Source: Oceanibacterium hippocampi
GTDB taxonomy: Bacteria > Pseudomonadota > Alphaproteobacteria > Sneathiellales > Sneathiellaceae
Assembly (NCBI RefSeq): GCF_900172325.1
Contig: NZ_FWFR01000003.1
Span: 310,001-374,000 of the forward strand
Reading direction: 5' to 3'
Length of the DNA: 64,000 nt
Shown: positions 1 through 64,000 of the stretch, piece by piece
How positions within the stretch are numbered: the first letter of the stretch is position 1
Layout of the letters: every line of letters begins with the position of its first letter
Position numbers and translations under genes: made by a program
The notes under the pieces: generated by a model
The model's database searches: none
Seen by the model: only the letters and a program-made list of their open reading frames with translations
What the model was told of the DNA's origin: nothing

Positions 1-853
1 GATCGAACGGGGCGGCCAGCGTCACCGGCGGGATCAGGCCGAGATAGTGCAGGATGGTCGCGCCGGTTTCGCGGAGATCCCGCCACCAGCTTTTCGGACG
101 GAAGCGATCCGGGAAGATCATGCAGTTCGCCGACATGATCATCGCCATGTTCGAGATGGCGAAGCTGTTGGCGTAGAACATCGGCAACGGGTTGAACAGG
201 CGTTCCTGCCCGAACCGGACAGTCATCAGGCCGCCCGCCGTCAGATAGCGTTCGGCGGCAAAGTAGAAATACTCGTTCGGAATGACGCAGCCTTTCGGCA
301 TCCCGGTCGTTCCCGAGGTGTAGAGGATGGCCGCCGTGGTCTCGCGCCCGGGCGCCTCGCCGGTGCCGGGCCGACGAGCGGCCGGAATCTCCGGATCATC
401 GCCCTCGCAGACGGCGATGGCCGGTTGCACGTCCAGGGTCGCCACGGCCCCAGTCAACGTACGCAGGCGCGAGGGGAGCGCGACCACGAGATCGACCTCG
501 GCATGGCCGAGAACGAAACGCAGGTCGTCCTGCCGGTAATCCGGGTTGAGCGGCAGGACGCAGACGCCGAGCCCGTTGAGCGCCAGCATATGCACCAGGA
601 TGTCGGGCCGGTTGTCGAGCAGAAGGGCGATCCGGTGACCCGTCGTGAAACCGGCGGCCGCATAAAGCGCCTGGAGCCGCTTCACCGAGGCCGCCACCTC
701 GCGGTAAGACCATTCCGCGCCGCCCGGCAGATAGTCGCGATCGGCCCGGGCCGGGACGGCGATGCAGGCACCTTCGGGGTTGGCCGCCGTGGCGGCCATG
801 AAGGCGTCACAGGCTGTGGATAGGTCTGTCCGCGCCCAGATCTCGGCGTTCAT
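1..853 (-). CDS. Acyl-CoA synthetase (AMP-binding), C-terminus beyond window
   Basis: ANL-superfamily ligase that would activate a carboxylic acid to its CoA thioester via an acyl-adenylate. The first 284 residues are present and the 3' end lies outside the window. The AMP-binding P-loop YTSGTTGMPKG sits near residues 178-188, followed by the FNPLPMFYAN core typical of carnitine/crotonobetaine-CoA-ligase-like proteins. The start codon overlaps the stop of the DUF35 gene by one base (TGATG), which implies translational coupling in the TRAP/thiolase operon. Substrate cannot be read from the sequence; the neighbouring TRAP transporter suggests an imported organic acid. Confidence 0.9.
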   Translation of the reverse strand, partial: MNAEIWARTDLSTACDAFMAATAANPEGACIAVPARADRDYLPGGAEWSYREVAASVKRLQALYAAAGFTTGHRIALLLDNRPDILVHMLALNGLGVCVLPLNPDYRQDDLRFVLGHAEVDLVVALPSRLRTLTGAVATLDVQPAIAVCEGDDPEIPAARRPGTGEAPGRETTAAILYTSGTTGMPKGCVIPNEYFYFAAERYLTAGGLMTVRFGQERLFNPLPMFYANSFAISNMAMIMSANCMIFPDRFRPKSWWRDLRETGATILHYLGLIPPVTLAAPFD

Positions 854-1272
854 CAGGCCCGATCCACCGCCCTGGCCGGACGGAAGGTCACCAGCGGATG
901 CGGATCGTTGCTGGCCGCGAACACCGGTTCCAGTTCCATCCCGATATGAACCGCCTCCGCGTCCGCGCCCGTCAGGTTGGTCACGAACCTGACGCCCGGC
1001 GCATCATCGAATTCAACCAGCCCGACCATGTAGGGAAGGCGATCCGCGAAGGCGGGATCGAAGGCATGGCGGACCACCGTCCAGCTGAACAGGGTGCCGT
1101 TGCGCCGCACCTGGCCCCAGCCGATCTTCTCGCTGCGGCAATGCGGACAGCGCTTCATCGGATACCAGTGAAAGCGGCCGCAGGATTCGCATTTCGGGAA
1201 GCGCAGTTCGCCCTGCCGGGCGTAATCGTAGAAATGCTCGAACTCGGGCGCGAAACTCTGTTGTTCCTTCAT
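853..1272 (-). CDS. DUF35 Zn-ribbon/OB-fold protein (thiolase partner)
   Basis: A 139-aa protein with an N-terminal rubredoxin-like zinc ribbon (Cys28, Cys31, Cys42, Cys45; CESC and CPHC pairs) followed by an OB-fold (NGTLFSWTVV, then YMVGLVEFDD). This two-part architecture is the DUF35 family, usually encoded next to SCP2-type thiolases and acting as their CoA-binding partner. It lies 5 bp after the thiolase stop, which fits that role. I chose the ATG at 1272 because a longer in-frame reading runs inside the thiolase gene and lacks homology. Confidence 0.9.
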   Translation of the reverse strand: MKEQQSFAPEFEHFYDYARQGELRFPKCESCGRFHWYPMKRCPHCRSEKIGWGQVRRNGTLFSWTVVRHAFDPAFADRLPYMVGLVEFDDAPGVRFVTNLTGADAEAVHIGMELEPVFAASNDPHPLVTFRPARAVDRA

Positions 1273-1277
1273 GATCG

Positions 1278-2429
1278 TCACCCTCGTCCCAGCATCAGCA
1301 CGCCGTATTCGGGAACCGAGAGCCCGCTCACCAGGCCGATGCTGGCGTCCTTGACCTGTGCATCGCCGCACTCGCCTCGCAATTGCCGGACCGCTTCCAC
1401 GACATGTTCGATGCCGAGCCGGTAGCTGTAGGACAACATGCCGCCATGGGTGTTGACCGGCAGCCCGTCGTCGATCCCGATTCCCTTCTCGCGGATGAAG
1501 GCTGCCGCCTCGCCCTTGCCGCAGAAGCCGATATCCTCGATCTGCATGAGGCATGAGATCGTGAAGCAGTCATAGATCTCGGCGAAGTCGACATCATCGA
1601 GGGTCACACCCGCTCGCTGCTGGGCACGGCGCGACGCCTCGGCGACCGAGGGAAGATGCAGCATCGCCGGCTTCTGCGTGAAGACATCGTCGCCGGTAAT
1701 GGGTTCGGCGGCGTAGCCGACACCCAGGACCTCGACCGGCCGCTTCCGGCAATCGCGCGCCCGATCCGCGCTCGTCATGACGTAAGCGCCCACGCCGTCC
1801 GAGATCAGGCAGCAATCGGAAATCCGCAGCGGATCGGAAATCATCCGGCTGGCAAAATAATCGTCATAGCTGAGCGGCCGTTTCGCCTGTCCGCCGCCAT
1901 GGCGCATCGCATTGTCGCGCTGGGTGACGGCGATGGTCGCCAGATCGCGCTCGTCGAGCCCGTATTCATGCATGTAGCGCCTGGCCCAGAGCGCGAAATA
2001 GCTTGGCTGGCCGTTGAAACCGTACGGTTTCTCGAAGGCCATCTTGGCCGGGTAAATGTCGTGGAAACCGTAAGGACCACCTGGCCGGGTGCCCCAGTCG
2101 ACGCCGAAATAGAAGAGCACGACATTCGCGAGCCCCTCCCGGATCGCCATTTCCGCGATCATCGGCGCCGCGCAGACCCCGGTCCCACCGTAGGAAATCG
2201 ACGCGTCGAAGTAGCTGTTGACGCCCAGTTGCGCCGCCAGCCATTCATGCGGGACGGACGACGGCATGATGCCGCCGTCCGACATGATCCCGTCGACATC
2301 CGAGGGATCGAGCCCCGCATCCTCGAGCGCGGCCAATGCAGCATCCACCGCAAGTGCCCTCACATCCTTGCCGGCACTCCGTGTCGGCGCCGTTTCTCCA
2401 ACGCCTACAATCGCGATGTTCTTCCGCAT
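1278..2429 (-). CDS. SCP2-type thiolase / acetyl-CoA acetyltransferase family
   Basis: A 383-aa thiolase-fold protein starting MRKNIAIVGVGET. The nucleophile candidate is Cys86 in GGTGVCAAP, and the NTHGG motif near the C-terminus matches the thiolase His box. It lacks the strong signatures of biosynthetic thiolase and looks like the lipid-transfer/SCP2 branch that works with DUF35 proteins in degrading branched or cyclic acyl-CoAs. It sits between dctP (56 bp upstream) and the DUF35 gene (5 bp downstream). Role by context: retro-Claisen cleavage of the CoA ester made by a neighbouring ligase. Confidence 0.88.
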   Translation of the reverse strand: MRKNIAIVGVGETAPTRSAGKDVRALAVDAALAALEDAGLDPSDVDGIMSDGGIMPSSVPHEWLAAQLGVNSYFDASISYGGTGVCAAPMIAEMAIREGLANVVLFYFGVDWGTRPGGPYGFHDIYPAKMAFEKPYGFNGQPSYFALWARRYMHEYGLDERDLATIAVTQRDNAMRHGGGQAKRPLSYDDYFASRMISDPLRISDCCLISDGVGAYVMTSADRARDCRKRPVEVLGVGYAAEPITGDDVFTQKPAMLHLPSVAEASRRAQQRAGVTLDDVDFAEIYDCFTISCLMQIEDIGFCGKGEAAAFIREKGIGIDDGLPVNTHGGMLSYSYRLGIEHVVEAVRQLRGECGDAQVKDASIGLVSGLSVPEYGVLMLGRG

Positions 2430-2485
2430 GACCGCGCCTTTCTACTGTCGTTTGTCTGACCCGATAGTCGATCGATCCCGATCGC

Positions 2486-3553
2486 TTACTCGGGGAACTC
2501 CTGCTTGTAGGTCGATGCCGGCTCGATCTTCGCGAGCGTCGACTGGAACAGCTTCACGAACGCCGCGACATCCGCGTCGGTCCGCTCGGAACGGGTCTTG
2601 ATCCATTCCTGGACGAGTGCCGGATAGTCGACCTTCTCCTTCCACTGCTCCACTTCCGCCGGCGTGAAGCGATAGAACTTGACGCCCATTTCCTCGGCCT
2701 TGGCCACGGAAGCGGCATCGCCTTTCTTCACGACCTCGATCGACTTGGCCGGGAATTCGCGCCGCAACTCGGCGATCGCGTTCTTCGCATTGTCGGGCAG
2801 CGCCTTGTAGACATCGAGATTCATCGCCAGCCCGCAGGTGTAGTAGGTGCCCACGCCCGGAGCGATCAGGGTCTTGGTGAATTCCAGCCAGTTCTCAGGC
2901 GCCGGCATCCAGAGCGGGATGCCGAAATAGCCGTCGATCGCGCCGGTCTGCAGGCTGGTGTAGATGTCGGCGGTCGACATCGGCACCGGCACGAGGCCGT
3001 TGGCCTTCGCGATGGCGCCCAGATCGCCGTAGGCCCGGACCTTCATGCCTTCCAGCTCGGCGGAGGAATTCACCACCTTGTTGACGCCGATGATCGTCGC
3101 GGACGAGGCGTCCATCGCCAGCAATTCGACATTCTGGCGATGGAATTCCTCGCGCAGCGGCGGATAGCTGTCATAGAGCTCGGCGATTGCCGACGAGAGC
3201 GCGTCGCCCTTCTCGGTGACATAGGGCAGTTCGGCCATCGAGGTCAGCGGCAGCAGCGCCGGCGCATAGCCGGTGCAGAAATAGCCGACATCGGCGAGGC
3301 CGCTACCGACGCCCTTCAGCTGCTCGGTCGCCTTGATCAGGGCCTGGGAGTAGAAGCGGTCCTTGAGCCCGACATAGCCGTTGGTCCGTTCCTTCAGCTC
3401 CCGAAAATAGTCCTCGTATTGCTGCTGGGATGCCGAGTTCTGGCCGACATGGGTCGAGAAGACCAGTTTGACGTCGGCGACCGCCGGGGCCGACATCGCA
3501 GCGGACAGCAGCAATGCCGCGGCCGCAGCCGTTACTGTGGTTCGTTTCACCAT
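2486..3553 (-). CDS. dctP: TRAP transporter substrate-binding protein (DctP family)
   Basis: A 355-aa periplasmic solute-binding protein. The start MVKRTTV gives a clean signal peptide (A/L-rich core, cleavage likely after APAVA, about residue 27) and has a strong AGGAGG ribosome site 8 nt upstream, so a longer in-frame extension is rejected. The DctP fold shows in KLVFSTHVGQNS and AIDGYFGIPLWMP. It delivers an organic acid to DctQM, encoded just upstream in the operon. Ligand unknown; adjacent CoA ligases suggest a carboxylate. Confidence 0.93.
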   Translation of the reverse strand: MVKRTTVTAAAAALLLSAAMSAPAVADVKLVFSTHVGQNSASQQQYEDYFRELKERTNGYVGLKDRFYSQALIKATEQLKGVGSGLADVGYFCTGYAPALLPLTSMAELPYVTEKGDALSSAIAELYDSYPPLREEFHRQNVELLAMDASSATIIGVNKVVNSSAELEGMKVRAYGDLGAIAKANGLVPVPMSTADIYTSLQTGAIDGYFGIPLWMPAPENWLEFTKTLIAPGVGTYYTCGLAMNLDVYKALPDNAKNAIAELRREFPAKSIEVVKKGDAASVAKAEEMGVKFYRFTPAEVEQWKEKVDYPALVQEWIKTRSERTDADVAAFVKLFQSTLAKIEPASTYKQEFPE

Positions 3554-3619
3554 TTTGGACGTTCCTCCTCTGTTATGGTGGCCCTGCAGCCCCGTTCTTC
3601 CGGGGACCGCAGGCGTGAC

Positions 3620-3639
3620 CCGGGCCGCGAGGAGCCCGG
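3620..3639. promoter_or_regulatory. Stem-loop between dctM and dctP
   Basis: Perfect 6-bp GC inverted repeat (CCGGGC/GCCCGG) with an 8-nt loop directly after the dctM stop. No T-run follows, so it is more likely an RNA processing or stabilising hairpin that raises dctP output than a full terminator. Confidence 0.4.
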
Positions 3640-4941
3640 TCATGACTGGCGCGCCAGTTCCGGCAGGAACGTGGCGATTGCGGGAAAGGCGATCAGGATC
3701 GCCAGCGTGATGATCTCGAAGACCAGGAAGATCGAGGCCCCCTGGAAGACCTTGCCCAGCGGCACGTCCGGCGCGATCCCGCGAATGACGAAGACATTGA
3801 CCCCGATGGGCGGGGTGATGTTCGCAAGCTCGCTCATCTTGACGACGATGATCCCGAACCAGATCGGGTCGAAGCCGAGCGCCGTCACTGCCGGATAGAC
3901 GATCGGCAGGGTGATCAGGCACATCGAGATCGGCTCGAGGAACATCCCGAGCGGGATGTAGGCCAGCAGGATGAGCAGCAGGATGACGTAGCGGTTCAGG
4001 TCGGTCGCGGTGAGCATCCGGGCGAAATCCGTGGCCAGCCCGGAAAGCGCGATATACTGGCTGAACAGGCCGGCCCCGATCAGGATGAGAAAGATCATGG
4101 CCGTCGCGGAGACCGCCTGGCGGCCGCCGCCCAGGATCTCGGCGAACGGCACGTCGCGCTTGCAGAACGCCAGGATGAGCGCCGTGACGGCCCCGACCCC
4201 GGCCGCCTCGGTGACCGTGAAGATACCCGTGTAGATGCCGCCGATGATGATCGTGAAGAGCAGCACGATTCCCCAGGCGTGGCGGATGCTGGAGAGCTTC
4301 TCGCGCCAGCTGAACCGCTCGTGGGAAACCGGCATCAGATGCGGCTTCCAGAGCGCGATGACAAACAGCCCGAGGCAGAAGATGAACGCCGTCAGGATCC
4401 CGGGAAGAATTCCGGCGAGCAGCAGCGAGCCGATGTCCTCCTGGGTGATGATGCCGTAAACCACGAGCATGATGCTGGGCGGGATCATGATCCCGAGCAG
4501 CCCGGCCGACGCCACCGTTCCGACACTGATCGCATCCGCGTAACGGAAGCGGCGCATCTCCGAAAGCGCGATGCGGCCGACCGCCGCCGAGGTCGCGACA
4601 CTGGAGCCGGAAGTCGCCGCGAAGGCCGCGCAGGCGAACACCGTGGAGATCGCCAGCCCGCCGGGCAGCCGCCCGACCAGCCGGTAAGCCACGTCATAAG
4701 CCTTGGCGCTTACCCCCGCCTTGCTGGCGAGAAAGCCCATCAGGATGAAGAGCGGAATGACCGCGAGCCCGATATCCGAGACGTTGGCGTAGGGCATGGT
4801 CGACAGCGCGCTCAACGAAACCGGGAAGCCCCGGAGCATCATCAGCCCGACGATCGAGGCGACGATCAGCCCGAAGGCGATCGGCAGCCCGAGGAAAAGC
4901 GCCCCGGCGAAGACGACCATGACGACGATGGTTGATTCCAT
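3640..4941 (-). CDS. dctM: TRAP transporter large permease (DctM family)
   Basis: A 433-aa inner-membrane protein of usual DctM length with about 12-13 hydrophobic segments. Family hallmarks include GLPIAFGLIVASI at the N-terminus, GSSVATSAAVG near residues 110-120, IPPSIMLVVYG, and a C-terminal NITPPIGVNVFVI. It forms the sodium-coupled transport channel with DctQ. It starts 4 bp after the DctQ stop. Confidence 0.96.
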   Translation of the reverse strand: MESTIVVMVVFAGALFLGLPIAFGLIVASIVGLMMLRGFPVSLSALSTMPYANVSDIGLAVIPLFILMGFLASKAGVSAKAYDVAYRLVGRLPGGLAISTVFACAAFAATSGSSVATSAAVGRIALSEMRRFRYADAISVGTVASAGLLGIMIPPSIMLVVYGIITQEDIGSLLLAGILPGILTAFIFCLGLFVIALWKPHLMPVSHERFSWREKLSSIRHAWGIVLLFTIIIGGIYTGIFTVTEAAGVGAVTALILAFCKRDVPFAEILGGGRQAVSATAMIFLILIGAGLFSQYIALSGLATDFARMLTATDLNRYVILLLILLAYIPLGMFLEPISMCLITLPIVYPAVTALGFDPIWFGIIVVKMSELANITPPIGVNVFVIRGIAPDVPLGKVFQGASIFLVFEIITLAILIAFPAIATFLPELARQS

Positions 4942-4945
4942 GGCC

Positions 4946-5446
4946 TCAACCGCCCTCCACGTCGGTGCGGCTGCGCCACGCCCGGACGGCGGACAGCGCC
5001 TGCAACAGGAACATGATCGTCAGGAGCCCGAGGCCGATCGCGACCACGGCCTTGGTCGGCCACAACGGGAAGTGGGTCGTGCCGAACTGGAATTCCTTGG
5101 TCGTGTAGCTGCGGATCGCCTGCGTTGCCGTCCCCCAGGTCATCAGCCCGGAGGTGCCCGTGCAGATCAGCAGCGAAAGGACCTGCGAGGCCCGGCGATA
5201 GGCTGGCGGCGTCAGGTTGACGACCGCCTCCATCGTCACATGGCCGTCCGTCGCCTGGGTGAACGACAGCCCGGCAAAGACGAGGACGGCGAGCAGGATC
5301 GCGGAGATCTCGACGCCGCCGACAATCGCGAACCCGAAGGCGCGGAGCACGACCTCGAAGGTGACCACGAGGCCGAGCAGGATCAGGGCCAAGGCGCCCA
5401 GTGTGCCGGAGCCGCGCACGATCGTGCCCTCGAACCACTTCCGCAT
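4946..5446 (-). CDS. dctQ: TRAP transporter small permease (DctQ family)
   Basis: A 166-aa membrane protein with four predicted transmembrane helices and the DctQ-type FEVVLRAFGF motif near residue 35. The ATG overlaps the upstream ligase stop by one base (TGATG). A longer in-frame reading overlapping the ligase is not real. It partners DctM and receives substrate from DctP. Confidence 0.92.
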   Translation of the reverse strand: MRKWFEGTIVRGSGTLGALALILLGLVVTFEVVLRAFGFAIVGGVEISAILLAVLVFAGLSFTQATDGHVTMEAVVNLTPPAYRRASQVLSLLICTGTSGLMTWGTATQAIRSYTTKEFQFGTTHFPLWPTKAVVAIGLGLLTIMFLLQALSAVRAWRSRTDVEGG

Positions 5447-7104
5447 CAGCCGGCTCCCTGCCTTGCGGCTTGGCCGGTCCGCGCGGCGATTTCCTCGCGC
5501 AGGCGGAACTTCTGCACCTTTCCGCTTGGCGTCATGGGAAAGGTCTCCACGATCTCCAGGTATTCCGGCAGGTACTGGCGCGCGAGGCCCTGATCCTCGA
5601 GATAGCGACGCATGGCCTCGAAACCGAGCGCCCGCCCCTCGCGACAGATGACGACAGCACAGGCACGCTCCTGGAGCCGGGGATCCGGAATGCCGACGAC
5701 AACGGCGCGCTGGATATCGGGATGCCGTTGCAGCAGTTCCTCGACCTCGACCACGGGGATGTTCTCGCCGCCGCGAATGATGATGTCCTTGCTGCGCCCG
5801 GTGATCCGGATATAGCCGTCCGCGGTCATCCGCGCGCGATCGCCGGTCCACACCCAGCCATCCGCCGTGACCGCCTCGACGGTCAGGCCCGGACGCTTGA
5901 AATAGCCGGCGAAAACGGATGGCCCGGCCGCGACGAGGTCGCCCTCTTCGCCCGGATCTGCCGGCGTTCCGTCTTCCCGCAGGACCCGCACCCGGCACTG
6001 GCCGATGGCGCAGCCGTCGCTGCCGAGAATCCGCTCGGGGGTATCATCGGTATTGCTCAGGGTGACCAGGCCGAGTTCGGTCATGCCCCAGCCGGTGACG
6101 ACCGCGCAGCCAAGCCCCTCATGGGCCTTTGTCAGCAGGACGCGGGGAACGGCGGCCCCGGAACACAGGAAAGTTCCCAGGGTCGCGGCCGAGCGCACGC
6201 CGCGCCTCTCCGCCGCCTCGCAAAGATCCTGCAGGAAGGGTGTCGCCCCGATCATCCAGGTCACGCCTTCCCGCTCGATGAGTTCCAGCCCCCTTTCGCC
6301 GTTCCAGCTATCCATCAGGACCAGCCGTCCGCCCATGAGGATCGGCAATTGCCCGCCGTAGGCGAAGCCGGTCTGGTGCCCGAAGGTCGACGGCATGAGG
6401 ATGACGTCGCCCTCCCCGAGCTTCTGGCGCTGGAGCAGGCCGACTAGCGGGCAGAGATTGGTGTTGTGGGTGTGCATCGCCCCCTTCGGCTCACCCGTGG
6501 TCCCGGAGGTGAAGGCGATCTCCGACAGTTCCCGCGGATCGACCCGGTAGCGCGGCGCCGACCGATGGCTGCTGTCTGTCAGTTCATCGAAGGGACGGGC
6601 GGGCGCGCGGGCACCATCGCCGACGGCGAAGACCGCCGCGACCGAGGGCAGGTCGGGTATCAGCCTCTCGATCATGGCGATGTGATCGAATCCCCGGAAA
6701 CTCGCGGGCACGACGACGATTTTCGGCTCGACCAGCCCGAGCATGAAACGCAGTTCGCGTTCCCGGTAAATCGGCGGCAGCGGGTTGCAAACCGCACCGA
6801 GCCTTGCAGCGGCATATTCAAGGATCGGGAACTGCCACCAGTTCGGCAATTGCACAGACACGACGTCGCCGGGTCCGATCCCGAACGCGTGCAGGCCAGC
6901 CGCCGCGGCTTCGGTCAGATCCAGAACGTCGCGGTAACTCAGCCGCATGTCCCGATCGACGATGAGTGTCCTCTCGGGGTGGCGATCCGCCGCCCGCACG
7001 AGCAGGTCGAAGATCGTCGCGTCCGGCCACAGGCCGGATTCGACGTAGCGCTCCATTTGCGCGGCGGACGGGACGTGCAGCAGTCGCGAGGACGATCCGC
7101 TCAT
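5446..7104 (-). CDS. Acyl-CoA synthetase (AMP-binding)
   Basis: A 552-aa full-length ANL ligase and first gene of the TRAP operon. Visible motifs are the P-loop FTSGTTGEPKGAMHTH, GWGMTELG (A5), TGDRARM (A7), GRSKDIIIRGGENI (A8) and the catalytic lysine region PSGKVQKFRLRE at the C-terminus. It probably activates the acid carried by the TRAP system. The start MSGSSSRLL was chosen because upstream in-frame sequence is antisense to the divergent SDR gene. Confidence 0.93.
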   Translation of the reverse strand: MSGSSSRLLHVPSAAQMERYVESGLWPDATIFDLLVRAADRHPERTLIVDRDMRLSYRDVLDLTEAAAAGLHAFGIGPGDVVSVQLPNWWQFPILEYAAARLGAVCNPLPPIYRERELRFMLGLVEPKIVVVPASFRGFDHIAMIERLIPDLPSVAAVFAVGDGARAPARPFDELTDSSHRSAPRYRVDPRELSEIAFTSGTTGEPKGAMHTHNTNLCPLVGLLQRQKLGEGDVILMPSTFGHQTGFAYGGQLPILMGGRLVLMDSWNGERGLELIEREGVTWMIGATPFLQDLCEAAERRGVRSAATLGTFLCSGAAVPRVLLTKAHEGLGCAVVTGWGMTELGLVTLSNTDDTPERILGSDGCAIGQCRVRVLREDGTPADPGEEGDLVAAGPSVFAGYFKRPGLTVEAVTADGWVWTGDRARMTADGYIRITGRSKDIIIRGGENIPVVEVEELLQRHPDIQRAVVVGIPDPRLQERACAVVICREGRALGFEAMRRYLEDQGLARQYLPEYLEIVETFPMTPSGKVQKFRLREEIAARTGQAARQGAG

Positions 7105-7211
7105 GACCCGGCCACCCTGTGCGAGCCCGATCGCTGCATGGTGGATCTCGTTTCTTCCCTGCCTGGCATCGCCAGTCTGGACCCGGCTTGTTCTATGCCT
7201 TAGTAATTGAA

Positions 7212-7225
7212 TGAATGATCGTTCA
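7212..7225. promoter_or_regulatory. TetR-type operator, copy 1
   Basis: A near-palindromic 14-mer, TGAATGATCGTTCA, in the 156-bp divergent gap between the ligase/TRAP operon and the SDR gene. Its reverse complement matches the site at 8856-8869 at 13 of 14 positions. TetR-family regulators of acyl-CoA metabolism often bind palindromes of this TGAAnnnnnnTTCA form. Assignment to the TetR at 8897 is inferred. Confidence 0.65.
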
Positions 7226-7260
7226 TTTTCTGGCAACCTGTCAAGCGGATGGAGGCGTCG

Positions 7261-8016
7261 ATGAAGAGCGGGACAATCGTGGTCGTGACGGGCGCGACGG
7301 CGGGCATCGGGGCGGCTGCCGCGCGGCGGTTCGCCCGGGAAGGGGCCCGCGTCGTCGCCGTGGGCAGGCGCAAGGACCGCCTGGAAAGACTGGCCGGGGA
7401 ACTGGGTCCGGATTGCCTGCCAGTGGCGCTGGATGTCACCGACGCGGAGGCGGTGGCCGAAGCGTTCGGCAGTCTGCCGGCAACCCATCGGGAGGTCGGG
7501 ATCCTGATCAACAATGCCGGCGTTTCGCTCGGCGACGCCCCGGTCTCCTCTGCCAGTCTCGAGCACATGCAGCGAACGATCGAGGTCAACACGATGGGCC
7601 TCGTCAACGTCACCCACAGCCTGCTGCCGGGAATGATCGAGCGCGACCGCGGCGACATCATCAACATCGGGTCGGTCGCCGGCACCTACCCCTATCCGAA
7701 GGGGCATGTCTACGGCGCCTCGAAAGCCTTCGTTCGCCAGTTCACGCTCAACCTCCGCGCCGATCTTCTCGGCCACCAGATTCGCGCGATGTGCATCGAA
7801 CCGGGCACGGTTCACACCGAGTTCGCCTATGTGCGGACCGGCGACGCGGAATCGGCGAAACGCTTCTATGACCACAAGGATCTGCTCGAGGCCGAGGACA
7901 TCGCCGAGATCATCCACTTCGTCACGTCGCTGCCGCGACGGGTGAACATCAACAGCCTGGAAGTGATGTCGACGGCGCAGTCCTTCGGTTTCTTTCGCTT
8001 CTCGGAGGACCTCTGA
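7261..8016 (+). CDS. SDR-family oxidoreductase (YdfG-like)
   Basis: A 251-aa classical short-chain dehydrogenase. It shows the nucleotide-binding TGATAGIG, the NNAG motif, a catalytic Ser in NIGSVAG, and YGASK as the Tyr/Lys pair. The sequence resembles the serine/3-hydroxy acid dehydrogenase branch. The start at 7261 is preferred over an ATG at 7249 because GGAGG lies 5 nt upstream of it. Likely NADP-dependent oxidation or reduction of a hydroxy or keto intermediate of the neighbouring pathway. Confidence 0.9.
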   Translation: MKSGTIVVVTGATAGIGAAAARRFAREGARVVAVGRRKDRLERLAGELGPDCLPVALDVTDAEAVAEAFGSLPATHREVGILINNAGVSLGDAPVSSASLEHMQRTIEVNTMGLVNVTHSLLPGMIERDRGDIINIGSVAGTYPYPKGHVYGASKAFVRQFTLNLRADLLGHQIRAMCIEPGTVHTEFAYVRTGDAESAKRFYDHKDLLEAEDIAEIIHFVTSLPRRVNINSLEVMSTAQSFGFFRFSEDL

Positions 8017-8027
8017 TCGCGGCCCGG

Positions 8028-8789
8028 CTAAAGCGCCGGCCAGATTCCCCCTGAAACCGCGATCATCTCGCCGGTCACGTAGGACGCCTCCTCGCTGGCC
8101 AGGAACAGCACGGTATTGGCCACCTCACGTGGCTCCCCGAGCCGCTTCAGAACCGTGCGGCTGCGATACTTCTCCGTCTCCTCGGGCGGCATGTTGGCCA
8201 TCACGCTGGTGCGGATCGTCGCCGGCGCGACACAGTTGACGTTGACTTGCGGAGCCAGCTCCATCGCCAGGCTGCGCGTGAGCGAGGCGACGGCGGCCTT
8301 GGCGGCGCCATAATCGGCCTGGCCCGCCTCGCCCGCCATGTTGATCGAGCTGAAGTTGACGATGCGTCCGTACCCGCTCCGCAACATGTCGGGCGCGACC
8401 AAGCGTACCAGGTGAAAGGCGCCCTTGAGATTGAGAGCGAGCGTTTCATCCAGCCGCTCCTCCGGCATCTCGAGGATCGGCATGTAGAGCGTCTGCGATC
8501 GGATGCCGCCGACGACATTGATCAGCACATCGATCGTCGGGAAGCGCTCGTGCCCCGCGTCGACCAGCGCCCGCGCCTCGACCGCGTCGCGAACGTCGGC
8601 CCGGCGGGAGACAATGTCAGCGCCGGATTGCAATGCTGCCCGAATTCGCTCCGCCGCGGCCTCCAGGCGGCGGCCGGAAATATCGGTGAGAACGAGGCTC
8701 GCGCCTTCCTCGGCAAACCGCGTCGCCACGGCCTCGCCCATCGGCCCCCCCGCCCCTGTCACCAGGGCCACTCTACCCGCCAGCCGCAT
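8028..8789 (-). CDS. SDR-family oxidoreductase (FabG-like)
   Basis: A 253-aa short-chain dehydrogenase convergent with the SDR gene at 7261. TGAGGPMGEA is the dinucleotide site (last turn G-P-M-G), NVVGG replaces the usual NNAG, NFSSINM carries the catalytic Ser and YGAAK the Tyr/Lys pair. GGAGG lies 7 nt before the ATG at 8789, so an N-terminal extension from 8879 is rejected. The promoter region is shared with the divergent TetR gene and contains the second operator. Confidence 0.9.
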   Translation of the reverse strand: MRLAGRVALVTGAGGPMGEAVATRFAEEGASLVLTDISGRRLEAAAERIRAALQSGADIVSRRADVRDAVEARALVDAGHERFPTIDVLINVVGGIRSQTLYMPILEMPEERLDETLALNLKGAFHLVRLVAPDMLRSGYGRIVNFSSINMAGEAGQADYGAAKAAVASLTRSLAMELAPQVNVNCVAPATIRTSVMANMPPEETEKYRSRTVLKRLGEPREVANTVLFLASEEASYVTGEMIAVSGGIWPAL

Positions 8790-8855
8790 GTCCACGCCTC
8801 CGCCTGTTGCCTTCGAATTTCCGTTCGCCTGACCCGAACGTTCCTGATAAAATAC

Positions 8856-8869
8856 TGAACGCTCATTCA
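8856..8869. promoter_or_regulatory. TetR-type operator, copy 2
   Basis: TGAACGCTCATTCA lies between the divergent SDR (8789) and TetR (8897) genes and matches the reverse complement of the 7212-7225 site at 13 of 14 bases. The position implies autoregulation plus control of the SDR gene. Confidence 0.65.
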
Positions 8870-8896
8870 ATTGAAACAAAGAAATGGCGGCTTGCC

Positions 8897-9511
8897 ATGG
8901 CCCGTCCCTCCCGTCGCATGCAGCAGGCAGAACTGGCCGACTTCCGGCGTCGGCAACTTCTCAAGGCGGCGATCAAGCTGTTCGGCGCGAAGGGCTATCA
9001 CGTGACGACGATACGGGACATCGCCGACGCCGCCGAGGTCAGCGTCGGCATGATCTACCAGTATTTCGAGGACAAGGAGGATCTCCTCTCGTCCGCGATC
9101 ATGGAGATCCTCGATTCCTATATCCGCGAGATCCCGAAGGCGATCGACGGCGAGACAAGCCCCGAGAAGCGCTTTCACGCCGCCATCCTCGCCTATGCGC
9201 GGGTCATCGACCGCAACCGCGACTCGGCCGCGATCGGCTACCGGACGTCATGGGCGCTTCGCAAGGACCGCCTTGCTGTCGTTTTCCGGAAGGAGCAGGA
9301 AACGGCCGGCATGATCCGCCGCTGCGTCGACGCCTGCATCGCGGCGAAGGTTTTCCGGGAGGTCGACGCGGAGATCCTGACCTACCAGATCATCGTCCTG
9401 GTGCATTCCTGGGCGCTCAACGCCTGGCGGTTGCCGAAATCGCTGACTGTCGACGACTATGTCGAACGGAATCTCTCGGTGCTTCTCGCACCGGTCAACA
9501 GGCAGGCATAG
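8897..9511 (+). CDS. TetR/AcrR-family transcriptional regulator
   Basis: A 204-aa repressor with an N-terminal helix-turn-helix (LLKAAIKLFGAKGYHVTTI, then IADAAEVSVGMIYQYFEDKE at about residues 32-62) and an all-alpha ligand domain. HTH wording is close to FadR/PsrA-like regulators that sense acyl-CoAs. The start MARPSRRM places the HTH at the usual distance; a longer reading from 8807 crosses the operator. It likely controls the ligase/TRAP operon and both SDR genes. Confidence 0.93.
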   Translation: MARPSRRMQQAELADFRRRQLLKAAIKLFGAKGYHVTTIRDIADAAEVSVGMIYQYFEDKEDLLSSAIMEILDSYIREIPKAIDGETSPEKRFHAAILAYARVIDRNRDSAAIGYRTSWALRKDRLAVVFRKEQETAGMIRRCVDACIAAKVFREVDAEILTYQIIVLVHSWALNAWRLPKSLTVDDYVERNLSVLLAPVNRQA

Positions 9512-9559
9512 CCGGGCGGATCAAGAGCGCCCGCCGACGAGCAGAACCGAGGAAAATTC

Positions 9560-10678
9560 ATGTCGCTTCGCCTTCTTTCGCCGGTCGATATCGGCCCGTA
9601 CAGGCTTCGCAACCGGATGGTCATGGCCCCGCTGACGCGGTCCCGCGCCGCGGAGGGCGAGGTGCCGACGGAGATGAACGCGCTCTATTATCGCCAGCGG
9701 GCTTCGGCCGGGCTGATCGTCTCGGAAGGGACAATCATCTCGCCCGAGGGTCGCGGCTTTACCGATACGCCCGGCCTGTTCACCGGGGCCCAGGTCGAGG
9801 GTTGGCGGAAGGTAACCGAAGCGGTCCATGACGCCGGCGGACGGATCTTCGCCCAGCTCTGGCATGTCGGACGCCAGTCACATCGCGACCTGCAACCGGA
9901 TGGCGGGGCGCCTGTCGCCCCTTCGGTGGTGCCCGCGATCGGAAAATGCCGCACCCGCGGCGGGCTGAAGGACTTCTCCGAACCGCGCGCCCTTACAATC
10001 GATGAGATCGCGCGCATCGTGTCGGACTACCGCCGCGCAGCCTGCAACGCGCTCGAGGCGGGCTTCGACGGTGTCGAGTTGCATGGCGCGAACGGCTACC
10101 TCGTCGACCAGTTTCTCCAGGACGGCGCGAACCGGCGCACCGACCGCTACGGAGGATCGCTGGAGAACCGGTCCCGCTTCCTGTTCGAGGTGCTCGCCGC
10201 GCTGATCGAGACATGGGGCGCAGGCCGGGTCGGCCTTCGGCTCTCGCCGCACAACAAGCATGGCGAAATCTCGGATTCCGATCCCTGGGCCCTGCACGAG
10301 TATCTCGCGCGCCGGCTCTCGGGGCGCGGCCTCGCCTATCTGCACGTCACCGAGCCGCGTACCCTGCCGGGCGGCTACATCCGAGAGGACGAGGCCGCCA
10401 ACGCGGCGCCGCGCCTGCGACCGCTCTTCGACGGCCCCTATATCGCGGCCGGCGGCTTCGGGCGCAACAGTGCCGAGGAGCTGATCGCCGCCGGGCACGC
10501 CGACCTCGTGGCCTTCGGACGCAGCTTTCTCGCCAACCCTGACCTGCCCGAGCGGTTCAATCGCGGCTTGCGCCTCAATCCTTACGATCGAAAGACATTC
10601 TACAGCGAAGGCCCGCGAGGATATGTCGACTATCCGACTTGGGCGGAATCCGGGGATTCAGCCGACACCGCTTCATGA
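9560..10678 (+). CDS. NADH:flavin oxidoreductase, Old Yellow Enzyme family
   Basis: A 372-aa FMN-binding TIM barrel of full OYE length. Markers include the N-terminal PLTRSRA, LWHVGR, the His/Asn substrate pair in VELHGANGYLVDQF, and the C-terminal FGRSFLANPDLPER. This is the alkene-reductase (NemA-like) branch that reduces activated C=C bonds of enones or unsaturated acids using NAD(P)H. It follows TetR by 48 bp and may be co-transcribed. Confidence 0.94.
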   Translation: MSLRLLSPVDIGPYRLRNRMVMAPLTRSRAAEGEVPTEMNALYYRQRASAGLIVSEGTIISPEGRGFTDTPGLFTGAQVEGWRKVTEAVHDAGGRIFAQLWHVGRQSHRDLQPDGGAPVAPSVVPAIGKCRTRGGLKDFSEPRALTIDEIARIVSDYRRAACNALEAGFDGVELHGANGYLVDQFLQDGANRRTDRYGGSLENRSRFLFEVLAALIETWGAGRVGLRLSPHNKHGEISDSDPWALHEYLARRLSGRGLAYLHVTEPRTLPGGYIREDEAANAAPRLRPLFDGPYIAAGGFGRNSAEELIAAGHADLVAFGRSFLANPDLPERFNRGLRLNPYDRKTFYSEGPRGYVDYPTWAESGDSADTAS

Positions 10679-10684
10679 CGATGC

Positions 10685-10713
10685 GACCGCGGCCAACAGA
10701 TCGGGTCGCGGTC
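10685..10713. terminator. Possible terminator hairpin after OYE gene
   Basis: Inverted repeat GACCGCG/CGCGGTC, 7-bp stem with a 15-nt loop, just after the OYE stop. No T-run follows, so termination is uncertain. Confidence 0.3.
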
Positions 10714-10847
10714 CCGCACGAAGCGATGCCCGGACGTGATGAACGCGTTCCGATTCGGAATCAGTTCCTGTAATTCACAGGGCAAGACACGGCCCCCCGG
10801 ACGGTTGGACTCGTGCCTTCCTTCTCCCCGATGGCTCATCGCTCGAA

Positions 10848-11301
10848 TTCCCGCCGGCCGCCTGAGCATCAAACCACCATCGGGAAATGCCGTTATCGGG
10901 GCCACGCCAGGGCCCGCCAGAGACTTCTGCCGTTCTTGCCCCGAGACCTAGGGGAAATCACTGTCTCTGTCCCGACAACGGGAAACGCCCCGCCGAAATC
11001 CCGCGGACTTCGGCGGGTTCCCGGCTCGCGGTCAGAGGACTGACACTTCTGGGGAATTAGTGGTGGTGCTTGCAGTCACGAGCGAACCCGTCTCACCCGT
11101 CGTCAGTGTGTTTACAGGGAAATACAGGGAATCCACCGCTCTTTCGGAGGAAGCTCCGCCAAATCGACCGAAATACATGCGTATTTTCAATGACATGGAG
11201 GCATTTCCCTGCGAGATGGAACAGGGAAACCTGATTGTGTGATCAGGGAGATCGGCCGCAATAAACAGGGAACTTGGTAAGCAATACAGGGAGCAGGACC
11301 A
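10848..11301 (+). repeat. Direct repeat, copy A (recombinase 3' flank)
   Basis: A 454-bp segment matching 23464-23919 in the same orientation. The first 200 bp align without gaps at a constant offset of 12616, with small indels after. It holds six CAGGGA hexamers between 11113 and 11292. In copy B the homologous sequence sits directly at the 3' end of a serine recombinase pseudogene; here no recombinase sequence lies upstream. The rest of the 780-bp gap (10679-11458) shows no gene I can support. Confidence 0.9.
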
Positions 11302-11458
11302 GAGAATAAATTGCTCGACCTTCTGTCCTGACGCCTTATGCAGCACCCGGTTCTGTAGCCACTGAAAAGTAAAGTCTCACAACCAGAAACCGTTCGTTTC
11401 GGATCAGGTCAACTGCTGCTGGGCATACGCCTGCGAGAACAACAAGCCGGTTGTGTCC

Positions 11459-12481
11459 TCACCCGCCCCAGCATTGATGCACTCGCCGAACCGCCGCCTG
11501 AAAGCCGCCAAGGGCCTCTTCCAGCTCGCTTTCTTGAATGACGAGAGGAGCTGACAGCGTTAGCGAAGAGCGCGACGGAAAAATCGGGATCACACCTTCC
11601 TCCACACTCGCACGAAACACCTGCTCGGCAATCGTCGCCACCTGCACCGGATCCATGTCATCGCCGCCGAACTCTATTCCGAACATCAACCCCTCGCAGC
11701 GCACCTCACGGACGAATGGATACTGCTCGCAAAGTTCCTGAAGCCTGACCGCCCCCGTGTTTCCCAGCCGACGGGCCTGGAGGACCAGATTCTCGTCCTG
11801 AATGATTTCAAGGGTCGTCCGCCCGACCAGCGCCGACAAGGGATTCTTCTCGTGCGTGAAGTAACCGAGGTTGGATCCCGCCGGCAATGCCAGTCCGGCG
11901 GCAACGACAATGCCGGCAACCGGCATGACCGAGGCACCGAGCGCCTTGCCGATCACGGTGATATCGGGACGGACATCGAACCGCTCATGGATGAACAGCC
12001 AGCCCATTTTGCCGAAGCCGGTCGGCAATTCGTCCCGGACCAGCAAAGCTCCATAGGCATCACAGAACTTGCGCACCTCCGGCCAGTACCAGTCGGGCGG
12101 CGCGTAGGCGCCGTTCCGGATGGTTTCGCCGATCACCGCCGCGATATCGCGCTCATAGGCGAACATGGTTCGCATCGCCTCGAGCGAGTGCCGGGCATAG
12201 GCTTCATGCACGAAGCTGAGCGCTTCGTCGCCGGCCGATGATAGGGCGGCACATGCAGCGCACCGGGCAACATTGGCCTGCGCGGCACGGTCATTGTCTC
12301 GGCCACCGATACTGACGGCGCCGGCACTGCGTCCGTGATAAGCGTCGTAATCTGCCAGTAGCCGCCTTGGCCACCGAGATGGCGGTTTCGATCGCGTCGG
12401 AATCGCCGCATCGGGAGGGCGTGCGCGAGAGAGTCGTCACTGCAGTGACAGACAGGCCCGACTGTTGTCGAACAGGTTGGC
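11459..12481 (-). pseudogene. Class III aminotransferase, frameshifted and 5'-decayed
   Basis: The 3' two thirds (to about 12350) read in one frame: YDAYHGRSAGAVSIGG, then RDELPTGFGKMG (cofactor-binding Asp) and VIGKALGAS with the PLP lysine, to an intact C-terminus. Just upstream, GDSDAIETAISVAKAAT (12354-12407), the conserved class III motif, lies in another frame. NLFDNS (12461-12481) is followed by an in-frame stop. At least one frameshift and a lost N-terminus make it non-functional. It lies beside a polyamine-type ABC operon, where an omega-aminotransferase acting on the imported amine would be expected. Confidence 0.85.
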
Positions 12482-12562
12482 GCGAAGCCTAAATCTCCCG
12501 GCTGTGGCATCCCGATCCCTGCCACGCTGGTGACCCGGAGCAATCGGGCGATGCGGGATGTC

Positions 12563-14395
12563 TCATTTCGAGTATCGGCGGGCACGACGCTGCACGGCTT
12601 CCGAGCACAGCACCGCGACTGTCGCGATGATCAGGATCACGGTTGAAACCGCCGCGAGCGTCGGATTCGCTTGCAGGATGAGATCGCTCCACATCGCCTT
12701 GGGCAGGGTCGTGACCGTTCCGGCGCTGGTGAACAATGCGATCGTCAGCTCGTCGAACGACGTAACGAATGCGAACAGGAAAGCGGAGATGATCCCCACC
12801 TTCAGCAATGGCAACGTGACCTGCGACAGGACGCGAAGCGGCGACGCACCCAGCGTTGCCGCCGCCTGGTCCAGTCTCACATCGTAGCTCTTGAGCACGG
12901 ACATCACCGTCACGACCACATAGGGAAGCGCGAGAATGGTATGCCCGATGACCAGGCCGGTGATCGTACCGATCAGTCCGATCTTCGCAAACAGGTAGAA
13001 CAATGCGACGGCCGTGACCATCCGCGGCACGATCAGGGGCGACAGGAAGAGCGCCAGGACCAGGCGTTTCGCGAACAGTTGTCGGCGCACCAGCACGAAA
13101 GCGGCCGCCGTTCCGAGTACCGTGGTCAGGATGCCCGCCAGCATTGCGATGACCAGTGACAGAACCGTCGCCTGCGTCCACAAGGTCGACCCAAGATAGG
13201 TTTCGTACCAGCGCAGTGAGAAGCCTTCGGGCGGCAGGGCGATGAAGTTCCCGGCCGTGAAGGAGACCGGAATAACGACCAGGGCGGGGCTGGCAAGAAA
13301 CAGGACAACCAGTGTGACGAAACCGCGGAGAACCCACTGCATCACCGGCCGTACCGGCCGATCGGCCCTGGGTGGCCGGATCTGTTCAATCAGGTCAGCA
13401 ACCTTGTCTGTCAGCCACCCCGGGACGGCCAGGGTCGCCTGGCCGATCCGGCCGAGAAAGCGCGACAGTGCCGTGATATCTTCTGTAGCGGTCGCCGATT
13501 GCGTGCTGCCCGTTGAGCCGATGAGCCGGTCCTGCACCGCAAAGACGACCAGCGCGATGATCAGCAGGATCAGCGAGAGCGCTCCGGCCAGCCGCCAGTT
13601 CAGAAGTTCCTGGATTTGGGTGAGAATGATCTGGGCGATCATCGTTTCCCCTGGACTGCCGAGCAACGCGGGCGTGATGAAAAAGCCGAGGGATGTCACG
13701 AAGGTCAACAGTGCTGCCGCAGCGACACCAGGCATGGAAAGCGGGAAGTAGATCCGCCAGAACGCCTGCCCCCGGCGGGCACCCATCGTCGCCGCGGCGT
13801 CGACCAGGTTGCGATCGATGTTCTGCATGGCCCCGGTCATCACGAGTATCGCCAGAGGCATCAGCGCCTGCGTGGTGCCGATCATGACACCTGTCATGTT
13901 GTAGATGAGCTTGACCTTGGCCTCGTCACCCAACAGGAAGCGGACGGCGGAGTGCGCGGGTCCGTTGTAGGACAGGATGATCATCCAGCTGAAGGTGCGA
14001 ACCAGAAAGCTGGTCCAGAACGGTACCAGCACGAGAAGTATCAGGCGTCCGCGAATTTTCGGCGTGGTATTGGCAAGGAAATAAGCCACCGGATAACCGA
14101 AAGCGACGCACAGGACCGTGACCATGATCGCGATCTTGAAAGTAATGAAGAACACCTGACTGTAGACGGGGGTCGTCGCGACCTTGGCATATTGATCCAG
14201 CGATAGCGCACCGTCGGGTGCTCTGAAACTGAGGAGCAACAGATCCGCGACCGGGTAAACAAAAAAGATTCCCAGAAACAGCAGCGGGACGAGGATCGGC
14301 CAAGACCGCTTCCAGTCGGGCGCGAAAAGCGCCCTCCAGGCGCCGGACAGGCGCCTGTGCAGCGGGGCGATATCCGGAAGGCTCTCACTTGTCAT
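12563..14395 (-). CDS. ABC permease, two PotB/PotC-like domains fused
   Basis: A 610-aa inner-membrane protein made of two binding-protein-dependent permease domains in one chain. The first half (about 1-290) resembles PotB (EAA loop with MGARRGQAFWRIYFPLS). The second half (about 350-610) resembles PotC (EAA loop LGASPLRVLSQVTLPL). A hydrophilic linker of roughly 60 residues joins them. These are normally two separate genes. The ATG at 14395 overlaps the ATPase stop by 11 bp and has AGAGG upstream. With the ATPase and Tat-type binding protein it forms a spermidine/putrescine-type importer. Confidence 0.93.
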   Translation of the reverse strand: MTSESLPDIAPLHRRLSGAWRALFAPDWKRSWPILVPLLFLGIFFVYPVADLLLLSFRAPDGALSLDQYAKVATTPVYSQVFFITFKIAIMVTVLCVAFGYPVAYFLANTTPKIRGRLILLVLVPFWTSFLVRTFSWMIILSYNGPAHSAVRFLLGDEAKVKLIYNMTGVMIGTTQALMPLAILVMTGAMQNIDRNLVDAAATMGARRGQAFWRIYFPLSMPGVAAAALLTFVTSLGFFITPALLGSPGETMIAQIILTQIQELLNWRLAGALSLILLIIALVVFAVQDRLIGSTGSTQSATATEDITALSRFLGRIGQATLAVPGWLTDKVADLIEQIRPPRADRPVRPVMQWVLRGFVTLVVLFLASPALVVIPVSFTAGNFIALPPEGFSLRWYETYLGSTLWTQATVLSLVIAMLAGILTTVLGTAAAFVLVRRQLFAKRLVLALFLSPLIVPRMVTAVALFYLFAKIGLIGTITGLVIGHTILALPYVVVTVMSVLKSYDVRLDQAAATLGASPLRVLSQVTLPLLKVGIISAFLFAFVTSFDELTIALFTSAGTVTTLPKAMWSDLILQANPTLAAVSTVILIIATVAVLCSEAVQRRARRYSK

Positions 14396-15539
14396 CGGAA
14401 GCCTCTGGCGCGAGAAGCCTGACATCACGGATATCCCAGGAAAGCGATACCCGGGCGCCGCGTTCCACTGCCCCGGTTGTCCGCGAGGTCAGCAGTTTCG
14501 CCTGAAAGCCGGTACCGTCGTTCGTCCTCACGAACAAATTCATGACACCCCCTGCGAAGAGAACGCTGTCAACAACGCCGGACACCATGTTTTCCCGATT
14601 CTCCGCGCTCCCGCACAGTCTGATGCTTTCCGGTCGTACCAGCGCGACAACCTCGTCACCGATATCGAACGCGCCGGTCTCCTCTACCTCGGCAACGATG
14701 CGACCGTAGGAACCGTCGACGACCAGCTTTCCCTCTGCCGCAGAGACCACACGGCCATCCAGAAGATTGGAATCGCCGATAAAGCTGGCTGCAAAAACCG
14801 ATCTCGGCGCGAAGTAGAGTTCCGAGGGCGGTGCGATCTGCTCCGCACGACCGTCCCGCATCAGGCAAATACGATCGGACAGGGCAAGTGCTTCCTCCTG
14901 GTCATGCGTCACGTAGAGAACGGTTATGCCGTACTGCTGATGCAGCCGCTTGATCTCGAGCTGCATGGTGTCGCGCAAACCCTTGTCCAGTGCACCGAGC
15001 GGCTCGTCCATGATGGTGATCGATGGTTGATAGACCATGCACCTGGCCAGCGCGATCCGTTGTTGCTGGCCGCCCGACAGTTGCCGCGGCAAGCGGTCGG
15101 CGACGTGCGGAAGTTCGACGATGCCCAGGACCCGCGCCACTTCATCGCGAATATGCGCTTCCCGATGCTTGCGCATCCTGAGGGGGAACGCGATGTTCTC
15201 GAAGACCGACAGATGCGGAAACAACGCGTAGTTCTGGAACACCATCCCGATATCGCGCTTGTGGGCCGGCATATAGGTCGCCAGCCTTCCGTCGATGTGC
15301 ACTTCACCGGAATCCGGCAAGACGAGCCCTGCCACGATGGACAGCAGCGTCGTCTTGCCGGACCCGGAAGGTCCGAGCAACGTCAGGAACTCTCCGTCGG
15401 CCACCTCCAGCGAAACATCGTCGACCGCGATGACCGAGCGATATCGTTTGCCCACAGCCCGAATGTCGAGTTTTCGGACCTTTTGTACCGCGGCAACGTC
15501 AGCCGCTCGCTCGTCGAGCCCCATGAAGGCCAATCCCAT
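14385..15539 (-). CDS. ABC transporter ATP-binding protein (PotA-like)
   Basis: A 384-aa ATPase with Walker A GPSGSGKTT, signature LSGGQQQRIALAR, Walker B ITIMDEPLGALD and H-loop VTHDQEE. A C-terminal TOBE domain follows, as usual for polyamine, Fe3+ and sugar importers. An alternative Met (MGLDERAA) lies six codons in. It drives the fused permease encoded immediately downstream, with overlapping reading frames. Confidence 0.94.
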   Translation of the reverse strand: MGLAFMGLDERAADVAAVQKVRKLDIRAVGKRYRSVIAVDDVSLEVADGEFLTLLGPSGSGKTTLLSIVAGLVLPDSGEVHIDGRLATYMPAHKRDIGMVFQNYALFPHLSVFENIAFPLRMRKHREAHIRDEVARVLGIVELPHVADRLPRQLSGGQQQRIALARCMVYQPSITIMDEPLGALDKGLRDTMQLEIKRLHQQYGITVLYVTHDQEEALALSDRICLMRDGRAEQIAPPSELYFAPRSVFAASFIGDSNLLDGRVVSAAEGKLVVDGSYGRIVAEVEETGAFDIGDEVVALVRPESIRLCGSAENRENMVSGVVDSVLFAGGVMNLFVRTNDGTGFQAKLLTSRTTGAVERGARVSLSWDIRDVRLLAPEASDDK

Positions 15540-15610
15540 TCGCTATACCAACCACGAAAGACGCCCGCCTCCCCCGTATTGCGGCGGACGGACGGCGACT
15601 AGTAAGGTAT

Positions 15611-16681
15611 TCAGCCGAGAATCCAGGTATTGAAGCGCTCGATCGCCGCATCCCGATTGTCGATCCACCAACCGTCGTCGGAGGCCAGCATACGTTCCAG
15701 ATTGCTCGGATAGGTCGGGAGAAATATCCGCCTGTCCTCGGGCACGCCGGCGATCGCGTTCGGGTTCGTCGGCCCGGCAGTAAGCAAAGTGGCCCGCGCG
15801 GTCTGCCTGTCAGTCCGGGCGAAGAAACTGACCAGCTTGACCGCATTCTTCGCGCGCGGCGTACCCTTGAGGACGCCCCACCCGTCGACCGCGTAAACGC
15901 CCTGGTTCCAGCTCGATGCAACTGGCGCCCCGGAATCGATCATGCTCTGCAGCCGCGAACTCCACATCGGCTGCAACTCGATTTCGCCGCTCTGGAGAAG
16001 TTGCACGGACTGCGCGCCGCCAGTCCACCAGACGTGAATGTGAGGCTTTATCCGATCCAGGCTGGCGAAGGCACGGTCCAGGTCCATCGGATAGATCTTG
16101 TCCAACGGAACGCCATCCGCCATCAGGGCGATCTCGAGAGTCTCGACAGGATGCTTGCGCAATGCGCGGCGCCCCGGAAACTTGTCGACATTCCAGAAGT
16201 CCGCCCATGATTGCGGCGCATTTTCGCCGAACGTCTCCTTGCGATACCCCAGAATCGAGGCATAGACGGAATGCGCCATCCAGGTGGGATGCTTTGCTGC
16301 CGGGATGAGCTCCTGCATATGCGGATCGGACCAATCGAGCGGCTCCAGCAATCCCTCGCGGTCAAGCGTGAGCGCCTGCTGCTTGGTCAGCGCACAGACA
16401 TCCCAGACGTAGGAATTGGATTCCACCATCGCCTTCACCTGGCTGATTGGCTCGTGCTCGCGAGCGACAGCCCGCAGGTCAATTCCGGTTTCCTGGCGGA
16501 ACGGCTCGTACAGCACCTTGTCATTGGCTGTCGTGATCGAGCCCCCGGCATCCGCTACGGTCAACGTTTCCGCGGCCGACACGCGGCGCGGAAACGCTGA
16601 CGCAGAAGCCAGCGCTGCCAGTGCTCCGCCACCTGCCTTGACGAACTGGCGGCGCGAGAGGTCATTCTTGGACGCACCCAT
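15611..16681 (-). CDS. ABC substrate-binding protein (polyamine type), Tat-exported
   Basis: A 356-aa periplasmic binding protein. The N-terminus carries a twin-arginine signal (SRRQFVKAGGG, hydrophobic stretch, cleavage near VSAAE). The mature part looks like the PotD/extracellular solute-binding family 1 fold (SNSYVWDVCAL, WADFWNVDKFPGRRAL). The start at 16681 has GGGAGA 7 nt upstream and fits the promoter just 5'; a start at 16696 would abut the predicted transcription start. First gene of the importer operon. Confidence 0.92.
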   Translation of the reverse strand: MGASKNDLSRRQFVKAGGGALAALASASAFPRRVSAAETLTVADAGGSITTANDKVLYEPFRQETGIDLRAVAREHEPISQVKAMVESNSYVWDVCALTKQQALTLDREGLLEPLDWSDPHMQELIPAAKHPTWMAHSVYASILGYRKETFGENAPQSWADFWNVDKFPGRRALRKHPVETLEIALMADGVPLDKIYPMDLDRAFASLDRIKPHIHVWWTGGAQSVQLLQSGEIELQPMWSSRLQSMIDSGAPVASSWNQGVYAVDGWGVLKGTPRAKNAVKLVSFFARTDRQTARATLLTAGPTNPNAIAGVPEDRRIFLPTYPSNLERMLASDDGWWIDNRDAAIERFNTWILG

Positions 16682-16697
16682 TTGTCGCTCTCCCATT

Positions 16698-16731
16698 ATT
16701 GTATTACAATAATTATTATCTAATTGCGCAA
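16698..16731 (-). promoter_or_regulatory. Promoter with palindromic operator (shared with 21536 site)
   Basis: On the minus strand TTGCGC (16726-16731), 17-nt spacer, TGTAAT (16703-16708) gives a good sigma70 promoter for the importer operon. The -10 region is overlapped by the palindrome ATTGTATTACAAT (16698-16710). The same layout and 15 of 17 matching operator bases recur at 21536-21569. The IclR encoded at 17988 is the nearest candidate regulator, though the palindrome also resembles GntR-type sites. Confidence 0.6.
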
Positions 16732-16811
16732 ATTACGATAGCTTGGTTTTGAAATGTGTCAAGCAGGTACGGAACAATGCGCCATACCACCGGCAGAAAA
16801 GGACACCGCGA

Positions 16812-17831
16812 ATGATCGTTACCATTCACCACATGGCGCGGGCCGACGAGGCCGACCATTTCCGCCGCGCCGAGCAACTCGAAGCGTCGTTCGATGGTCA
16901 GATCAGGGTTTTCGTCATTGCTGCCGGAGCGACAAAGCGGGAAACAGAGACGCGTTATGCGGCTTCCGAGGTGCTGATCACGAGGAAACTTGCAGAAGCA
17001 ACACCGGTATCCGAGGCGTTACGGCTGCTCCAGGTACCCGCAGCGGGCTATGACCTGATAAAGGCCGAATTGCTGCCGCCGGGCGCCGCGCTCTGCAATC
17101 TGACCGGTCACGGGCCAGCCATGGCCGAGTTCGTCATGGCGGCGATCCTCGAATGGTCGATCGGCTTCTCCGGCATCGCCAGATCATTTCGATCCGGTAA
17201 GTGGCAACATGGATCTGCGGTCGGCGCCCCACCCCATCGCGAGTTGTTCGGCCGCACCATCTCCATTCTCGGCTTCGGCACCGTTGGCGCGGCGATCGCC
17301 GCCCGGGCCAAGGCCTTCGGCATGCGGGTAGAAACCCTGACCCGCAGGCGCCCGTCAAGTGCATCGGCGGTCGATCTCTGGCACGGCCCGGAAGCGCTGG
17401 GCCCGTTTACTCGAAACGCCGATTTCCTTGTACTTGCCTGCCCGCTTACAGAGGAGACACGAGGCATTGTCGACAGATCGTTTCTCGGCACGATGAAACC
17501 GACAGCCGTCCTGCTGAACCTGGCACGCGCCGAGGTCGTTCAGGAAAAGGATCTGTTCGACGCGCTGCAGGTTGGCCGCATCGCCGGGGCAGTACTCGAC
17601 GTATGGCACCGTTACCCGGCAGTCGACGACCCCGAACCGCGCCCTTCCCCGTTCCCCTTCCACGAGCTTGACAATGTCATCATGACGCCGCATGTAGCGG
17701 CCTGGACGGACGGGGTTCTAGAACGCCGTTGGGAAGGGATAGCGCGCAATCTTCGCAATCTGCTGACCGATAGGCCGCTCGAGAACCGGATTTCGCGTGG
17801 CAGGCTGCGCAATGGGGACGGCACCCGGTAG
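16812..17831 (+). CDS. D-2-hydroxyacid dehydrogenase family protein
   Basis: A 339-aa protein with the NAD-binding Rossmann motif LGFGTVGAAIAARA (about residues 157-170). Family markers are VLACPLTEETRGIVD, LLNLARAEVV (catalytic Arg region) and MTPHVAAW (catalytic His). It reduces 2-keto acids or oxidises D-2-hydroxy acids. AAGGA lies 8 nt before the ATG at 16812, so a longer form from 16743 is unlikely. It is divergent from the importer operon and upstream of the IclR gene, so probably in the same pathway. Confidence 0.9.
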   Translation: MIVTIHHMARADEADHFRRAEQLEASFDGQIRVFVIAAGATKRETETRYAASEVLITRKLAEATPVSEALRLLQVPAAGYDLIKAELLPPGAALCNLTGHGPAMAEFVMAAILEWSIGFSGIARSFRSGKWQHGSAVGAPPHRELFGRTISILGFGTVGAAIAARAKAFGMRVETLTRRRPSSASAVDLWHGPEALGPFTRNADFLVLACPLTEETRGIVDRSFLGTMKPTAVLLNLARAEVVQEKDLFDALQVGRIAGAVLDVWHRYPAVDDPEPRPSPFPFHELDNVIMTPHVAAWTDGVLERRWEGIARNLRNLLTDRPLENRISRGRLRNGDGTR

Positions 17832-17987
17832 CATGCTGGCAGCGAACCCGACAGGCCAGGCGAGCAATTTTCGCATGCCGCAACCGTTCGATGGACCGTC
17901 GCAACCTTTCGTGCATATTCAAGCGTTGCGGAAGGACCGGAAATGCCCAACCGAACGGGAACGGACAATGGCGAAACGGGAGGCCAC

Positions 17988-18758
17988 ATGAACGAAACGC
18001 CGGCCGGGCGTTCATCCCTCTTCGTGAGCTCCGTGGACAAGGCCTTCAACGTCCTGCGGGCTTTCGATACGGATGCCACCTCCCTGTCGCTTACCCAGAT
18101 TTCTGCCGCATGCGGCTATAATCTCAGCATGGTCCAGCGCTTTGTCTACACGCTCCAGACCCTGGGATATCTGCGCAAGGATCCGCAAACCCGCCACTAC
18201 AGCCCGAGCCCCAAGTTGCTTAACCTCGGGACCAGCTATCTCCGTTGCGAGGAATTGGCGCGCAGGGCCACGCCTTACATAAGGCAGGCCAGCGATCGAT
18301 CCAGCGAGACGATCAGTCTTTTGGAGCTGGATGGCAGCGATGTCATACACATCATTCGGTACGGCGCGCCCTCTTCGGTAAACACCCGGATCCTTCTGGG
18401 CACAAGAATGCCGGCGGTCGGATCGGCGGGCGGACGCGTGATCATTGCAAATCGCCCCGACGAGGAGGCGGCCGCGATCATCGACGGGACGGAGGTGGAA
18501 CAAGGCCGCAATCCACCGGATCGGGCCGATATCGAGGAGAGTCTTGCCGCGGCACGTCGTGACGGTTATTGCATCGTGAACAATACCCCCGGCGCATCAT
18601 ACGTCACGGTCGCAGCCCCGGTTTCCGGTGCAGAACACCTGGCCATCGCATCGGTCGAATTCACGGTTCCATCGGAACGCTGGAACGAAACCGCCCGCCG
18701 CGAAATGCTGCTTCGGTTGCTTATCGACACCACTCAGGCGCTGTCTGTGAAGCCCTAG
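17988..18758 (+). CDS. IclR-family transcriptional regulator
   Basis: A 256-aa regulator with an N-terminal winged helix (VDKAFNVLRAFD, ISAACGYNLSMVQRFVYTLQ) and the IclR effector domain (GTRMPAVGSAGGRVIIA, SYVTVAAPVSG). The start at 17988 is preferred because GGGAGG lies 5 nt upstream. It probably senses a metabolite of the surrounding cassette and acts at the two matching promoters at 16698 and 21536. Confidence 0.92.
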   Translation: MNETPAGRSSLFVSSVDKAFNVLRAFDTDATSLSLTQISAACGYNLSMVQRFVYTLQTLGYLRKDPQTRHYSPSPKLLNLGTSYLRCEELARRATPYIRQASDRSSETISLLELDGSDVIHIIRYGAPSSVNTRILLGTRMPAVGSAGGRVIIANRPDEEAAAIIDGTEVEQGRNPPDRADIEESLAAARRDGYCIVNNTPGASYVTVAAPVSGAEHLAIASVEFTVPSERWNETARREMLLRLLIDTTQALSVKP

Positions 18759-18793
18759 CGGCAGAAGCCGGGCGCTGATGGGGCCTTTCGAAA

Positions 18794-20449
18794 TTACCGC
18801 CACCTCCCCTCAACTGCATCGAAAGAGCCTATTCTGAGGTCTTCCTTGGCGGCGATCAGGTCCGATTTCTTGATCTTGTAACCGGGCGTCCGCGGGAACT
18901 CTGAAATGTACTCCAGGTAGCGCGGTACCTTGAACCGGGCAAGATTTCGGACACAATGGTCGAGAACCAGCTGCGGCGGGACATCGTTGACGCTCAGTTT
19001 CTCCCTGAGGCGCAAATAGGCCTTCACTTCCTCTCCGCGCAACTCGTCCGGAACCGGCAGAACGGCAGCTTCGACCACGCCTGTGACGCCACGTAGCACT
19101 TCCTCCACCTCGAGCGCGGAGATATTCTCGCTACTGCGCCTGACCATGTCCTTGCGGCGCCCCAGAAAGTAGAACCACCCGTCTCGGTCCCGCCGACCGA
19201 TGTCTCCGGTTCGAAACCAGCCGTCGGGCGTGAAGGACGCGGCCATGGCATCGGGTCGATTATGATACCCGAGGAACATGTGGCGGCCTCTGACAAGGAT
19301 CTCGCCCACGACATCCGGCGGTTGTTCCCTGCCTTCTGGATCGGCGATAATGACCTCACGGCACGCGGTCGGGATGCCAACCGTCCCGGTTCCGGTCATG
19401 TGATCCGCCTCGACGGGCACATAAAGCGCGGAACCCAACTCGGTCATGCCGTAGCCTTGACGCAGCACGCACCCGAAACGTTTCTCATTGAGACGATAAC
19501 GCTCCCGGCGGTGGCTGTAGGCATAGGCGACCTTCAGCGACAGTTCGGGCTTTCGTCCTTCATCCAGCTGAAAGGTCACCACCTCCGGCAGGCTGCAAAA
19601 CTCGATCGCGTAGCTTTCGAGCCAATCCAGGAATCGCGATGCACTCTGCCTGGCCGCGATATAGGCGGTTCCCCCGCCGGACAGGGCCAACAGAAACTGC
19701 GCCTGGCCATCAATATAGTGAAGCGGCTGCGAGATGAGATTGCGTGTCACCGGATAATGGATCTGGGTGCACCAGACCAATCCGCGCAAAACCCAGAATC
19801 CGTGGGGAATTATCGCCCCCTTGGGCAGCCCGGTCGTGCCCGACGTGTACTGTATATTGGCCGGATCATCGAGAGACGGGCTTCTTACCGGTTCAAAATC
19901 ATGGGAACCCAAGGCGATCAGATCAGCCCAGGCGCGATAGCGCCCGGCGGCCCCGCCGGCAACGACAACCCCGTCGTCGAAATGATGAGGCAACTCGGCC
20001 TCCTCGATCACCGGGAGGTACTCGGCGTCGACGATTATCAATTCAACATCACCGTCGGCGACAACGAAGGCGACTTCGCGGGCCGTGTAATTCGGATTGA
20101 TCGGGACCGCGACCGCACCCAGTTTCGTTACGGCGAGCCAGGCGACCGGATAGAAGGCGTTGGTCTCGAGCATGATACCGACGTGACCGCCAAATCTCAG
20201 GCCAAGCTGCTGCAATGCATCGGCCATCCTGCTCACGTCGTCCGCCAGTGCGCGATAGGTCAGGGAGATGTCGTCATCGAAAAACACGGCGACCTCACGG
20301 CTACCATGCCGCCCTGCCGCGCCCCGCAACAACGCATCGAGGTTACGCGGAAGCGCAGCCTTTTCGATCCCGCGCATGAGCCGTTCGGTCTCATAACGAG
20401 ATACGTCTTCTCCGGCGTTCATGTAGAGGGACCCGCCTTTATCTGCCAT
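18794..20449 (-). CDS. Acyl-CoA synthetase (AMP-binding)
   Basis: A 551-aa ANL ligase with P-loop YTSGTTGLPKGAIIPHG, A5 QGYGMTELGS, A7 FRTGDIG, A8 GRRKDMVRRSSENIS and C-terminal PRTPGYKIKKSDL, where Lys in YKIKK is the likely catalytic residue. The domain order and length are normal. It starts 3 bp after the stop of the unrecognised 354-aa protein, so the two form an operon served by the promoter at 21541-21569. Confidence 0.92.
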   Translation of the reverse strand: MADKGGSLYMNAGEDVSRYETERLMRGIEKAALPRNLDALLRGAAGRHGSREVAVFFDDDISLTYRALADDVSRMADALQQLGLRFGGHVGIMLETNAFYPVAWLAVTKLGAVAVPINPNYTAREVAFVVADGDVELIIVDAEYLPVIEEAELPHHFDDGVVVAGGAAGRYRAWADLIALGSHDFEPVRSPSLDDPANIQYTSGTTGLPKGAIIPHGFWVLRGLVWCTQIHYPVTRNLISQPLHYIDGQAQFLLALSGGGTAYIAARQSASRFLDWLESYAIEFCSLPEVVTFQLDEGRKPELSLKVAYAYSHRRERYRLNEKRFGCVLRQGYGMTELGSALYVPVEADHMTGTGTVGIPTACREVIIADPEGREQPPDVVGEILVRGRHMFLGYHNRPDAMAASFTPDGWFRTGDIGRRDRDGWFYFLGRRKDMVRRSSENISALEVEEVLRGVTGVVEAAVLPVPDELRGEEVKAYLRLREKLSVNDVPPQLVLDHCVRNLARFKVPRYLEYISEFPRTPGYKIKKSDLIAAKEDLRIGSFDAVEGRWR

Positions 20450-20452
20450 TCA

Positions 20453-21517
20453 CTACCAGAGCCAGCGGCCGGTATCTTCGAAATCCCAGGCCTCGGACGC
20501 GACAGGTCCGAACTCAGGTTCCACGCTGCGCGTTACCCGAAGGCGTCCGTTGAGCACGCGCGCGCCCATGCGCTGAAATTCAAACAGGGAGTCGCGGATC
20601 TTTTCCGGCAGTTCCCAGTCGAACGGCTTGTAGTTCCTGAGAACGATGCGCGTACGGGTCGGCGAGATCCGTTCGACGGTGAAATCCTGCCGGCAGGCAC
20701 GCAGGATGCCCGCAAAAATGTCCGCGACCGACTGAACGTCGCTGCCCTCGATCCCCTGATCGTCCTTGAGTTCGTGGATGTACTGGATGGCCAGACAGCG
20801 CATCGTCTGCCCCATGATGTAGCTCGTTGAATCGAGCCCGAATTTGGCGAGGAGAACTGTTGTCATTCGGCTAAGGTATCCGCCGCCGAATTTCGGACGG
20901 GCCTTGTACAGGCGTTCTTCCGGCCAGATTTCCGGGTCCAGTTTGGGTGCCTTCGCCGGATCGAATTCGGGTGTTCGGATCTCGGTCTTGAACAGCAGGG
21001 TCTCTTCGGGCGCCAGTGGCCGATCGTGCTCTATCCAGTAGCCCTCGTCATACGGATCGCCTTCCATGATGGTCTTGGTGCGCACATACTGCAGCCTGTC
21101 GCATCCCATCAGCTCGCCGTTGCGGGGATGCCAGGCGCGGCTCATGGTACGCCGGGTATGCGCGGGCATGGCCAGCATCGCGATGCCCGAATAGGTCCAC
21201 ATCGGCGCCAGATAACGGATCCAGCACTTCTTCGGCGATTCCTCAATATACTCCATCTTGAGGCCGCCCATCTGATTGGTCAGATAGTGATATTTGCAGG
21301 CCTTGACCGCCGGTGACTCATTCTCGCCGATGCCCAGCTTCTTCAAGCCGTTGAGGTAATGCACGTTCTGATGCGACCGAAGTGTCTGGAACCAGGTATC
21401 GAGAAACGCCGCCTCGCCTTTCTCGCGATAGGTGATGGCTGTCAGCCCGGCCATAGACCGGCCCCAGAATTTTTCCGCAAGAAGACAATCGGCCCGCAGC
21501 TGCTCCAAGTCGCTCAA
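20453..21517 (-). CDS. Unrecognised 354-aa protein in acyl-CoA ligase operon
   Basis: I do not recognise a family. The protein is soluble, rich in Trp, Tyr and Arg, with no signal peptide or clear membrane span. Distinctive stretches are CWIRYLAPMWTYSGIAML and YDEGYWIEHDRPL. I place the start at TTG 21517: AAGGAG sits 6 nt upstream, and the predicted transcription start (about 21534) excludes the longer TTG form at 21547. Immediate coupling to an acyl-CoA ligase suggests a step just before or after CoA activation, such as hydrolysis or hydroxylation, but this is only context. Confidence 0.75.
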   Translation of the reverse strand: MSDLEQLRADCLLAEKFWGRSMAGLTAITYREKGEAAFLDTWFQTLRSHQNVHYLNGLKKLGIGENESPAVKACKYHYLTNQMGGLKMEYIEESPKKCWIRYLAPMWTYSGIAMLAMPAHTRRTMSRAWHPRNGELMGCDRLQYVRTKTIMEGDPYDEGYWIEHDRPLAPEETLLFKTEIRTPEFDPAKAPKLDPEIWPEERLYKARPKFGGGYLSRMTTVLLAKFGLDSTSYIMGQTMRCLAIQYIHELKDDQGIEGSDVQSVADIFAGILRACRQDFTVERISPTRTRIVLRNYKPFDWELPEKIRDSLFEFQRMGARVLNGRLRVTRSVEPEFGPVASEAWDFEDTGRWLW

Positions 21518-21535
21518 TGTGCGCTCCTTCAATTT

Positions 21536-21569
21536 ATCGTATTTCAATAATTTCTATTGCATATCGCAA
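21536..21569 (-). promoter_or_regulatory. Promoter with operator matching the 16698 site
   Basis: Minus-strand TTGCGA (21564-21569), 17-nt spacer, TGAAAT (21541-21546). The segment 21536-21552 matches 16698-16714 at 15 of 17 bases, in the same position relative to the -10. It drives the unknown protein and ligase operon. Confidence 0.6.
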
Positions 21570-21825
21570 ACCTATCATCGCGATTTTTTCCTGTCAATGC
21601 GCGCAACAACTGGCGATGCCCTGGACCGCATAGCGCCCCGGTGACAACAGGCAATCGTGTTCCCAGTCTCTCGGAGCAGCTTCCGCGGATCACTGCTGAT
21701 GAGCGTCAATCCCTGCAGGCTGACCAGGAGTCCCAAGGTCTTCTCAGGCGAGTTCGCCTGCATCGTGCCGGGTGTCGAATGTTCTTCGACTGGAGCCGGA
21801 TGACCTGCAGACTACGTTCCGGCGT

Positions 21826-22108
21826 GACGTGCGGATCGGCGGGCGCGCTGTCCTCGCCTTGAAAGCGCAGTTCGGCACTGGTGCAAGCGAAATGGCCGTC
21901 CTCGTCCGAGCGATGCAGCGGGTTGAGATAGTGACCGAGCTCGTGCCCGACGGTGAAGCGTTGCCGGCGGGCCAAGCCAGCGCCATTGACGAGAATCCTC
22001 CCGTCGCGCCGTTTTCGAGCCTCCTGAGGCGCCGCGCCCGGATTTCCCGATGCCGAGGGCCCGGGCAATCGCCCGGATCGGTACCGGGCCCTCGAGCCCG
22101 TCGAGCAC
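21826..22108 (-). pseudogene. ImmA/IrrE metallopeptidase fragment
   Basis: Reads as a broken copy of the gene at 45170. PIRAIARALGIG is in one frame, then NGAGLARRQRFTVGHELGH and NPLHRSDEDG in another, then homology stops near GEDSAPADP. The zinc-site HELGH survives but the C-terminal half is gone and there is a frameshift. Its 5' end abuts the recombinase fragment at about 22105. The stretch 21570-21825 shows no gene I can support. Confidence 0.8.
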
Positions 22109-23462
22109 TTCGATGCCAGCGGCGTGTCGTTCGTCTCCGTCACCCAGCAGTTCAACACCACCACCTCGATGGGGCGGCTGACCCTGAATGTCCTGCTCTC
22201 CTTCGCCCAGTTCGAGCGCGAGGTCACCGCGGAACGGATCCGCGACAAGATCGCCGCCTCCAAGCAGAAAGGCATGTGGATGGGCGGGCCAGTCCCGCTC
22301 AGCTACGACGTCCGCGATCGCAGGCTCCAGGTGAACGAGGACAAGGCCGGGATCGTCCGCTGTCTCTACGCGCTCTATCTCGAGCTTGGCAGCGTCCGGC
22401 TACTTATAGCGGAGGCAGACCGCCGCGGCATCCGGACGAAGCGGCGACCAAGGCGGTCAGGACCGCAGGTCGGGGGTCTCCCCTTCACCCGTGGCGGGCT
22501 CTACCAGTTGCTCGCCAACCCGATCCATGCCGGGCGGGTCTCCCATCGCGGCACGACCTACCCGGGCCAGCACCAGGGCATCGTCGACGAGGGTCTCTGG
22601 AACGCCGTCCAGGAACGCCTCAAGGCGAACAGCGCGCCCCGCCGTTCCGGCACCAACGTCGCATCCCCTGCCCTGCTCGCCGGCCTGCTCCACGACGAGA
22701 CCGGCGAGCGTCTCTCGCCGACCCACGCGGTCAGGAACGGCCGGCGCTATCGCTACTATGTCTCCCGGCCGCTCACGGGGACATGATCAGGAGCGGCAGC
22801 GGCTGGCGTCTCCCGGCACCCGGGATCGAGGCCACCATCGTGACGTTGCTCACCGACTTCCTCGGCAATCCCCGCGAACTCTGGGACGCCGTCGGCGCAG
22901 CGCCGGACCGGGACCATTCAGCATCCGATGCCGTCGCCGGCTTGATCGCGAGGCTGACCCAGGGCGAACTCGCCGTCCGGCGCACGACATTCGAGCGCAT
23001 TGTCCGGCGGATTGACCTGTCCGAGACAGAGATCTCGGTCTCGATCGACCGCGGGCAGCTGGCAGCGTTGATCGGTGCGCCTGGCCCCACCAGCGGCGAG
23101 GACGCCGGCTACCGGATCATCCGGCCGATGGAGAAACGCCGCCGCGGCGTCGAGCGCAAGATCGTCCTGGCCGGTCCGGCAGCAGACGCGCATCCCGACC
23201 CGGTTCTCTGCAGGACCATCGCCATCGCCCATCGCTGGGTCGCCGAGCTTGCCGATGGAACGATGGCCTCGGGCGATGTGATTGCCAAGCGGGAGCAACG
23301 GGACGGGTCCGATGTCAGCCGGTTGTTGCCGCTCGCCTTCCTCGCCCCGGACATCGTCGAGGCGATCCTCGACGGGCGCCTGCCGCCGGAGTTCACCGCC
23401 CGATCGCTCCGCGCGCTCCGGCCGATACCGGCAGACTGGACGAAGCGGCGCGCCCTGCCGGG
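22104..23462 (+). pseudogene. Large serine recombinase, N-terminus lost and frameshifted
   Basis: Begins inside the resolvase domain at FDASGVSFVSVTQQFNTTTS, continues through FEREVTAERIRDKIA and the recombinase/zinc-ribbon part to 22786, then shifts frame and runs on from SGSGWRLPAPGIEA to about 23460. The N-terminal segment with the catalytic serine is missing, replaced by ImmA-like sequence, so it cannot cut DNA. This family normally integrates mobile elements. Its 3' end meets direct repeat copy B. Confidence 0.85.
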
Positions 23463-23463
23463 C

Positions 23464-23919
23464 TTCCCGCCGGCCGCCTGTGCATCAGATCACCATCGGG
23501 ATATGCCGTTATCGGGGCCACGCCAGGGCCCGCCAGAGACTTCTGCCGTTCTTGCCCGGAGACCCGGCGAAAGGCGCCGTCTCTCTCCCGGCAACGGGAT
23601 ACTCCGCGCCGAAATCCCGCGGACTTCTGCGGGTTCCCGGCTTGCGGTCAGAGGACTGACACTTCTGGGGAATTAGTGGTGGTGCTTGCAGTCACGAGCG
23701 AACCCGTCTCACCCGCCACCAGCGCGTTAACAGGGAAAATACAGGGAATTCAGCGCTCTTTAAGGCACGATTAAGCGAGATAGGCCTGAATCCATACGCA
23801 TTTTCAATGACATGGAGGCGATTTCCCTGCGAGATGGAACAGGGAAACCTGATTGTATGATCAGGGAGATAGGCGGCAACAAACAGGGAACTGGGAAAGC
23901 AATACAGGGAGCAGGACCA
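23464..23919 (+). repeat. Direct repeat, copy B
   Basis: A 456-bp match to 10848-11301, same orientation, beginning exactly where the recombinase reading ends and finishing at GCAGGACCA. Contains six CAGGGA hexamers (23730-23910). With copy A it brackets 12.6 kb. Confidence 0.9.
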
Positions 23920-24422
23920 ACTTTTCGAATGCGTTGACCCGCCTCGTCGGGGATCAGCCTCCACTGGCATTAGAGTGATTCTGACGTTTCGCGGCCATAT
24001 AGTTGGTCTTGCGAGTCGGACTAGCGTCGCGCGCCCGGCGCTGTTGCGCATGCTGTGCGGGATTATTCAGACTTCGACCGACATTTCACCGCCCTCGTCA
24101 CCTTCACGAAGTACCGCGACGCGGCGATTACAGAGTTGCGGGGGATCACTGCGTGAGCCAGATGCATCCTGCCAATTCGGGTGCCGGGCAGCATTCGAAT
24201 GACATCACTCTGCGCGCCGATCGGATGAGGCGCTTTGCTGTCACCAAATGTGCGACATCGGGGTCCGCGTTTCCGCGCAAAGGCGTAAGACAGGCCGCCG
24301 CGAAATCACCCACCTCGCACTTCGACTACCCGGGTGGTCCCAGATTACCGGCCCGGTTCGCAATCCAGCAGCTCTAGCGCTTCACTCAGGAAAGGCGGGC
24401 AAGCCGCCACGAAAACAACAAA
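23920..24422. other. About 500 bp without a recognisable gene
   Basis: Open frames on both strands lack homology, ribosome sites and consistent codon character. Likely debris between the recombinase scar and the next cassette. Confidence 0.5.
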
Positions 24423-24450
24423 TTGACATTGCAATGAAGAAAATCAAAAT
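24423..24450 (+). promoter_or_regulatory. Sigma70-type promoter for SDR/ferredoxin operon
   Basis: TTGACA (24423-24428), 16-nt spacer, CAAAAT (24445-24450), with the GTG start of the SDR 32 bp downstream. Same TTGACA-16-CAnAAn layout as the promoters at 29312 and 38463. Confidence 0.55.
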
Positions 24451-24481
24451 ACCGATATGACTTGGATGAGCGGAGACCCTC

Positions 24482-25228
24482 GTGACTGACGCGACTCGCA
24501 CCCATACCCCTGTTGCGTTGATCGTCGGAGGCGGCCGGGGAATTGGCTTGGCGGTTGGCATCATACTCGAAGAACAGTCCTGGCGGGTAGTTCTGGCCGA
24601 CCGGGATGCGCCTGACGCCGACATCGCGAAGCGGTACGACTGCCGCAGCGTCGATATTGCCGACAGCGCGGCGGTGGACCGCCTTGCCGGCGAACTTCGT
24701 TCGGCCTATGGCGGCATTGACGGCGTGGTCAACGCGGCCGGCTACAATCGTCACCAGTCAGTATCGGAGATGGAAGACGAGACCTGGGCCGGTCTCTTTG
24801 ACGTGCATCTGGGCGGGGTGCTCAGAGTATGCCGGGCGTTCCACCCGGATCTGAAGGCCAAGCAGGGCGCAGTGGTCAATTTCTCCTCGATCGGCGCCCG
24901 GGTCGGACGACCGCGCAGGGCCGCCTATGCCGCCGCCAAGGGGGGGATCGAGTCGCTGACGCGCACGCTTGCCGTTGAATGGGCGGTAGACGGCATTCGC
25001 GTGAACGCCGTGGTGCCGGGAATCATCAATACCCGGATGGTGCAGGAGAACATTGCGAAGGGTCTCGTCGATCAGGACAGTCTGCAACGTGGCATTCCGC
25101 TCCGCCGTTTCGGCGAGGCCTCCGAGGTCGCGGAAGCCGTCGCTTTCCTGTTATCACGCCGGGCAAGCTACATTACCGGGCAAACGCTGGTCGTCGATGG
25201 CGGTGCACTCGCCAATGGTGCCTGGTAA
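24482..25228 (+). CDS. SDR-family oxidoreductase (FabG-like)
   Basis: A 248-aa short-chain dehydrogenase starting at GTG with GGAG a few bases upstream. VGGGRGIG is the dinucleotide motif, NAAG the structural Asn motif, NFSSIGA the catalytic Ser and YAAAK the Tyr/Lys pair. The C-terminus YITGQTLVVDGG is standard. First gene of an operon with ferredoxin and ferredoxin reductase; probably oxidises an alcohol made by the P450 system. Confidence 0.92.
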   Translation: MTDATRTHTPVALIVGGGRGIGLAVGIILEEQSWRVVLADRDAPDADIAKRYDCRSVDIADSAAVDRLAGELRSAYGGIDGVVNAAGYNRHQSVSEMEDETWAGLFDVHLGGVLRVCRAFHPDLKAKQGAVVNFSSIGARVGRPRRAAYAAAKGGIESLTRTLAVEWAVDGIRVNAVVPGIINTRMVQENIAKGLVDQDSLQRGIPLRRFGEASEVAEAVAFLLSRRASYITGQTLVVDGGALANGAW

Positions 25229-25272
25229 AGCGCGGATGGCAGGCGCGATCTCCAACTTTGAAAAGAAGACCG

Positions 25273-25479
25273 ATGGCAAAACTCAAGATATTCATTGATC
25301 AGGACAAGTGTGTCGGCGCGGGACAATGCGTCTTTGCCGCGCCCGAAGTTTTCGACCAGCGCGAGGACGACGGAATCGTCGAACTCCTCGCGGAAGAACC
25401 GGAAGAGTCCCAGCACGGCGCAGTGATGCAGGCCGTCCGGCTTTGCCCGGCCAAGGCGATCAGAGTCGAAGAGGCATGA
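25273..25479 (+). CDS. [3Fe-4S]-type ferredoxin (P450 partner)
   Basis: A 68-aa ferredoxin with CVGAGQCVFAAPEVF and a C-terminal CPAKAI motif. The central cysteine of the usual CxxCxxC is replaced, as in the small 3Fe-4S ferredoxins that donate electrons to bacterial cytochromes P450. The stop overlaps the reductase start (ATGA). The P450 at 30401 is the obvious acceptor. Confidence 0.93.
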   Translation: MAKLKIFIDQDKCVGAGQCVFAAPEVFDQREDDGIVELLAEEPEESQHGAVMQAVRLCPAKAIRVEEA

Positions 25480-26660
25480 CCCCGCCGCCCCATCGGATCG
25501 CCATCGTTGGCGCGTCCGCCGCGGGGCTGTCAACTTGCCAGGCGTTGCGCGACAACGGTTACGCGGGCGAGATCGCGCTGATCGGGGCCGAGCCCGAGCC
25601 CCCCTACGATCGCCCACCCCTATCGAAGACACGCTCCGATACCGTCGCCTGTCTCACTGATGTCGCCCTGGCCGACGAGGCGGAACTCGGACGTCTTGAT
25701 CTCGATCTTCGACTGGGCACCGCCGCCAGCCGGCTCGATGTTGAGGGTCGCCAAGTCATTCTTGATAGCGGCACGGCAATTGCCTGGGACGCCTGTGTCA
25801 TCGCCACGGGGGCCGCGCCGGTCACCTTGCCCGGTAACGGGATGACGCTGCGCACGCTTGACGACGCCGCCCGTATCGGTGCCGCGCTCCGGGCAGCGCG
25901 GCATGTCACGATCATCGGCGCCGGAGTTCTGGGATGCGAACTCGCCGCGCTGGCGCGTCAGGCCGGCGTAGCGGTCACTGTACTCGACCCTCAGGCGGGC
26001 CCCATGCTCGACCGTGTAGGACGGCAGGTGTCGAAACGCCTGAAGGCCCTGCATCAAGGCCACGGCGTTGCGTTTCATTTCGGCAATGGCGTCGAGACGA
26101 TCCAGGGCAACGATGCGCATGGCTACACCGTTGCCACCTCTGACGGAACGCGTTTGGAAACGGACCGTGTGCTCGTTGCGATCGGATGCCGCCCGACCGT
26201 GGGTTGGCTGGCCGACAGTGGCCTGACTCTCGACAACGGGGTGTTCTGCAATGCCTTCTGCGAGGCAGCGCCCGGGATTTACGCGGCCGGCGATGTCGCC
26301 AACTGGCACAACCCGCGCTTCGGTCGGCAGATGCGGATCGAGCACCGCATGAACGCGACGGAGCAGGGCATGGCGGTCGCTGCCAACATCCTCGGCGCCC
26401 GGCGCGTCTTCGATCCTATTCCTTTCTTCTGGAGCGATCAGTATGATGCCAAAATTCAAGTTCATGGCGTGATCGACGGGAGCTGTGACGAGGATTTGCT
26501 CGAAACAAACTCGCAAAACGGCGGATTCGTGATCGCCTACAGCAGAAACGGAACGGTTGACGGGGTACTTGGCTGGAACATGGCGCGCGCCCTTCGTAAG
26601 GCCCGCGCTCTGGTCGGACAAGACCGGTCGGCAGTCATCACTCAGTTCGCGCGGACCTAG
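25476..26660 (+). CDS. FAD-dependent ferredoxin reductase
   Basis: A 394-aa reductase of the putidaredoxin/rhodocoxin reductase type. FAD motif IVGASAAGLSTCQALR at the N-terminus, PPYDRPPLSK, second Rossmann IIGAGVLGCELAALAR, and YAAGDVANW near residue 270. It moves electrons from NAD(P)H to the ferredoxin encoded just upstream, with a 4-bp overlap. Start at 25476 chosen for this coupling and the FAD motif position. Confidence 0.95.
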   Translation: MTPPPHRIAIVGASAAGLSTCQALRDNGYAGEIALIGAEPEPPYDRPPLSKTRSDTVACLTDVALADEAELGRLDLDLRLGTAASRLDVEGRQVILDSGTAIAWDACVIATGAAPVTLPGNGMTLRTLDDAARIGAALRAARHVTIIGAGVLGCELAALARQAGVAVTVLDPQAGPMLDRVGRQVSKRLKALHQGHGVAFHFGNGVETIQGNDAHGYTVATSDGTRLETDRVLVAIGCRPTVGWLADSGLTLDNGVFCNAFCEAAPGIYAAGDVANWHNPRFGRQMRIEHRMNATEQGMAVAANILGARRVFDPIPFFWSDQYDAKIQVHGVIDGSCDEDLLETNSQNGGFVIAYSRNGTVDGVLGWNMARALRKARALVGQDRSAVITQFART

Positions 26661-26665
26661 CAAGC

Positions 26666-27484
26666 ATGACCACCGAAAAGCGGGACCTCTCCAGATCCAT
26701 CAAACGTACGCTCGAGGTCCTGGAGTATTTCGATGCCGAGCATCCGAGCGTTTCGGTGAAGGAGATTTCGCTCGCTTTGGGCTATCCGCAGTCAAGCACC
26801 TCGATCCTGCTCAAGAGCCTCGGGGAACTCGGCTACCTCCACTATGACAAGAAGAGCCGCACCTACCGGCCGAGCCCCCGAGTGGCACTTCTTGGCCGGA
26901 GTGTCGCGCCCTATCTTTTCGGCGAAGGCAGCGTGATGGCCGCCATGGAAGACGTGGGGCAGCGCACCGGGGAACTGGTGAACCTGGCGACCCCGGCCGG
27001 CATCATGATCCAGTATATTCACGTCATTCCTGCGACCAATCCGGTGCGCCTGCATATGCATACCGGCGCGGTGCGGCCGATGATCGGCTCCGGAATGGGG
27101 CACCTGTTCCTCGCCGCGCTGCCAAATGCCGAGCTTGACGTCGAGATAGAGCGGCTGATGAACCTGCTGAGCGAACCGGCAATCGGCACCCAGGAGCTGA
27201 TGAAGGAGATCCGCAAGATTCGCCGAAATGGCTATGTCATGGCGACCAGCACGGGTACGCCCGGCGGTGGATTGGTCGCGCTGCGCCTGCCGGGCCTTTA
27301 TGGCGGGGCGCCCCTGGCCATCGGCATCGGCGGCGTCGCCAACGTGATTGCCTCGAACGAAGAGCGTTACATCCGGATCCTGCGCGATGCCGTCAAGCGG
27401 CATATCGAGCCACTGCTCTCGCGGAACGGCAAGGCTAGCGAACCGGATTCCGCAACTCGCCCAGCCCTTCGATCCGTGCCGTAA
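26666..27484 (+). CDS. IclR-family transcriptional regulator
   Basis: A 272-aa protein with a winged-helix N-terminus (SIKRTLEVLEYFD, EISLALGYPQSSTSILLKSL) and IclR effector domain (GMGHLFLAALP, GGGLVALRLPG). It lies 5 bp after the reductase gene, so is likely co-expressed with the P450 electron chain. Its 3' end overlaps the convergent FAH gene by 50 bp. Candidate regulator of the promoters at 29312 and 38463. Confidence 0.92.
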   Translation: MTTEKRDLSRSIKRTLEVLEYFDAEHPSVSVKEISLALGYPQSSTSILLKSLGELGYLHYDKKSRTYRPSPRVALLGRSVAPYLFGEGSVMAAMEDVGQRTGELVNLATPAGIMIQYIHVIPATNPVRLHMHTGAVRPMIGSGMGHLFLAALPNAELDVEIERLMNLLSEPAIGTQELMKEIRKIRRNGYVMATSTGTPGGGLVALRLPGLYGGAPLAIGIGGVANVIASNEERYIRILRDAVKRHIEPLLSRNGKASEPDSATRPALRSVP

Positions 27485-28367
27485 CCGTCTGCCCGGGACG
27501 AAGATAATATTTTTCCGGCTCCTCCCGTGCCAATGCGACCCCCGATGGCGTACCGGTGATGAGGATGTCGCCGGGCTCCAGCCCCATCGACGACCAGTAT
27601 GAAATCAGCTCGGCCACCGGGAAGATCATGTCCGACGTGCTGGCGTCCTGCCGCACATCGCCGTCCACGTCCAGGACAAGCCGGAGAGATTGCGGATCGC
27701 CAACGACATCGCTGGTCGTCAGCCACGGCCCCATGGGCGCGAAGCTAGGATAGTTCTTGGCCAGGGTGATCCCGACCTGGGTTTCCATCTCCCGCCGCTG
27801 GATACCCCGCGTCGCGACATCGTTGCAGACCGCATAGCCGGCGACATGGCGCAGCGCCTCGTCGGCGGACACGTTGAGCGCGGCGGTCCCGATCACGACC
27901 GCCAGCTCGATCTCGTAGTCGATGTCGTCCAGCCCGGCGGGAATGCGGATCTCGTCGCGCGGGCCCGATAGGCTTGAGGGAAATTTCGCGAAGGCGGAGG
28001 GGAACTTCGGAATTTCCACCACCTTGCCGCGTTTCTTCCAGATCTCCTGGCCTTCCCGCACATGGTCCATGTAATTGCGGCCGACGGCGATGATCTTGCC
28101 GGGTCGCGGCACCGGGGCCATCCAGTGCCAGGCCGGCCGATCCACTGGCCGCAGATCGAGCGCCGCGCGCCGCGCGTCCAGTGCTGCCAGTTCGGCAAGA
28201 CCCTCAGGCTGCAACCAGAAACTACCGAACGGGTCGACGATCGCCGGGTCAATTTTCTGACCAATCAACTCTGCGACCTCGATCACCGGATAGAGACTGG
28301 CCTCGTCATCGGCGAAGGCGAGCACGAACCTGCCGTCCGCGACCCGGCGCAGTGTGGCTAGCTGCAT
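27435..28367 (-). CDS. Fumarylacetoacetate hydrolase family protein
   Basis: A 310-aa FAH-fold enzyme. Metal-binding acidic residues are in DIDYEIELAVVIG, with GRNYMDHV upstream and PGDILITGTPSGV downstream. Members hydrolyse or hydrate acylpyruvates and 2-oxo-dienoates from ring cleavage. It is 15 bp downstream of the cupin gene, forming an operon with it; together they could act on a ring-opened product. Confidence 0.92.
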   Translation of the reverse strand: MQLATLRRVADGRFVLAFADDEASLYPVIEVAELIGQKIDPAIVDPFGSFWLQPEGLAELAALDARRAALDLRPVDRPAWHWMAPVPRPGKIIAVGRNYMDHVREGQEIWKKRGKVVEIPKFPSAFAKFPSSLSGPRDEIRIPAGLDDIDYEIELAVVIGTAALNVSADEALRHVAGYAVCNDVATRGIQRREMETQVGITLAKNYPSFAPMGPWLTTSDVVGDPQSLRLVLDVDGDVRQDASTSDMIFPVAELISYWSSMGLEPGDILITGTPSGVALAREEPEKYYLRPGQTVTARIEGLGELRNPVR

Positions 28368-28382
28368 GTCTGGCGGCCAGAC

Positions 28383-29252
28383 CTAAAACAGGTCAAGCGG
28401 CAGACGCTCGCCTTGCGAGCTCCAGCCGACCATCAGCAGCGTTGCATCGGAGCTGGCTTCCAGGGGGCCATGGGCTTCACCGCTCGGCAGCATGAAGTAG
28501 GACAACGAGTCGTAGGCCGCACCGTTGAAAGAGAGATCGCCCTCGATCAGGAAGACTGCACGATGGCCGACAGGCGTTGCGCCCGGCAACGCCCTGCCCT
28601 TCTCGATCCGCGCCATCTTGAGGTTCGGCCCGGTGTCGAAAAAGTAGGCGAGATCCTTCGACTGAACGCCCTCGAGACCGGAATGGGGATGCCACGGAAT
28701 GCCCGAGCTGCGGAGCACCGTGTAACTGTTCATACGGGGTGTGGGATACTCGATCTTCCGACCGGTAATGACTTCCAGAATCGCTTCGTAGGCGTCGCGT
28801 TTGCGGCCGTTCGGGAAGGTATAGACCCCGTCCTCGAACACACCTTCCTGCGCCATCTTGCGCTGCGCGTCGACGACCTCTTCCGGTTCGGGATAGGGAA
28901 TACCCGACGGGCCTTCGAACTGGATATCGGCAAAGTGCAACTGCTCGCCGCTATCGACCGGCTTTATCGGTCCGTAGTAGGCGCCCTCAGGGATGTAGAG
29001 GCAGTCCCCCACGCCGTAAATTTCGGTACCGTATTTCATCTGGCCGGAAAGCACGTAGCGCACTTGCTGAAACGTGTGGCGGTGCCGCGGGGAATGATAG
29101 ATCGGCTCGGCATACAGACTGCCAACGCGCGCGCTGATGCCGCGCTGCTTGTCGAAAAAGCCCTGATACCGTTGGTTGTAGCCCGGCCGGACACCGATAT
29201 CGACCCACGGAAGATCCGCTTCCCGAACTCCGGTAGCGCCTTGAATGCCCAT
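28383..29252 (-). CDS. Cupin-domain protein, possible dioxygenase
   Basis: A 289-aa protein with a cupin motif at His53/His57/His59 (YHSPRHRHTFQQVRYVLSG). Gln occurs where the usual metal-binding Glu is expected. A weaker second cupin half lies near the C-terminus (PSGEAHGPLEA). Size and bicupin form recall gentisate-type or quercetinase-type dioxygenases, but I cannot assign a reaction. I place the start at 29252, since the promoter at 29312-29339 puts the transcription start near 29305 and leaves the longer form (29306) leaderless. Confidence 0.75.
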   Translation of the reverse strand: MGIQGATGVREADLPWVDIGVRPGYNQRYQGFFDKQRGISARVGSLYAEPIYHSPRHRHTFQQVRYVLSGQMKYGTEIYGVGDCLYIPEGAYYGPIKPVDSGEQLHFADIQFEGPSGIPYPEPEEVVDAQRKMAQEGVFEDGVYTFPNGRKRDAYEAILEVITGRKIEYPTPRMNSYTVLRSSGIPWHPHSGLEGVQSKDLAYFFDTGPNLKMARIEKGRALPGATPVGHRAVFLIEGDLSFNGAAYDSLSYFMLPSGEAHGPLEASSDATLLMVGWSSQGERLPLDLF

Positions 29253-29308
29253 CCTTGAAGATCCCTCCCGAACCGCGCCTGCGCGTGCATTTGCCTTGTT
29301 GCTCAATC

Positions 29309-29344
29309 GACATTATGATGTTGAATATCATATTGTCAATTGTT
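29309..29344 (-). promoter_or_regulatory. Promoter with inverted-repeat operator
   Basis: Minus-strand TTGACA (29334-29339), 16-nt spacer, CATAAT (29312-29317). Arms GACATTATGAT (29309-29319) and ATCATATTGTC (29327-29337) form an inverted repeat matching at 10 of 11 positions that covers both boxes. 17 of 19 bases of 29326-29344 recur at 38477-38495. Confidence 0.65.
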
Positions 29345-29387
29345 CGGCGGGGCTTCTAGACGAGGGACTTCGCTCCGGAAACCCGCC

Positions 29388-30425
29388 ATGCATTCTGCCA
29401 CCGCGTCACTCACGCTAACCTTCTTCTTTGGCGGCCTCGGCGGGTATCTGGTCAGTTCGCTTGGCGTTCCGGGTGGATGGATCATCGGTTCCATCGCCGC
29501 CACCTTCACCGCCAGCGTTCTGAAGCCCCAGGCGCCGATTCCTGCCTTTGTGCGCAGCCTCGCCATGGGCTTCGCAGGCATGATCGTTGGCGCGGCGATC
29601 AAGCTGGAGCTGCTGGTTTCGGCCGCCGTGCTGCCGTTGAGCCTTCTGGCGATGTTTCTGTTGCTCGCGCTGCTGGCCTGGCTGACCTACCTGCTGCATC
29701 GCATTTCCTGGAATGCAAGCCGCGCCACCGCCATCTCCTGTGCCTGGCCGGGTAATATCCTGCTTGCCCTGGTCGGCGCCCAGGCCATGCAGGCCGACAT
29801 GAGCCGGGTAACGGTCGTACAACTCGTCCGGGTTCTGATGCTGATGGGGCTACTGCCCCTGACAATTGGCACCTTCCACGCGGCGCCCCCTGTCCATAAC
29901 ATCACGACAAGTGTGGATCTGGCGATCGCCAGCGCTGTGACAATCGCCTGTGTCCTGCTGGCGCGGCGCATCAACCTGCTTGGCGGAGAGATGTTCTTTG
30001 CCGCGATCGCCGTCGGCGCGCTTTCCGCCGGTGGTATCCTGAATTTCGAGATCCCTTCCCCGGCGCTGGCCGGGCTGCAGGTTCTCGTCGGGAACTATAT
30101 CGGCTTGGGACTCGCGCTCTGCAAACGCGAGACATTCTTCGCTGCCCTCATCCCCTCGTTGCTCGGCGCGGTCATGGCAACAGCCATCACCCTGGCCGGC
30201 GCGTTCGCTCTTGCCGGCGTTCTAGACTATCCGGCCGCCGCGCTGGCGTTGGCCTACGCACCGGGCGGCGCAGAGGCGATGATCCTCCTGTCCGCGGTCT
30301 TCGACGTAGACCCCGGGTTCGTCGGAATACATCACACCCTGCGGTTGATCGTGCTGACCTTCAGTTTTCCGTTCATTCTACGCTACTTCGCGCGTGCCAC
30401 TCACCAGGCAACAGGCAGCCGGTAA
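29388..30425 (+). CDS. AbrB-family membrane protein (duplicated AbrB domain)
   Basis: A 345-aa inner-membrane protein with about 9-10 hydrophobic helices in two related halves. GVPGGWIIGSI in the first half and YAPGGAEAMILLSAVFDVDPGFVG near the end are typical of the AbrB/PF05145 membrane family, which includes putative transporters and regulators of ammonia monooxygenase. Not the DNA-binding AbrB. Likely transport of a pathway compound. Its 3' end overlaps the convergent P450 gene by 25 bp. Confidence 0.88.
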   Translation: MHSATASLTLTFFFGGLGGYLVSSLGVPGGWIIGSIAATFTASVLKPQAPIPAFVRSLAMGFAGMIVGAAIKLELLVSAAVLPLSLLAMFLLLALLAWLTYLLHRISWNASRATAISCAWPGNILLALVGAQAMQADMSRVTVVQLVRVLMLMGLLPLTIGTFHAAPPVHNITTSVDLAIASAVTIACVLLARRINLLGGEMFFAAIAVGALSAGGILNFEIPSPALAGLQVLVGNYIGLGLALCKRETFFAALIPSLLGAVMATAITLAGAFALAGVLDYPAAALALAYAPGGAEAMILLSAVFDVDPGFVGIHHTLRLIVLTFSFPFILRYFARATHQATGSR

Positions 30426-31624
30426 AGTCCATAAATCTGGGAATCATATTTGAAGGGCACCTCATCCAGCGGGACCGCAAGCCGCAGATTGGGGAATCTC
30501 TTGAACAGCTTCTCGAAGACGACATGCAACTCGATACGGGCCAACTGCTGCCCCAGGCAGCGATGGATTCCATAACCGAAGGTGACGTGGTGGCTTGCGT
30601 CCCGCGTAATATCGAACCTGTCCGGGTCGGGAAACTCCTCCGGGTCGCGGTTGGCGGAAGCCGAGATCGCGAAGATGCCATCGCCGGCCTCGATCTTCGA
30701 ACCGTCGACTTCGACGTCCTCCAGCGCGACCCGGCGCGGCGCGAATTGAACCGGAGTGAGGAAGCGCAGCAATTCCTCAACCGCCGAATGCACCAGGGCC
30801 GGATCCGCCTTCAGTTTCTCGAGTTCTTCCGGGTGCTCCAGCAACAGCAAAGTGCCCAGCCCGATCATGTTGGTCGTGGTGTCGTGGCCGGCGCGGAGGA
30901 TCATCGAACAAGTGTCGGCAAGCTCCTCCCGGGTCAGATGACCGGGCCGGATCTGATCCTCGATCACCCGGCTCAGCATATCGTCCGCCGGGTTCTTCTC
31001 CTTTTCAGCGATGAGCTGACGGCAATATTCGACCAGATCCCTGGCGCTTTGTGCCGCTTGCTCCGGCGACTGTCCCAGACCATGGCGCCCGGCGGCGCAC
31101 TTGGCGATATAGGTGTGGTCTTCGTAGGGCGAGCCGAAAAGGTCGCACATCACCAGCGCCGGTAGCTCGATGCCGATCGCCGCCACCAGATCGGCGGGTG
31201 GCCCCTGGTCCTCCATCCTGTCGAGCAGTCCGTCGGTCAACGCTTCGACCTTCGGCTTCAGGGCCATCATTCGCTTGGTGGTGAATTCCTTGGTGAACAT
31301 TCGACGAAAGTGGTCGTGGCGTGGGTTGTCCATGCCAACGAAGGCGCGCTCCAGCTTGTCGATAGCCTTCCGCGCCTCGGTCACGGTCGGGAAATCCTCA
31401 CGCGCGAATTCACCGCTGAAACGATCGTCAAGCAGCACCTCGCAATAGTGCTTGTAGCGGGTCAGCAGCCAGGCCTGCTGTCCATTCCATAGCTTGACCG
31501 GGGCGACCGGGCATTGTTCCCGCGCCAGCGCATACTCCTGCGGTAACTCGAACTGCTTGTCGCGATTGAAGGGGAACAAGGGCGCTCCGATCTTCGAGAA
31601 GGGGCATCCGTCATCTTCAGACAT
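30401..31624 (-). CDS. Cytochrome P450 (class I, soluble)
   Basis: A 407-aa bacterial P450. The I-helix oxygen-binding motif is AGHDTT, the K-helix has EELLRF, and the heme-binding loop is FGYGIHRCLGQQLAR with the thiolate at Cys356. It hydroxylates a substrate with electrons from the ferredoxin and reductase at 25273-26660. The ATG at 31624 has GGAG 7 nt upstream; a TTG 12 bp earlier is less likely. No membrane anchor. Confidence 0.96.
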   Translation of the reverse strand: MSEDDGCPFSKIGAPLFPFNRDKQFELPQEYALAREQCPVAPVKLWNGQQAWLLTRYKHYCEVLLDDRFSGEFAREDFPTVTEARKAIDKLERAFVGMDNPRHDHFRRMFTKEFTTKRMMALKPKVEALTDGLLDRMEDQGPPADLVAAIGIELPALVMCDLFGSPYEDHTYIAKCAAGRHGLGQSPEQAAQSARDLVEYCRQLIAEKEKNPADDMLSRVIEDQIRPGHLTREELADTCSMILRAGHDTTTNMIGLGTLLLLEHPEELEKLKADPALVHSAVEELLRFLTPVQFAPRRVALEDVEVDGSKIEAGDGIFAISASANRDPEEFPDPDRFDITRDASHHVTFGYGIHRCLGQQLARIELHVVFEKLFKRFPNLRLAVPLDEVPFKYDSQIYGLYRLPVAW

Positions 31625-31700
31625 CTCGTACTCCAATCACAGCCGACCATCCACTTTCGGCCGCTTTAGCTTCGAATTTTCTCATCAGCATGGTATTCAA

Positions 31701-31717
31701 TCACATCATGATTGTGA
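31701..31717. promoter_or_regulatory. Palindromic operator candidate upstream of P450
   Basis: TCACATCATGATTGTGA, arms TCACA/TGTGA around a 7-nt core, 77 bp upstream of the P450 start in the 178-bp gap to the next gene. Regulator unknown. Confidence 0.4.
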
Positions 31718-31802
31718 AATAATTCATCACAGTATCAATCTTCGCAACCGCTAAACCGGCGCCCAGACAGACCGAATGACGAAGTTTCACGCCCCCCGCA
31801 CG

Positions 31803-32693
31803 TCACGCCGACCCCACGGTCACCCCGGCGATTTCCTCCATCGGCAGGATCACCGAGGCGATGTCGTCATGAAGGTGACCGCGACCGGCCGCATCGACGA
31901 AACATTGCATCGCGACATTTGGAAGCAGCAGTCGCACGCCCTCCGCGCGGGCCAGCGAGATCGCGCCTTGCAGATCCTTCATGATCATTTCGAGCGTCGC
32001 GGCGGCCTTGAAGTCGCGGGGAAGAAAGTGGTTCGGCACCACGCGGTTGAGTGTCTGACTGGACGCCGAGCTGTTGCGCATCACGTCGTAGAGCGCTTCG
32101 GCATCGATTCCCGCCTTGACGCCCAGCACCATGGCCTCGGCGACAAGTGCATGGGTGGTGATCGAGATCATGTTGTTGCAAAGCTTGGCGGTCACGCCGG
32201 TGCCGGGACCACCCATGTGGAAGGTCCGCTTGCCGAAGGCATCGAAAATCGGCCGGGCGCACTCGACGGCGCCGGCCTCCCCACCGACGATGACGCTAAG
32301 CGTGCCTTCCCGGGCGGCCGTCGGGCCGCCGCTTATCGGCGCGTCGAGATAGGCGATACCCGCATCCGCCAGGCGCGCGCCGATCTCCCGCGATACCAGC
32401 GGCTCGATTGTCGCGAAGTCGATGCAGAGCGGCGGCGGGTTTTCGAGAGCGATCACGCCTTCGGCGCCGATGAAAACCTCGCGCGACTGCTCCGGAGTTA
32501 CCCGGCAGGCGCAGAAGACCTCGACGCGCCTTGCGACATCGATGAGAGATTCAGCCGGCAGCGCGCCCTTCGCGGCCAGTTCGGCGAGCGCTCCGGCATT
32601 CGTGCTGAAAACGTGCAGTTCATGGCCGGCATCGATCAACCGATGCGCCATGGGCAGGCCCATCAGGCCCACGCCGACAAACCCGATCTTCAT
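31803..32693 (-). CDS. NAD(P)-dependent beta-hydroxyacid dehydrogenase (3-hydroxyisobutyrate type)
   Basis: A 296-aa enzyme. Rossmann GFVGVGLMGLPMA at the N-terminus, DAPISGGPTAAREGTL is the substrate-binding motif, and GVTAKLCNNM carries the catalytic lysine. It oxidises 3-hydroxy acids such as 3-hydroxyisobutyrate or tartronate semialdehyde relatives. GGGAGG lies just before the ATG; an extension to 32849 runs antisense into the OYE gene and is rejected. Divergent from that OYE gene with a 43-bp gap. Confidence 0.93.
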   Translation of the reverse strand: MKIGFVGVGLMGLPMAHRLIDAGHELHVFSTNAGALAELAAKGALPAESLIDVARRVEVFCACRVTPEQSREVFIGAEGVIALENPPPLCIDFATIEPLVSREIGARLADAGIAYLDAPISGGPTAAREGTLSVIVGGEAGAVECARPIFDAFGKRTFHMGGPGTGVTAKLCNNMISITTHALVAEAMVLGVKAGIDAEALYDVMRNSSASSQTLNRVVPNHFLPRDFKAAATLEMIMKDLQGAISLARAEGVRLLLPNVAMQCFVDAAGRGHLHDDIASVILPMEEIAGVTVGSA

Positions 32694-32736
32694 GAATTCC
32701 TCCCTGTGCAATCCCTTTAGGCAAGCGAGACACACC

Positions 32737-33870
32737 ATGTCCCAGTCGTCGGTAGCCCGTCTTTTCACCCCCTTCTCGCTTGGCAACACGACCCTGCGGA
32801 ATCGCATCGCGATGGCGCCGATGACGCGCAAACGATCGCCTGGCGGCACTCCGACGGACGAAGTGGTGAACTACTATCGGCGACGCGGCGAAGGGGGAAT
32901 CGGTCTGATCTTCAGTGAAGGAACCTTCATCGACCATCCTTCTGCCCAGGCCAACGACGGCAGGGCCTATCAGAACATCCCGCACTTCTTCGGCGCGGAG
33001 GCGCTGAAGGGGTGGGAAAAAGTGGTGACGGCGGTTCAGGAAACGGGAGCCAGATTCATGCCGCAGCTTTGGCATGTCGGCGAGGTGCGCAGACTGGGCA
33101 TGCCCGGCGACCCTTCGGTGCCTGGCTACGGGCCGCGCGAGATTACCGAGGATGGCCGTGTGACGGTCAAGGCGATGGATGCGTGTGACGTCGAACACAT
33201 CGCGCTGTCCTATGCGCGTGGAGCCCGCACCGCCCGCGAGCTGGGCTGCGACGGTGTCGCCCTGCATGGCGCCCACGGCTACCTGATGGATCAGTTCCTT
33301 TGGCCGGAAAGCAACCCCCGCACCGACGACTTCGGCGGCGGGATGGCTGCACGCTCCCGCCCTGCCCGGACGGTTGTCGCGGCGATCCGGGATGCCGTGG
33401 GGCCGGACTTCCCGATCGTCTTCCGTTTCTCGCAATGGAAAATGACCGATTACGCAGCGCGTATTGCGGAAACTCCCGCCGAACTCGAGGTCCTGTTGTC
33501 GGGCCTCGTGGAAGCAGGTGTCGATGCCTTCGACGTCAGCACACGCCGGTTCTGGGAAGCCGCCTTCGACGAAAGCCCGCGGAGTCTCGCCGCCTGGACC
33601 CGGGCCCTCTCCGGCAAGCCGACAATTGCCGTCGGCAGCATCGGTCTCGATCAGCCACATCATTCCAAGTACTTCCGCGACAAGGCGCAGATCGACGCCC
33701 AGGTGGCCGATCTCGACCAGCTTCTGGAGGCGATGACTCGCGACGAGTTCGACTTGGCGTCGGTCGGGCGCGCGGTCCTCGCCGATCCGCAGTGGGCCAA
33801 TAAGGTGCGCAACGGCCGCATGGCGGACATCCGCGCCTTCGAACGCGGCGATCTCGAGACGTACAAATAG
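32737..33870 (+). CDS. NADH:flavin oxidoreductase, Old Yellow Enzyme family
   Basis: A 377-aa FMN TIM barrel. N-terminal RLFTPFSLGN and MAPMTRKRS, LWHVGEVR, and His/His substrate pair in VALHGAHGYLMDQF. The protein differs from the OYE at 9560 (His/Asn pair) and is closer to the branch annotated as 12-oxophytodienoate reductase-like. Likely reduces an enone or dienoate intermediate. Start at 32737; a longer frame overlaps the divergent dehydrogenase. Confidence 0.93.
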   Translation: MSQSSVARLFTPFSLGNTTLRNRIAMAPMTRKRSPGGTPTDEVVNYYRRRGEGGIGLIFSEGTFIDHPSAQANDGRAYQNIPHFFGAEALKGWEKVVTAVQETGARFMPQLWHVGEVRRLGMPGDPSVPGYGPREITEDGRVTVKAMDACDVEHIALSYARGARTARELGCDGVALHGAHGYLMDQFLWPESNPRTDDFGGGMAARSRPARTVVAAIRDAVGPDFPIVFRFSQWKMTDYAARIAETPAELEVLLSGLVEAGVDAFDVSTRRFWEAAFDESPRSLAAWTRALSGKPTIAVGSIGLDQPHHSKYFRDKAQIDAQVADLDQLLEAMTRDEFDLASVGRAVLADPQWANKVRNGRMADIRAFERGDLETYK

Positions 33871-33881
33871 GAAAGTCCTGA

Positions 33882-34589
33882 TCATAGAGTGTAGAGCAGT
33901 GTCTCCGCCGTCCAGATAGCCTTGACGTCCAGGACGCCGGCTGCCGCGGCCTCGTTCGCGGCCAGGACCTCACGTATTGCCACGCCGCAGGCCACGGCGT
34001 CGTCGCAGGCCAGCTCATCAACGCAGTCGCAGATCGGCGCGGGCACCGTGCCTCGGGACGTCTCCGGACGTGCGTGGTTCTGGACGTAGCCTCGGCAAAT
34101 TCCCTCATCATCAAGGCGCTGCAGCAACTTTGGTCCGAAGCTTTCCTGCCACCATTCCCGGTACGTCTGAAGAGACTGTCCGGGTCGCCTCCAGACACGC
34201 AGGAAGAGTTTGAAGGCGGCCGGCTCGCAAGGTCTGAACACTAGTTCCTCGGCGAGGATCGCGACATCCCGGACCGGCCGGGCGAAGGTTTCCGCTTCGT
34301 CCTTCTTCATCTGTGGCCCAGCCGAGCGGTCGGAAACGTGCCGCAGCCGCGTCTGCTCGCTGCGATACCAGACCATGGCCACGCCATCGCACCAGGATAC
34401 CGGCAGGGTCGCTCCCGGCACGGCCACGCTGTCGCAATGGACGTAGCGGTGAACATTTCTCCAGCGCGGCATCGACATTCCCAGCCTGGCATGCTGTCGC
34501 CATCGTTCCCGGAAGCCGGCCCTGTCGAGACCGGGTGGGCGCTCGGCAAAATAGATCAGCTTGGGATGGCCGGAGAGCTCCGGTTTCAC
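33882..34589 (-). CDS. EthD-domain protein (tandem ferredoxin-like folds)
   Basis: A 235-aa protein with two EthD-like repeats: KLIYFAERPPGLDRAGFRERW at the N-terminus and FKLFLRVWRRPG then YREWWQESFGPKLL in the middle. EthD proteins are small dimeric alpha/beta barrels needed for ether degradation together with a P450, ferredoxin and ferredoxin reductase in the eth cluster, function uncertain. All those partner types occur within 10 kb here. Start overlaps the permease stop (ATGA). Confidence 0.8.
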   Translation of the reverse strand: MKPELSGHPKLIYFAERPPGLDRAGFRERWRQHARLGMSMPRWRNVHRYVHCDSVAVPGATLPVSWCDGVAMVWYRSEQTRLRHVSDRSAGPQMKKDEAETFARPVRDVAILAEELVFRPCEPAAFKLFLRVWRRPGQSLQTYREWWQESFGPKLLQRLDDEGICRGYVQNHARPETSRGTVPAPICDCVDELACDDAVACGVAIREVLAANEAAAAGVLDVKAIWTAETLLYTL

Positions 34590-36115
34590 CGCCTGTGCAG
34601 CCGATTGTCGAGCGAGAGCAGCAGGCCGTTGATGCTGATGGCGAAGACACCGATCAGCACGGTAATCGAGATCATCATCGACACGTCGTTGACCTCGATA
34701 CCGCCCATGATCAGGTGCCCCAGCCCTCGAACAGACGCGAACATCTCGCCGATCATCACGCCCAGAAAGGTGATGGAGAAGCTCAGTCGCGTCGCCGTCA
34801 CAAGTTCGGGTATGGTTGCCGGGACGAAGATCGTCAGGAAAGTCTGCGGCAGACTCAGCCGCATTCCCTTGGCGGTCCGTATCAGCGTCGGATTGATCGA
34901 GCGGGTCGCGTTGTAGGTGATCAGCGTCATCGGGATAATGCCGTGGATTGCCCCGAAGGCAACCTTGGCGGCGAAACCCAGGCCGAAGAACAGCAGCATC
35001 ACCGGGTAGAGGGTCACCTTCGGCGTCGACTGCAACGCGACGAACATCGGCGCGAAGATCTCCCCCGCCCGCCTGTTGAAGCCAAGGAACATGCCGATGG
35101 CCGCGCCGCCGAAGATCGCGATGATCAGGGCGATACCGAGCGCGCGCAGGGTCTCCGACACGTGCCCCCAGAAACTCTCGGTCGCAAACAGGGTACGGGC
35201 GCGATCCCAGGTTTCCATCGGTGACGTGAGGGCTTCGCTGCCGACAACGTAATGCAAGCCCTGCCAGATTGCGAAAAAGCAGACCACTACCAAGGCGACT
35301 TCACCCACACGGGTCACCAGGCTTTCATCGCCGGTGATCTTGCGCGCCGTGCTGACGTTCCAGGATGCGCCAGCGGTGAATTGCGAGCGCTTTTCGAAGA
35401 TCTGCACGCCGGTGAGAAGAATGGTCACCATCAGGATGACGAAGAGCAGCAGGCCGTACATGCGCTCGCTCTCGAAGCCCTCGTAGGCAAATGCGATCGA
35501 ATAGCCGATACCGGACGTAGAGAGGATGAACTCCGAACCGATCACACCGGCCATGCCATACCCGAGGACCAGCTTGAGCCCAGTAAAGAGGTAGGGAGCG
35601 GCCGCCGGGAGCTGGATCAGCACCGCCGTTTGCAGCCGCCCCATGCGGAAGCTGCGGCCGGTCTTGGAGAGCACCGGCGGGATCCGGTCGAGACCGCTCA
35701 GTGTGTTGGTGATCATTGCCACCAAGGCATAGGCAAATCCCATGATGACGATCGAAATGTCATTCATGCCGACGATCACGATCGCCAGCGGGTAGAGCAC
35801 GAAGAACGGCAGGGCATAGTAGCTGGCGATAATCGGTTCGGTGGCACGCCGAAGCCGCGGCAGGCGGTACAGCAACAAGCCGATCAGGAAGCCCAGCACT
35901 GCGGCGAGGACAATGGCGACGAAGATATTGCGAACCGTCTTGATGGCGTGACCCCAGAACTGGGCCTCCCCCATCAGGCCGATCAGCGTGGTCACCATCT
36001 TCGAAGGCGCCGTCAGTTGCAGCGGGCTGATCACTCCGGCCCGGCAGAGCGCTTCCAGTAGCAGGACAGCCGAGACCAGGAGCGCTGTCCGGATCGTCGT
36101 CGAGCTCGCCCTCAT
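34586..36115 (-). CDS. ABC permease, two NitT/TauT-type domains fused
   Basis: A 509-aa inner-membrane protein containing two complete SsuC/TauC-like permease domains (about 1-250 and 265-509), each with an EAA-type loop (SFRMGRLQTAVLIQLPAAAP and AKGMRLSLPQTFLTIFVPA). This importer family normally uses a homodimer of one such domain, so the fusion is unusual. Flanked by ATGA overlaps with the ATPase gene upstream and the EthD gene downstream. Confidence 0.92.
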   Translation of the reverse strand: MRASSTTIRTALLVSAVLLLEALCRAGVISPLQLTAPSKMVTTLIGLMGEAQFWGHAIKTVRNIFVAIVLAAVLGFLIGLLLYRLPRLRRATEPIIASYYALPFFVLYPLAIVIVGMNDISIVIMGFAYALVAMITNTLSGLDRIPPVLSKTGRSFRMGRLQTAVLIQLPAAAPYLFTGLKLVLGYGMAGVIGSEFILSTSGIGYSIAFAYEGFESERMYGLLLFVILMVTILLTGVQIFEKRSQFTAGASWNVSTARKITGDESLVTRVGEVALVVVCFFAIWQGLHYVVGSEALTSPMETWDRARTLFATESFWGHVSETLRALGIALIIAIFGGAAIGMFLGFNRRAGEIFAPMFVALQSTPKVTLYPVMLLFFGLGFAAKVAFGAIHGIIPMTLITYNATRSINPTLIRTAKGMRLSLPQTFLTIFVPATIPELVTATRLSFSITFLGVMIGEMFASVRGLGHLIMGGIEVNDVSMMISITVLIGVFAISINGLLLSLDNRLHRR

Positions 36116-36933
36116 TTGCCCGACTCGCCCATCGCTTTCATCGACTCTCCGCGCAAGCTATCCCATAGACGTGACGTGACCTTGCCGAACGCCTCGCCCG
36201 AGGCCAGGCGGCTGTCGCGATCCGAAGGCCAGTTCGTCTCGACGATATCGATGAAATTTCCGGGGCGGGCGGACATGATGCCGATGCGATCGGACAACAA
36301 CGCCGCTTCGTCCAATGAGTGCGTGATCAAGAGTACGGTGGCGCCGGTCTCACGCCAAAGACGGAGAAGCTCGTCGCCCATCAGGAAACGAGTTTGCTGG
36401 TCAAGCGCGCCGAAGGGTTCGTCGAGCAGGATCAGGCGCGGTTCCATGACGAAGGTGCGTGCAATGCAGACGCGCTGGCGCATGCCGCCAGAAAGCTGTG
36501 AAGGACGCGCATTCCCAAAGCCCTTCAGACCCATGAAATCGATCGCGTAATCGACCCGTCTCTTGATTTCCGCGGCATCGACGCCCTGGCGCCGCAACCC
36601 GAACGCGATGTTGTCCCATACCGTCAGCCAGGGGAACGACGCATCGTCCTGAAAAACGATCCCGACTCCTTCGGGCACGGCCCCACGCACCGGATTGCCT
36701 TCGAACGTCACCTCCCCGTCGGTCGGTACCGTCAGGCCGGCGACGATGTCCATGAGCGTAGTCTTTCCACAGCCAGACGGACCGATGGTCGTGAAAAACT
36801 CTCCCTGGTGAAGTTCGAGATTGATTGGCCCCAGGGCGTGTACCACGCCTCCGTAGACGTGCTTGACATCCTTTACCGCGACTGCGACCGGTGTCTCGAT
36901 GGCCTGCGCCATGCTGGCAGGGTTCGTCTTCAT
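36112..36933 (-). CDS. ABC transporter ATP-binding protein (NitT/TauT type)
   Basis: A 273-aa ATPase with Walker A GPSGCGKTT, signature LSGGMRQRVCIAR, Walker B LILLDEPFGALD and H-loop ITHSLDEA. FQDDASFPWLTVWDNI is typical of nitrate/sulfonate/taurine importers. Energises the fused permease. The binding protein gene is 131 bp upstream. Confidence 0.95.
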   Translation of the reverse strand: MKTNPASMAQAIETPVAVAVKDVKHVYGGVVHALGPINLELHQGEFFTTIGPSGCGKTTLMDIVAGLTVPTDGEVTFEGNPVRGAVPEGVGIVFQDDASFPWLTVWDNIAFGLRRQGVDAAEIKRRVDYAIDFMGLKGFGNARPSQLSGGMRQRVCIARTFVMEPRLILLDEPFGALDQQTRFLMGDELLRLWRETGATVLLITHSLDEAALLSDRIGIMSARPGNFIDIVETNWPSDRDSRLASGEAFGKVTSRLWDSLRGESMKAMGESGK

Positions 36934-37064
36934 GATTGTTCCGAAGCTAGAGGGAGCCTTGTCTCGACCGCATCGCAGGACGGATCAGAAACCATGAATG
37001 CGAACGGGCAGACGGCACCGAAGAATGCCGCCTGCTCGCCGCTCAGGCTTGAAGGGATGCAGCG

Positions 37065-38048
37065 CTATTTCGCCTGAAGGTCTTTGGGAAGAAAGGAATC
37101 GTCGATGACGTCATTCCAGTCGATCGGGCCGTCCCAGGAGCCCTGGGCGCGGAGGCTCTCCAGCATGGCGTCCATGCCGGCCATGTCGAAACCGCCGCGG
37201 CCCCAGTAGTCAATCTCGACCATCCGCTGGACGGCGCTGATCGCAACCTCTTCCGTCAGTTTCTCGCCATAGGCCTTGGCGACGAGCTTGGCGGCTTCGA
37301 CCGGATGTTCGTAGAGATAATCCACTGCCGCGCGGCGCGCCTCGAGGATCGCCCGCAGCTTGTCGGGATTTTGCTTCGCGAACTCCGCCGTGGTCACACC
37401 GACGGTCTGGGTCATGCGCGGCAGGTTCGAAAGATCGAAAGCGATCTGGTACTTGCCGAGCCGGCCACTATACAGAGGCTCGAGAATCAGGGCTGCCTGC
37501 ACATCGCCGCGCTCCAGCGCAGCCAGGCCGGCGCCGATCTTGCCAAGCGACACCAGTTCGATTTCACCCTCGGGAATTCCTGCGGCGGCAATTGCCGCCT
37601 TCAGGACTGTCTCGCTCGTCGAACGCGGCTTGGTGTAGGAGACCTTCTTGCCACGCAGATCCTGGATCGACTTGATGCCGCTGTCGGGCATTGAAACCCA
37701 GAACAGATCGGCCAGTGTCATCACGTTGGCACTGACGATCTTGATATCGTGCCCTTCGGCGTAGGCCGCCAGGGCCGCTGCGGTACCGACCACGCCATAA
37801 CCCGCCCCGGAGGCGATCTGGTTGCGCATCGAGGTGCCGCCACCCGATGAGGAAATAACCTCGTCGATATTGATGCCGCGCTTCTCGAATTCCCCCCGTT
37901 CTATCGCGACCGCGATCGGCGCCGTGTTCAGCAGGAATCCGTAATGCGACGCAACGATGCTGTCGGCATAGGCGGCAGTCGCCGACACCGCCGCCACAAA
38001 CATGGCCGACGCACATGTAAGTGACCGTAGCTTGGAAATCTTGAACAT
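37065..38048 (-). CDS. ABC substrate-binding protein (NitT/TauT, NMT1-like)
   Basis: A 327-aa periplasmic binding protein. Signal peptide with cleavage likely after AAYA (about residue 28), then the family 3/NMT1 fold (LNTAPIAVAIERGEFEKRGI, GKKVSYTKPRSTS). Relatives bind sulfonates, nitrate or aromatic acids such as phthalate; the ligand is not readable here. First gene of the importer operon. Confidence 0.93.
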   Translation of the reverse strand: MFKISKLRSLTCASAMFVAAVSATAAYADSIVASHYGFLLNTAPIAVAIERGEFEKRGINIDEVISSSGGGTSMRNQIASGAGYGVVGTAAALAAYAEGHDIKIVSANVMTLADLFWVSMPDSGIKSIQDLRGKKVSYTKPRSTSETVLKAAIAAAGIPEGEIELVSLGKIGAGLAALERGDVQAALILEPLYSGRLGKYQIAFDLSNLPRMTQTVGVTTAEFAKQNPDKLRAILEARRAAVDYLYEHPVEAAKLVAKAYGEKLTEEVAISAVQRMVEIDYWGRGGFDMAGMDAMLESLRAQGSWDGPIDWNDVIDDSFLPKDLQAK

Positions 38049-38462
38049 TTGCTCCCATTCCTCCCTTGATGCCCGGCTGCTTCAACGCGGCCGGCGTTTC
38101 ATTCTTGGCTCAAGTCGCCTCTAAACGGCCGTCGACCCGCCCCACGTTCGCGAGACAGAAAACACGCCCGGCATTCCAGGATTCCAATCGCGTTCCCCAT
38201 GCGACCGGGGATCCCGGAATGATCTGCGAGAAGGTCCCGACTGGCTCCCTCTTGCCGGCCAGCGCTGCCGGAAAAGCCGTCGTTCCATTGCGATGACAGG
38301 GGCACGTCGAGTTCCGCCGAGCCACACCGAGGTTCCGCCCATGCCCGGCCAAAGTGCACCTGCCTCGGGCACGACGGTCGGCGCTCATGCTGCTTCTGAA
38401 CCCAATGATCTCTCCCTTCGAACGACATCCAGGAGCAGTTCCCAGAATGTCATTGCATCATA
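38049..38462. other. Long gap, possible 5' leader of the importer operon
   Basis: No convincing gene on either strand. If the minus-strand promoter at 38463-38490 is real, this would be a leader of about 400 nt before the binding-protein gene. Confidence 0.4.
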
Positions 38463-38495
38463 TTTATGCTGCAGATTATCATAATGTCAATTATT
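38463..38495 (-). promoter_or_regulatory. Promoter/operator matching the 29309-29344 site
   Basis: Minus-strand TTGACA (38485-38490), 16-nt spacer, CATAAA (38463-38468). 38477-38495 matches 29326-29344 at 17 of 19 bases and contains an exact copy of the ATCATAATGTC arm complement. Confidence 0.55.
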
Positions 38496-38587
38496 CATCG
38501 CCGGACGCCGACGCAGAAATCATGATGGAAATGCGTTCCGCGGCAGCTGTACGGCGGATTCACGGGATGCCAGGAGCACGAGACCGG

Positions 38588-39472
38588 ATGACGGAGCAGC
38601 AGGCCGCCGACGGCATGATCGGAGAAGGCAGGCTTTTCAGCGCCCTCGACGCCCCGTTTGGCGGCGAGACCAGCGCCATCGACCTTTCACAGCCTATGAG
38701 CGCCGATCTGGGTGCCGCGATCCGGGTCGCTTTCCTGAAGTACGGCGCGCTGGTGTTTCGCAATCAGGAGGTCGCGGACGAACACCTCGCTGCCTTGTGC
38801 GCGATCTTCGGGCCGCTCGAAGAACATCTGATCGAGAATAGCGACGGCAAGGTGATGAGCCCGGTTCATACCATCACCAACTTCGATGCCGACGGTAAGC
38901 CCTCGGCCAGACCGTACATCAACACCAACTACTTCTGGCATAGCGACAAGTCCTATCTCGCGACTCCGTCGCTGGCGACCATGCTGCATCCGGTCGAGTT
39001 GCCGGCCTCTGGCGGCGACACGGAGCTGGCGCATATGGGGCTCGCCTATTCGGCGCTGCCCGAAATCATCAAGCAGCGGATCGAAGGGCGGCACGTCGTG
39101 CACAGTCTGGAATTCATGCGCGAGAGCCTAGACAACCCACCGCCCAGCGAAGCCCAGAAGCGCGCGGCGCCCCCGGTCACGCACCCGATCGTGCGGCCGC
39201 ATGCCGAAACCGGGCAGCCTTGCCTTTACATCGGCATGTACGCCTCGCACATCGCGGACTTGCCCGTCGAGGAAGGCCGATGGCGCCTGGCGCGCCTACA
39301 GGAGCAGTCGACGCAACCGCCTTTCGTCTACACGCATGTCTGGCGACCGGGCGATGTGATGATCTGGGACAATCGCTGCCTGATGCATCGCGGCGTCGCC
39401 AACTACGGAATGGCGCATGAGCGACGGGTCATGAAACGGGTCTGCGTCCAGGACGTGACGCGACAGCCTTGA
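38588..39472 (+). CDS. TauD/TfdA-family Fe(II)/2-oxoglutarate dioxygenase
   Basis: A 294-aa non-heme iron oxygenase. His118 and Asp120 in WHSDKSY, distal His267 in WDNRCLMHRG, and 2-oxoglutarate-binding Arg in HERRVMKR. It hydroxylates substrates such as taurine, sulfonates or aryloxyacetates, releasing succinate and CO2. Start uncertain: in-frame ATGs at 38522 and 38567 also exist. Proximity to a TauABC-like importer supports a sulfonate or aryl acid substrate by inference. Confidence 0.93.
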   Translation: MTEQQAADGMIGEGRLFSALDAPFGGETSAIDLSQPMSADLGAAIRVAFLKYGALVFRNQEVADEHLAALCAIFGPLEEHLIENSDGKVMSPVHTITNFDADGKPSARPYINTNYFWHSDKSYLATPSLATMLHPVELPASGGDTELAHMGLAYSALPEIIKQRIEGRHVVHSLEFMRESLDNPPPSEAQKRAAPPVTHPIVRPHAETGQPCLYIGMYASHIADLPVEEGRWRLARLQEQSTQPPFVYTHVWRPGDVMIWDNRCLMHRGVANYGMAHERRVMKRVCVQDVTRQP

Positions 39473-39488
39473 TTCGCAGGTCGGCGGT

Positions 39489-40322
39489 TTAGCTGATGCT
39501 GTCCAGCAGCGTCCGTGTCGCCTGCACCGCCCGGGAGACGCGGATTCTGGCCGGCAGGGTTTTCGACACTTCGCTCTGGGGGATCTCGAGCGCCAAGGGG
39601 AGCCGATCGGTGAAAGCGCGCAGCAAACCGGCGAGGTCGATATCCCCGTCCCCCGGCAGCAATCGCTCCTTCACGGCCTCATGGATCCGGGCGTCACGTT
39701 CCGGTGACCGTTCGCGCAGGGGAGCATCGCAGAGTTGCAGATAGCGAAACCAATCGGCAGGACAATCGGCGAGGTCCTCGAGGCTGCTGCCGGATCGGTA
39801 AAAATGCAGTGCATCCAGAGCGATACCTGCGGCCGGGTGGTTGCAGCGGCGCAGGAATGCGGCCGCGCTTCTGACATCGCGGATGCTCAGCCAGGGAACG
39901 AACTCGAGATCGATGGTCAGACCCCTCTCCGCGGCCGCGTCACAAAGGGCCGTGACGTTATCCAGCGCACGCGCTTCCTCGGGATCGTCCACAGTGGTCA
40001 GGACATGCTTGGCACCGAGGGCCGCGGCGACATCGAGAAATGGCAGAAAATTCACGACCCGGCTCTGCGGAATCATCCGCGCGGTATTGGCGTCGAGCGC
40101 ACTCACTCCGCGCGCAGCCATCTCGGTCAACAGTTGCCGGCGCAGCGCCGGTTCAAGCATCAGCGGCATTTCGCTATCGCCCGGCTGGCCGGAAAGCAGG
40201 CGCAATCCGACGTGGCTGCAACCGCTCTCCGCCGCAACGGCAACGACCTCCAGCGCGTCGAGTTCCGGCACCGTGTAGTAGGAAAGCGATAATGGCCAGG
40301 ACTGCTCCATGCGGCTCACCAT
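39489..40322 (-). CDS. Sugar phosphate isomerase/epimerase-like TIM barrel
   Basis: A 277-aa xylose-isomerase-like/AP-endonuclease-2-fold protein. SESGCSHVGLRLL, GLTIDLEFVPWLSI with a metal-binding Glu, and AAGIALDALHFYRSGS match the metal-binding strands. Members isomerise sugars or ketoacids or act as dehydratases in catabolic clusters. Start uncertain (40310, 40322 or a GTG at 40352). Convergent with the dioxygenase gene. Confidence 0.85.
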   Translation of the reverse strand: MVSRMEQSWPLSLSYYTVPELDALEVVAVAAESGCSHVGLRLLSGQPGDSEMPLMLEPALRRQLLTEMAARGVSALDANTARMIPQSRVVNFLPFLDVAAALGAKHVLTTVDDPEEARALDNVTALCDAAAERGLTIDLEFVPWLSIRDVRSAAAFLRRCNHPAAGIALDALHFYRSGSSLEDLADCPADWFRYLQLCDAPLRERSPERDARIHEAVKERLLPGDGDIDLAGLLRAFTDRLPLALEIPQSEVSKTLPARIRVSRAVQATRTLLDSIS

Positions 40323-40449
40323 TTCTGGCTGACTATGCAAATCCAGGATCACTCCGTGTTTTCTGTGGCAGCATTTTGGCGGCGGGCCGGCACGGTATCA
40401 CCGAAATACGGAACCCGAAAAGCCGGACGATCAAACAAGGGCAAGCTGC

Positions 40450-41238
40450 ATGAATATCGCGACGAACAATGGCCTGGCGGTCATCCTCGGCGGCGGCAAC
40501 GGAATCGGCGAAGCCACGGCGCGCCTGATGCAGGCCCGAGGCTGGCAGACGGCGATAGCTGACAAGGACGCCGAAGCCGCCGATAGGGTCGCAACCGATC
40601 TCGGTGCGACCGGTTTCGAAGTCGACATATCAAGTGAGGCCTCCGTCGCTGCCCTCGCCTCACAGGTCGAGACAACGCTCGGTCCCGTCTCGGCGCTCGT
40701 TGTTGCCGCCGCCGTGTTCCAGGACATCGTGCCGACCGAGGACCTGGAAACCGAAGTCTGGGAACGCATCCTGCACACCAACCTGACCGGCAGCTTTCTC
40801 GCCAACCGCATCTTCGGCAAGGCCATGCTGGCACGGCGGCGCGGCAGCATCGTCAACATCGCCTCGATCGCCGCCCTCGGCTCCATGCCGGCCGAGGCCT
40901 ACGGCACCAGCAAGGCCGCCGTCGTCCACATGACACAGAATTTCGCGGGCGAATGGGGGCGGAGTGGCATCAGGGTGAACGCCGTCTCGCCAGGCTCGAC
41001 CCTGGTGTCGCGCGTTGCCAGACGCCTGCAGACCGGCCGCTATGCCTCAGATCCCGGCGATTTCACCGCGCTTGGCAGAATCGTCCAGCCGAACGAGGTC
41101 GCCGAGGCCATCGAATTTTTGGCTTCGGAGCGCGCCTCGGCAATCACCGGCGTCAATCTCGTCGTCGACGCCGGCTGGCAGGTCGCCTCGACCTGGTCGC
41201 AGTTCGGCGGTGTAAGGCCCGCCCGGGAACCGGAATGA
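40450..41238 (+). CDS. SDR-family oxidoreductase
   Basis: A 262-aa short-chain dehydrogenase. Dinucleotide motif LGGGNGIGEA, VAAAVF in place of NNAG, NIASIAA with the catalytic Ser, and YGTSK. The second structural motif is atypical, so substrate or cofactor handling may differ from FabG. Its 3' end lies 5 bp from the convergent amidohydrolase. Confidence 0.9.
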   Translation: MNIATNNGLAVILGGGNGIGEATARLMQARGWQTAIADKDAEAADRVATDLGATGFEVDISSEASVAALASQVETTLGPVSALVVAAAVFQDIVPTEDLETEVWERILHTNLTGSFLANRIFGKAMLARRRGSIVNIASIAALGSMPAEAYGTSKAAVVHMTQNFAGEWGRSGIRVNAVSPGSTLVSRVARRLQTGRYASDPGDFTALGRIVQPNEVAEAIEFLASERASAITGVNLVVDAGWQVASTWSQFGGVRPAREPE

Positions 41239-41243
41239 TCAGT

Positions 41244-42248
41244 TCAACCCTTGCGCAACAGGCGCCGCGCATTGCCCGCCCAAGCGGGCGCGATTTCCCC
41301 ATGCGCGCCTTCCTCCGGCTGGTCCCAGCCGGCGAAGTTGGTGCCATAGACGATCCGGTCGTCGCCGACCCATTTGCGCAACAGGGCCAGCGCGGACGGA
41401 TCGGTGACATGCGCGTCGTACCAGAGTTTGGTCAGCGCTTCCTCGAACGCGCCGTCCTTCCTGATCGCCTCGCTTGCCCAGGGGCGCTTCCGCGCGGCCT
41501 GTGCCAGGCGACCCGCCAGCATCGGCGTACCGCCGCCGCCGTGGCTGATCCAGATGTCGAGATCGGGATGGCGATCGAACACGCCGCCGAAGATCAGCGT
41601 GGCGACGGCGATGGATTCCTGTGCCGCGAAACCGATGATGACATCGAGATCGAAGCGTTTGAGGTTCGGGTCGCCGGGAGGGCCGTCGATGCCCGACGGC
41701 GCGGGATGCAGGAACAGCGGCACGTCCAGTTCGGCGAAGGCCCGGTAAAGGGGGTCGAGGGCTTCACTGTGCAATGGATTGGAAAACTCCGTCCCGGTCG
41801 CCGCCCCCCAAAGGCCCAGTTCGACGACCGCGCGCTGCAATTCATCGCGCGCCGCGATCGGGTCCTGCATGGGCAGCGCCGCGAGACCACCCAGGCGATC
41901 GGGGTAGGCGCGCACCAGCTCCGCGCAGGCATCGTTGTGCTTGCGGCAGAAGGCAATCGCCTCGGCAGGGTCAATATGATGGAAATAGGTCAGCGGGCTG
42001 GGCGAGAGCACCTGGAAGCCGATGCCATCCTTGTCCATGCGCGCCAGACGCAGCGCCGGATCGGTGAAAGGGCTCGCCTTGTGACGCACGCCGACCAGCT
42101 TGTAGTTGCCGACCCGGTACCAGGGCGAACCGTCCGCGTCCTCGCCGAACTCGGGGCCATGACGACCCGCGGCGCCGTTCGTGGCGTTCAGGCGCACATG
42201 TGCATGGACGTCTATGACCGTCGCCGACGCTATTCCACTCATCACCAT
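41244..42248 (-). CDS. Amidohydrolase, ACMSD-like decarboxylase/hydrolase family
   Basis: A 334-aa TIM-barrel metalloenzyme of the amidohydrolase_2 family. N-terminal HxH at His15/His17 (VIDVHAHVRL), LFLHPAPSG with the third His, ISHGGGG with the fourth, and GTNFAGWD carrying the Asp. The family includes aminocarboxymuconate-semialdehyde decarboxylase and other non-oxidative decarboxylases. Likely acts on a carboxylated ring or ring-opened intermediate. ATG 42248 chosen for AAGG upstream. Confidence 0.9.
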   Translation of the reverse strand: MVMSGIASATVIDVHAHVRLNATNGAAGRHGPEFGEDADGSPWYRVGNYKLVGVRHKASPFTDPALRLARMDKDGIGFQVLSPSPLTYFHHIDPAEAIAFCRKHNDACAELVRAYPDRLGGLAALPMQDPIAARDELQRAVVELGLWGAATGTEFSNPLHSEALDPLYRAFAELDVPLFLHPAPSGIDGPPGDPNLKRFDLDVIIGFAAQESIAVATLIFGGVFDRHPDLDIWISHGGGGTPMLAGRLAQAARKRPWASEAIRKDGAFEEALTKLWYDAHVTDPSALALLRKWVGDDRIVYGTNFAGWDQPEEGAHGEIAPAWAGNARRLLRKG

Positions 42249-42412
42249 TTTCAGCCTTTCTTCAGACGAGTTCGGGGGCCGTGCGGTGGTTCCCGGCCCT
42301 GGGGAGGAAGGCCCGATCGAACCGGTTTCATGCCGCAAACCAGGGCAGCATCACTGTCCAGCGGACGCCTCCCTGTCAAGCATGCGTGCATCAACGAGGA
42401 GCATTTCCAGCC

Positions 42413-42964
42413 ATGACCGATATCACGGTACGAGCCTGTGCCCAGGCAATCGTCGATGCGGTGGAGCGATTCGGCGACGACAGGAACGGCCTGACCGCAG
42501 CGCTCAGGGTACCGCTGGGTGCCCTGGCGCGGCGCGACGATTTGCGCGATCTGGGCGTGCCCCGGCAAGGGAACAACGTCGCCTTTTCCAGCTATCTCTA
42601 TTTCGACGGCGAGCTTTCGATCCTGCTGTTCGAGATTCCCCACGATCGCGCCGTCCCGCCGCACGATCATGGCGTCTGGGAAGGATTCTGTGTCTACCGC
42701 GGCAAGGTAAGGCATAGCGTCTACCGGCGCGCCGACGACGGCACGGTCGACGGCTTTGCCGAACTCGAGACGGTGGAGGAAAGCGACATGGGCCCGGGCG
42801 ATCTCAGCATCGTCACCCCGCCGGCGGACATTCACGGCTTCCAGGCGCTGGAGGAAGGCTCGCTGGGGATTACCGTCGTCAACGGCGTCTACAAGCCCGA
42901 GCGTCTCTACTATCAGCCCGAGGCCAAGACCTACGTCGTAAAGACACCGAATAACCCACGATAG
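42413..42964 (+). CDS. Cysteine dioxygenase-like cupin
   Basis: A 183-aa single cupin of cysteine-dioxygenase length and style. His84 and His86 in PPHDHGVWEGF and His141 in PADIHGF form a 3-His iron site. The tail resembles COG5553-type predicted thiol dioxygenases. It could oxidise a thiol such as cysteine or 3-mercaptopropionate. Located at the head of a three-gene plus-strand set with SDR and ThuA. Confidence 0.85.
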   Translation: MTDITVRACAQAIVDAVERFGDDRNGLTAALRVPLGALARRDDLRDLGVPRQGNNVAFSSYLYFDGELSILLFEIPHDRAVPPHDHGVWEGFCVYRGKVRHSVYRRADDGTVDGFAELETVEESDMGPGDLSIVTPPADIHGFQALEEGSLGITVVNGVYKPERLYYQPEAKTYVVKTPNNPR

Positions 42965-42983
42965 AAACGGAGTACGCCGCAGC

Positions 42984-43769
42984 ATGACCGCAACCCGGAG
43001 AACTGCCATCGTGACGGGCGCGGCCGGAGGCCTCGGCCTCGCCATCGCCGAGCGGTTGGCCAAGGACAGCCTGGATGTCGCTTTGATCGATATCGATTCC
43101 GCGGGCGCCGAAGCGGCCGCCGACAGGATCGAAGGTGCGCGTGGATATGGCTGCGACGTTACCGACGAGGGCGCTGTCGTCGAACTTCTGGACCGTTTCG
43201 AAAGCGATTTCGGCTCCTGCCCCGACGTGCTGGTCAACAATGCCGGAATCGTGCGATTCGGAGACTTGCTGGAACATAGCGCCAAAGACTTCCGCAAGGT
43301 TCTCGACGTCAATCTGGTCGGCACGTTCATCATGGCGCAACAGGTCGGGAGGCGCATGGCCGGGCGCGGCAGCGGCGCGATCGTCAATATCACGTCGCTC
43401 AACGCCTTCGCGACCAGTCCCGATGCAGGCGCCTATCCGGCCAGCAAGGCCGCCGTCGCAAAGCTGACCGAACAGTTCGCCCTGACCCTGGCGCCGCTCG
43501 GCGTGCGGGTCAACGCGGTGGCACCCGGCTTCATCGATTCCGGAATGTCGAGCCCGATTTACGAGGACCCGGAGGTCCGCGCGTTTCGCGGCGCGAGTGT
43601 ACCGGCCGGACGGATCGGTGAAGCCGTGGACGTCGCCAATGCCGTTGCTTTCCTCGCTTCCGAGCAGGCAGCATATATCCATGGTCAGCATCTGCTGATC
43701 GATGGCGGCGTCGGCATCAGCCTGAAGAAACAGATGCCACGCAAGGCGCCGACTCGGGCGGAGAAGTAG
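42984..43769 (+). CDS. SDR-family oxidoreductase (FabG-like)
   Basis: A 261-aa short-chain dehydrogenase with TGAAGGLGLA, NNAG, NITSLNA (catalytic Ser) and YPASK. 19 bp after the cupin gene and 3 bp before ThuA, so co-transcribed. The C-terminal tail (about 20 residues, Lys/Arg-rich) is longer than usual. Confidence 0.92.
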   Translation: MTATRRTAIVTGAAGGLGLAIAERLAKDSLDVALIDIDSAGAEAAADRIEGARGYGCDVTDEGAVVELLDRFESDFGSCPDVLVNNAGIVRFGDLLEHSAKDFRKVLDVNLVGTFIMAQQVGRRMAGRGSGAIVNITSLNAFATSPDAGAYPASKAAVAKLTEQFALTLAPLGVRVNAVAPGFIDSGMSSPIYEDPEVRAFRGASVPAGRIGEAVDVANAVAFLASEQAAYIHGQHLLIDGGVGISLKKQMPRKAPTRAEK

Positions 43770-43772
43770 ATC

Positions 43773-44489
43773 TTGCGGAACCTCATCCTGACCGGCGGTA
43801 TCCGCCACGATTTCGCCGACAATACCCGGGCCGTGATCGCCCTGCTGGCCGAGGCCGGGATCGAATCCGAGGCGACCGAGGACATCGATGCCGGCATCGC
43901 GTCCCTGAGCGAAGAGCATTATGATCTGGTCACCGTGATGGCGCTTCGCTGGCGCATGGAAGGCGATCCGAAATACGCGCCTTACCGGGCCGCATGGGCC
44001 TATCACATGCCGGAGCCATCACGGCAGGGCTTGCAAAGACACGTCGCGCACGGCGGCGGCCTTCTCGGCCTGCACACCGCCTGTCTCTGCTTCGATGACT
44101 GGGATGACTGGCGCGAAGTGCTCGGAGGCCGGTGGACCTGGGGACAGTCCTTTCACCCGCCGCGCGGGCCGATAACCGTGTCGCCGCTGCGGCAAGCCCG
44201 CACTCATCCCCTGACCAGAGGGTTGCCGGAGTTCCAGCTCGAGGACGAGGTCTTCAGCGCGCTTTCGCTCGCCCGGGACGTGACACCTCTGTTGAATGCC
44301 AGGGCAACCAACGCCGATGTCTCCGGTCAGCCGGTACTCTGGGCCCGCCAGGAGGGTGATGCGAGGATCGTCTACGACGCCTTGGGCCATGACCGTGAGT
44401 CACTGGAGAACGCCGTCCATCGGCGCATCCTGCAGCGCTCGGCGCTCTGGGCCGGCAAGGCATCGGATGACACCGTGACCGGATTCTAG
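43773..44489 (+). CDS. ThuA-like domain protein
   Basis: A 238-aa class-I glutamine-amidotransferase-like fold of the ThuA family. GGGLLGLHTACLCFDDW and REVLGGRWTW are family hallmarks, with RIVYDALGHDRES near the end. The start is TTG at 43773 with GGAG about 9 nt upstream. ThuA proteins accompany sugar or polyol oxidation genes; the biochemical role is poorly defined. Confidence 0.88.
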   Translation: MRNLILTGGIRHDFADNTRAVIALLAEAGIESEATEDIDAGIASLSEEHYDLVTVMALRWRMEGDPKYAPYRAAWAYHMPEPSRQGLQRHVAHGGGLLGLHTACLCFDDWDDWREVLGGRWTWGQSFHPPRGPITVSPLRQARTHPLTRGLPEFQLEDEVFSALSLARDVTPLLNARATNADVSGQPVLWARQEGDARIVYDALGHDRESLENAVHRRILQRSALWAGKASDDTVTGF

Positions 44490-44619
44490 ACGACGACCGG
44501 AGCGGAAGGCACCGGCAGGATGCGCTAGCGCCCCCCCCAACTTCGGCGAGCGGTGTCTTAGCAACTCGGCGTGAGAGGAACTGGGGTGGCTCGTAGCGCT
44601 GGATCCTGCATGAGCTGAT

Positions 44620-44994
44620 TGCGCCGATCAACGGCGAGACACCCAGCGCCTCGCACATCTACGATACCGGCCAGATCCGCCGGTGCTTCGCGATGAACTC
44701 GAAAATGAGACATGGCTCTTCGCGAAGTAGGCTGCGGAATTATTTGGGGTATCGCGTTCTGCCTTCAGCTTCGCGACGACCCGGCGCATGCGATCGAAAT
44801 CCAGCGGCGCCGGTATCACCTACCCGTCGCCGGAAAGTTCCTTTTGCGGGTGCGCCGTTAACTCGCAAACCCATTTGCGCAGCACGATTCCATGCAGGTC
44901 GAGGTCGCGACGTCTGCGCCGCACCGACGCCATATTCGCTCACCAGCCCCACCGCCCCGAACTTGAGCTCCCGGTCGAGCTTTCTTCGTCGCAT
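44620..44994 (-). mobile_element. IS3-family transposase remnant (OrfA plus start of OrfB)
   Basis: OrfA-like RRRKLDRELKFGAVGLVSEYG begins at 44994, then in another frame KLKAERDTPNNSAAYFAK, then OrfB-like IFEFIAKHRRIWPVS with an in-frame TAG before MCEALGVS. At least one frameshift, one nonsense codon, and loss of the OrfB catalytic DDE domain. The remaining gap 44490-45169 shows nothing else. Confidence 0.85.
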
Positions 44995-45169
44995 CCATTG
45001 CCTACAGTTCCATAAAAACGCCTATCCTTGTATTCTTGGAAACGGCAGCAGGCCAATTCCCCTGATATCAACGAAGTAAAGGCTCAGCTGCAAGCAGTCC
45101 CGATCGATGATGGGGCTCCTTTCAGGCAATACTGGCCGACTGTAGGGAGCACGAGCAGAAATCGATCAG

Positions 45170-45877
45170 CTACCGCGCTGCCACCAGCAGGACCATTCCG
45201 AAGCCGCCCTGCTGGCGCAGGGCCTGGGCGCGCAGCCGGGTGACGCCTGGCCGGGCCAGCCAGTCAGCGGGATCGACCTCCTCGAGTTCGGAGGATCGCT
45301 CTCCCCTGGTCGCCCCTGGGAGGTGCGGCAGCGACTGGCCGGCCTCGAGGGCGATGTACGGGAAGCCCCGCCCCCTCCTAAAATACCGCAACCGGCCCTG
45401 TTCCGAGAAGATGACCGCAAGCCGGCCCGCGTGGCGCTCGAGATATCGCCGCGCCGCGGCCTCCCGGCTGATGTCGAAGGCGCTCGCCAGCGCGATGACC
45501 TGTTCGAGCCGCGGCTCGCCGGCGAGATGGCGCCCGAGCCGGTGGCGTGGCGTGAGCAGCTCGATCGCGAAGCGGTTCGCCTCGATCTCCTGCAGGACCC
45601 GCGGATCGGCAGGAGCACTCTCCTCGCCTTGAAAGCGCAGGTCGGCCCCGGTGCAAGCGAATCGGCCGTCCTCGTCCGAGCGATGCAGCGGGTTGAGGTA
45701 ATGGCCAAGCTCATGCCCGATCGTGAAGCGTTGCCGGCGGGCCGAGCCGGCGCCATTGACGAGGATCATCCCGTCGCGCCGTTCCGGCTGGGTCAGAAGC
45801 GCGCCTTCGAGGCTCCTGAGGCGCCGCGTCCGGATTTCCCCGATGCCGAGGGCCCGGGCGATCGCGCGGACCGGCAC
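45170..45877 (-). CDS. ImmA/IrrE-family metallopeptidase
   Basis: A 235-aa or slightly longer protein with zinc motif FTIGHELGHYLNPLH and IEANRFAIELLTP, the COG2856 signature. These proteases cleave phage-type repressors to trigger induction of mobile elements. No ATG fits: the frame is open upstream to about 46030 inside the XRE gene, and the protein probably starts at GTG 45877 or at a CTG near 46008 overlapping the XRE stop. Paired with the XRE repressor just upstream. Confidence 0.88.
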   Translation of the reverse strand: MPVRAIARALGIGEIRTRRLRSLEGALLTQPERRDGMILVNGAGSARRQRFTIGHELGHYLNPLHRSDEDGRFACTGADLRFQGEESAPADPRVLQEIEANRFAIELLTPRHRLGRHLAGEPRLEQVIALASAFDISREAAARRYLERHAGRLAVIFSEQGRLRYFRRGRGFPYIALEAGQSLPHLPGATRGERSSELEEVDPADWLARPGVTRLRAQALRQQGGFGMVLLVAAR

Positions 45878-45995
45878 CGGGCCCTCGAGCCCGTCGAGCT
45901 GGGCGTGGATGCCGGCGGCCAGGTTCCCCGGCTCGAGGCCGGCGTCGTCGAGCGCGATCCGGTCGAGGGCAAGCCCCCTTGCCGCTCTCTCGTAA

Positions 45996-46337
45996 TCAGC
46001 TTGCAGCCGCTTCTCCTCTCTGTCGCCGCTTGAGCAGCGCCTTCATCATGTCGTCGATAAACGCCAGGTCGTCCGGATGCAGGCCCTTCGCCTGGCGGAA
46101 CATCCGCGCCAGTTCCTGGTCGGCATCGTCCGCCTCGATCGCCTCCCCGGCGAGATAGCTCACCGACACCCCGTAGTGATCGGCGAGCCGGGTCACAAGC
46201 GCCATCGACGGGTTGTCCGTCTCGCCCTTCTCCAGTTGCCAGATATGCGCCTTCGAGACGCCGACCGCGTCCGCCACCTGTTGCAGCGATTCACGCTTCC
46301 CGGCCCTCAGCCGGGTCAACCGTCCCTGCAAGCTCAT
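45996..46337 (-). CDS. XRE-family helix-turn-helix repressor
   Basis: A 113-aa regulator. The N-terminal Cro/CI-type HTH is LQQVADAVGVSKAHIWQLEKG, followed by a short tail with ELARMFRQAKGL. Likely represses the divergent methyltransferase operon and itself, and is cleaved by the ImmA protease encoded downstream. Confidence 0.93.
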   Translation of the reverse strand: MSLQGRLTRLRAGKRESLQQVADAVGVSKAHIWQLEKGETDNPSMALVTRLADHYGVSVSYLAGEAIEADDADQELARMFRQAKGLHPDDLAFIDDMMKALLKRRQRGEAAAS

Positions 46338-46393
46338 GAGCCATTACCTCCGTTTCGGTGTTTTCGTGTTCTGGTGAGTGAACGAAATAATAC

Positions 46394-46436
46394 TATCGTA
46401 CTTTCCTCACATCGCCGTTCATGATATCATACGATT
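46394..46436. promoter_or_regulatory. Candidate XRE operator arms
   Basis: TATCGTA (46394-46400) and TACGATTA (from 46430) face each other about 36 bp apart in the AT-rich gap between the divergent XRE and methyltransferase genes. Confidence 0.35.
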
Positions 46437-46470
46437 ATGGATAGCGCCATGGGGCGCAGCGGAGTTCAGA

Positions 46471-47775
46471 ATGAACCACGTGACGATCGAGACCCTGCCG
46501 CTCGCGGCGCTCAAGCCCTGGTCGCGCAATGCCCGGACGCATTCGAGGAAGCAGGTCCGGCAGATCGCCGAGAGCATCGAGGCCTTCGGCTTCACCAACC
46601 CGGTGCTGATCGACGGGGCGCAGACCATCCTCGCCGGCCATGGCCGGGTCGCGGCCGCGGCCCTGCTCGGCATGGAGTGCGTGCCTTGCGTGCGCCTCGA
46701 GCACATGACGGCGGCCCAGAAGCGCGCCTACGTCATCGCCGACAACAAGCTCGCGCTCAACGCCGGTTGGGACGAGGAGATCCTGGCCGGCGAGCTCTCG
46801 GCCCTGCTGGAGATGGATCTCGGCTTCGACATCGGCGTGACCGGCTTCTCGATCCCGGAGATCGACGGCCTGGTCGAGGGGCTCGCGCCGGAGGAGGACG
46901 GCGATCCGGCCGATGACGCCCTTCCCGCCCTCGACGAGGCCGCCTGCCGGGTCCGGCCCGGCGACCTCTGGCAGCTCGGACCGCATCGGCTGGTCTGCGG
47001 CGACGCGCTCGAGCCGGCGGTCGTCGACCTGCTGATGGCCGGCGAGGAGGCCCGGATGGTGTTCACCGACCCGCCCTACAACGTGCCGATCGACGGTCAC
47101 GTGAGCGGTCTCGGCAAGACCCGGCACCGGGAGTTCGCGATGGCCTCCGGCGAGATGAGCCCGGCCGAGTTCACCGGGTTTCTCCGGACGGCCTTCGCCA
47201 ACCTGGAGCGCCACAGCATGGATGGGTCCATTCACTATGTCTGCATGGACTGGCGCCACATGGGCGAGATCCTCGCGGCCGGACAGTCGGTCTACACGGA
47301 GCTCAAGAACCTCATCGTCTGGGCCAAGGACAATGGCGGCATGGGAGCCTTCTATCGTTCCCGCCACGAGCTGGTCTTCGTCTTCAAGAAGGGCACCGCT
47401 TCCCACGTCAACGCCTTCGAGCTCGGCCAGCATGGCCGCTACCGGACCAATGTCTGGGAATATCGCGGGGTCAACACCATGAAGGCCGGCCGCATGGCGG
47501 AGCTTGCCCTGCATCCGACGGTCAAGCCGGTGCAGATGATCGCCGACGCGATCAAGGATGTCTCCCATCGTGGCGAGATCGTCCTCGACCTCTTCGGCGG
47601 TTCCGGCTCGACGCTGATCGCCGCGGAGAAGACCGGGCGCCGGGCCCGGGTTGCCGAGTTCGACCCGGTCTATTGCGACCGCATCATCCGCCGCTGGGAG
47701 GCCTGGGCCCACGATGAGGCGGAGAAGGTCCTCTGCGGCATCGGAACGGTCGAGCGGCCGCCTGTCGCGGCATGA
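46471..47775 (+). CDS. ParB-fused adenine/cytosine-N4 DNA methyltransferase
   Basis: A 434-aa protein with an N-terminal ParB/Srx domain (box AGHGRVAAA, residues 55-63) and a C-terminal amino-methyltransferase. DPPYN (residues 200-204) precedes the AdoMet motif FGGSGS (375-380), the beta-class order. No restriction gene is nearby. Typical of phage and ICE cargo, where such orphan enzymes protect element DNA. GGAG lies 6 nt before the ATG. Overlaps the next gene by 4 bp. Confidence 0.93.
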   Translation: MNHVTIETLPLAALKPWSRNARTHSRKQVRQIAESIEAFGFTNPVLIDGAQTILAGHGRVAAAALLGMECVPCVRLEHMTAAQKRAYVIADNKLALNAGWDEEILAGELSALLEMDLGFDIGVTGFSIPEIDGLVEGLAPEEDGDPADDALPALDEAACRVRPGDLWQLGPHRLVCGDALEPAVVDLLMAGEEARMVFTDPPYNVPIDGHVSGLGKTRHREFAMASGEMSPAEFTGFLRTAFANLERHSMDGSIHYVCMDWRHMGEILAAGQSVYTELKNLIVWAKDNGGMGAFYRSRHELVFVFKKGTASHVNAFELGQHGRYRTNVWEYRGVNTMKAGRMAELALHPTVKPVQMIADAIKDVSHRGEIVLDLFGGSGSTLIAAEKTGRRARVAEFDPVYCDRIIRRWEAWAHDEAEKVLCGIGTVERPPVAA

Positions 47776-48497
47776 CGGCGGACGGGACCGGACAGGGAAA
47801 CCGGAACCTGCCGGCACTCCGTCCGCCCCCGGCGGCGGATTACGAGGTCGGCTACGGCAAGCCGCCGGCGCACAGCCGCTTCCGGAAGGGCCAGTCCGGC
47901 AATCCGCGCGGCCGGCCGAAGGGCGCAAGGAACAGGCTCCCGGCGCCACAGGAGGAGAAGCTGAAGGAGATCATCCTCGCGGAATCCTACCGGCCGATCA
48001 CCGTCCGCGACGGCGGCCGGGAGGTCACCGTGCCGATGGCGCAGGCGGTGATGCGCGCCATCGCCGTCAAGGCCGCGAAGGGCGACCACCGCTCCCAGCG
48101 GCTGTTCACCGAGATACTCTCGGCGACCGAGGCCGACCGCAAGCGCCTGAGCGACGAGTTGCTGCAGACGGCGATCGAGTACAAGACCGGCTGGGAAATC
48201 GAGATCGACCGCTGCAAGGCGCTCGGCATCAAGCCGCCCGAGCCCCTGCCCCACCCCGACCACGTGCAGATCGACTTCGCCACCGGCACGGTCCACTTCA
48301 CCGGCCCGATCACCAGGGAGGACAAGGCCCACTACGACAAGCTCGCGGCCATGAAGGCCGGCCTCGAGGACGACCTGGCCGACATTCGGGAGGAACTGGC
48401 GAAGACGAAGGATCCGAAGATCAGGAAGGTCGCCAGGGAGGAAATCCGGCGGCTCGAGAGCATGCTGGCCAGGTTCCGGAAAGTCATCCCCGGGTGA
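47772..48497 (+). CDS. DUF5681-domain protein (phage/mobile-element associated)
   Basis: A 241-aa basic protein. The DUF5681 motif FRKGQSGNPRGRPKGARN sits near residues 37-54. The C-terminal third (DDLADIREELAKTKDPKIRK) is a charged coiled coil. These proteins occur beside ParB-methyltransferases and terminases in phage-like regions; function unknown, perhaps DNA packaging or binding. Start overlaps the methylase stop (ATGA). Confidence 0.9.
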   Translation: MTADGTGQGNRNLPALRPPPAADYEVGYGKPPAHSRFRKGQSGNPRGRPKGARNRLPAPQEEKLKEIILAESYRPITVRDGGREVTVPMAQAVMRAIAVKAAKGDHRSQRLFTEILSATEADRKRLSDELLQTAIEYKTGWEIEIDRCKALGIKPPEPLPHPDHVQIDFATGTVHFTGPITREDKAHYDKLAAMKAGLEDDLADIREELAKTKDPKIRKVAREEIRRLESMLARFRKVIPG

Positions 48498-49027
48498 GGG
48501 TGGGCGGCGAATTCCCGATGGCTGAACCGATTCGGGCTGGTTGCGGGGGGCGGGGTGCCACCTTGTTCGAACAAAAGGCTAGCGCGGAACGTTATCAAGG
48601 AGTGTTTGACCGCTAACGGGCAGCAGCGCTTCGGCGTCGCAGGCCTCGCCGACACGCAGACACGCAAGTTCTCGGCGGCCCGCGCCAGATCATGGCGCGC
48701 ACTGACAATTTCGAAGAAACCATCACAGAAATCATCGACCGACTTCTGAACAACCTCGGCCAAATACAACGCCCATCCGGGGCGATCGGACCTTCCAAAA
48801 AAGGCACCGCCAATTCGATACGGCTCACGCTCTGGCTCCGCAGTCCACACCCTACCCTGTCGAACGACGGGCCGGCATTTGGTTGATTTTCCACACTGAC
48901 AGAGACCATCTCGGCGAGGCCGATAGCATCATGGTATCCCCGGGGTCAGGTCATTCCTGCACCATCCAATAGACGGCTACCGGCGGGAATATTGATCACG
49001 CCTCATCCCATACTACGCCGTGGTCAT
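48498..49027. other. 530 bp without a supportable gene
   Basis: Short frames only, none with homology, a ribosome site or consistent codon use. Probably the decayed right end of the phage-like module. Confidence 0.45.
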
Positions 49028-49867
49028 TCAGCTCACGACTTGCTGTGATTGGCTACCCAAGCCCGCGATCTCCAGTCGCATGATGTTGCCCGGAGCGAGA
49101 TAGACTGGCGGTTTCTGCCCCATGCCAACACCCGGCGGCGTTCCAGTCGCGATGAGATCTCCCGGTTCGAGCGTCATGAACCGACTGATGTAGCTCACGA
49201 GGAAGGCGACCCCGAAGACCATCGTGCGTGTATTGCCGCTCTGGCGCCGACGCCCGTCGACATCGAGGGTCATGGCAAGATTCTGCGGATCCGGGATTTC
49301 GTCTTTGGTCACAAGCCACGGGCCTATGGGGCAGAAGCCGTCGGCGCTCTTCCCCTTCACCCACTGCCCCAGGCGATCGAGCTGCCAGGCACGCTCGGAA
49401 ACATCGTTGACGATGCAGTAGCCAGAGACGTGGTCGAGTGCATCGGCTTCGCCGACGTTCCTCGCTCGGCGGCCAATAACGACTCCGAGTTCGATCTCCC
49501 AATCGAGCTTCGATGAACCCGTCGGCATCGGTACGGGATCGTTCGGCCCAATCAACGAGCTAGTTGACTTCATGAAAAGTATGGGTTCGGTAGGAGCCGC
49601 CATGCCGGATTCGGCGGCATGGTCGGCGTAGTTCAGGCCGACAGCGACGATCTTTCCGATTCCACCGACACAGGGCCCAATGCGACCGGGATTGTCGACA
49701 ATGGGAAACGCCGCGGGATCCTGATGGTAAAGCCGGGCCAGTAGTTCGGAATCAAGGATCTCGCCGGAAAGGTCGGGCGTAACTCGAGAAATGTCGCGAA
49801 CCCGCCCCGAGCCGTCCACGAGGCCCGGCCGCTCTCTGCCCGCGGGACCAAAGCGCAAGAGTTTCAT
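49028..49867 (-). CDS. Fumarylacetoacetate hydrolase family protein
   Basis: A 279-aa FAH enzyme of the usual length. MKLLRFGPAG start, GLNYADHAAE, metal-binding DWEIELGVVIG, and PGDLIATGTPPGVGMGQ. Close in style to ureidoglycolate lyase/acylpyruvate hydrolase-type members. Last gene of the hydroxylase operon; likely splits the ring-opened product. An extension to 50104 is antisense-free but lies over the alpha/beta hydrolase stop and is rejected. Confidence 0.93.
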   Translation of the reverse strand: MKLLRFGPAGRERPGLVDGSGRVRDISRVTPDLSGEILDSELLARLYHQDPAAFPIVDNPGRIGPCVGGIGKIVAVGLNYADHAAESGMAAPTEPILFMKSTSSLIGPNDPVPMPTGSSKLDWEIELGVVIGRRARNVGEADALDHVSGYCIVNDVSERAWQLDRLGQWVKGKSADGFCPIGPWLVTKDEIPDPQNLAMTLDVDGRRRQSGNTRTMVFGVAFLVSYISRFMTLEPGDLIATGTPPGVGMGQKPPVYLAPGNIMRLEIAGLGSQSQQVVS

Positions 49868-49883
49868 TGCTGCCTCGCTTATC

Positions 49884-50705
49884 CTAAGCCCAGTCGAGCG
49901 TGTCGAGAAATGGCAGTGCAATGGCGTCGAACGCCGCGGGCTGCTCGAAATAGGGGGCGTGGCCGGCCCCCGGAATAAGATTGAGAGCAAGGTCACCCAA
50001 TATATCCGCGACGGCCTCACCGACCGCCACCGGCACCGCTCGGTCGTCTTCGCCCCAAACCAGGCACGTGGGAACCCGCTGCGTGATCGCGGCCAAGCGG
50101 TCACCGATCTCGTCTTTGCCGATGCCGTCCACGAAGTATCGGCCGAGAGCCTCGAACGATTCAGAAGCCCCCGGCGACGTGTTAATCCGCCACTCCTCCT
50201 CCACCCAAGCGTCGGTGACTAACCCGGGGTCGGCCAGGACGAACTTGAGCTTCATCTCGATGTCCGATCGCTCGGTACGCGTGATGCTGTCGCGGATTGC
50301 CTTTCTGGTTTCCTCGTCGATGGGTGCCAGGCCGACCGCGCCGACTAGGACCAGACCGCGAATCCGGCTCGGCTCGGAAAGTGCGACATGACCGGCGACA
50401 TGAGCACCGAGAGAGGTCCCGACGATTGCCGTTGTCGGCAAGGACAGCTTATCCATCAGAGCCCGTGCAACCCGGGCAAATCCGGGTACGGAATAGTCAG
50501 GTTCGTTCCCCTTGGTCGCAAAGCCGTGACCAGGCAGGTCAAATGCAAAGCAGCGGTATCCATGCAGCGCATAGCGCTCAACCGTCTGGCGCCAGCGATC
50601 GGCGCGGGCGCCAAGCCCATGCATGAACAGCACGTTCCGGTCGCCAGTTCCTGCTTCGTGAACGCGTGTCGTCAATCCGTCCGCTTCAATAGGATAGGTG
50701 ATCAT
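49884..50705 (-). CDS. Alpha/beta hydrolase
   Basis: A 273-aa hydrolase. Oxyanion HGLGARADRW, nucleophile Ser98 in VGTSLGAHV, acid in WGEDDRAVP, and His249 in GAGHAPYFEQP. Resembles meta-cleavage product or enol-lactone hydrolases. 16 bp upstream of the FAH gene. The start MITYPIE was chosen for the fold position and GAAGAG upstream. Confidence 0.9.
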   Translation of the reverse strand: MITYPIEADGLTTRVHEAGTGDRNVLFMHGLGARADRWRQTVERYALHGYRCFAFDLPGHGFATKGNEPDYSVPGFARVARALMDKLSLPTTAIVGTSLGAHVAGHVALSEPSRIRGLVLVGAVGLAPIDEETRKAIRDSITRTERSDIEMKLKFVLADPGLVTDAWVEEEWRINTSPGASESFEALGRYFVDGIGKDEIGDRLAAITQRVPTCLVWGEDDRAVPVAVGEAVADILGDLALNLIPGAGHAPYFEQPAAFDAIALPFLDTLDWA

Positions 50706-50868
50706 ATCGCCGCTCTTCAGGTTTCGAGGAGAAATCGAGTGCGCCTGCCAGAATGCCGGCCAAGACGGAGCGCGGTCTCCACCCGAACGTGGGATATCCC
50801 ACAACGAGCGAACCGACACTGGAGTTCCGCGCCCATTTCCATTTCATTCATCCTATTCCTATCCAGAG

Positions 50869-51567
50869 TTAGGTTTCGTCCGTTGCGGATGCAGCGAGAG
50901 GAGACGCGCCGTTTCGTTGCCGAAGGAATCTAATGACGCCAGTGCTGGCCTGGAGTATGTGATCGGTAACAATCCGCTCGACCAGGAGCGCGTTACGTGT
51001 CTGCAGGGCAGACAGTAGTGAATCATGCTCTGCGCCTTCCATCTCGGTCTCATTGTAGACGCTGATGTACAGCAGCAGGTACGGATGCACGGAGGTCCGC
51101 GTCTTGCGGATGTCGTTCAAAAGTCGCGGACGAGCGCCAATCGAGCACAGGACGTCATGGAATTGATCATGAATCTTCAGCCAGGCGCGAACGTCAGCCA
51201 TAGGCCGATTCATTCGCATCGAAAGCGCCTGAAGCTCTTCCATGTCCGATGGCGTAAACCGTGTGGCCGCATGTCGCGCGGCGACCCCCTCGAGCGCGGC
51301 CCGTATCTCGAAAAGCTCTTCGACATCGTCTGCGGTCAACGACGTCACGATTGCGCCACGATTGGGGCGGTTAGTGACCAATCCTTCAGCGTCCAACTGA
51401 AGCAGCGCTTCTCGAACAGGCATCCGGCTGATGCCGAGCTGATCCGCGATCGACACGGGATTCAACTTTGCACCCCCCTGAATGGACCCGCTCATGATCC
51501 GATCTTTGATGAACGCATATGCGCGTTGCTGCGCCGACATTCCCGATTCACCACTCCATAACATCAT
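50869..51567 (-). CDS. GntR-family regulator (FCD/FadR subfamily)
   Basis: A 232-aa protein with an N-terminal winged helix (AYAFIKDRIMSGSIQGGAKL, PVREALLQLDAEGLV) and an all-alpha FCD effector domain (EIRAALEGVAAR, HDQFHDVL). An alternative Met at 51540 gives 223 aa. It lies inside the operon between hydroxylase and hydrolase and probably senses a pathway acid. Confidence 0.93.
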   Translation of the reverse strand: MMLWSGESGMSAQQRAYAFIKDRIMSGSIQGGAKLNPVSIADQLGISRMPVREALLQLDAEGLVTNRPNRGAIVTSLTADDVEELFEIRAALEGVAARHAATRFTPSDMEELQALSMRMNRPMADVRAWLKIHDQFHDVLCSIGARPRLLNDIRKTRTSVHPYLLLYISVYNETEMEGAEHDSLLSALQTRNALLVERIVTDHILQASTGVIRFLRQRNGASPLAASATDET

Positions 51568-51689
51568 TGCTGACCGATTCGCCTAGAAGTGTATTGACCA
51601 GCCCGGTTGGGAGCCTTCAACGCCCATCCCGGCACACCACGACCGTGGCTGGCGCGCAGAATAATCACACCACGAGAAAGCCATTAATT

Positions 51690-52826
51690 TCATCGGGGGA
51701 TGGCCTCATAACCAGCTGGGACATGCCACGCGCCTCTGTTGAGGCTCTCGGTGAACCAGTCCATCGTTGCCATACTGCGAATAAGGTCCGAACGCATGGT
51801 CTGGAAGCGGAGCGGCCACTTGGCGACGACGTAACCGTAGATGTACGAGAACCACTGAACATGGTCGGTCATCGGCCGCTGTCGCTGCTCCCAGCGAACA
51901 AGCGCCTGCGGAATGTCGGATGCCTCATCAACGGCTGCGGCAAGTGCCAGCACATTAGCAAATGCGGTATTTGCCGCTTGGCCGAGATTTGGCGGCATAG
52001 CATGGGCAGCGTCGCCAACAATCGCCACCCTGCCTTCCGACCATGTCCGGCACTTGATGTTAATGATCCGGTCCCAGCGGCCATCCTCCTGCAGTCTGGG
52101 AATAAGCGTCGAAAGCTGCGGAAACGTGTCCTTCCAGATCTCCCGGTCAACCGGCATCTGGGTGCGAGGATCGCCGATCGGCGCCCCCAGAAAAATGTAG
52201 TCCTGCCCGCCCGTGCACGGATTGTACATAAGCCGCCAGGGCCCGTTCCAGTACTCGGTAATGGTGTCCTCCGGGTCCCCTTCACGATGCTCGATCAACA
52301 TACGGATTCCGGATTCGACGCCATAATCGACCCATCGCGAGCCATTGATCGACTCACGAATTCTCGACCCGTTGCCGTCGGCGCCCACCACAAGATCGGC
52401 CAGCCGTTCGTCGCCGTTCTCCATCAGCAGGCTGCCCTCCGATCTCGCGCCGACGACTACGGAGGAAGTAAAGATGTTCACCCCCAATTCCTGGACACGA
52501 TCGATAAGCGCCTGATATAGGTCGGCCCGCGGGGGCACCAACATCTTGTCGTCGGCGGTGAACGACCGGGTCATCAGCGTCTTTCCCCGATGATCGACGA
52601 TACGCCATTGATTGATCTTCTTCGCATTGGCGACGGCGTCGTCGTAAGCGCCAACCACCTTCAGGGATTTAAGACCGTTCTCCCACAGCCAGATGCCGGC
52701 GCCGAACATACGCAGATCCTTGCTGCGCTCGTGGAGGTTGACGGTCCACCCAAGCTGCGCAAGCCGCGCGGCCAACATCAGACCTGATAGTCCCGCACCG
52801 GCAATCTCAGCAATACGCTTTGCCAT
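51690..52826 (-). CDS. FAD-dependent aromatic hydroxylase (PHBH-type)
   Basis: A 378-aa flavoprotein monooxygenase. GAGLSGLMLAARL binds ADP of FAD, DLVVGADGNGSRIR is the DG motif, and VAIVGDAAHAMPPNLGQAAN the GD motif. Similar in size to 6-hydroxynicotinate or salicylate-type hydroxylases. Adds a hydroxyl to an aromatic or heteroaromatic acid with NAD(P)H and O2. Directly downstream of the sugar-type ABC importer. Confidence 0.93.
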   Translation of the reverse strand: MAKRIAEIAGAGLSGLMLAARLAQLGWTVNLHERSKDLRMFGAGIWLWENGLKSLKVVGAYDDAVANAKKINQWRIVDHRGKTLMTRSFTADDKMLVPPRADLYQALIDRVQELGVNIFTSSVVVGARSEGSLLMENGDERLADLVVGADGNGSRIRESINGSRWVDYGVESGIRMLIEHREGDPEDTITEYWNGPWRLMYNPCTGGQDYIFLGAPIGDPRTQMPVDREIWKDTFPQLSTLIPRLQEDGRWDRIINIKCRTWSEGRVAIVGDAAHAMPPNLGQAANTAFANVLALAAAVDEASDIPQALVRWEQRQRPMTDHVQWFSYIYGYVVAKWPLRFQTMRSDLIRSMATMDWFTESLNRGAWHVPAGYEAIPR

Positions 52827-52863
52827 AGTTCTTGTGACTCCTGATGTCTTCGAGGGTCTGTAT

Positions 52864-52952
52864 TCCCAATAATCTATTGCAATCCGCCAATCGGTCCCGA
52901 GTGCAGATATCTCTGCGGACTCGGGACCGACCTGGCTCGCTTTTTATTGGGA
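52864..52952. promoter_or_regulatory. Nested stem-loop after the binding-protein gene
   Basis: Inner stem: CGGTCCCGAGT-GCAGA (52892-52907) pairs with TCTGC-GG-ACTCGGGACCG (52912-52929), loop TATC. Outer arms TCCCAATAA (52864-52872) and TTATTGGGA (52944-52952) match perfectly and include the binding-protein stop codon. Probably an mRNA 3' stabiliser or partial terminator that sets expression of the hydroxylase genes below the binding protein. Confidence 0.7.
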
Positions 52953-54002
52953 GGCCGGCACATCCCAGTCAGAGGGCGGCATATCGTACCAGTCGAGATT
53001 GTAGGAACTCAGGTTGTCCCGGCTAACAGTCCTCGGCGGAAGATTATAGGACAGGTATGGAAGATCGCCGTCCTGAGCGAGATGGGGAAGATCGTCACCA
53101 TTCAAGGCGCGAATGGCGTATTGCAGGTTTACCCGACCGATCAGGATGCCCGGCTCTGACACCACCATGTCGATCAGCCCCTTTTCCATCAGCTCGACGG
53201 TGTTGTCGGTGAAGCCACCGGTAACCACCTTTGCATGGCTTCCCGCGCGCTCGATTGCACGCGCCGCGCCTGTCCCCAGACTGACCGCGGCCGCATAAAT
53301 ATAGTCGGCATCAGGATAGACAGTAAGCAAATCCGCCGCCTGGGACTGACCGTCCTCAAGCAGGGTACTTGCCTTGAACTCGTTGCCCACGAGCTTCATG
53401 TCCGGGCATTTCTCGGCGGCCTGTTTGACGCCGCGCAACCTGTCCGCGGTCCACTCCACGCCCGCCGGGCCGGGAATTGTGATAACGAGAGCGTCGGGAT
53501 CTTTTTGACAGATGTACTCAGCCATGGCGAAACCAATATCGACTTGGTTCTGCCCGACCCGCAGTACGACATCAGGGCTATTGACCGACAGGTCCATGGC
53601 GATGATCTTGACGCCGTTTTCGGCCAGCGTCTTGAGCGGCCGCCGCAGCCCGTCGAAAGTCGCTGCGCCGATGATGAGCGCGTCCAAATCGAGCGCAGCA
53701 AGCGCCTCCAGCTGCGCGATCTGTTGCTGGAGATTTCCGTAGCCGCCGGCCGATGTAACCCGCACCACATCCACGCCGGCCTTCTTGGCCTCATCCAGGA
53801 TGCCGTAGGCAACCCCCTTCCAATAGGCGTCGACGAAATGGACCGCCGCGAACGCAATTCGATACTGCTCCTTCGGTTTTGCCGGGTCGATCAAGCCACG
53901 AAGCCGATCAAAATCGTCGGCCGCAGACACCGACGTACTGCCCACGCCCGCCGTGGCGATCAACGCCACGAAAGACGCGGCAATCAGTTTCGAGATTCTC
54001 AT
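52944..54002 (-). CDS. ABC sugar-type substrate-binding protein (TorT/RbsB-like)
   Basis: A 352-aa periplasmic binding protein with a signal peptide (cleavage about SVSAAD, residue 28) and the type-1 periplasmic fold (YWKGVAYGILDEAKKAGVDV, LDALIIGAATFDG). TorT-like length and wording. Last of the three transporter genes in the operon and followed by a strong hairpin. The ligand is probably not a sugar, given the adjacent aromatic enzymes. Confidence 0.93.
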   Translation of the reverse strand: MRISKLIAASFVALIATAGVGSTSVSAADDFDRLRGLIDPAKPKEQYRIAFAAVHFVDAYWKGVAYGILDEAKKAGVDVVRVTSAGGYGNLQQQIAQLEALAALDLDALIIGAATFDGLRRPLKTLAENGVKIIAMDLSVNSPDVVLRVGQNQVDIGFAMAEYICQKDPDALVITIPGPAGVEWTADRLRGVKQAAEKCPDMKLVGNEFKASTLLEDGQSQAADLLTVYPDADYIYAAAVSLGTGAARAIERAGSHAKVVTGGFTDNTVELMEKGLIDMVVSEPGILIGRVNLQYAIRALNGDDLPHLAQDGDLPYLSYNLPPRTVSRDNLSSYNLDWYDMPPSDWDVPASQ

Positions 54003-54060
54003 TCGTGCCTCCTGTTTGATTATTGTTGAGCCAGTCGATTGCGGTAATTGCGAAACACAA

Positions 54061-55029
54061 TCAGTTCGCGGAACGGCGGAGCTGATCGAGAATGACGGCC
54101 GCGACGATCACTACGCCGATTGCCAGCGTCTGCATGAAGGACGACACGCCAATCATAGTGAGGGAATTCGACAGCATCCCGAGGATGACGACCCCATAGA
54201 AGACATTCAGCATGGAACCTTGGCCGCCAGTGAGAGCGACACCGCCGACCACTACGGCGGCTAGCGCCTGCAGTTCGAGGCCCTGCGCTGCAAGCGGCTG
54301 CGCCGCAGCGACATATGAGGTCAAGACGACCGCTGCGACCCCTGCGGTAAGGCCCGACAGCGCATAGACCAGAACTGTGTAGGCCCGAACGTTTACGCCG
54401 GAATTGAACGCAGCATCCGTATTCGATCCGATGGCATAGACGTAGCGGCCAAGAATTGTGTAACGCAGGATGACGCTGAACACGATCACCGTCCCAAGTG
54501 CGAAGATGACGCCGGCCGGTAAGCCAAACACCGCACCCGATCCGAAGATGTCGATGAAGGCTTCTGGCATTTTGTAGATCGGCAGACCGCCAGCGATCAT
54601 CAACGCCAGGCCCCGCGCGATCGACAGCGTGCCGAGGGTGGCTATGAACGGCGACACCTTGAAGCGGGCGATGATGGCCCCATTGAATGTTCCGAAGGCA
54701 ATGCCCGTCAGCAACATCGTAATAATGCCGGCCGTCATGCCGAAATCGTTCATGACAACGACGCCGCAAATGCCGCTGAGGGCGAGGACGGCGGCAACAG
54801 ACAAGTCGAGGCCACCCGAGATCACGGTAAGGCTCTGGCCTGCCGCGAGGATCAGCAGAGGTGAGATCTGACGCCCAAGATTGACGAGGTTCTGGGCAGT
54901 CCAGTAGCGCGGTTCGATCATGCCGCTGACAACGGCGATCAGGACAATGATGCCCGGCAAGACAAGCTTCTGCATATCGAAAGAAGCCAAGCGAATAAGA
55001 GTTCCACCGGATTTTGCGCCTTGAAACAT
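54061..55029 (-). CDS. ABC permease (RbsC-like)
   Basis: A 322-aa membrane protein with 8-10 helices and RbsC family motifs GGLDLSVAAVLALSG, FIATLGTLSIARGLAL and GGVALTGGQGSMLNVFYGVV. Forms the channel for the importer, with the double ATPase upstream (9-bp gap). Confidence 0.95.
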   Translation of the reverse strand: MFQGAKSGGTLIRLASFDMQKLVLPGIIVLIAVVSGMIEPRYWTAQNLVNLGRQISPLLILAAGQSLTVISGGLDLSVAAVLALSGICGVVVMNDFGMTAGIITMLLTGIAFGTFNGAIIARFKVSPFIATLGTLSIARGLALMIAGGLPIYKMPEAFIDIFGSGAVFGLPAGVIFALGTVIVFSVILRYTILGRYVYAIGSNTDAAFNSGVNVRAYTVLVYALSGLTAGVAAVVLTSYVAAAQPLAAQGLELQALAAVVVGGVALTGGQGSMLNVFYGVVILGMLSNSLTMIGVSSFMQTLAIGVVIVAAVILDQLRRSAN

Positions 55030-55038
55030 AATCAGTTC

Positions 55039-56604
55039 CTAATGAATGGCGGCACGATGCAATTCCTGCCCGAGAATGTCGGACAGGATCTGCGCCTCGT
55101 CGTTCATCGTTGGATCCGCGTACTCTCTGACGATCCTGCCGGCGTACATCGAGTAGATACGGTCGCAGATCTTCAACGTCTCGAGCAGGTCGCTGGAGAA
55201 AATCAGGAAGCTGATCCCACGATTTCGAAGTTCGTGCATCAATCGGTAAAGATCGGCCTTGGCGCCGATGTCGATGCCAACCGTAGGATCCTCCATCACG
55301 ATCACCTTCGGCGCACCGGCTATGGCGCGCCCAAATAATACCTTCTGCTGATTGCCCCCGCTTAGGGTCGTGATTGGCTTCTCCTGGGAGTCGAAGCGAA
55401 CGAGAAGCTCATCGAGGACTCGCGTGGAACGTTCCCGTTCCCGGCTCCTGGAGAGCATTCCGCCAATCGTGCTAAAGTCCCTCAAATTCATGAGGTTGAG
55501 GTTTTCCCGAATCGAGCGGTTCGGAAGAATGCCCTTCTGCTTCCGGTCCATCGGCAGGTAGCTCATGCCGAGCCCGCGTGCATGGGCCGGGTGACGTGGT
55601 CGATAGGGCCTACCATCCATGTGTATTTCGCCGGACGAGTGGGCCTCCAAACCGACGAGCACACGGCCTAAGCTCTCCCGTCCGCAGCCTACGACACCGT
55701 AGACGCCGACGATCTCGCCGCGGCCCACGGTTAGGGCCACATCCTTGCAGCCCGATTTCGACTTCAACGCAGCAATGGTCAGTAGCGGTGAACTGGGAGT
55801 GCGCGGCTTGGCACGCGTGAACTCCCGAACTTCGCGCCCGGTCAGCATGGAAACCAGCTTGAGTTCCGTCAGCGCCGGGGTAACCGGGCAGGACTGCGTG
55901 ACCCGACCATTCACCATGGCGCTGACGAAGTCGCCGATCAACTCAACTTCTTGCAGGTGATGGGTTACGTAGAGGATCGCGACGCCACGCTGTTTCAGGA
56001 CCCCAATGACCCGGAACAGCGCCTGCTTCTCACGGTCGGTCAGGGTGGACGTCGGCTCGTCCATGATGATGATCTTGGCATCGCGCGCCAAAACCTTGGC
56101 GATCTCGACGAGCTGCTTCTGCGCGATCGGTAGGCTCGAAACGGGCGCTTGCAGAGGGACATCCAGGTCGAGCATTTCCAGCACATTGCGGCATCGCCGG
56201 GCCTCTTCGCCGCGAGACAAGAAGGAAAAAGGCCGCCGCTTCGCCTCCGCGCCGAGAAATATATTGTCAAGCACTGAAAGATGCGGCGCCAGCGACAACT
56301 CCTGGAACACGATGCCGATTCCGAGTTCTCGCGCTGTCCGGGCGTCACCGATCTCCACCGCTTGTCCGCGGACTTCGATCTGCCCCGCATCGGGACGGTG
56401 GACGCCGGCAAATATTTTGGCGAGCGTCGACTTTCCGGCCCCGTTCTCGCCAAGCAGGATGTGGACGCCGCCACTACAGATCTGGATCGACGCCTCGTCC
56501 AGTGCCTGCGTGGCACCGAACTTCTTGCTCACGTTTGACGCACAGAGGACGACCTCAGGCTGAGGCCGAGGCGCCGCCGAATGATCAGCCGCTAGCGGGT
56601 TCAT
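55039..56604 (-). CDS. ABC ATPase with two nucleotide-binding domains (RbsA-like)
   Basis: A 521-aa fused ATPase. First domain has intact Walker A LGENGAGKSTL and Walker B IIIMDEPTSTL, with an atypical signature SLPIAQKQLVEIAK. Second domain has degenerate Walker A GVVGCGRESL and signature LSGGNQQKV. This asymmetry is normal for ribose/autoinducer-2-type importers. ATG 56604 chosen (GGAG 8 nt upstream). Confidence 0.95.
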   Translation of the reverse strand: MNPLAADHSAAPRPQPEVVLCASNVSKKFGATQALDEASIQICSGGVHILLGENGAGKSTLAKIFAGVHRPDAGQIEVRGQAVEIGDARTARELGIGIVFQELSLAPHLSVLDNIFLGAEAKRRPFSFLSRGEEARRCRNVLEMLDLDVPLQAPVSSLPIAQKQLVEIAKVLARDAKIIIMDEPTSTLTDREKQALFRVIGVLKQRGVAILYVTHHLQEVELIGDFVSAMVNGRVTQSCPVTPALTELKLVSMLTGREVREFTRAKPRTPSSPLLTIAALKSKSGCKDVALTVGRGEIVGVYGVVGCGRESLGRVLVGLEAHSSGEIHMDGRPYRPRHPAHARGLGMSYLPMDRKQKGILPNRSIRENLNLMNLRDFSTIGGMLSRSRERERSTRVLDELLVRFDSQEKPITTLSGGNQQKVLFGRAIAGAPKVIVMEDPTVGIDIGAKADLYRLMHELRNRGISFLIFSSDLLETLKICDRIYSMYAGRIVREYADPTMNDEAQILSDILGQELHRAAIH

Positions 56605-56748
56605 CGCGTACGCTCCAGCCATGCGACGCATACGAGTTCTGTCATTGAACGCACGGCATTGCTCCGCTTCGCTTGTAGCGGGCCCCATGACGTCCGCAAT
56701 TTCTGCAAGAAGTCCTTGGGGGTCGAGCGCGATCGGGGCCGGAATGGC

Positions 56749-57147
56749 TTACGCGATGCCAACGACCGCTTCCACTTCGACCTTCATGCCGGGGATCGCC
56801 AACTCCTTCACGCCGATCAACGTGCTTGCCGGTAGGGTCTTCCCGAAAAACTCTTTTCTGATCGGGTTGATCTTCGTCCGATCGTCAACATCGGTCAGGT
56901 ATACGGTGACTTTCAGAACGTTCTCGTAGCTCGCCCCTGCCCGCTCGAGAATCTTTCCAATCACCTCGAACACGTGGCGCGCTTGCGCGACCACATCGTC
57001 CTCGCCAACCACGTTGAGATCGGCGTCGAGAGGCGCGATGCCAGAGATGAACAGCAAATTCCCAAACCGCACCGCGTCGGTGTAATGGCTGATGGGCGGA
57101 TTAAGGTCATCAAGTCGGATTTCCTGGCGGGCACCGGCAATCGGCAT
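56749..57147 (-). CDS. RidA-family protein
   Basis: A 132-aa YjgF/YER057c/UK114 protein. Conserved FISGIAPLDADLNVVG, ARHVFEVIGKILERAG, VTVYLTDVDDR and the C-terminal VEVEAVV. Members hydrolyse reactive enamine/imine intermediates. The usual active-site Arg before VE near the C-terminus is replaced by Met-Lys (GMKVEVEA), so it may be a non-deaminase Rid subgroup. Divergent from the amidohydrolase. Confidence 0.9.
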   Translation of the reverse strand: MPIAGARQEIRLDDLNPPISHYTDAVRFGNLLFISGIAPLDADLNVVGEDDVVAQARHVFEVIGKILERAGASYENVLKVTVYLTDVDDRTKINPIRKEFFGKTLPASTLIGVKELAIPGMKVEVEAVVGIA

Positions 57148-57198
57148 CTGTTTTCATCCTCACATCTACGTGGCGCAACTGCGGCCAACGGGTTTAAC

Positions 57199-57213
57199 TG
57201 GATACACATATCC
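57199..57213. promoter_or_regulatory. TGGAT-6-ATCC operator candidate, copy 1
   Basis: TGGAT, 6 nt, ATCC, 52 bp upstream of the RidA start. The same layout occurs at 57375-57392. The GntR at 50869 is a possible binder. Confidence 0.4.
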
Positions 57214-57374
57214 TCATTTTCGACTCATGAGCTGTCAAGAAATTTTGCGATCAACTCAACCAAGACTGATCGCGGATCCATGGTACCTTGTTGTTTTTTC
57301 GTTATTTTTTTATTTTCTATGCCCATCTCTAGCGAACGTCCCGCCAGAGACGCTTGACACACCTCGACTGCGTG

Positions 57375-57392
57375 TTGGATGTTTGTATCCAA
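57375..57392. promoter_or_regulatory. TTGGAT-6-ATCCAA operator candidate, copy 2
   Basis: Perfect inverted repeat TTGGAT/ATCCAA with a 6-nt centre, 24 bp upstream of the amidohydrolase GTG start. It also contains TTGTATCCAA, close to FCD-type GntR sites. Confidence 0.5.
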
Positions 57393-57415
57393 TTTTCCAA
57401 CATGGGGAGAATGCT

Positions 57416-58777
57416 GTGAACGGTATGGTCCATCTGATTAAGGGACGCGTCTTCGACGGCACCGGAAGCGCCCCCTTGGAACACGGCGTGGTCGCCGTTG
57501 ATAAGGACACGATCGCCTGGATCGGACCTGAGGCACAGCTCCCCGAGCGCTATCGAGATCCCGATGCACGGGTTCTCGGCGGTGACGGTCGCACCGTCAT
57601 GCCGGGCATGATCGATGGCCACATCCATGTTTCCTTCGGAGAGGCAAGATCGGAGGAAGAGCTCGCGCTCTATACGCCGGTCGAGTACCGTTCAATCAAG
57701 GCCATCTGGAACGCCCGCAAAGTCCTGCGTGCCGGCGTGACCAGCGCCTTCGATGCCGCGACGACGTACAATATCGCCGCTTCGGTTCGCGATGCGATCG
57801 AAGCCGGCATGTACGAAGGACCTCGTCTCGCCGTCTGCGGACCGCAGATCACCTCACATCAAGGCCTCGAGGATTCTTTCCCGAGTTCGATGCAGTTCCC
57901 GCCTGGTCAGGCCGGCGTATTGGCGAAGGGGCGCGACGAGATCATCGAACTGATCCGCCTTCAAGTGAAGAACGGGGTCGATTGCATAAAGGTGTCAGGG
58001 TCATCGGATCTCGCGATCGCCAATGCACCAGTCGGGGGGGCCGCCTTCACTGCCGACGAATTCAATCTGATTGCGGCCGAGGCTCATCGTCTGGAGCGTA
58101 CATGCACCGTTCACGCGCGATCAGGGGAAGCCACGCGTCTTGCCGCCGCGGCAGGGTTCGACTGGATCATGCATGCCTCGTTCATCGACGAGGAAGGCAT
58201 CGAGCTATGTCTGAAAAACAACATAGCGATCGTTCCGACATTGACCTTGCTGGCCAACATTCTGGAATCCGCACAAGGTGAAGCCGGAGCCTCGATCATC
58301 GACGAGTTCCGGCACGAATACGAATCGGCCTGCATCAATCTCCGCAAGGCGTACGATGCCGGTGTCCCCCTGATCTGTGGATCCGAGTCCGGTTGGTCTC
58401 TTGTGCCTTATGGCGACTGGCACGCGCGAGAACTCGAAATCTTCGTCAATGACATCGGCCTGACCCCACTCCAGGCGCTCCACGCCGCGACCGGTGCTGC
58501 CGCCAGACTACTGCCGCAATGGCGGGACCGGATCGGAACGCTCGCCGAAGGGAAGCTCGCCGACATTCTTGTCGTCGACGGCGACCCGACGGCGGATGTC
58601 ACCTTGCTTCAACGTCCGCAGAACATCGTATCCGTAATGAAGGGCGGCTCGCTTGTCGATATCGAGACGCCGATCCCCGATCGCCGCGTCTGGTCGTTCG
58701 AGAAGCACCGCACTTTTCTACCCGGCTGGTTCAAGTACGACTCCCGGGCGGGACGGGGCTATTTGAAGACCCACTGA
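57416..58777 (+). CDS. Metal-dependent amidohydrolase (imidazolonepropionase-like)
   Basis: A 453-aa enzyme. The N-terminal beta-sandwich and PGMIDGHIHVSF carry HxH (His69, His71); CTVHARSG and IMHASF hold further histidines. The usual catalytic GTD is replaced by GSESGW. I choose the GTG at 57416 because GGGGAGA lies 5 nt upstream; an ATG at 57425 is also possible. Cleaves a cyclic or linear amide/C-N bond. With RidA and the following SDR it suggests a nitrogen compound pathway. Confidence 0.88.
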   Translation: MNGMVHLIKGRVFDGTGSAPLEHGVVAVDKDTIAWIGPEAQLPERYRDPDARVLGGDGRTVMPGMIDGHIHVSFGEARSEEELALYTPVEYRSIKAIWNARKVLRAGVTSAFDAATTYNIAASVRDAIEAGMYEGPRLAVCGPQITSHQGLEDSFPSSMQFPPGQAGVLAKGRDEIIELIRLQVKNGVDCIKVSGSSDLAIANAPVGGAAFTADEFNLIAAEAHRLERTCTVHARSGEATRLAAAAGFDWIMHASFIDEEGIELCLKNNIAIVPTLTLLANILESAQGEAGASIIDEFRHEYESACINLRKAYDAGVPLICGSESGWSLVPYGDWHARELEIFVNDIGLTPLQALHAATGAAARLLPQWRDRIGTLAEGKLADILVVDGDPTADVTLLQRPQNIVSVMKGGSLVDIETPIPDRRVWSFEKHRTFLPGWFKYDSRAGRGYLKTH

Positions 58778-58859
58778 GGACCGGCACGGACACCGCGACA
58801 TCAAGACACCGGCCGCGCCAAACTTCGGCGTCTCATGCCGCATACGACCGGAGGGTTGC

Positions 58860-59618
58860 ATGATTGGAGACCCAAAGAAGATCGCTGTCGTGACCGGCGG
58901 CAGCGCCGGCCTCGGCGAAGCGATGGTAAAGGCCCTACGACGGGATGGATTCATGGTTGTGGCAGTCGCCCGTCGCCCGGAAAGGCTCCGGAGGATCCAG
59001 GATGACGGCATCGAGACCATGGTCTGTGACGTCTCCCGGCAGGCCGAGGTGCGTGCAACTGCGAGCAATATTCTCGAGCGTTTTGGCCGGGTCGATGTGC
59101 TCGTAAACAATGCTGGCGTGATTCGAAGCGGCTATCTCGCCGAGATGACGGAAGAGGCGATCCGTTATCAGTTCGACGTAAACGTCATTGGAACGATCAA
59201 CTGTACCCAAGCGTTCGCCGACGCACTCTCGAAATCGCGCGGCTCTATCATCAATCTGAGTTCGGCGCTGGCGAAGCGCCCACTTCTCGCCAGCTCGGTT
59301 TACTCGGCGACGAAAGGTGCCATCGAGAGTTTCACGAGGGCAATGGCTATCGAGCTCGGGACCAAGGGCATTCGGGTAAATGCAGTCGCTCCCGGCCTGG
59401 TCCGAAGCGAAATCTACTTCGCAGACGGTATGACAAGGGAGCAATACGAAGTCGCACTGGGTGAGTTTGCATCGAAATACGTCCTTGGCCGCACTGGCGA
59501 GCCACAGGATGTCGTCGAACTCGTGGCGTTCCTCGCCTCCGACAAAGCCGGGTGGATCACCGGTACCGTCATTCCCGTCGACAGCGGATATAGCAATATT
59601 GGCTTTCGCCAAGATTGA
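58860..59618 (+). CDS. SDR-family oxidoreductase (FabG-like)
   Basis: A 252-aa short-chain dehydrogenase with TGGSAGLGEA, NNAG, NLSSALA (catalytic Ser), YSATK and the C-terminal WITGTVIPVDSG. 82 bp after the amidohydrolase; likely the same transcript. Followed by a strong hairpin. Confidence 0.93.
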   Translation: MIGDPKKIAVVTGGSAGLGEAMVKALRRDGFMVVAVARRPERLRRIQDDGIETMVCDVSRQAEVRATASNILERFGRVDVLVNNAGVIRSGYLAEMTEEAIRYQFDVNVIGTINCTQAFADALSKSRGSIINLSSALAKRPLLASSVYSATKGAIESFTRAMAIELGTKGIRVNAVAPGLVRSEIYFADGMTREQYEVALGEFASKYVLGRTGEPQDVVELVAFLASDKAGWITGTVIPVDSGYSNIGFRQD

Positions 59619-59647
59619 AAGCTAGGTCAATAGAGAGACCTTACCCG

Positions 59648-59684
59648 TGTTTCGGCATGCGATTTCAATTCGTATGCCGAAACA
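59648..59684. terminator. Strong hairpin after SDR gene
   Basis: TGTTTCGGCATGCG pairs with CGTATGCCGAAACA (14 bp, one G-T pair) around a 9-nt loop. 30 bp downstream of the SDR stop. Lacks a T-tract but is the best terminator candidate in this region. Confidence 0.6.
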
Positions 59685-59699
59685 CATCAAAGGGTGCTC

Positions 59700-59960
59700 G
59701 AGAGTACTCGAAGACCGGTCCGATTCACCGGCGGTGAAGAGCCGCTGACCTGCTCCCCTGACGATAAGCACGCGAGCGAAGGGATCATCCAGCCAAGGTG
59801 CGCGGGCAATGTCAGCCCTTAAGCGTCCGAATCCCCGCGACCCAAAAGCTCCTGAGGATCGTATCGACAGTCGCCTTGGCCTGATCGTCGGACAGATAGT
59901 TGGCGCTCCGGCGAATTGCATCGGCGATCAGGGCCCGAAGGCCCCTAATGCACGGAGCAG
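59700..59960 (-). pseudogene. TetR C-terminal fragment, then enoyl-CoA hydratase-like scrap
   Basis: From about 59960 to 59812 the minus strand reads GLRALIADAIRRSANYLSDD and on to a stop, like a TetR C-terminal helix bundle without its HTH. Immediately downstream in another frame, FARVLIVRGAGQRLFTAGE resembles the N-terminal part of an enoyl-CoA hydratase. Both are too short to function. Confidence 0.4.
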
Positions 59961-60053
59961 CCTAGACACAGACCATCAGGTCTGCCCCAGCCATTCATTG
60001 TTCAATTCTCTGAATCATTGGAAAGAAAGTTCTTCTCGCACTGATATCAACAT

Positions 60054-60363
60054 GAGCTGGCATGGTGGCGGCCTGAATAGCGTCACCTGGTGCCGAAAGA
60101 CGCCGGAAGACCGCACCGCGGGCACTCAGTTTGGTTGTCGTAGAATTGATGCAGTCCGCTGGACAAAGTAATATGCGATCCGCCGCGCTCCCAGGCCGTT
60201 ACGAGGAGGCAGAGTATCGGCTTGCGTAGTGTCGTCAGGTGCCAATAGACGCCGGTCGACTTCATCGCGGCACCCTCGCTCCCACACCATCATGCGCTGG
60301 CATAGTGACGGCCAGCAAAGCGTCTTCTGGTGTCGTAGGACGTCGGTAGGTCGCACCGCGGAC
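60054..60363. repeat. Three imperfect tandem repeats
   Basis: Unit 1 (60054-60123) and unit 3 (60294-60363) align over 70 bp without gaps at about 77% identity, exactly 240 bp apart. A shorter copy (60229-60270) lies between them. No gene explains the pattern. Confidence 0.7.
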
Positions 60364-60387
60364 CGCTCATTCCTCGGGAATCATTCG

Positions 60388-61062
60388 TTGAACATTCTCA
60401 CTCATTCACGAACCGTTATTCTGGGCGCGCTTTTGTGTATCTGGGCAATGCCGGTGCAGGGCCAGCAGGTCATCGAGGGCAGGGCCTCGGTCATCGACGG
60501 TGACACGATCGACATCCACGGCCAGCGAATTCGGATGCACGGGATCGATGCCCCGGAAAGCGGTCAGACCTGCACCCTTGACGACAAGCCTTACCGTTGC
60601 GGCCAGCAGGCAGCCCTGGCGCTCTCCGACTTTCTTGGCCAGTCCGTAGTCAACTGCATGGCCCGCGACATTGACCGCTACGGCAGGATTGTCGCGTCAT
60701 GCTCATCCGGAGGAACCGATCTCGGAAGCTGGATGGTTTTGCAAGGGTGGGCGCTCGCCTATCGCCGCTACTCGACGGACTATATCGATGAAGAGGCCCA
60801 GGCAGCGAGCAAGGGTGTCGGTATCTGGCGCGGCCGGTTCGACAAGCCTTGGGAGTGGCGCCGGGGCGTGAGATCAACCGAACCGACCGTTGACCGGGAA
60901 TGCACTATCAAGGGAAACGTAAGCTCCAAGGGCGAGCGGATCTACCACGTTCCCGGCGGTAAAGATTACGCCCGGACCAGAATCAGCCCTTCGAAGGGCG
61001 AGCGGTGGTTCTGTACCGAGGACGAAGCAAAGGCCGGAGGTTGGCGGAGGTCGCGGAGGTAA
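60388..61062 (+). CDS. Secreted thermonuclease-like protein (SNase fold)
   Basis: A 224-aa protein with a signal peptide (ILGALLCIWAMPVQGQ) and an SNase domain: VIDGDTIDI, RIRMHGIDAPES, DIDRYGRIVASC. A C-terminal sunset-type module follows (CTIKGNVSSKGERIYHVPGG). Probably an extracytoplasmic nuclease or a binding relative. The start is TTG at 60388; no ATG gives a full signal peptide. Confidence 0.88.
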   Translation: MNILTHSRTVILGALLCIWAMPVQGQQVIEGRASVIDGDTIDIHGQRIRMHGIDAPESGQTCTLDDKPYRCGQQAALALSDFLGQSVVNCMARDIDRYGRIVASCSSGGTDLGSWMVLQGWALAYRRYSTDYIDEEAQAASKGVGIWRGRFDKPWEWRRGVRSTEPTVDRECTIKGNVSSKGERIYHVPGGKDYARTRISPSKGERWFCTEDEAKAGGWRRSRR

Positions 61063-61344
61063 CAAAGCCCCGCCAACGAGACCCGAAAAACGCGTACTAC
61101 AATGAATCTTTGCGATAATGGGGCGATCTGCAACGGCGTGCTCGGCGTAGTGGAGATACTATCTCCCAGATCACGCGACACTGTGTGTCTGACCCCGCTC
61201 CCTGATCCGGGCCAATGGTTAGTAGAGGCTGTTCGCCTTTCTTTCCGGTTGGGCATAGGGGCTGATAGTCCGATATGCGGAGCCCTCACGCAGCTAAGGC
61301 CAGCCGGGCCGCTGGTTGCCGACCTGCTCGGCATGGGGCACTAG

Positions 61345-61690
61345 AGTCAGGCCGCCGAGGCGCCGAATGGGGATGCTCGACATTGTAATCGATACGCCAC
61401 ACTTCGACGAGGCACCGGGTCTCGTCGAGAAGGGGGAAAAGGTGCTCGTTGTTGCGCTCGTCTTAGAACCGTCCATTGAAAGAACCCTCAAAGGCGTTCT
61501 GGGAGAGCTTTGCAGGAGCTCCGTAAGCGGCGCGTTGTCCAGCAGGCTCTCTGCCATGCGGCGCTTCAGCTTGGCGTTTTCCCCTCCAGCGTGAGCAGGC
61601 GCTGCGCGTCCCACACCGTCATGCCGCCGAACTGTGCCTTGTGCTTGTAAAAGTTCGCATTCGAGATGCCGTACTTCTCCCGTCTGAATA
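61345..61690 (-). mobile_element. IS3-family transposase remnant with internal deletion
   Basis: OrfA part: REKYGISNANFYKHKAQFGG then, after a frameshift, ENAKLKRRMAESLLDNAPL. It is joined directly to the OrfB C-terminus: FEGSFNGRF, stop codon, then NEHLFPLLDETRCLVEVWRI. The middle of the transposase is deleted. No terminal inverted repeats recognised. The stretch 61063-61344 holds no gene I can support. Confidence 0.85.
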
Positions 61691-62008
61691 GGCACGCATA
61701 CACCGAATTATTCCGTCAAGACTCTTGCATGTCTGCAACCTCTGCGTTATGAATAGATTCTACATGATACCATGACGTGATAGACAGAACATTGCGGCTT
61801 CTGGCCCATCGAGATTTCTCTCGCGATCGAAGAGTGGTTGTATTCTTCAAAATAGAATCTTCACTATGCAAGAAGATCTCGCCATAGACGTCACAAGTTG
61901 TTGACACAATAGTGGAAAGTATATGACTTTATTTTTCCCTATTTTGGCAGTTAATTCATCTATTTTTTTCGGAAATTCGATGATTTACCAACATAAAGAT
62001 GAAACGAA
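61691..62008 (+). promoter_or_regulatory. AT-rich upstream region of the SIR2-HerA pair
   Basis: Markedly more AT-rich than the rest of the window. A TTGACA at 61901-61906 is followed by TATGAC about 15 nt later, a weak promoter candidate. Base composition fits a recently acquired defence cassette. Confidence 0.4.
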
Positions 62009-63283
62009 ATGCCAGAAATCGTTGAGGAAGGCGCAGCGAAGCGCACTTTTAGTTTCTTTCGTGGCGCCGAGATAGGCGTAGAAAATTACAAATGGCCGGA
62101 CGGCGCCGACAAGGCGAGACAAGCGATTGGCGAATCGCTGAATGCGCGGAATGTAGCCTTCCTCTTAGGCGCTGGCTGTTCTTCATCATGGCAAAACGGC
62201 CAGGAAGTCGGCGTCCCGACCATGGCACCACTTGCAGAGGAATTCACGAGGAAGCGGAAGGACGAAGATCAGTCCTTTCCAACAGCGATAGAGCGCAGCT
62301 TGCTCTTGCAGAAATTTGGGATCGACATCAGCGCCAAGGACTATTCGCGCAATCTCGAACGGCTTATGGAACTCCTGTTCAGTTTTCGCTTCAGCCTTGC
62401 TCGAAGTTCCTTAAAGGAGGCCAAAGCCGAACTCTCGACCATCAACTCGGTGATCAACAAGGTCAAACACTTCCTATGGAACAAGTGTACAGGCGGTGCA
62501 TTCGCCAAAGGCGACAACACCGTTATGGCACTTTACGAGTCATTTTACCGCAAGCTGGTGCTCCGCGATCGGTCATTGCCGAGGCCCTGGGTCTTCACGA
62601 CGAATTACGACCTGTTCAACGAGACGGCCATGGACCGGCTCGGCCTGCCGTATGCGAACGGTTTTTCCGGCGTCGTTGAGCGCCGTTTCAATCCGGCAAC
62701 GTTCCGGTACGCACTGGCCGAGCAGCTCGACGTGGCGAGCCGCAAATGGTCCGCGGTCGATGGGTTCGTATATCTCGGCAAGCTTCACGGATCGATCAGT
62801 TGGACTGAAGACGATCACGGGCTGTTTCCGATCCGGGAGATAGCGATTTCTCAGCCCCCCGGTAAGGTGATGATCTTTCCGACGCCCGCGAAGCAGAACT
62901 CCGCTCTGGGATCGCCTTATGCTGATCTATTCCGCGAGTTTCAGTCGCGCGTCGTGCGCGAGCAGAGCGTGCTATTTACGATAGGCTACGCCTTCGGCGA
63001 CGAGCATATCAACAACATCATCTATCAGGCACTGACTATCCCGACGTTCAGGCTCGTCATCTTCGCCGACCCGACGTTGCCGGGTGAAATCGCAAAACTT
63101 CGCGAGCTCAACGATCCACGGATATGGATTATTGGAGGGGACGGTCCGGATGTGGGCCGCAAAGCACATTATTTCGATACGGTCATCGAAGAGTTCATGC
63201 CGCAGCGCCCAAGCGAGCGAATCGACGACGCAGTGAAGAAGGTGCTGGATGCGATATCTTCAAAGAAGGCGGGAGAAGAATGA
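62009..63283 (+). CDS. SIR2-domain protein (anti-phage NADase)
   Basis: A 424-aa protein of the SIR2_2 class. LLGAGCSSSW (residues 52-61) binds NAD, FTTNYD (196-201) and KLHGSISW (258-265) give the Asn and His used for catalysis, and GYAFGDEHIN (326-335) closes the fold. Such proteins hydrolyse NAD+ in phage defence. A 4-bp ATGA overlap couples it to the HerA gene. In known SIR2-HerA systems the two proteins assemble into a large complex that depletes NAD+ during infection. Lower GC than neighbours suggests transfer. Confidence 0.92.
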   Translation: MPEIVEEGAAKRTFSFFRGAEIGVENYKWPDGADKARQAIGESLNARNVAFLLGAGCSSSWQNGQEVGVPTMAPLAEEFTRKRKDEDQSFPTAIERSLLLQKFGIDISAKDYSRNLERLMELLFSFRFSLARSSLKEAKAELSTINSVINKVKHFLWNKCTGGAFAKGDNTVMALYESFYRKLVLRDRSLPRPWVFTTNYDLFNETAMDRLGLPYANGFSGVVERRFNPATFRYALAEQLDVASRKWSAVDGFVYLGKLHGSISWTEDDHGLFPIREIAISQPPGKVMIFPTPAKQNSALGSPYADLFREFQSRVVREQSVLFTIGYAFGDEHINNIIYQALTIPTFRLVIFADPTLPGEIAKLRELNDPRIWIIGGDGPDVGRKAHYFDTVIEEFMPQRPSERIDDAVKKVLDAISSKKAGEE

Positions 63284-64000
63284 GCCGTGATGATCGAATG
63301 CGCGCTATCGGCAAGGTCGTATCTGTTGCGGCCGACAGGTTCGTCGTGGAAATGCACGCAGGCACCGACAACTTCACGGTCGTCGGGTTCGACGATGTGC
63401 ATTATGTGGCCCGGCTCGGATCCTTTCTCATGGTACCCATCCAAGCCGAGTATGTCGTGGTGGAAGTCGTCGGCTTGCACGAACGCGACATCGCCGGCCC
63501 TAGTCACGGTGATGGCGCGCTAGACAAGGCAGCGTCTGCGAAATATCTCGACGTCGTGCCTATCGGGATGCTGCCGCAGGATCGGAGCGAGAAGTTTCGA
63601 TTCGGCGTCTCCGTCTTCCCGTCACTCTACGCGGATGCCCTCTTCGCGCTTGATGCCGAACTCGATCGGGTATTCGAGACGGATGTTCCCGTCGAACCGG
63701 CGCCTGCGATGAACGATGTACTGCCGATACCGGCGGACGCGACGCGCTTCCGTGCCTTGACAATCGGCAAATCGGTTGTTTTCGAAGGCTATGACGTCAA
63801 GGTCCGGATAGATGATTTCTTCGGTGGCCACACGGCGGTCCTGGGCAACACCGGTAGCGGGAAGTCCTGCACCGTCGCCTCCGTGCTTCAGTCGTTGTTC
63901 GAGAAGGCGGATGAACACCATGCGCGCGGCGCTACGTTCGTCGTGTTCGACGTCAACGGCGAGTATGAGCAGGCCCTTTCGCGCCTGGCTAATGGCAACG
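63280..64000 (+). CDS. HerA-like ATPase, C-terminus beyond window
   Basis: The first 240 residues of a HerA/FtsK-type helicase or translocase. An N-terminal HAS-barrel-like beta domain (IGKVVSVAADRFVVEMHA), then Walker A LGNTGSGKS (about residues 188-196) and FVVFDVNGEYEQAL. The ATG overlaps the SIR2 stop, with GGGAGA just upstream. Hexameric HerA serves as the ATPase scaffold of SIR2-HerA defence. Walker B and sensor motifs lie outside the window. Confidence 0.92.
   Translation, partial: MSRDDRMRAIGKVVSVAADRFVVEMHAGTDNFTVVGFDDVHYVARLGSFLMVPIQAEYVVVEVVGLHERDIAGPSHGDGALDKAASAKYLDVVPIGMLPQDRSEKFRFGVSVFPSLYADALFALDAELDRVFETDVPVEPAPAMNDVLPIPADATRFRALTIGKSVVFEGYDVKVRIDDFFGGHTAVLGNTGSGKSCTVASVLQSLFEKADEHHARGATFVVFDVNGEYEQALSRLANGN

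Follow-up and report, generated by a model that had tools for sequence, protein, structure and literature searches.

A shared palindrome as the probable TetR operator of a ligase–TRAP–thiolase operon and two short-chain dehydrogenase genes

The locus lies at the left end of the window (the whole stretch of 64,000 nucleotides that was analysed) and comprises the following genes and sequence features.

1–853, minus strand: LIG2, second acyl-CoA ligase (552 aa), crossing the window edge and extending about 805 bases further left
853–1272, minus strand: ChsH2-like zinc-ribbon/OB-fold protein
1278–2429, minus strand: SCP-x-type thiolase
2486–3553, minus strand: DctP, TRAP solute-binding protein
3640–4941, minus strand: DctM, TRAP transporter large membrane subunit
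4946–5446, minus strand: DctQ, TRAP transporter small membrane subunit
5446–7104, minus strand: acyl-CoA ligase 1
7212–7225, strand not applicable: candidate operator site 1, TGAATGATCGTTCA, in the ligase 1/SDR1 divergent gap 7105–7260 (156 bp)
7215–7244, minus strand: promoter-like TTGACA-18-GATCAT (10/12 matches), facing the ligase operon
7261–8016, plus strand: SDR1, YdfG-like short-chain dehydrogenase, by position expressed from the site 1 gap
8028–8789, minus strand: SDR2, FabG-like short-chain dehydrogenase, by position expressed from the site 2 gap
8856–8869: candidate operator site 2, TGAACGCTCATTCA (reverse complement TGAATGAGCGTTCA), in the SDR2/TetR divergent gap 8790–8896 (107 bp)
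8897–9511, plus strand: TetR-family regulator (204 aa), TetR_N + TetR_C_24
9560–10678, plus strand: OYE-type FMN oxidoreductase (N-ethylmaleimide reductase-like)

The minus-strand genes follow one another with small gaps in the order ligase 1, DctQ, DctM, DctP, thiolase, OB-fold protein, LIG2. For ligase 1, the best NCBIfam model is that of cyclohexanecarboxylate-CoA ligase (TIGR03208), which it matches with 546.8 bits, below the cut-off of 792.3. Ligase 1 and SDR1 diverge across site 1, which lies 35 bp before SDR1, and SDR2 and TetR diverge across site 2, so that the gene calls bear out the placement of the sites in both divergent gaps. The OYE-type gene begins 48 bp behind tetR and is probably co-transcribed with it. 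The regulated set of the original prediction, consisting of the TRAP–ligase–thiolase operon and the two SDR genes, is supported by comparison but incomplete; it missed LIG2, the OB-fold protein, the OYE-type gene, and a third site discussed below.

The regulator carries the N-terminal helix-turn-helix and the helical ligand domain of the TetR family, with scores of 63.4 bits for TetR_N (cut-off 24) and 41.1 bits for TetR_C_24 (cut-off 26.4), and its predicted structure is all-helical with a mean pLDDT of 95.5. The palindromic operator in its own and target promoters, which also characterizes the family, is present here at the level of sequence.

A search allowing no mismatch finds the two sites exactly at 7212–7225 and 8856–8869, and the predicted match of 13 out of 14 bases holds when one of them is reverse-complemented. 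The lower value in direct orientation (11/14) is immaterial, because the site is a palindrome. Taken alone, the pairwise match is modest evidence, worth about 0.5–1.3%: the best 14-mer match reaches at least 13 bases in 18 of 4000 trials with dinucleotide-shuffled gaps and in 53 of 3973 pairs of random same-length stretches from the window. These frequencies speak for a chance likeness of two AT-rich promoter stretches, which is nevertheless strongly disfavoured, and to our mind very improbable, in view of the rarity of the palindrome in the genome and its enrichment at the loci of TetR relatives, both described in the following.

A genome-wide motif scan had been proposed in the original prediction. 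In the 4,833,437 bases scanned there are three perfect copies of the symmetric form TGAAYGNNCRTTCA, two of which are sites 1 and 2, and 18 copies with one mismatch, while a reversed control pattern gives four places in total. This rarity is stronger evidence than the match between the two sites. The surroundings of the third perfect copy are as follows.

C6:225500–226066: gene of the carboxymuconolactone-decarboxylase family (CMD/AhpD-like)
C6:226087–226100 (L001:1501–1514): third perfect site, identical to site 1
about C6:226117–226701: second TetR gene (TetR_C_13 type)

The third site is located before the CMD-family gene and behind the second TetR gene, and it may belong to the other TetR, to the TetR of the window, or to both. 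Its position allows a different reading of the data, in which the palindrome is of a general TetR type, employed by further repressors too, and the second TetR reads one of the two window sites or shares it with the window TetR. In line with this, the own upstream site of the second TetR gene, GGAACGATCGATC, has its core in common with the operator motif, and in the two genomes with orthologs of the TetR/CMD pair (G230 and G102) a site of related sequence is kept before the other TetR. At the CMD gene, G230 has a degenerate site and G102 lacks one, a comparison that covers these two genomes only. Against such a reading, both window sites lie in gaps around the neighbours of the window TetR, and the motif tracks the subfamily of that TetR in 70 of the 80 loci compared below. 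We therefore consider an assignment of the window sites to the second TetR to be rather improbable, and the window TetR to be the preferred reader of both.

The comparison was made around relatives of the window TetR drawn from whole genomes, plasmids (4 records), and GTDB species genomes. When the TetR sequence alone served as the query, a related-locus scan gave no relative. An alignment as the query gave 302, and the best 80 loci of these were kept, amounting to 1,172,347 bases; in the class and phylum draws, where at most 7–8 candidates were scored per genome, the counts of relatives are to be read as "at least". Gene contexts covered 40 of the 80 GTDB loci.

Perfect copies of TGAAYGNNCRTTCA number 53 in 37 of these best 80 loci, whereas 179 control palindromes with permuted half-sites have 0.26 sites on average. 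The largest of these controls (20 sites) is YGAATG, a one-base shift of the motif itself, and the next one gives 4. When up to one mismatch is allowed, a site is present in 70 of the 80 loci (151 copies altogether) and absent from 10. For 40 sampled controls, from which YGAATG was omitted beforehand because of this shift, the number of loci averages 3.9 and does not exceed 20. Sites no more than 700 bp from the TetR gene are present in 26 of the 80 loci, compared to 0–3 in 20 shuffled repeats; away from tetR the background of the relatives' loci is also raised (0.106 vs 0.263 sites per kb). The 53 perfect sites fall in 52 distinct full-length sequence contexts, although the loci are not independent, some being from related species. 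The G+C content around these sites is 13 points lower, and 19 of the 53 lie outside long open reading frames, compared to 70 of 1000 random positions, a test that is weak in these G+C-rich genomes.

In the first set of 20 relatives, 8 carry a copy with no more than a single mismatch not further than 2.5 kb from the TetR gene, 7 of them both before and behind the gene, and 12 have none. Three of these 12 instead show an 18-bp variant, TGAATGATTAGTCATTCA, which is found upstream of the TetR relatives in L061, L062, and L064, all from the family to which the window belongs. Two more of the 12 are the 2,4-D plasmids pJP4 and pDB1, which show the palindrome TTGAGTGAAGCTTCACTCAA described at the close of this comparison. 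Paired or triple perfect copies of TGAAYGNNCRTTCA, 20–60 bp apart, are seen around 3350–3560 in L119, L123, L128, L133, L141, and L143; these loci come from Paramagnetospirillum-like and related alphaproteobacteria, and the copies are several kb before the TetR gene.

On this comparative evidence, it is very probable that this TetR subfamily uses the palindrome as its operator, and that this operator connects the ligase–TRAP–thiolase operon with the two SDR genes and with tetR. The central claim of the original prediction, a shared TetR operator, is hence well supported by the comparison, both by the genome scan and by the loci of the relatives.

The orthologous loci add information on the position of the operator. 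In the alphaproteobacterium G393 (L057) and in Vineibacter terrae (L109), the order ligase 1, DctQ, DctM, DctP, thiolase, OB-fold protein, ligase 2 is kept, and SDR1 (56–57%) and TetR are found across a divergent gap from the ligase operon; an ortholog of SDR2 (62%) is present in L057. The ligase/SDR1 gaps contain the palindromes TTGAATGAGCGTATATTCAA in L057, beside TTGACA, and TTGAATATATATTCAA in L109, beside TTGACT, which occupy the place of site 1 in the window, where it adjoins TTGACA. A 12-mer of site 2, ACGCTCATTCAA (8859–8870), recurs unchanged in the ligase/SDR1 gap of L057. The 14-mer is absent from both loci even with up to one mismatch, only the related palindromes being present, and for this reason the orthologs support the position of the operator and its half-site rather than its exact sequence.

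In both orthologous loci SDR1 and TetR lie in this order on one strand, and a single operator may therefore serve the two genes there. In the window, the two are separated by SDR2, which points the other way, and a second operator is present, from which we infer that this operator came with the rearrangement. In a third, more partial locus, from a Rhizobiaceae MAG (L102), there are sites on both sides of TetR, with genes for ligase 2, DctP, thiolase, and OB-fold protein next to them. Two further thiolase orthologs (G090 and G302) were set aside, since they retain only the thiolase/OB part with the ligase or TRAP genes distant; no TetR relative is found there, and they have no bearing on the operator.

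As to how site 1 might act, one sigma-70-like site was found in 7080–9000, compared to a shuffle mean of 0.3, and it is the promoter-like sequence facing the ligase operon. Its second hexamer (7220–7215) falls within site 1, such that the operator overlaps the predicted −10 box. The same scan found no promoter-like site at site 2, and repression at this site is accordingly argued from its position.

Regarding the ligand, the closest matches of the predicted fold are PfmR (Z 22.5), KstR2 (20.9), AibR with isovaleryl-CoA (20.4), FadR with stearoyl-CoA (18.6), and MbdR (18.0), and the best solved relatives by sequence include 3dcf, Mce3R, and KstR2, together with the FadR of Bacillus when a profile is used. 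KstR2 is an acyl-CoA responder, AibR and FadR are taken as such from the titles of their structure entries, and MbdR is reported to respond to 3-methylbenzoyl-CoA (PMC4424350). A CoA-thioester inducer is likely because the nearest relatives by fold and sequence include these acyl-CoA-responsive repressors. The common fold of the model is no proof of ligand class, however, as PfmR gives a higher score, and DarR, whose structure was solved with cyclic nucleotides, one that is about 1 lower. The window TetR also stays below the cut-offs of the equivalog models for Bacillus-type FadR (NF053878, 59.4 bits, cut-off 200) and for the cholesterol regulator KstR (NF033703, 41.1 bits, cut-off 280).

By analogy, it is plausible that the inducer is one acyl-CoA made by the ligase, as predicted originally, bearing in mind that the operon has two ligases. 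We have also considered that the same repressor and operators respond to the free acid or to a later intermediate of the pathway instead. The ligands of TetR proteins with similar folds are of many kinds, and the two ligases, the thiolase, and the three oxidoreductases could give rise to several intermediates. Since the nearest characterized relatives by sequence and fold include the acyl-CoA responders FadR, KstR2, AibR, and MbdR, we regard this alternative as unlikely, albeit deserving consideration, and keep the ligase product as the preferred inducer.

The following circuit, in which we infer the binding, the repression, and the CoA-thioester inducer, can be proposed. A TetR dimer would bind each of the palindromes at 7212–7225 and 8856–8869. 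At site 1 the dimer would cover the −10 region of the ligase–TRAP–thiolase–OB–ligase operon and block RNA polymerase, and at site 2 it would control SDR2 and its own tetR–OYE unit. The TRAP transporter would take up the substrate acid, ligase present at leak level would activate it, and the resulting CoA thioester would bind the repressor and release it from both sites. Uptake, activation, redox reactions, and thiolytic cleavage would then be induced jointly. We assign a probability of about 0.78 to this circuit as a whole, that is, TetR on both palindromes, freed by a CoA thioester, with joint induction of the acid catabolism genes. The circuit is of a known kind, in which a TetR repressor probably responds to a CoA thioester, and is an ordinary form of bacterial gene control.

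A broader proposal, to which we give somewhat less than even odds, is that a widespread TetR subfamily of alpha- and betaproteobacteria, present also on 2,4-D catabolic plasmids, uses one operator code, approximately TGAAYGATCATTCA with spacing variants, for many different acyl-CoA catabolic modules. If so, the regulator and its operator would form a portable control cassette that stays recognizable while enzymes, transporters, and substrates are swapped. The motif, with its strong comparative support, could allow regulon prediction for many unannotated acid-degradation clusters, and from its layout the locus looks like a ready-made sensor for the ligase product, to be used when the substrate has been named.

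The available text of the reports on MbdR (PMC4424350), proteobacterial regulons (PMC5343134), BkaR (PMC3920632), BadR (PMC9795900), and EdcR (PMC8700777) does not describe this operator. The open-access literature, with figure strings and subscription papers outside the scope of the search, likewise yielded no motif for the subfamily of the window TetR.

Several known systems can be compared with the locus. The FadR of Bacillus, a TetR-family protein responding to fatty-acyl-CoA, is a relative of the window TetR by both sequence and fold. Its operator, TGAATGANTANTCATTCA, has the same half-site as here with a wider spacing (a 4 bp difference), and the variant TGAATGATTAGTCATTCA mentioned above resembles it; FadR, however, controls general beta-oxidation. 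KstR2 of Mycobacterium matches the window TetR over residues 14–202 in addition to the fold, but the identity is only about 21%, and KstR2 governs a catabolic regulon in a different host group and with a different operator.

MbdR of Azoarcus sp. CIB, which acts on 3-methylbenzoate degradation, is similar in being a TetR repressor of a CoA-ligase/transport/degradation cluster, with several operators over promoter elements and an aryl-CoA, the product of the ligase, as inducer (PMC4424350). It differs in its operator (ATACN10GTAT compared to TGAAYGNNCRTTCA here; PMC4424350) and in having other genes, and its sequence match to the window TetR is confined to the HTH region. In the bad-ali system of Aromatoleum and Rhodopseudomonas, the logic is the same, the repressor BadR in a divergent gap being freed by the ligase product CHC-CoA, but BadR is of MarR type with the operator CAAN4TTG (PMC9795900). 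Ligase 1 of the window comes nearest to the CHC-CoA ligase model, although below its cut-off.

A perfect 20-bp palindrome, TTGAGTGAAGCTTCACTCAA, occurs at 10522–10541 in L052, 10475–10494 in L053, and 7728–7747 in L090. In the plasmids pJP4 and pDB1 it separates an SDR gene from the transporter gene that comes next, with close relatives of the window TetR nearby, and in Cupriavidus pampae behind an SDR-like match, near a close relative of the window TetR. These two plasmids hold the closest plasmid relatives of the window TetR (48–50% identity), and their tfdA-linked region resembles the window in that TetR stands beside ligase, thiolase, OB-fold, and SDR genes. It differs in having an ABC instead of a TRAP transporter, an extra Rieske-type oxygenase, and, in place of the 14-mer, the 20-bp palindrome before the ABC transporter operon.

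Follow-up and report, generated by a model that had tools for sequence, protein, structure and literature searches.

The window, a stretch of 64,000 nucleotides from Oceanibacterium hippocampi (positions 310,001 to 374,000 of contig C7, genome G000), ends within a gene for a HerA-type ATPase that directly follows a gene for a SIR2-like protein. An earlier note on this DNA read the two genes as an active, acquired anti-phage pair and suggested that further defence genes might lie past position 64000. The locus raises the question of whether the pair is intact and mobile, and what accompanies it. The next 31 kb of the contig were also fetched, and the features on which the analysis turns are as follows.

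23626 to 23685, no strand: left boundary repeat of a 53-kb integrative element, from direct repeat comparison
61294 to 61695, minus strand: degraded remnant of an IS3-family transposase, lying ahead of the operon, recognized by DNA similarity
61700 to 62008, no strand: AT-rich leader before the SIR2 gene, probable promoter region
62009 to 63283, plus strand: gene for a SIR2-like NADase of 424 aa with catalytic N199 and H260, from profiles, motifs and alignment
63280 to 64000, plus strand: first 240 codons of the HerA-type ATPase gene, the rest lying beyond the edge
C7:375295-376188 (L002:9296-10189), beyond the window: gene for a DEDDh 3'-5' exonuclease of 297 aa, from Pfam, PADLOC and NCBIfam

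The SIR2-HerA pair and its integrative element

In a profile search, the SIR2 protein matched the PADLOC model PDLC04090 with an E value of 2e-222, and it matched Pfam SIR2_2 above the gathering score. Its NAD-site motifs are GAGCS at residue 54, FTTNYD with N199, and KLHGS with H260, and the last two line up with the same motifs of the solved SIR2 chain 8j4u. Counted along this alignment, N199 and H260 correspond to residues 168 and 227 of 8j4u. In Vibrio cholerae SIR2, substitution N168A or H227A leads to a loss of immunity, and both residues are stated to be conserved with E. coli SIR2 (PMC11559045). A failure of the Asn and His to align with catalytic residues had been named in advance as a refuting result; instead, N199 and H260 fall on the proven pair, and the key residues are unchanged across the sampled relatives. 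With a full-length ORF and its catalytic residues in place, the SIR2 gene is intact, and by homology its product is probably an active NADase.

The end of the SIR2 gene and the start of HerA at 63280 share a 4-bp ATGA overlap, so the proposed translational coupling of the two ORFs was borne out. The part of HerA inside the window already matched PADLOC PDLC04102 (4e-111) and Pfam DUF87 above the gathering score. In the extended contig the gene is complete (672 aa; L002:7281-9299, equal to C7:373280-375298, ending at window-equivalent position 65298), which rules out a truncation just past the edge. The full-length protein matched the same model at E = 2e-303 over residues 1 to 657 of 672, covering the profile nearly end to end. 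Walker A is intact, as the earlier note had claimed (GNTGSGKS at 189), as is Walker B (LLLEEAH at 516), and both are kept in the sampled relatives. Phage plaquing rises in V. cholerae lacking herA (PMC11559045). Profile, motif and synteny tests, with PADLOC models matching both genes, thus support the identification of a SIR2-HerA pair. It shares with the characterized SIR2-HerA (Nezha) systems of E. coli and V. cholerae A103 (PMC11559045) the Asn/His of a SIR2-like NADase, a complete HerA ATPase, and adjacent, coupled genes that are kept in relatives. The locus differs from them in being a diverged subfamily: its scores fell far short of the NCBIfam antiphage equivalog cut-offs (148 of 500 bits for SIR2 and 222 of 800 bits for HerA), which mark the characterized subfamily whereas the PADLOC models cover the whole class.

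The DNA ahead of the operon is AT rich, as had been noted, with a GC content of 0.43 at 61700-61899 falling to 0.29 at 61900-61999, against about 0.6 nearby. No sigma-70 consensus match above chance was found in this leader. The composition shift is present but modest (0.53 to 0.58 against about 0.62). Of the insertion sequence scar claimed upstream, the similarity to IS3-family transposase DNA held up over about 170 bp at 71 to 74% identity, but the ORF is a degraded fragment without a Pfam match. Further IS3 elements lie immediately downstream of the operon.

The locus is acquired, as the earlier note proposed. The boundary repeat of about 50 bp recurs at 11010-11069 and at C7:386585-386644 (window-equivalent end 76644), and the rightmost copy runs into the 3' end of a tRNA-Lys(CTT) gene (region C7:386585-386710). 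The 1.6 kb leading up to the second repeat share 92% identity with the 1.6 kb leading up to the third, and a serine recombinase gene adjoins the tRNA-Lys end of the array. Together, the repeats, the matching right ends and the recombinase place the operon in a mobile 53-kb element (23686-76644), the second in a tandem array. DNA beyond the tRNA-Lys gene is kept in relatives of the same family, while the island DNA is not, and this SIR2 gene occurs in only two of the 26 genomes sampled from the order. A phage-borne origin of the pair was considered and rejected, as a viral collection yielded only two relatives, at 50% and 27% identity; an exonuclease of the family described below was not detectable in either of them.

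A coupled DEDDh exonuclease gene

Past the window edge, the HerA stop and the start of the next gene again form an ATGA overlap, making this gene the third of the operon. Its product matched Pfam RNase_T (7.8e-21), a PADLOC DEDDh model (4e-33) and, over its full length, NCBIfam NF006615/PRK09182 with 415 bits against a cut-off of 207. The only annotation of that family is "3'-5' exonuclease". All five DEDDh residues are present and invariant in 20 proteins (D48, E50, D137, H186 and D191 in the numbering of the homologue L006). A structure predicted from 19 homologues, with L006 as the first sequence (pLDDT 88.6, pTM 0.82), matched the folds of the DinG exonuclease domain, PolC, ExoX, DnaQ, RNase T and TREX1, and the protein has a small extra C-terminal alpha/beta region with a conserved LK-R-YRW motif. 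In eight pairs the dN/dS ratio was 0.05 to 0.18, similar to that of SIR2 and HerA, and the exonuclease is thus under purifying selection.

HerA-NurA and HerA-DUF4297 systems likewise encode a HerA ATPase with a DNA nuclease. Here, however, HerA has SIR2 as its core partner, and the nuclease belongs to the unrelated DEDDh exonucleases, so that identity with either system was ruled out. SIR2-HerA itself is already known; what is new is the coupled DEDDh exonuclease as a third gene. In the open literature that we searched, which contains no preprints and few subscription journals, we found no description of the three-gene form or of an exonuclease common to it and Gabija, no defence link for PRK09182/NF006615, and nothing on HerA with DnaQ.

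The expectation of further defence-type genes past position 64000 proved correct, both for the exonuclease and for an AbiV-like HEPN gene (L002:14278-15354, minus strand; Pfam 2.7e-33) that lies in the same element, about 4 kb beyond the operon. Two small operons adjoin the AbiV gene (L002:12468-14109 and L002:16228-17276). They are candidates for island genes of an uncharacterised kind; the proteins tested gave no Pfam or NCBIfam match and one weak PADLOC reverse transcriptase match.

We then scanned 84,980 species genomes for SIR2 and retrieved 71 relatives with flanks, nearly all of which have HerA after SIR2. Among 57 usable HerA rows, the exonuclease lies downstream in 25 (one copy, in L032, is broken) and upstream in one; it is absent from 29, and two sequences end too soon. 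In three further or distant loci it stands ahead of SIR2. The coupling is conserved: in all 21 intact junctions measured, the exonuclease starts between −8 and +2 bp from the HerA stop. The hosts span several alphaproteobacterial orders, including Hyphomicrobiales families, sphingomonads, Acetobacteraceae and Paracoccaceae. Of 387 sampled genomes of the class, only 20 have a member of the exonuclease family, yet three of the four HerA genes of the type found here carry a coupled copy, and the fourth genome has one on another contig. Given the rarity of the family, these counts make chance adjacency negligible.

About half of the related loci have no exonuclease, which excludes it as a universal partner and indicates that the pair can do without it. 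On the HerA tree, its presence requires nine changes, seven of them forced by well-supported branches, and the exonuclease tree disagrees with the HerA tree in places, with some partners regrouped (for example, L015/L016). The exonuclease has therefore been gained, lost or exchanged repeatedly.

Two further groups of SIR2 loci carry other nucleases. In eight distant loci (L066, L069-L071, L073-L075 and L175), most of which have HerA after SIR2, a gene for a TM0106-type RecB/RNase H-like nuclease (TIGR03491, 9e-65) overlaps or adjoins SIR2 on its upstream side; this is another nuclease recruited to the pair. Eight genomes of different genera (L007-L013 and L024) hold near-identical SIR2-HerA genes with a PD-(D/E)XK protein at a 4-bp overlap and, where the contig reaches far enough, an upstream AbiE pair and a UvrD/AddA-like helicase-nuclease. 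These loci reflect the recent spread of one mobile unit.

Relatives of the exonuclease in other settings

Relatives of the exonuclease (54 to 60% identity) are encoded just upstream of Gabija genes in four alphaproteobacterial plasmid loci, L078, L079, L081 and L140. Profile matches identify GajA in L078 and L081 and GajB in L078; the Gabija genes of L079 and L140 were assigned by tblastn. The two gammaproteobacterial plasmids examined with the same GajA type have no such exonuclease upstream. A GajA search in the class genomes gave no match, so the Gabija link is confined to plasmid records. The core genes of Gabija are unrelated to SIR2-HerA, and neither GajA nor GajB is present at the O. 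hippocampi locus, which rules out that identity.

In the exonuclease tree, one clade of 31 rows (support 97/94) unites the copies linked to SIR2-HerA with those linked to Gabija, and the latter form a single clade within it (100/99). The only two other members of the larger clade, L077 and L150, both stand behind a DinB-type polymerase. In the Caulobacter plasmid L077 (2877-4894) the exonuclease gene is directly behind an annotated dinB, and in L150 (5026-7025), whose DNA is related to L077, the ORF upstream looks like DinB by eye. Such coupling suggests that some members may act in repair. Other members of the family stand alone or in plain plasmid contexts, and these, with the dinB-linked copies, make a general role in DNA maintenance possible. 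Yet others are encoded by large Rhizobium phages, where the annotation reads Pol III epsilon.

We tentatively extend these observations to a wider proposal, which we hold slightly less probable than its converse: that the PRK09182 DEDDh subclade serves two or more unrelated defence systems of Alphaproteobacteria, including SIR2-HerA and Gabija, as a portable third component, and that SIR2-HerA has repeatedly recruited different accessory nucleases (DEDDh; the TM0106 RecB/RNase H-like type in the distant clade; an AddAB-like type in one mobile element).

Proposed mechanism and its alternatives

Taken together, the locus is best read as a three-gene version of the SIR2-HerA (Nezha-type) anti-phage systems that is intact and was acquired horizontally, with the exonuclease as an optional, DNA-degrading accessory; we give this reading a probability of about 0.7. 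The characterized assembly contains 12 SIR2 and 6 HerA subunits and hydrolyses NAD+ on infection, and protection needs both proteins (PMC11559045). By analogy with the E. coli and Vibrio relatives, SIR2 and HerA of O. hippocampi would probably form a large complex that hydrolyses NAD+ on infection and so stops the cell. HerA would most likely be the DNA-engaging hub, as its homology suggests. The exonuclease most likely serves as an accessory that would degrade phage DNA from 3' ends, either fed or positioned by HerA or working alongside it. Because close relatives manage without it, it is not a core sensor in this reading.

The main alternative, to which we assign roughly one chance in four, is an ordinary two-gene SIR2-HerA system with a coupled passenger, an exonuclease that has its own DNA-maintenance job and is kept in place by mobile elements. 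The loci that lack the gene would fit this view, as would the stand-alone, dinB-coupled and phage-borne members of the family and the tree conflicts, which point to swapping. A passenger, however, would not readily explain why the gene starts no more than 8 bp from where HerA stops at every intact junction measured, why gain or loss has repeatedly affected the same place, why its clade is nearly confined to SIR2-HerA and Gabija neighbours, or why purifying selection on it resembles that on its partners. Still less probable is a role as a brake or self-protection factor, in which the exonuclease would clear away oligonucleotides or DNA ends able to set off HerA/SIR2 in the absence of infection, thereby limiting NAD loss or helping recovery. 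DEDDh enzymes do include TREX1 and other DNA-clearing nucleases, and an optional gene accompanying two different DNA-acting systems would suit such a role, but close relatives without the exonuclease persist. Decay of the locus into an inactive island remnant, for which the IS3 fragment upstream and the IS3 elements downstream might speak, is very improbable given three full-length ORFs, intact catalytic residues and low dN/dS against relatives.

SIR2-HerA complexes have been reported with NADase, helicase and nuclease activities, and operons with and without the exonuclease form a natural set in which to test how the task is divided between NAD loss and DNA destruction. If the wider proposal holds, recruited nucleases would join NAD depletion with dedicated DNA destruction, and if the exonuclease is common to SIR2-HerA and Gabija, it would count as a modular accessory to defence, one overlooked by detection models built on two genes.
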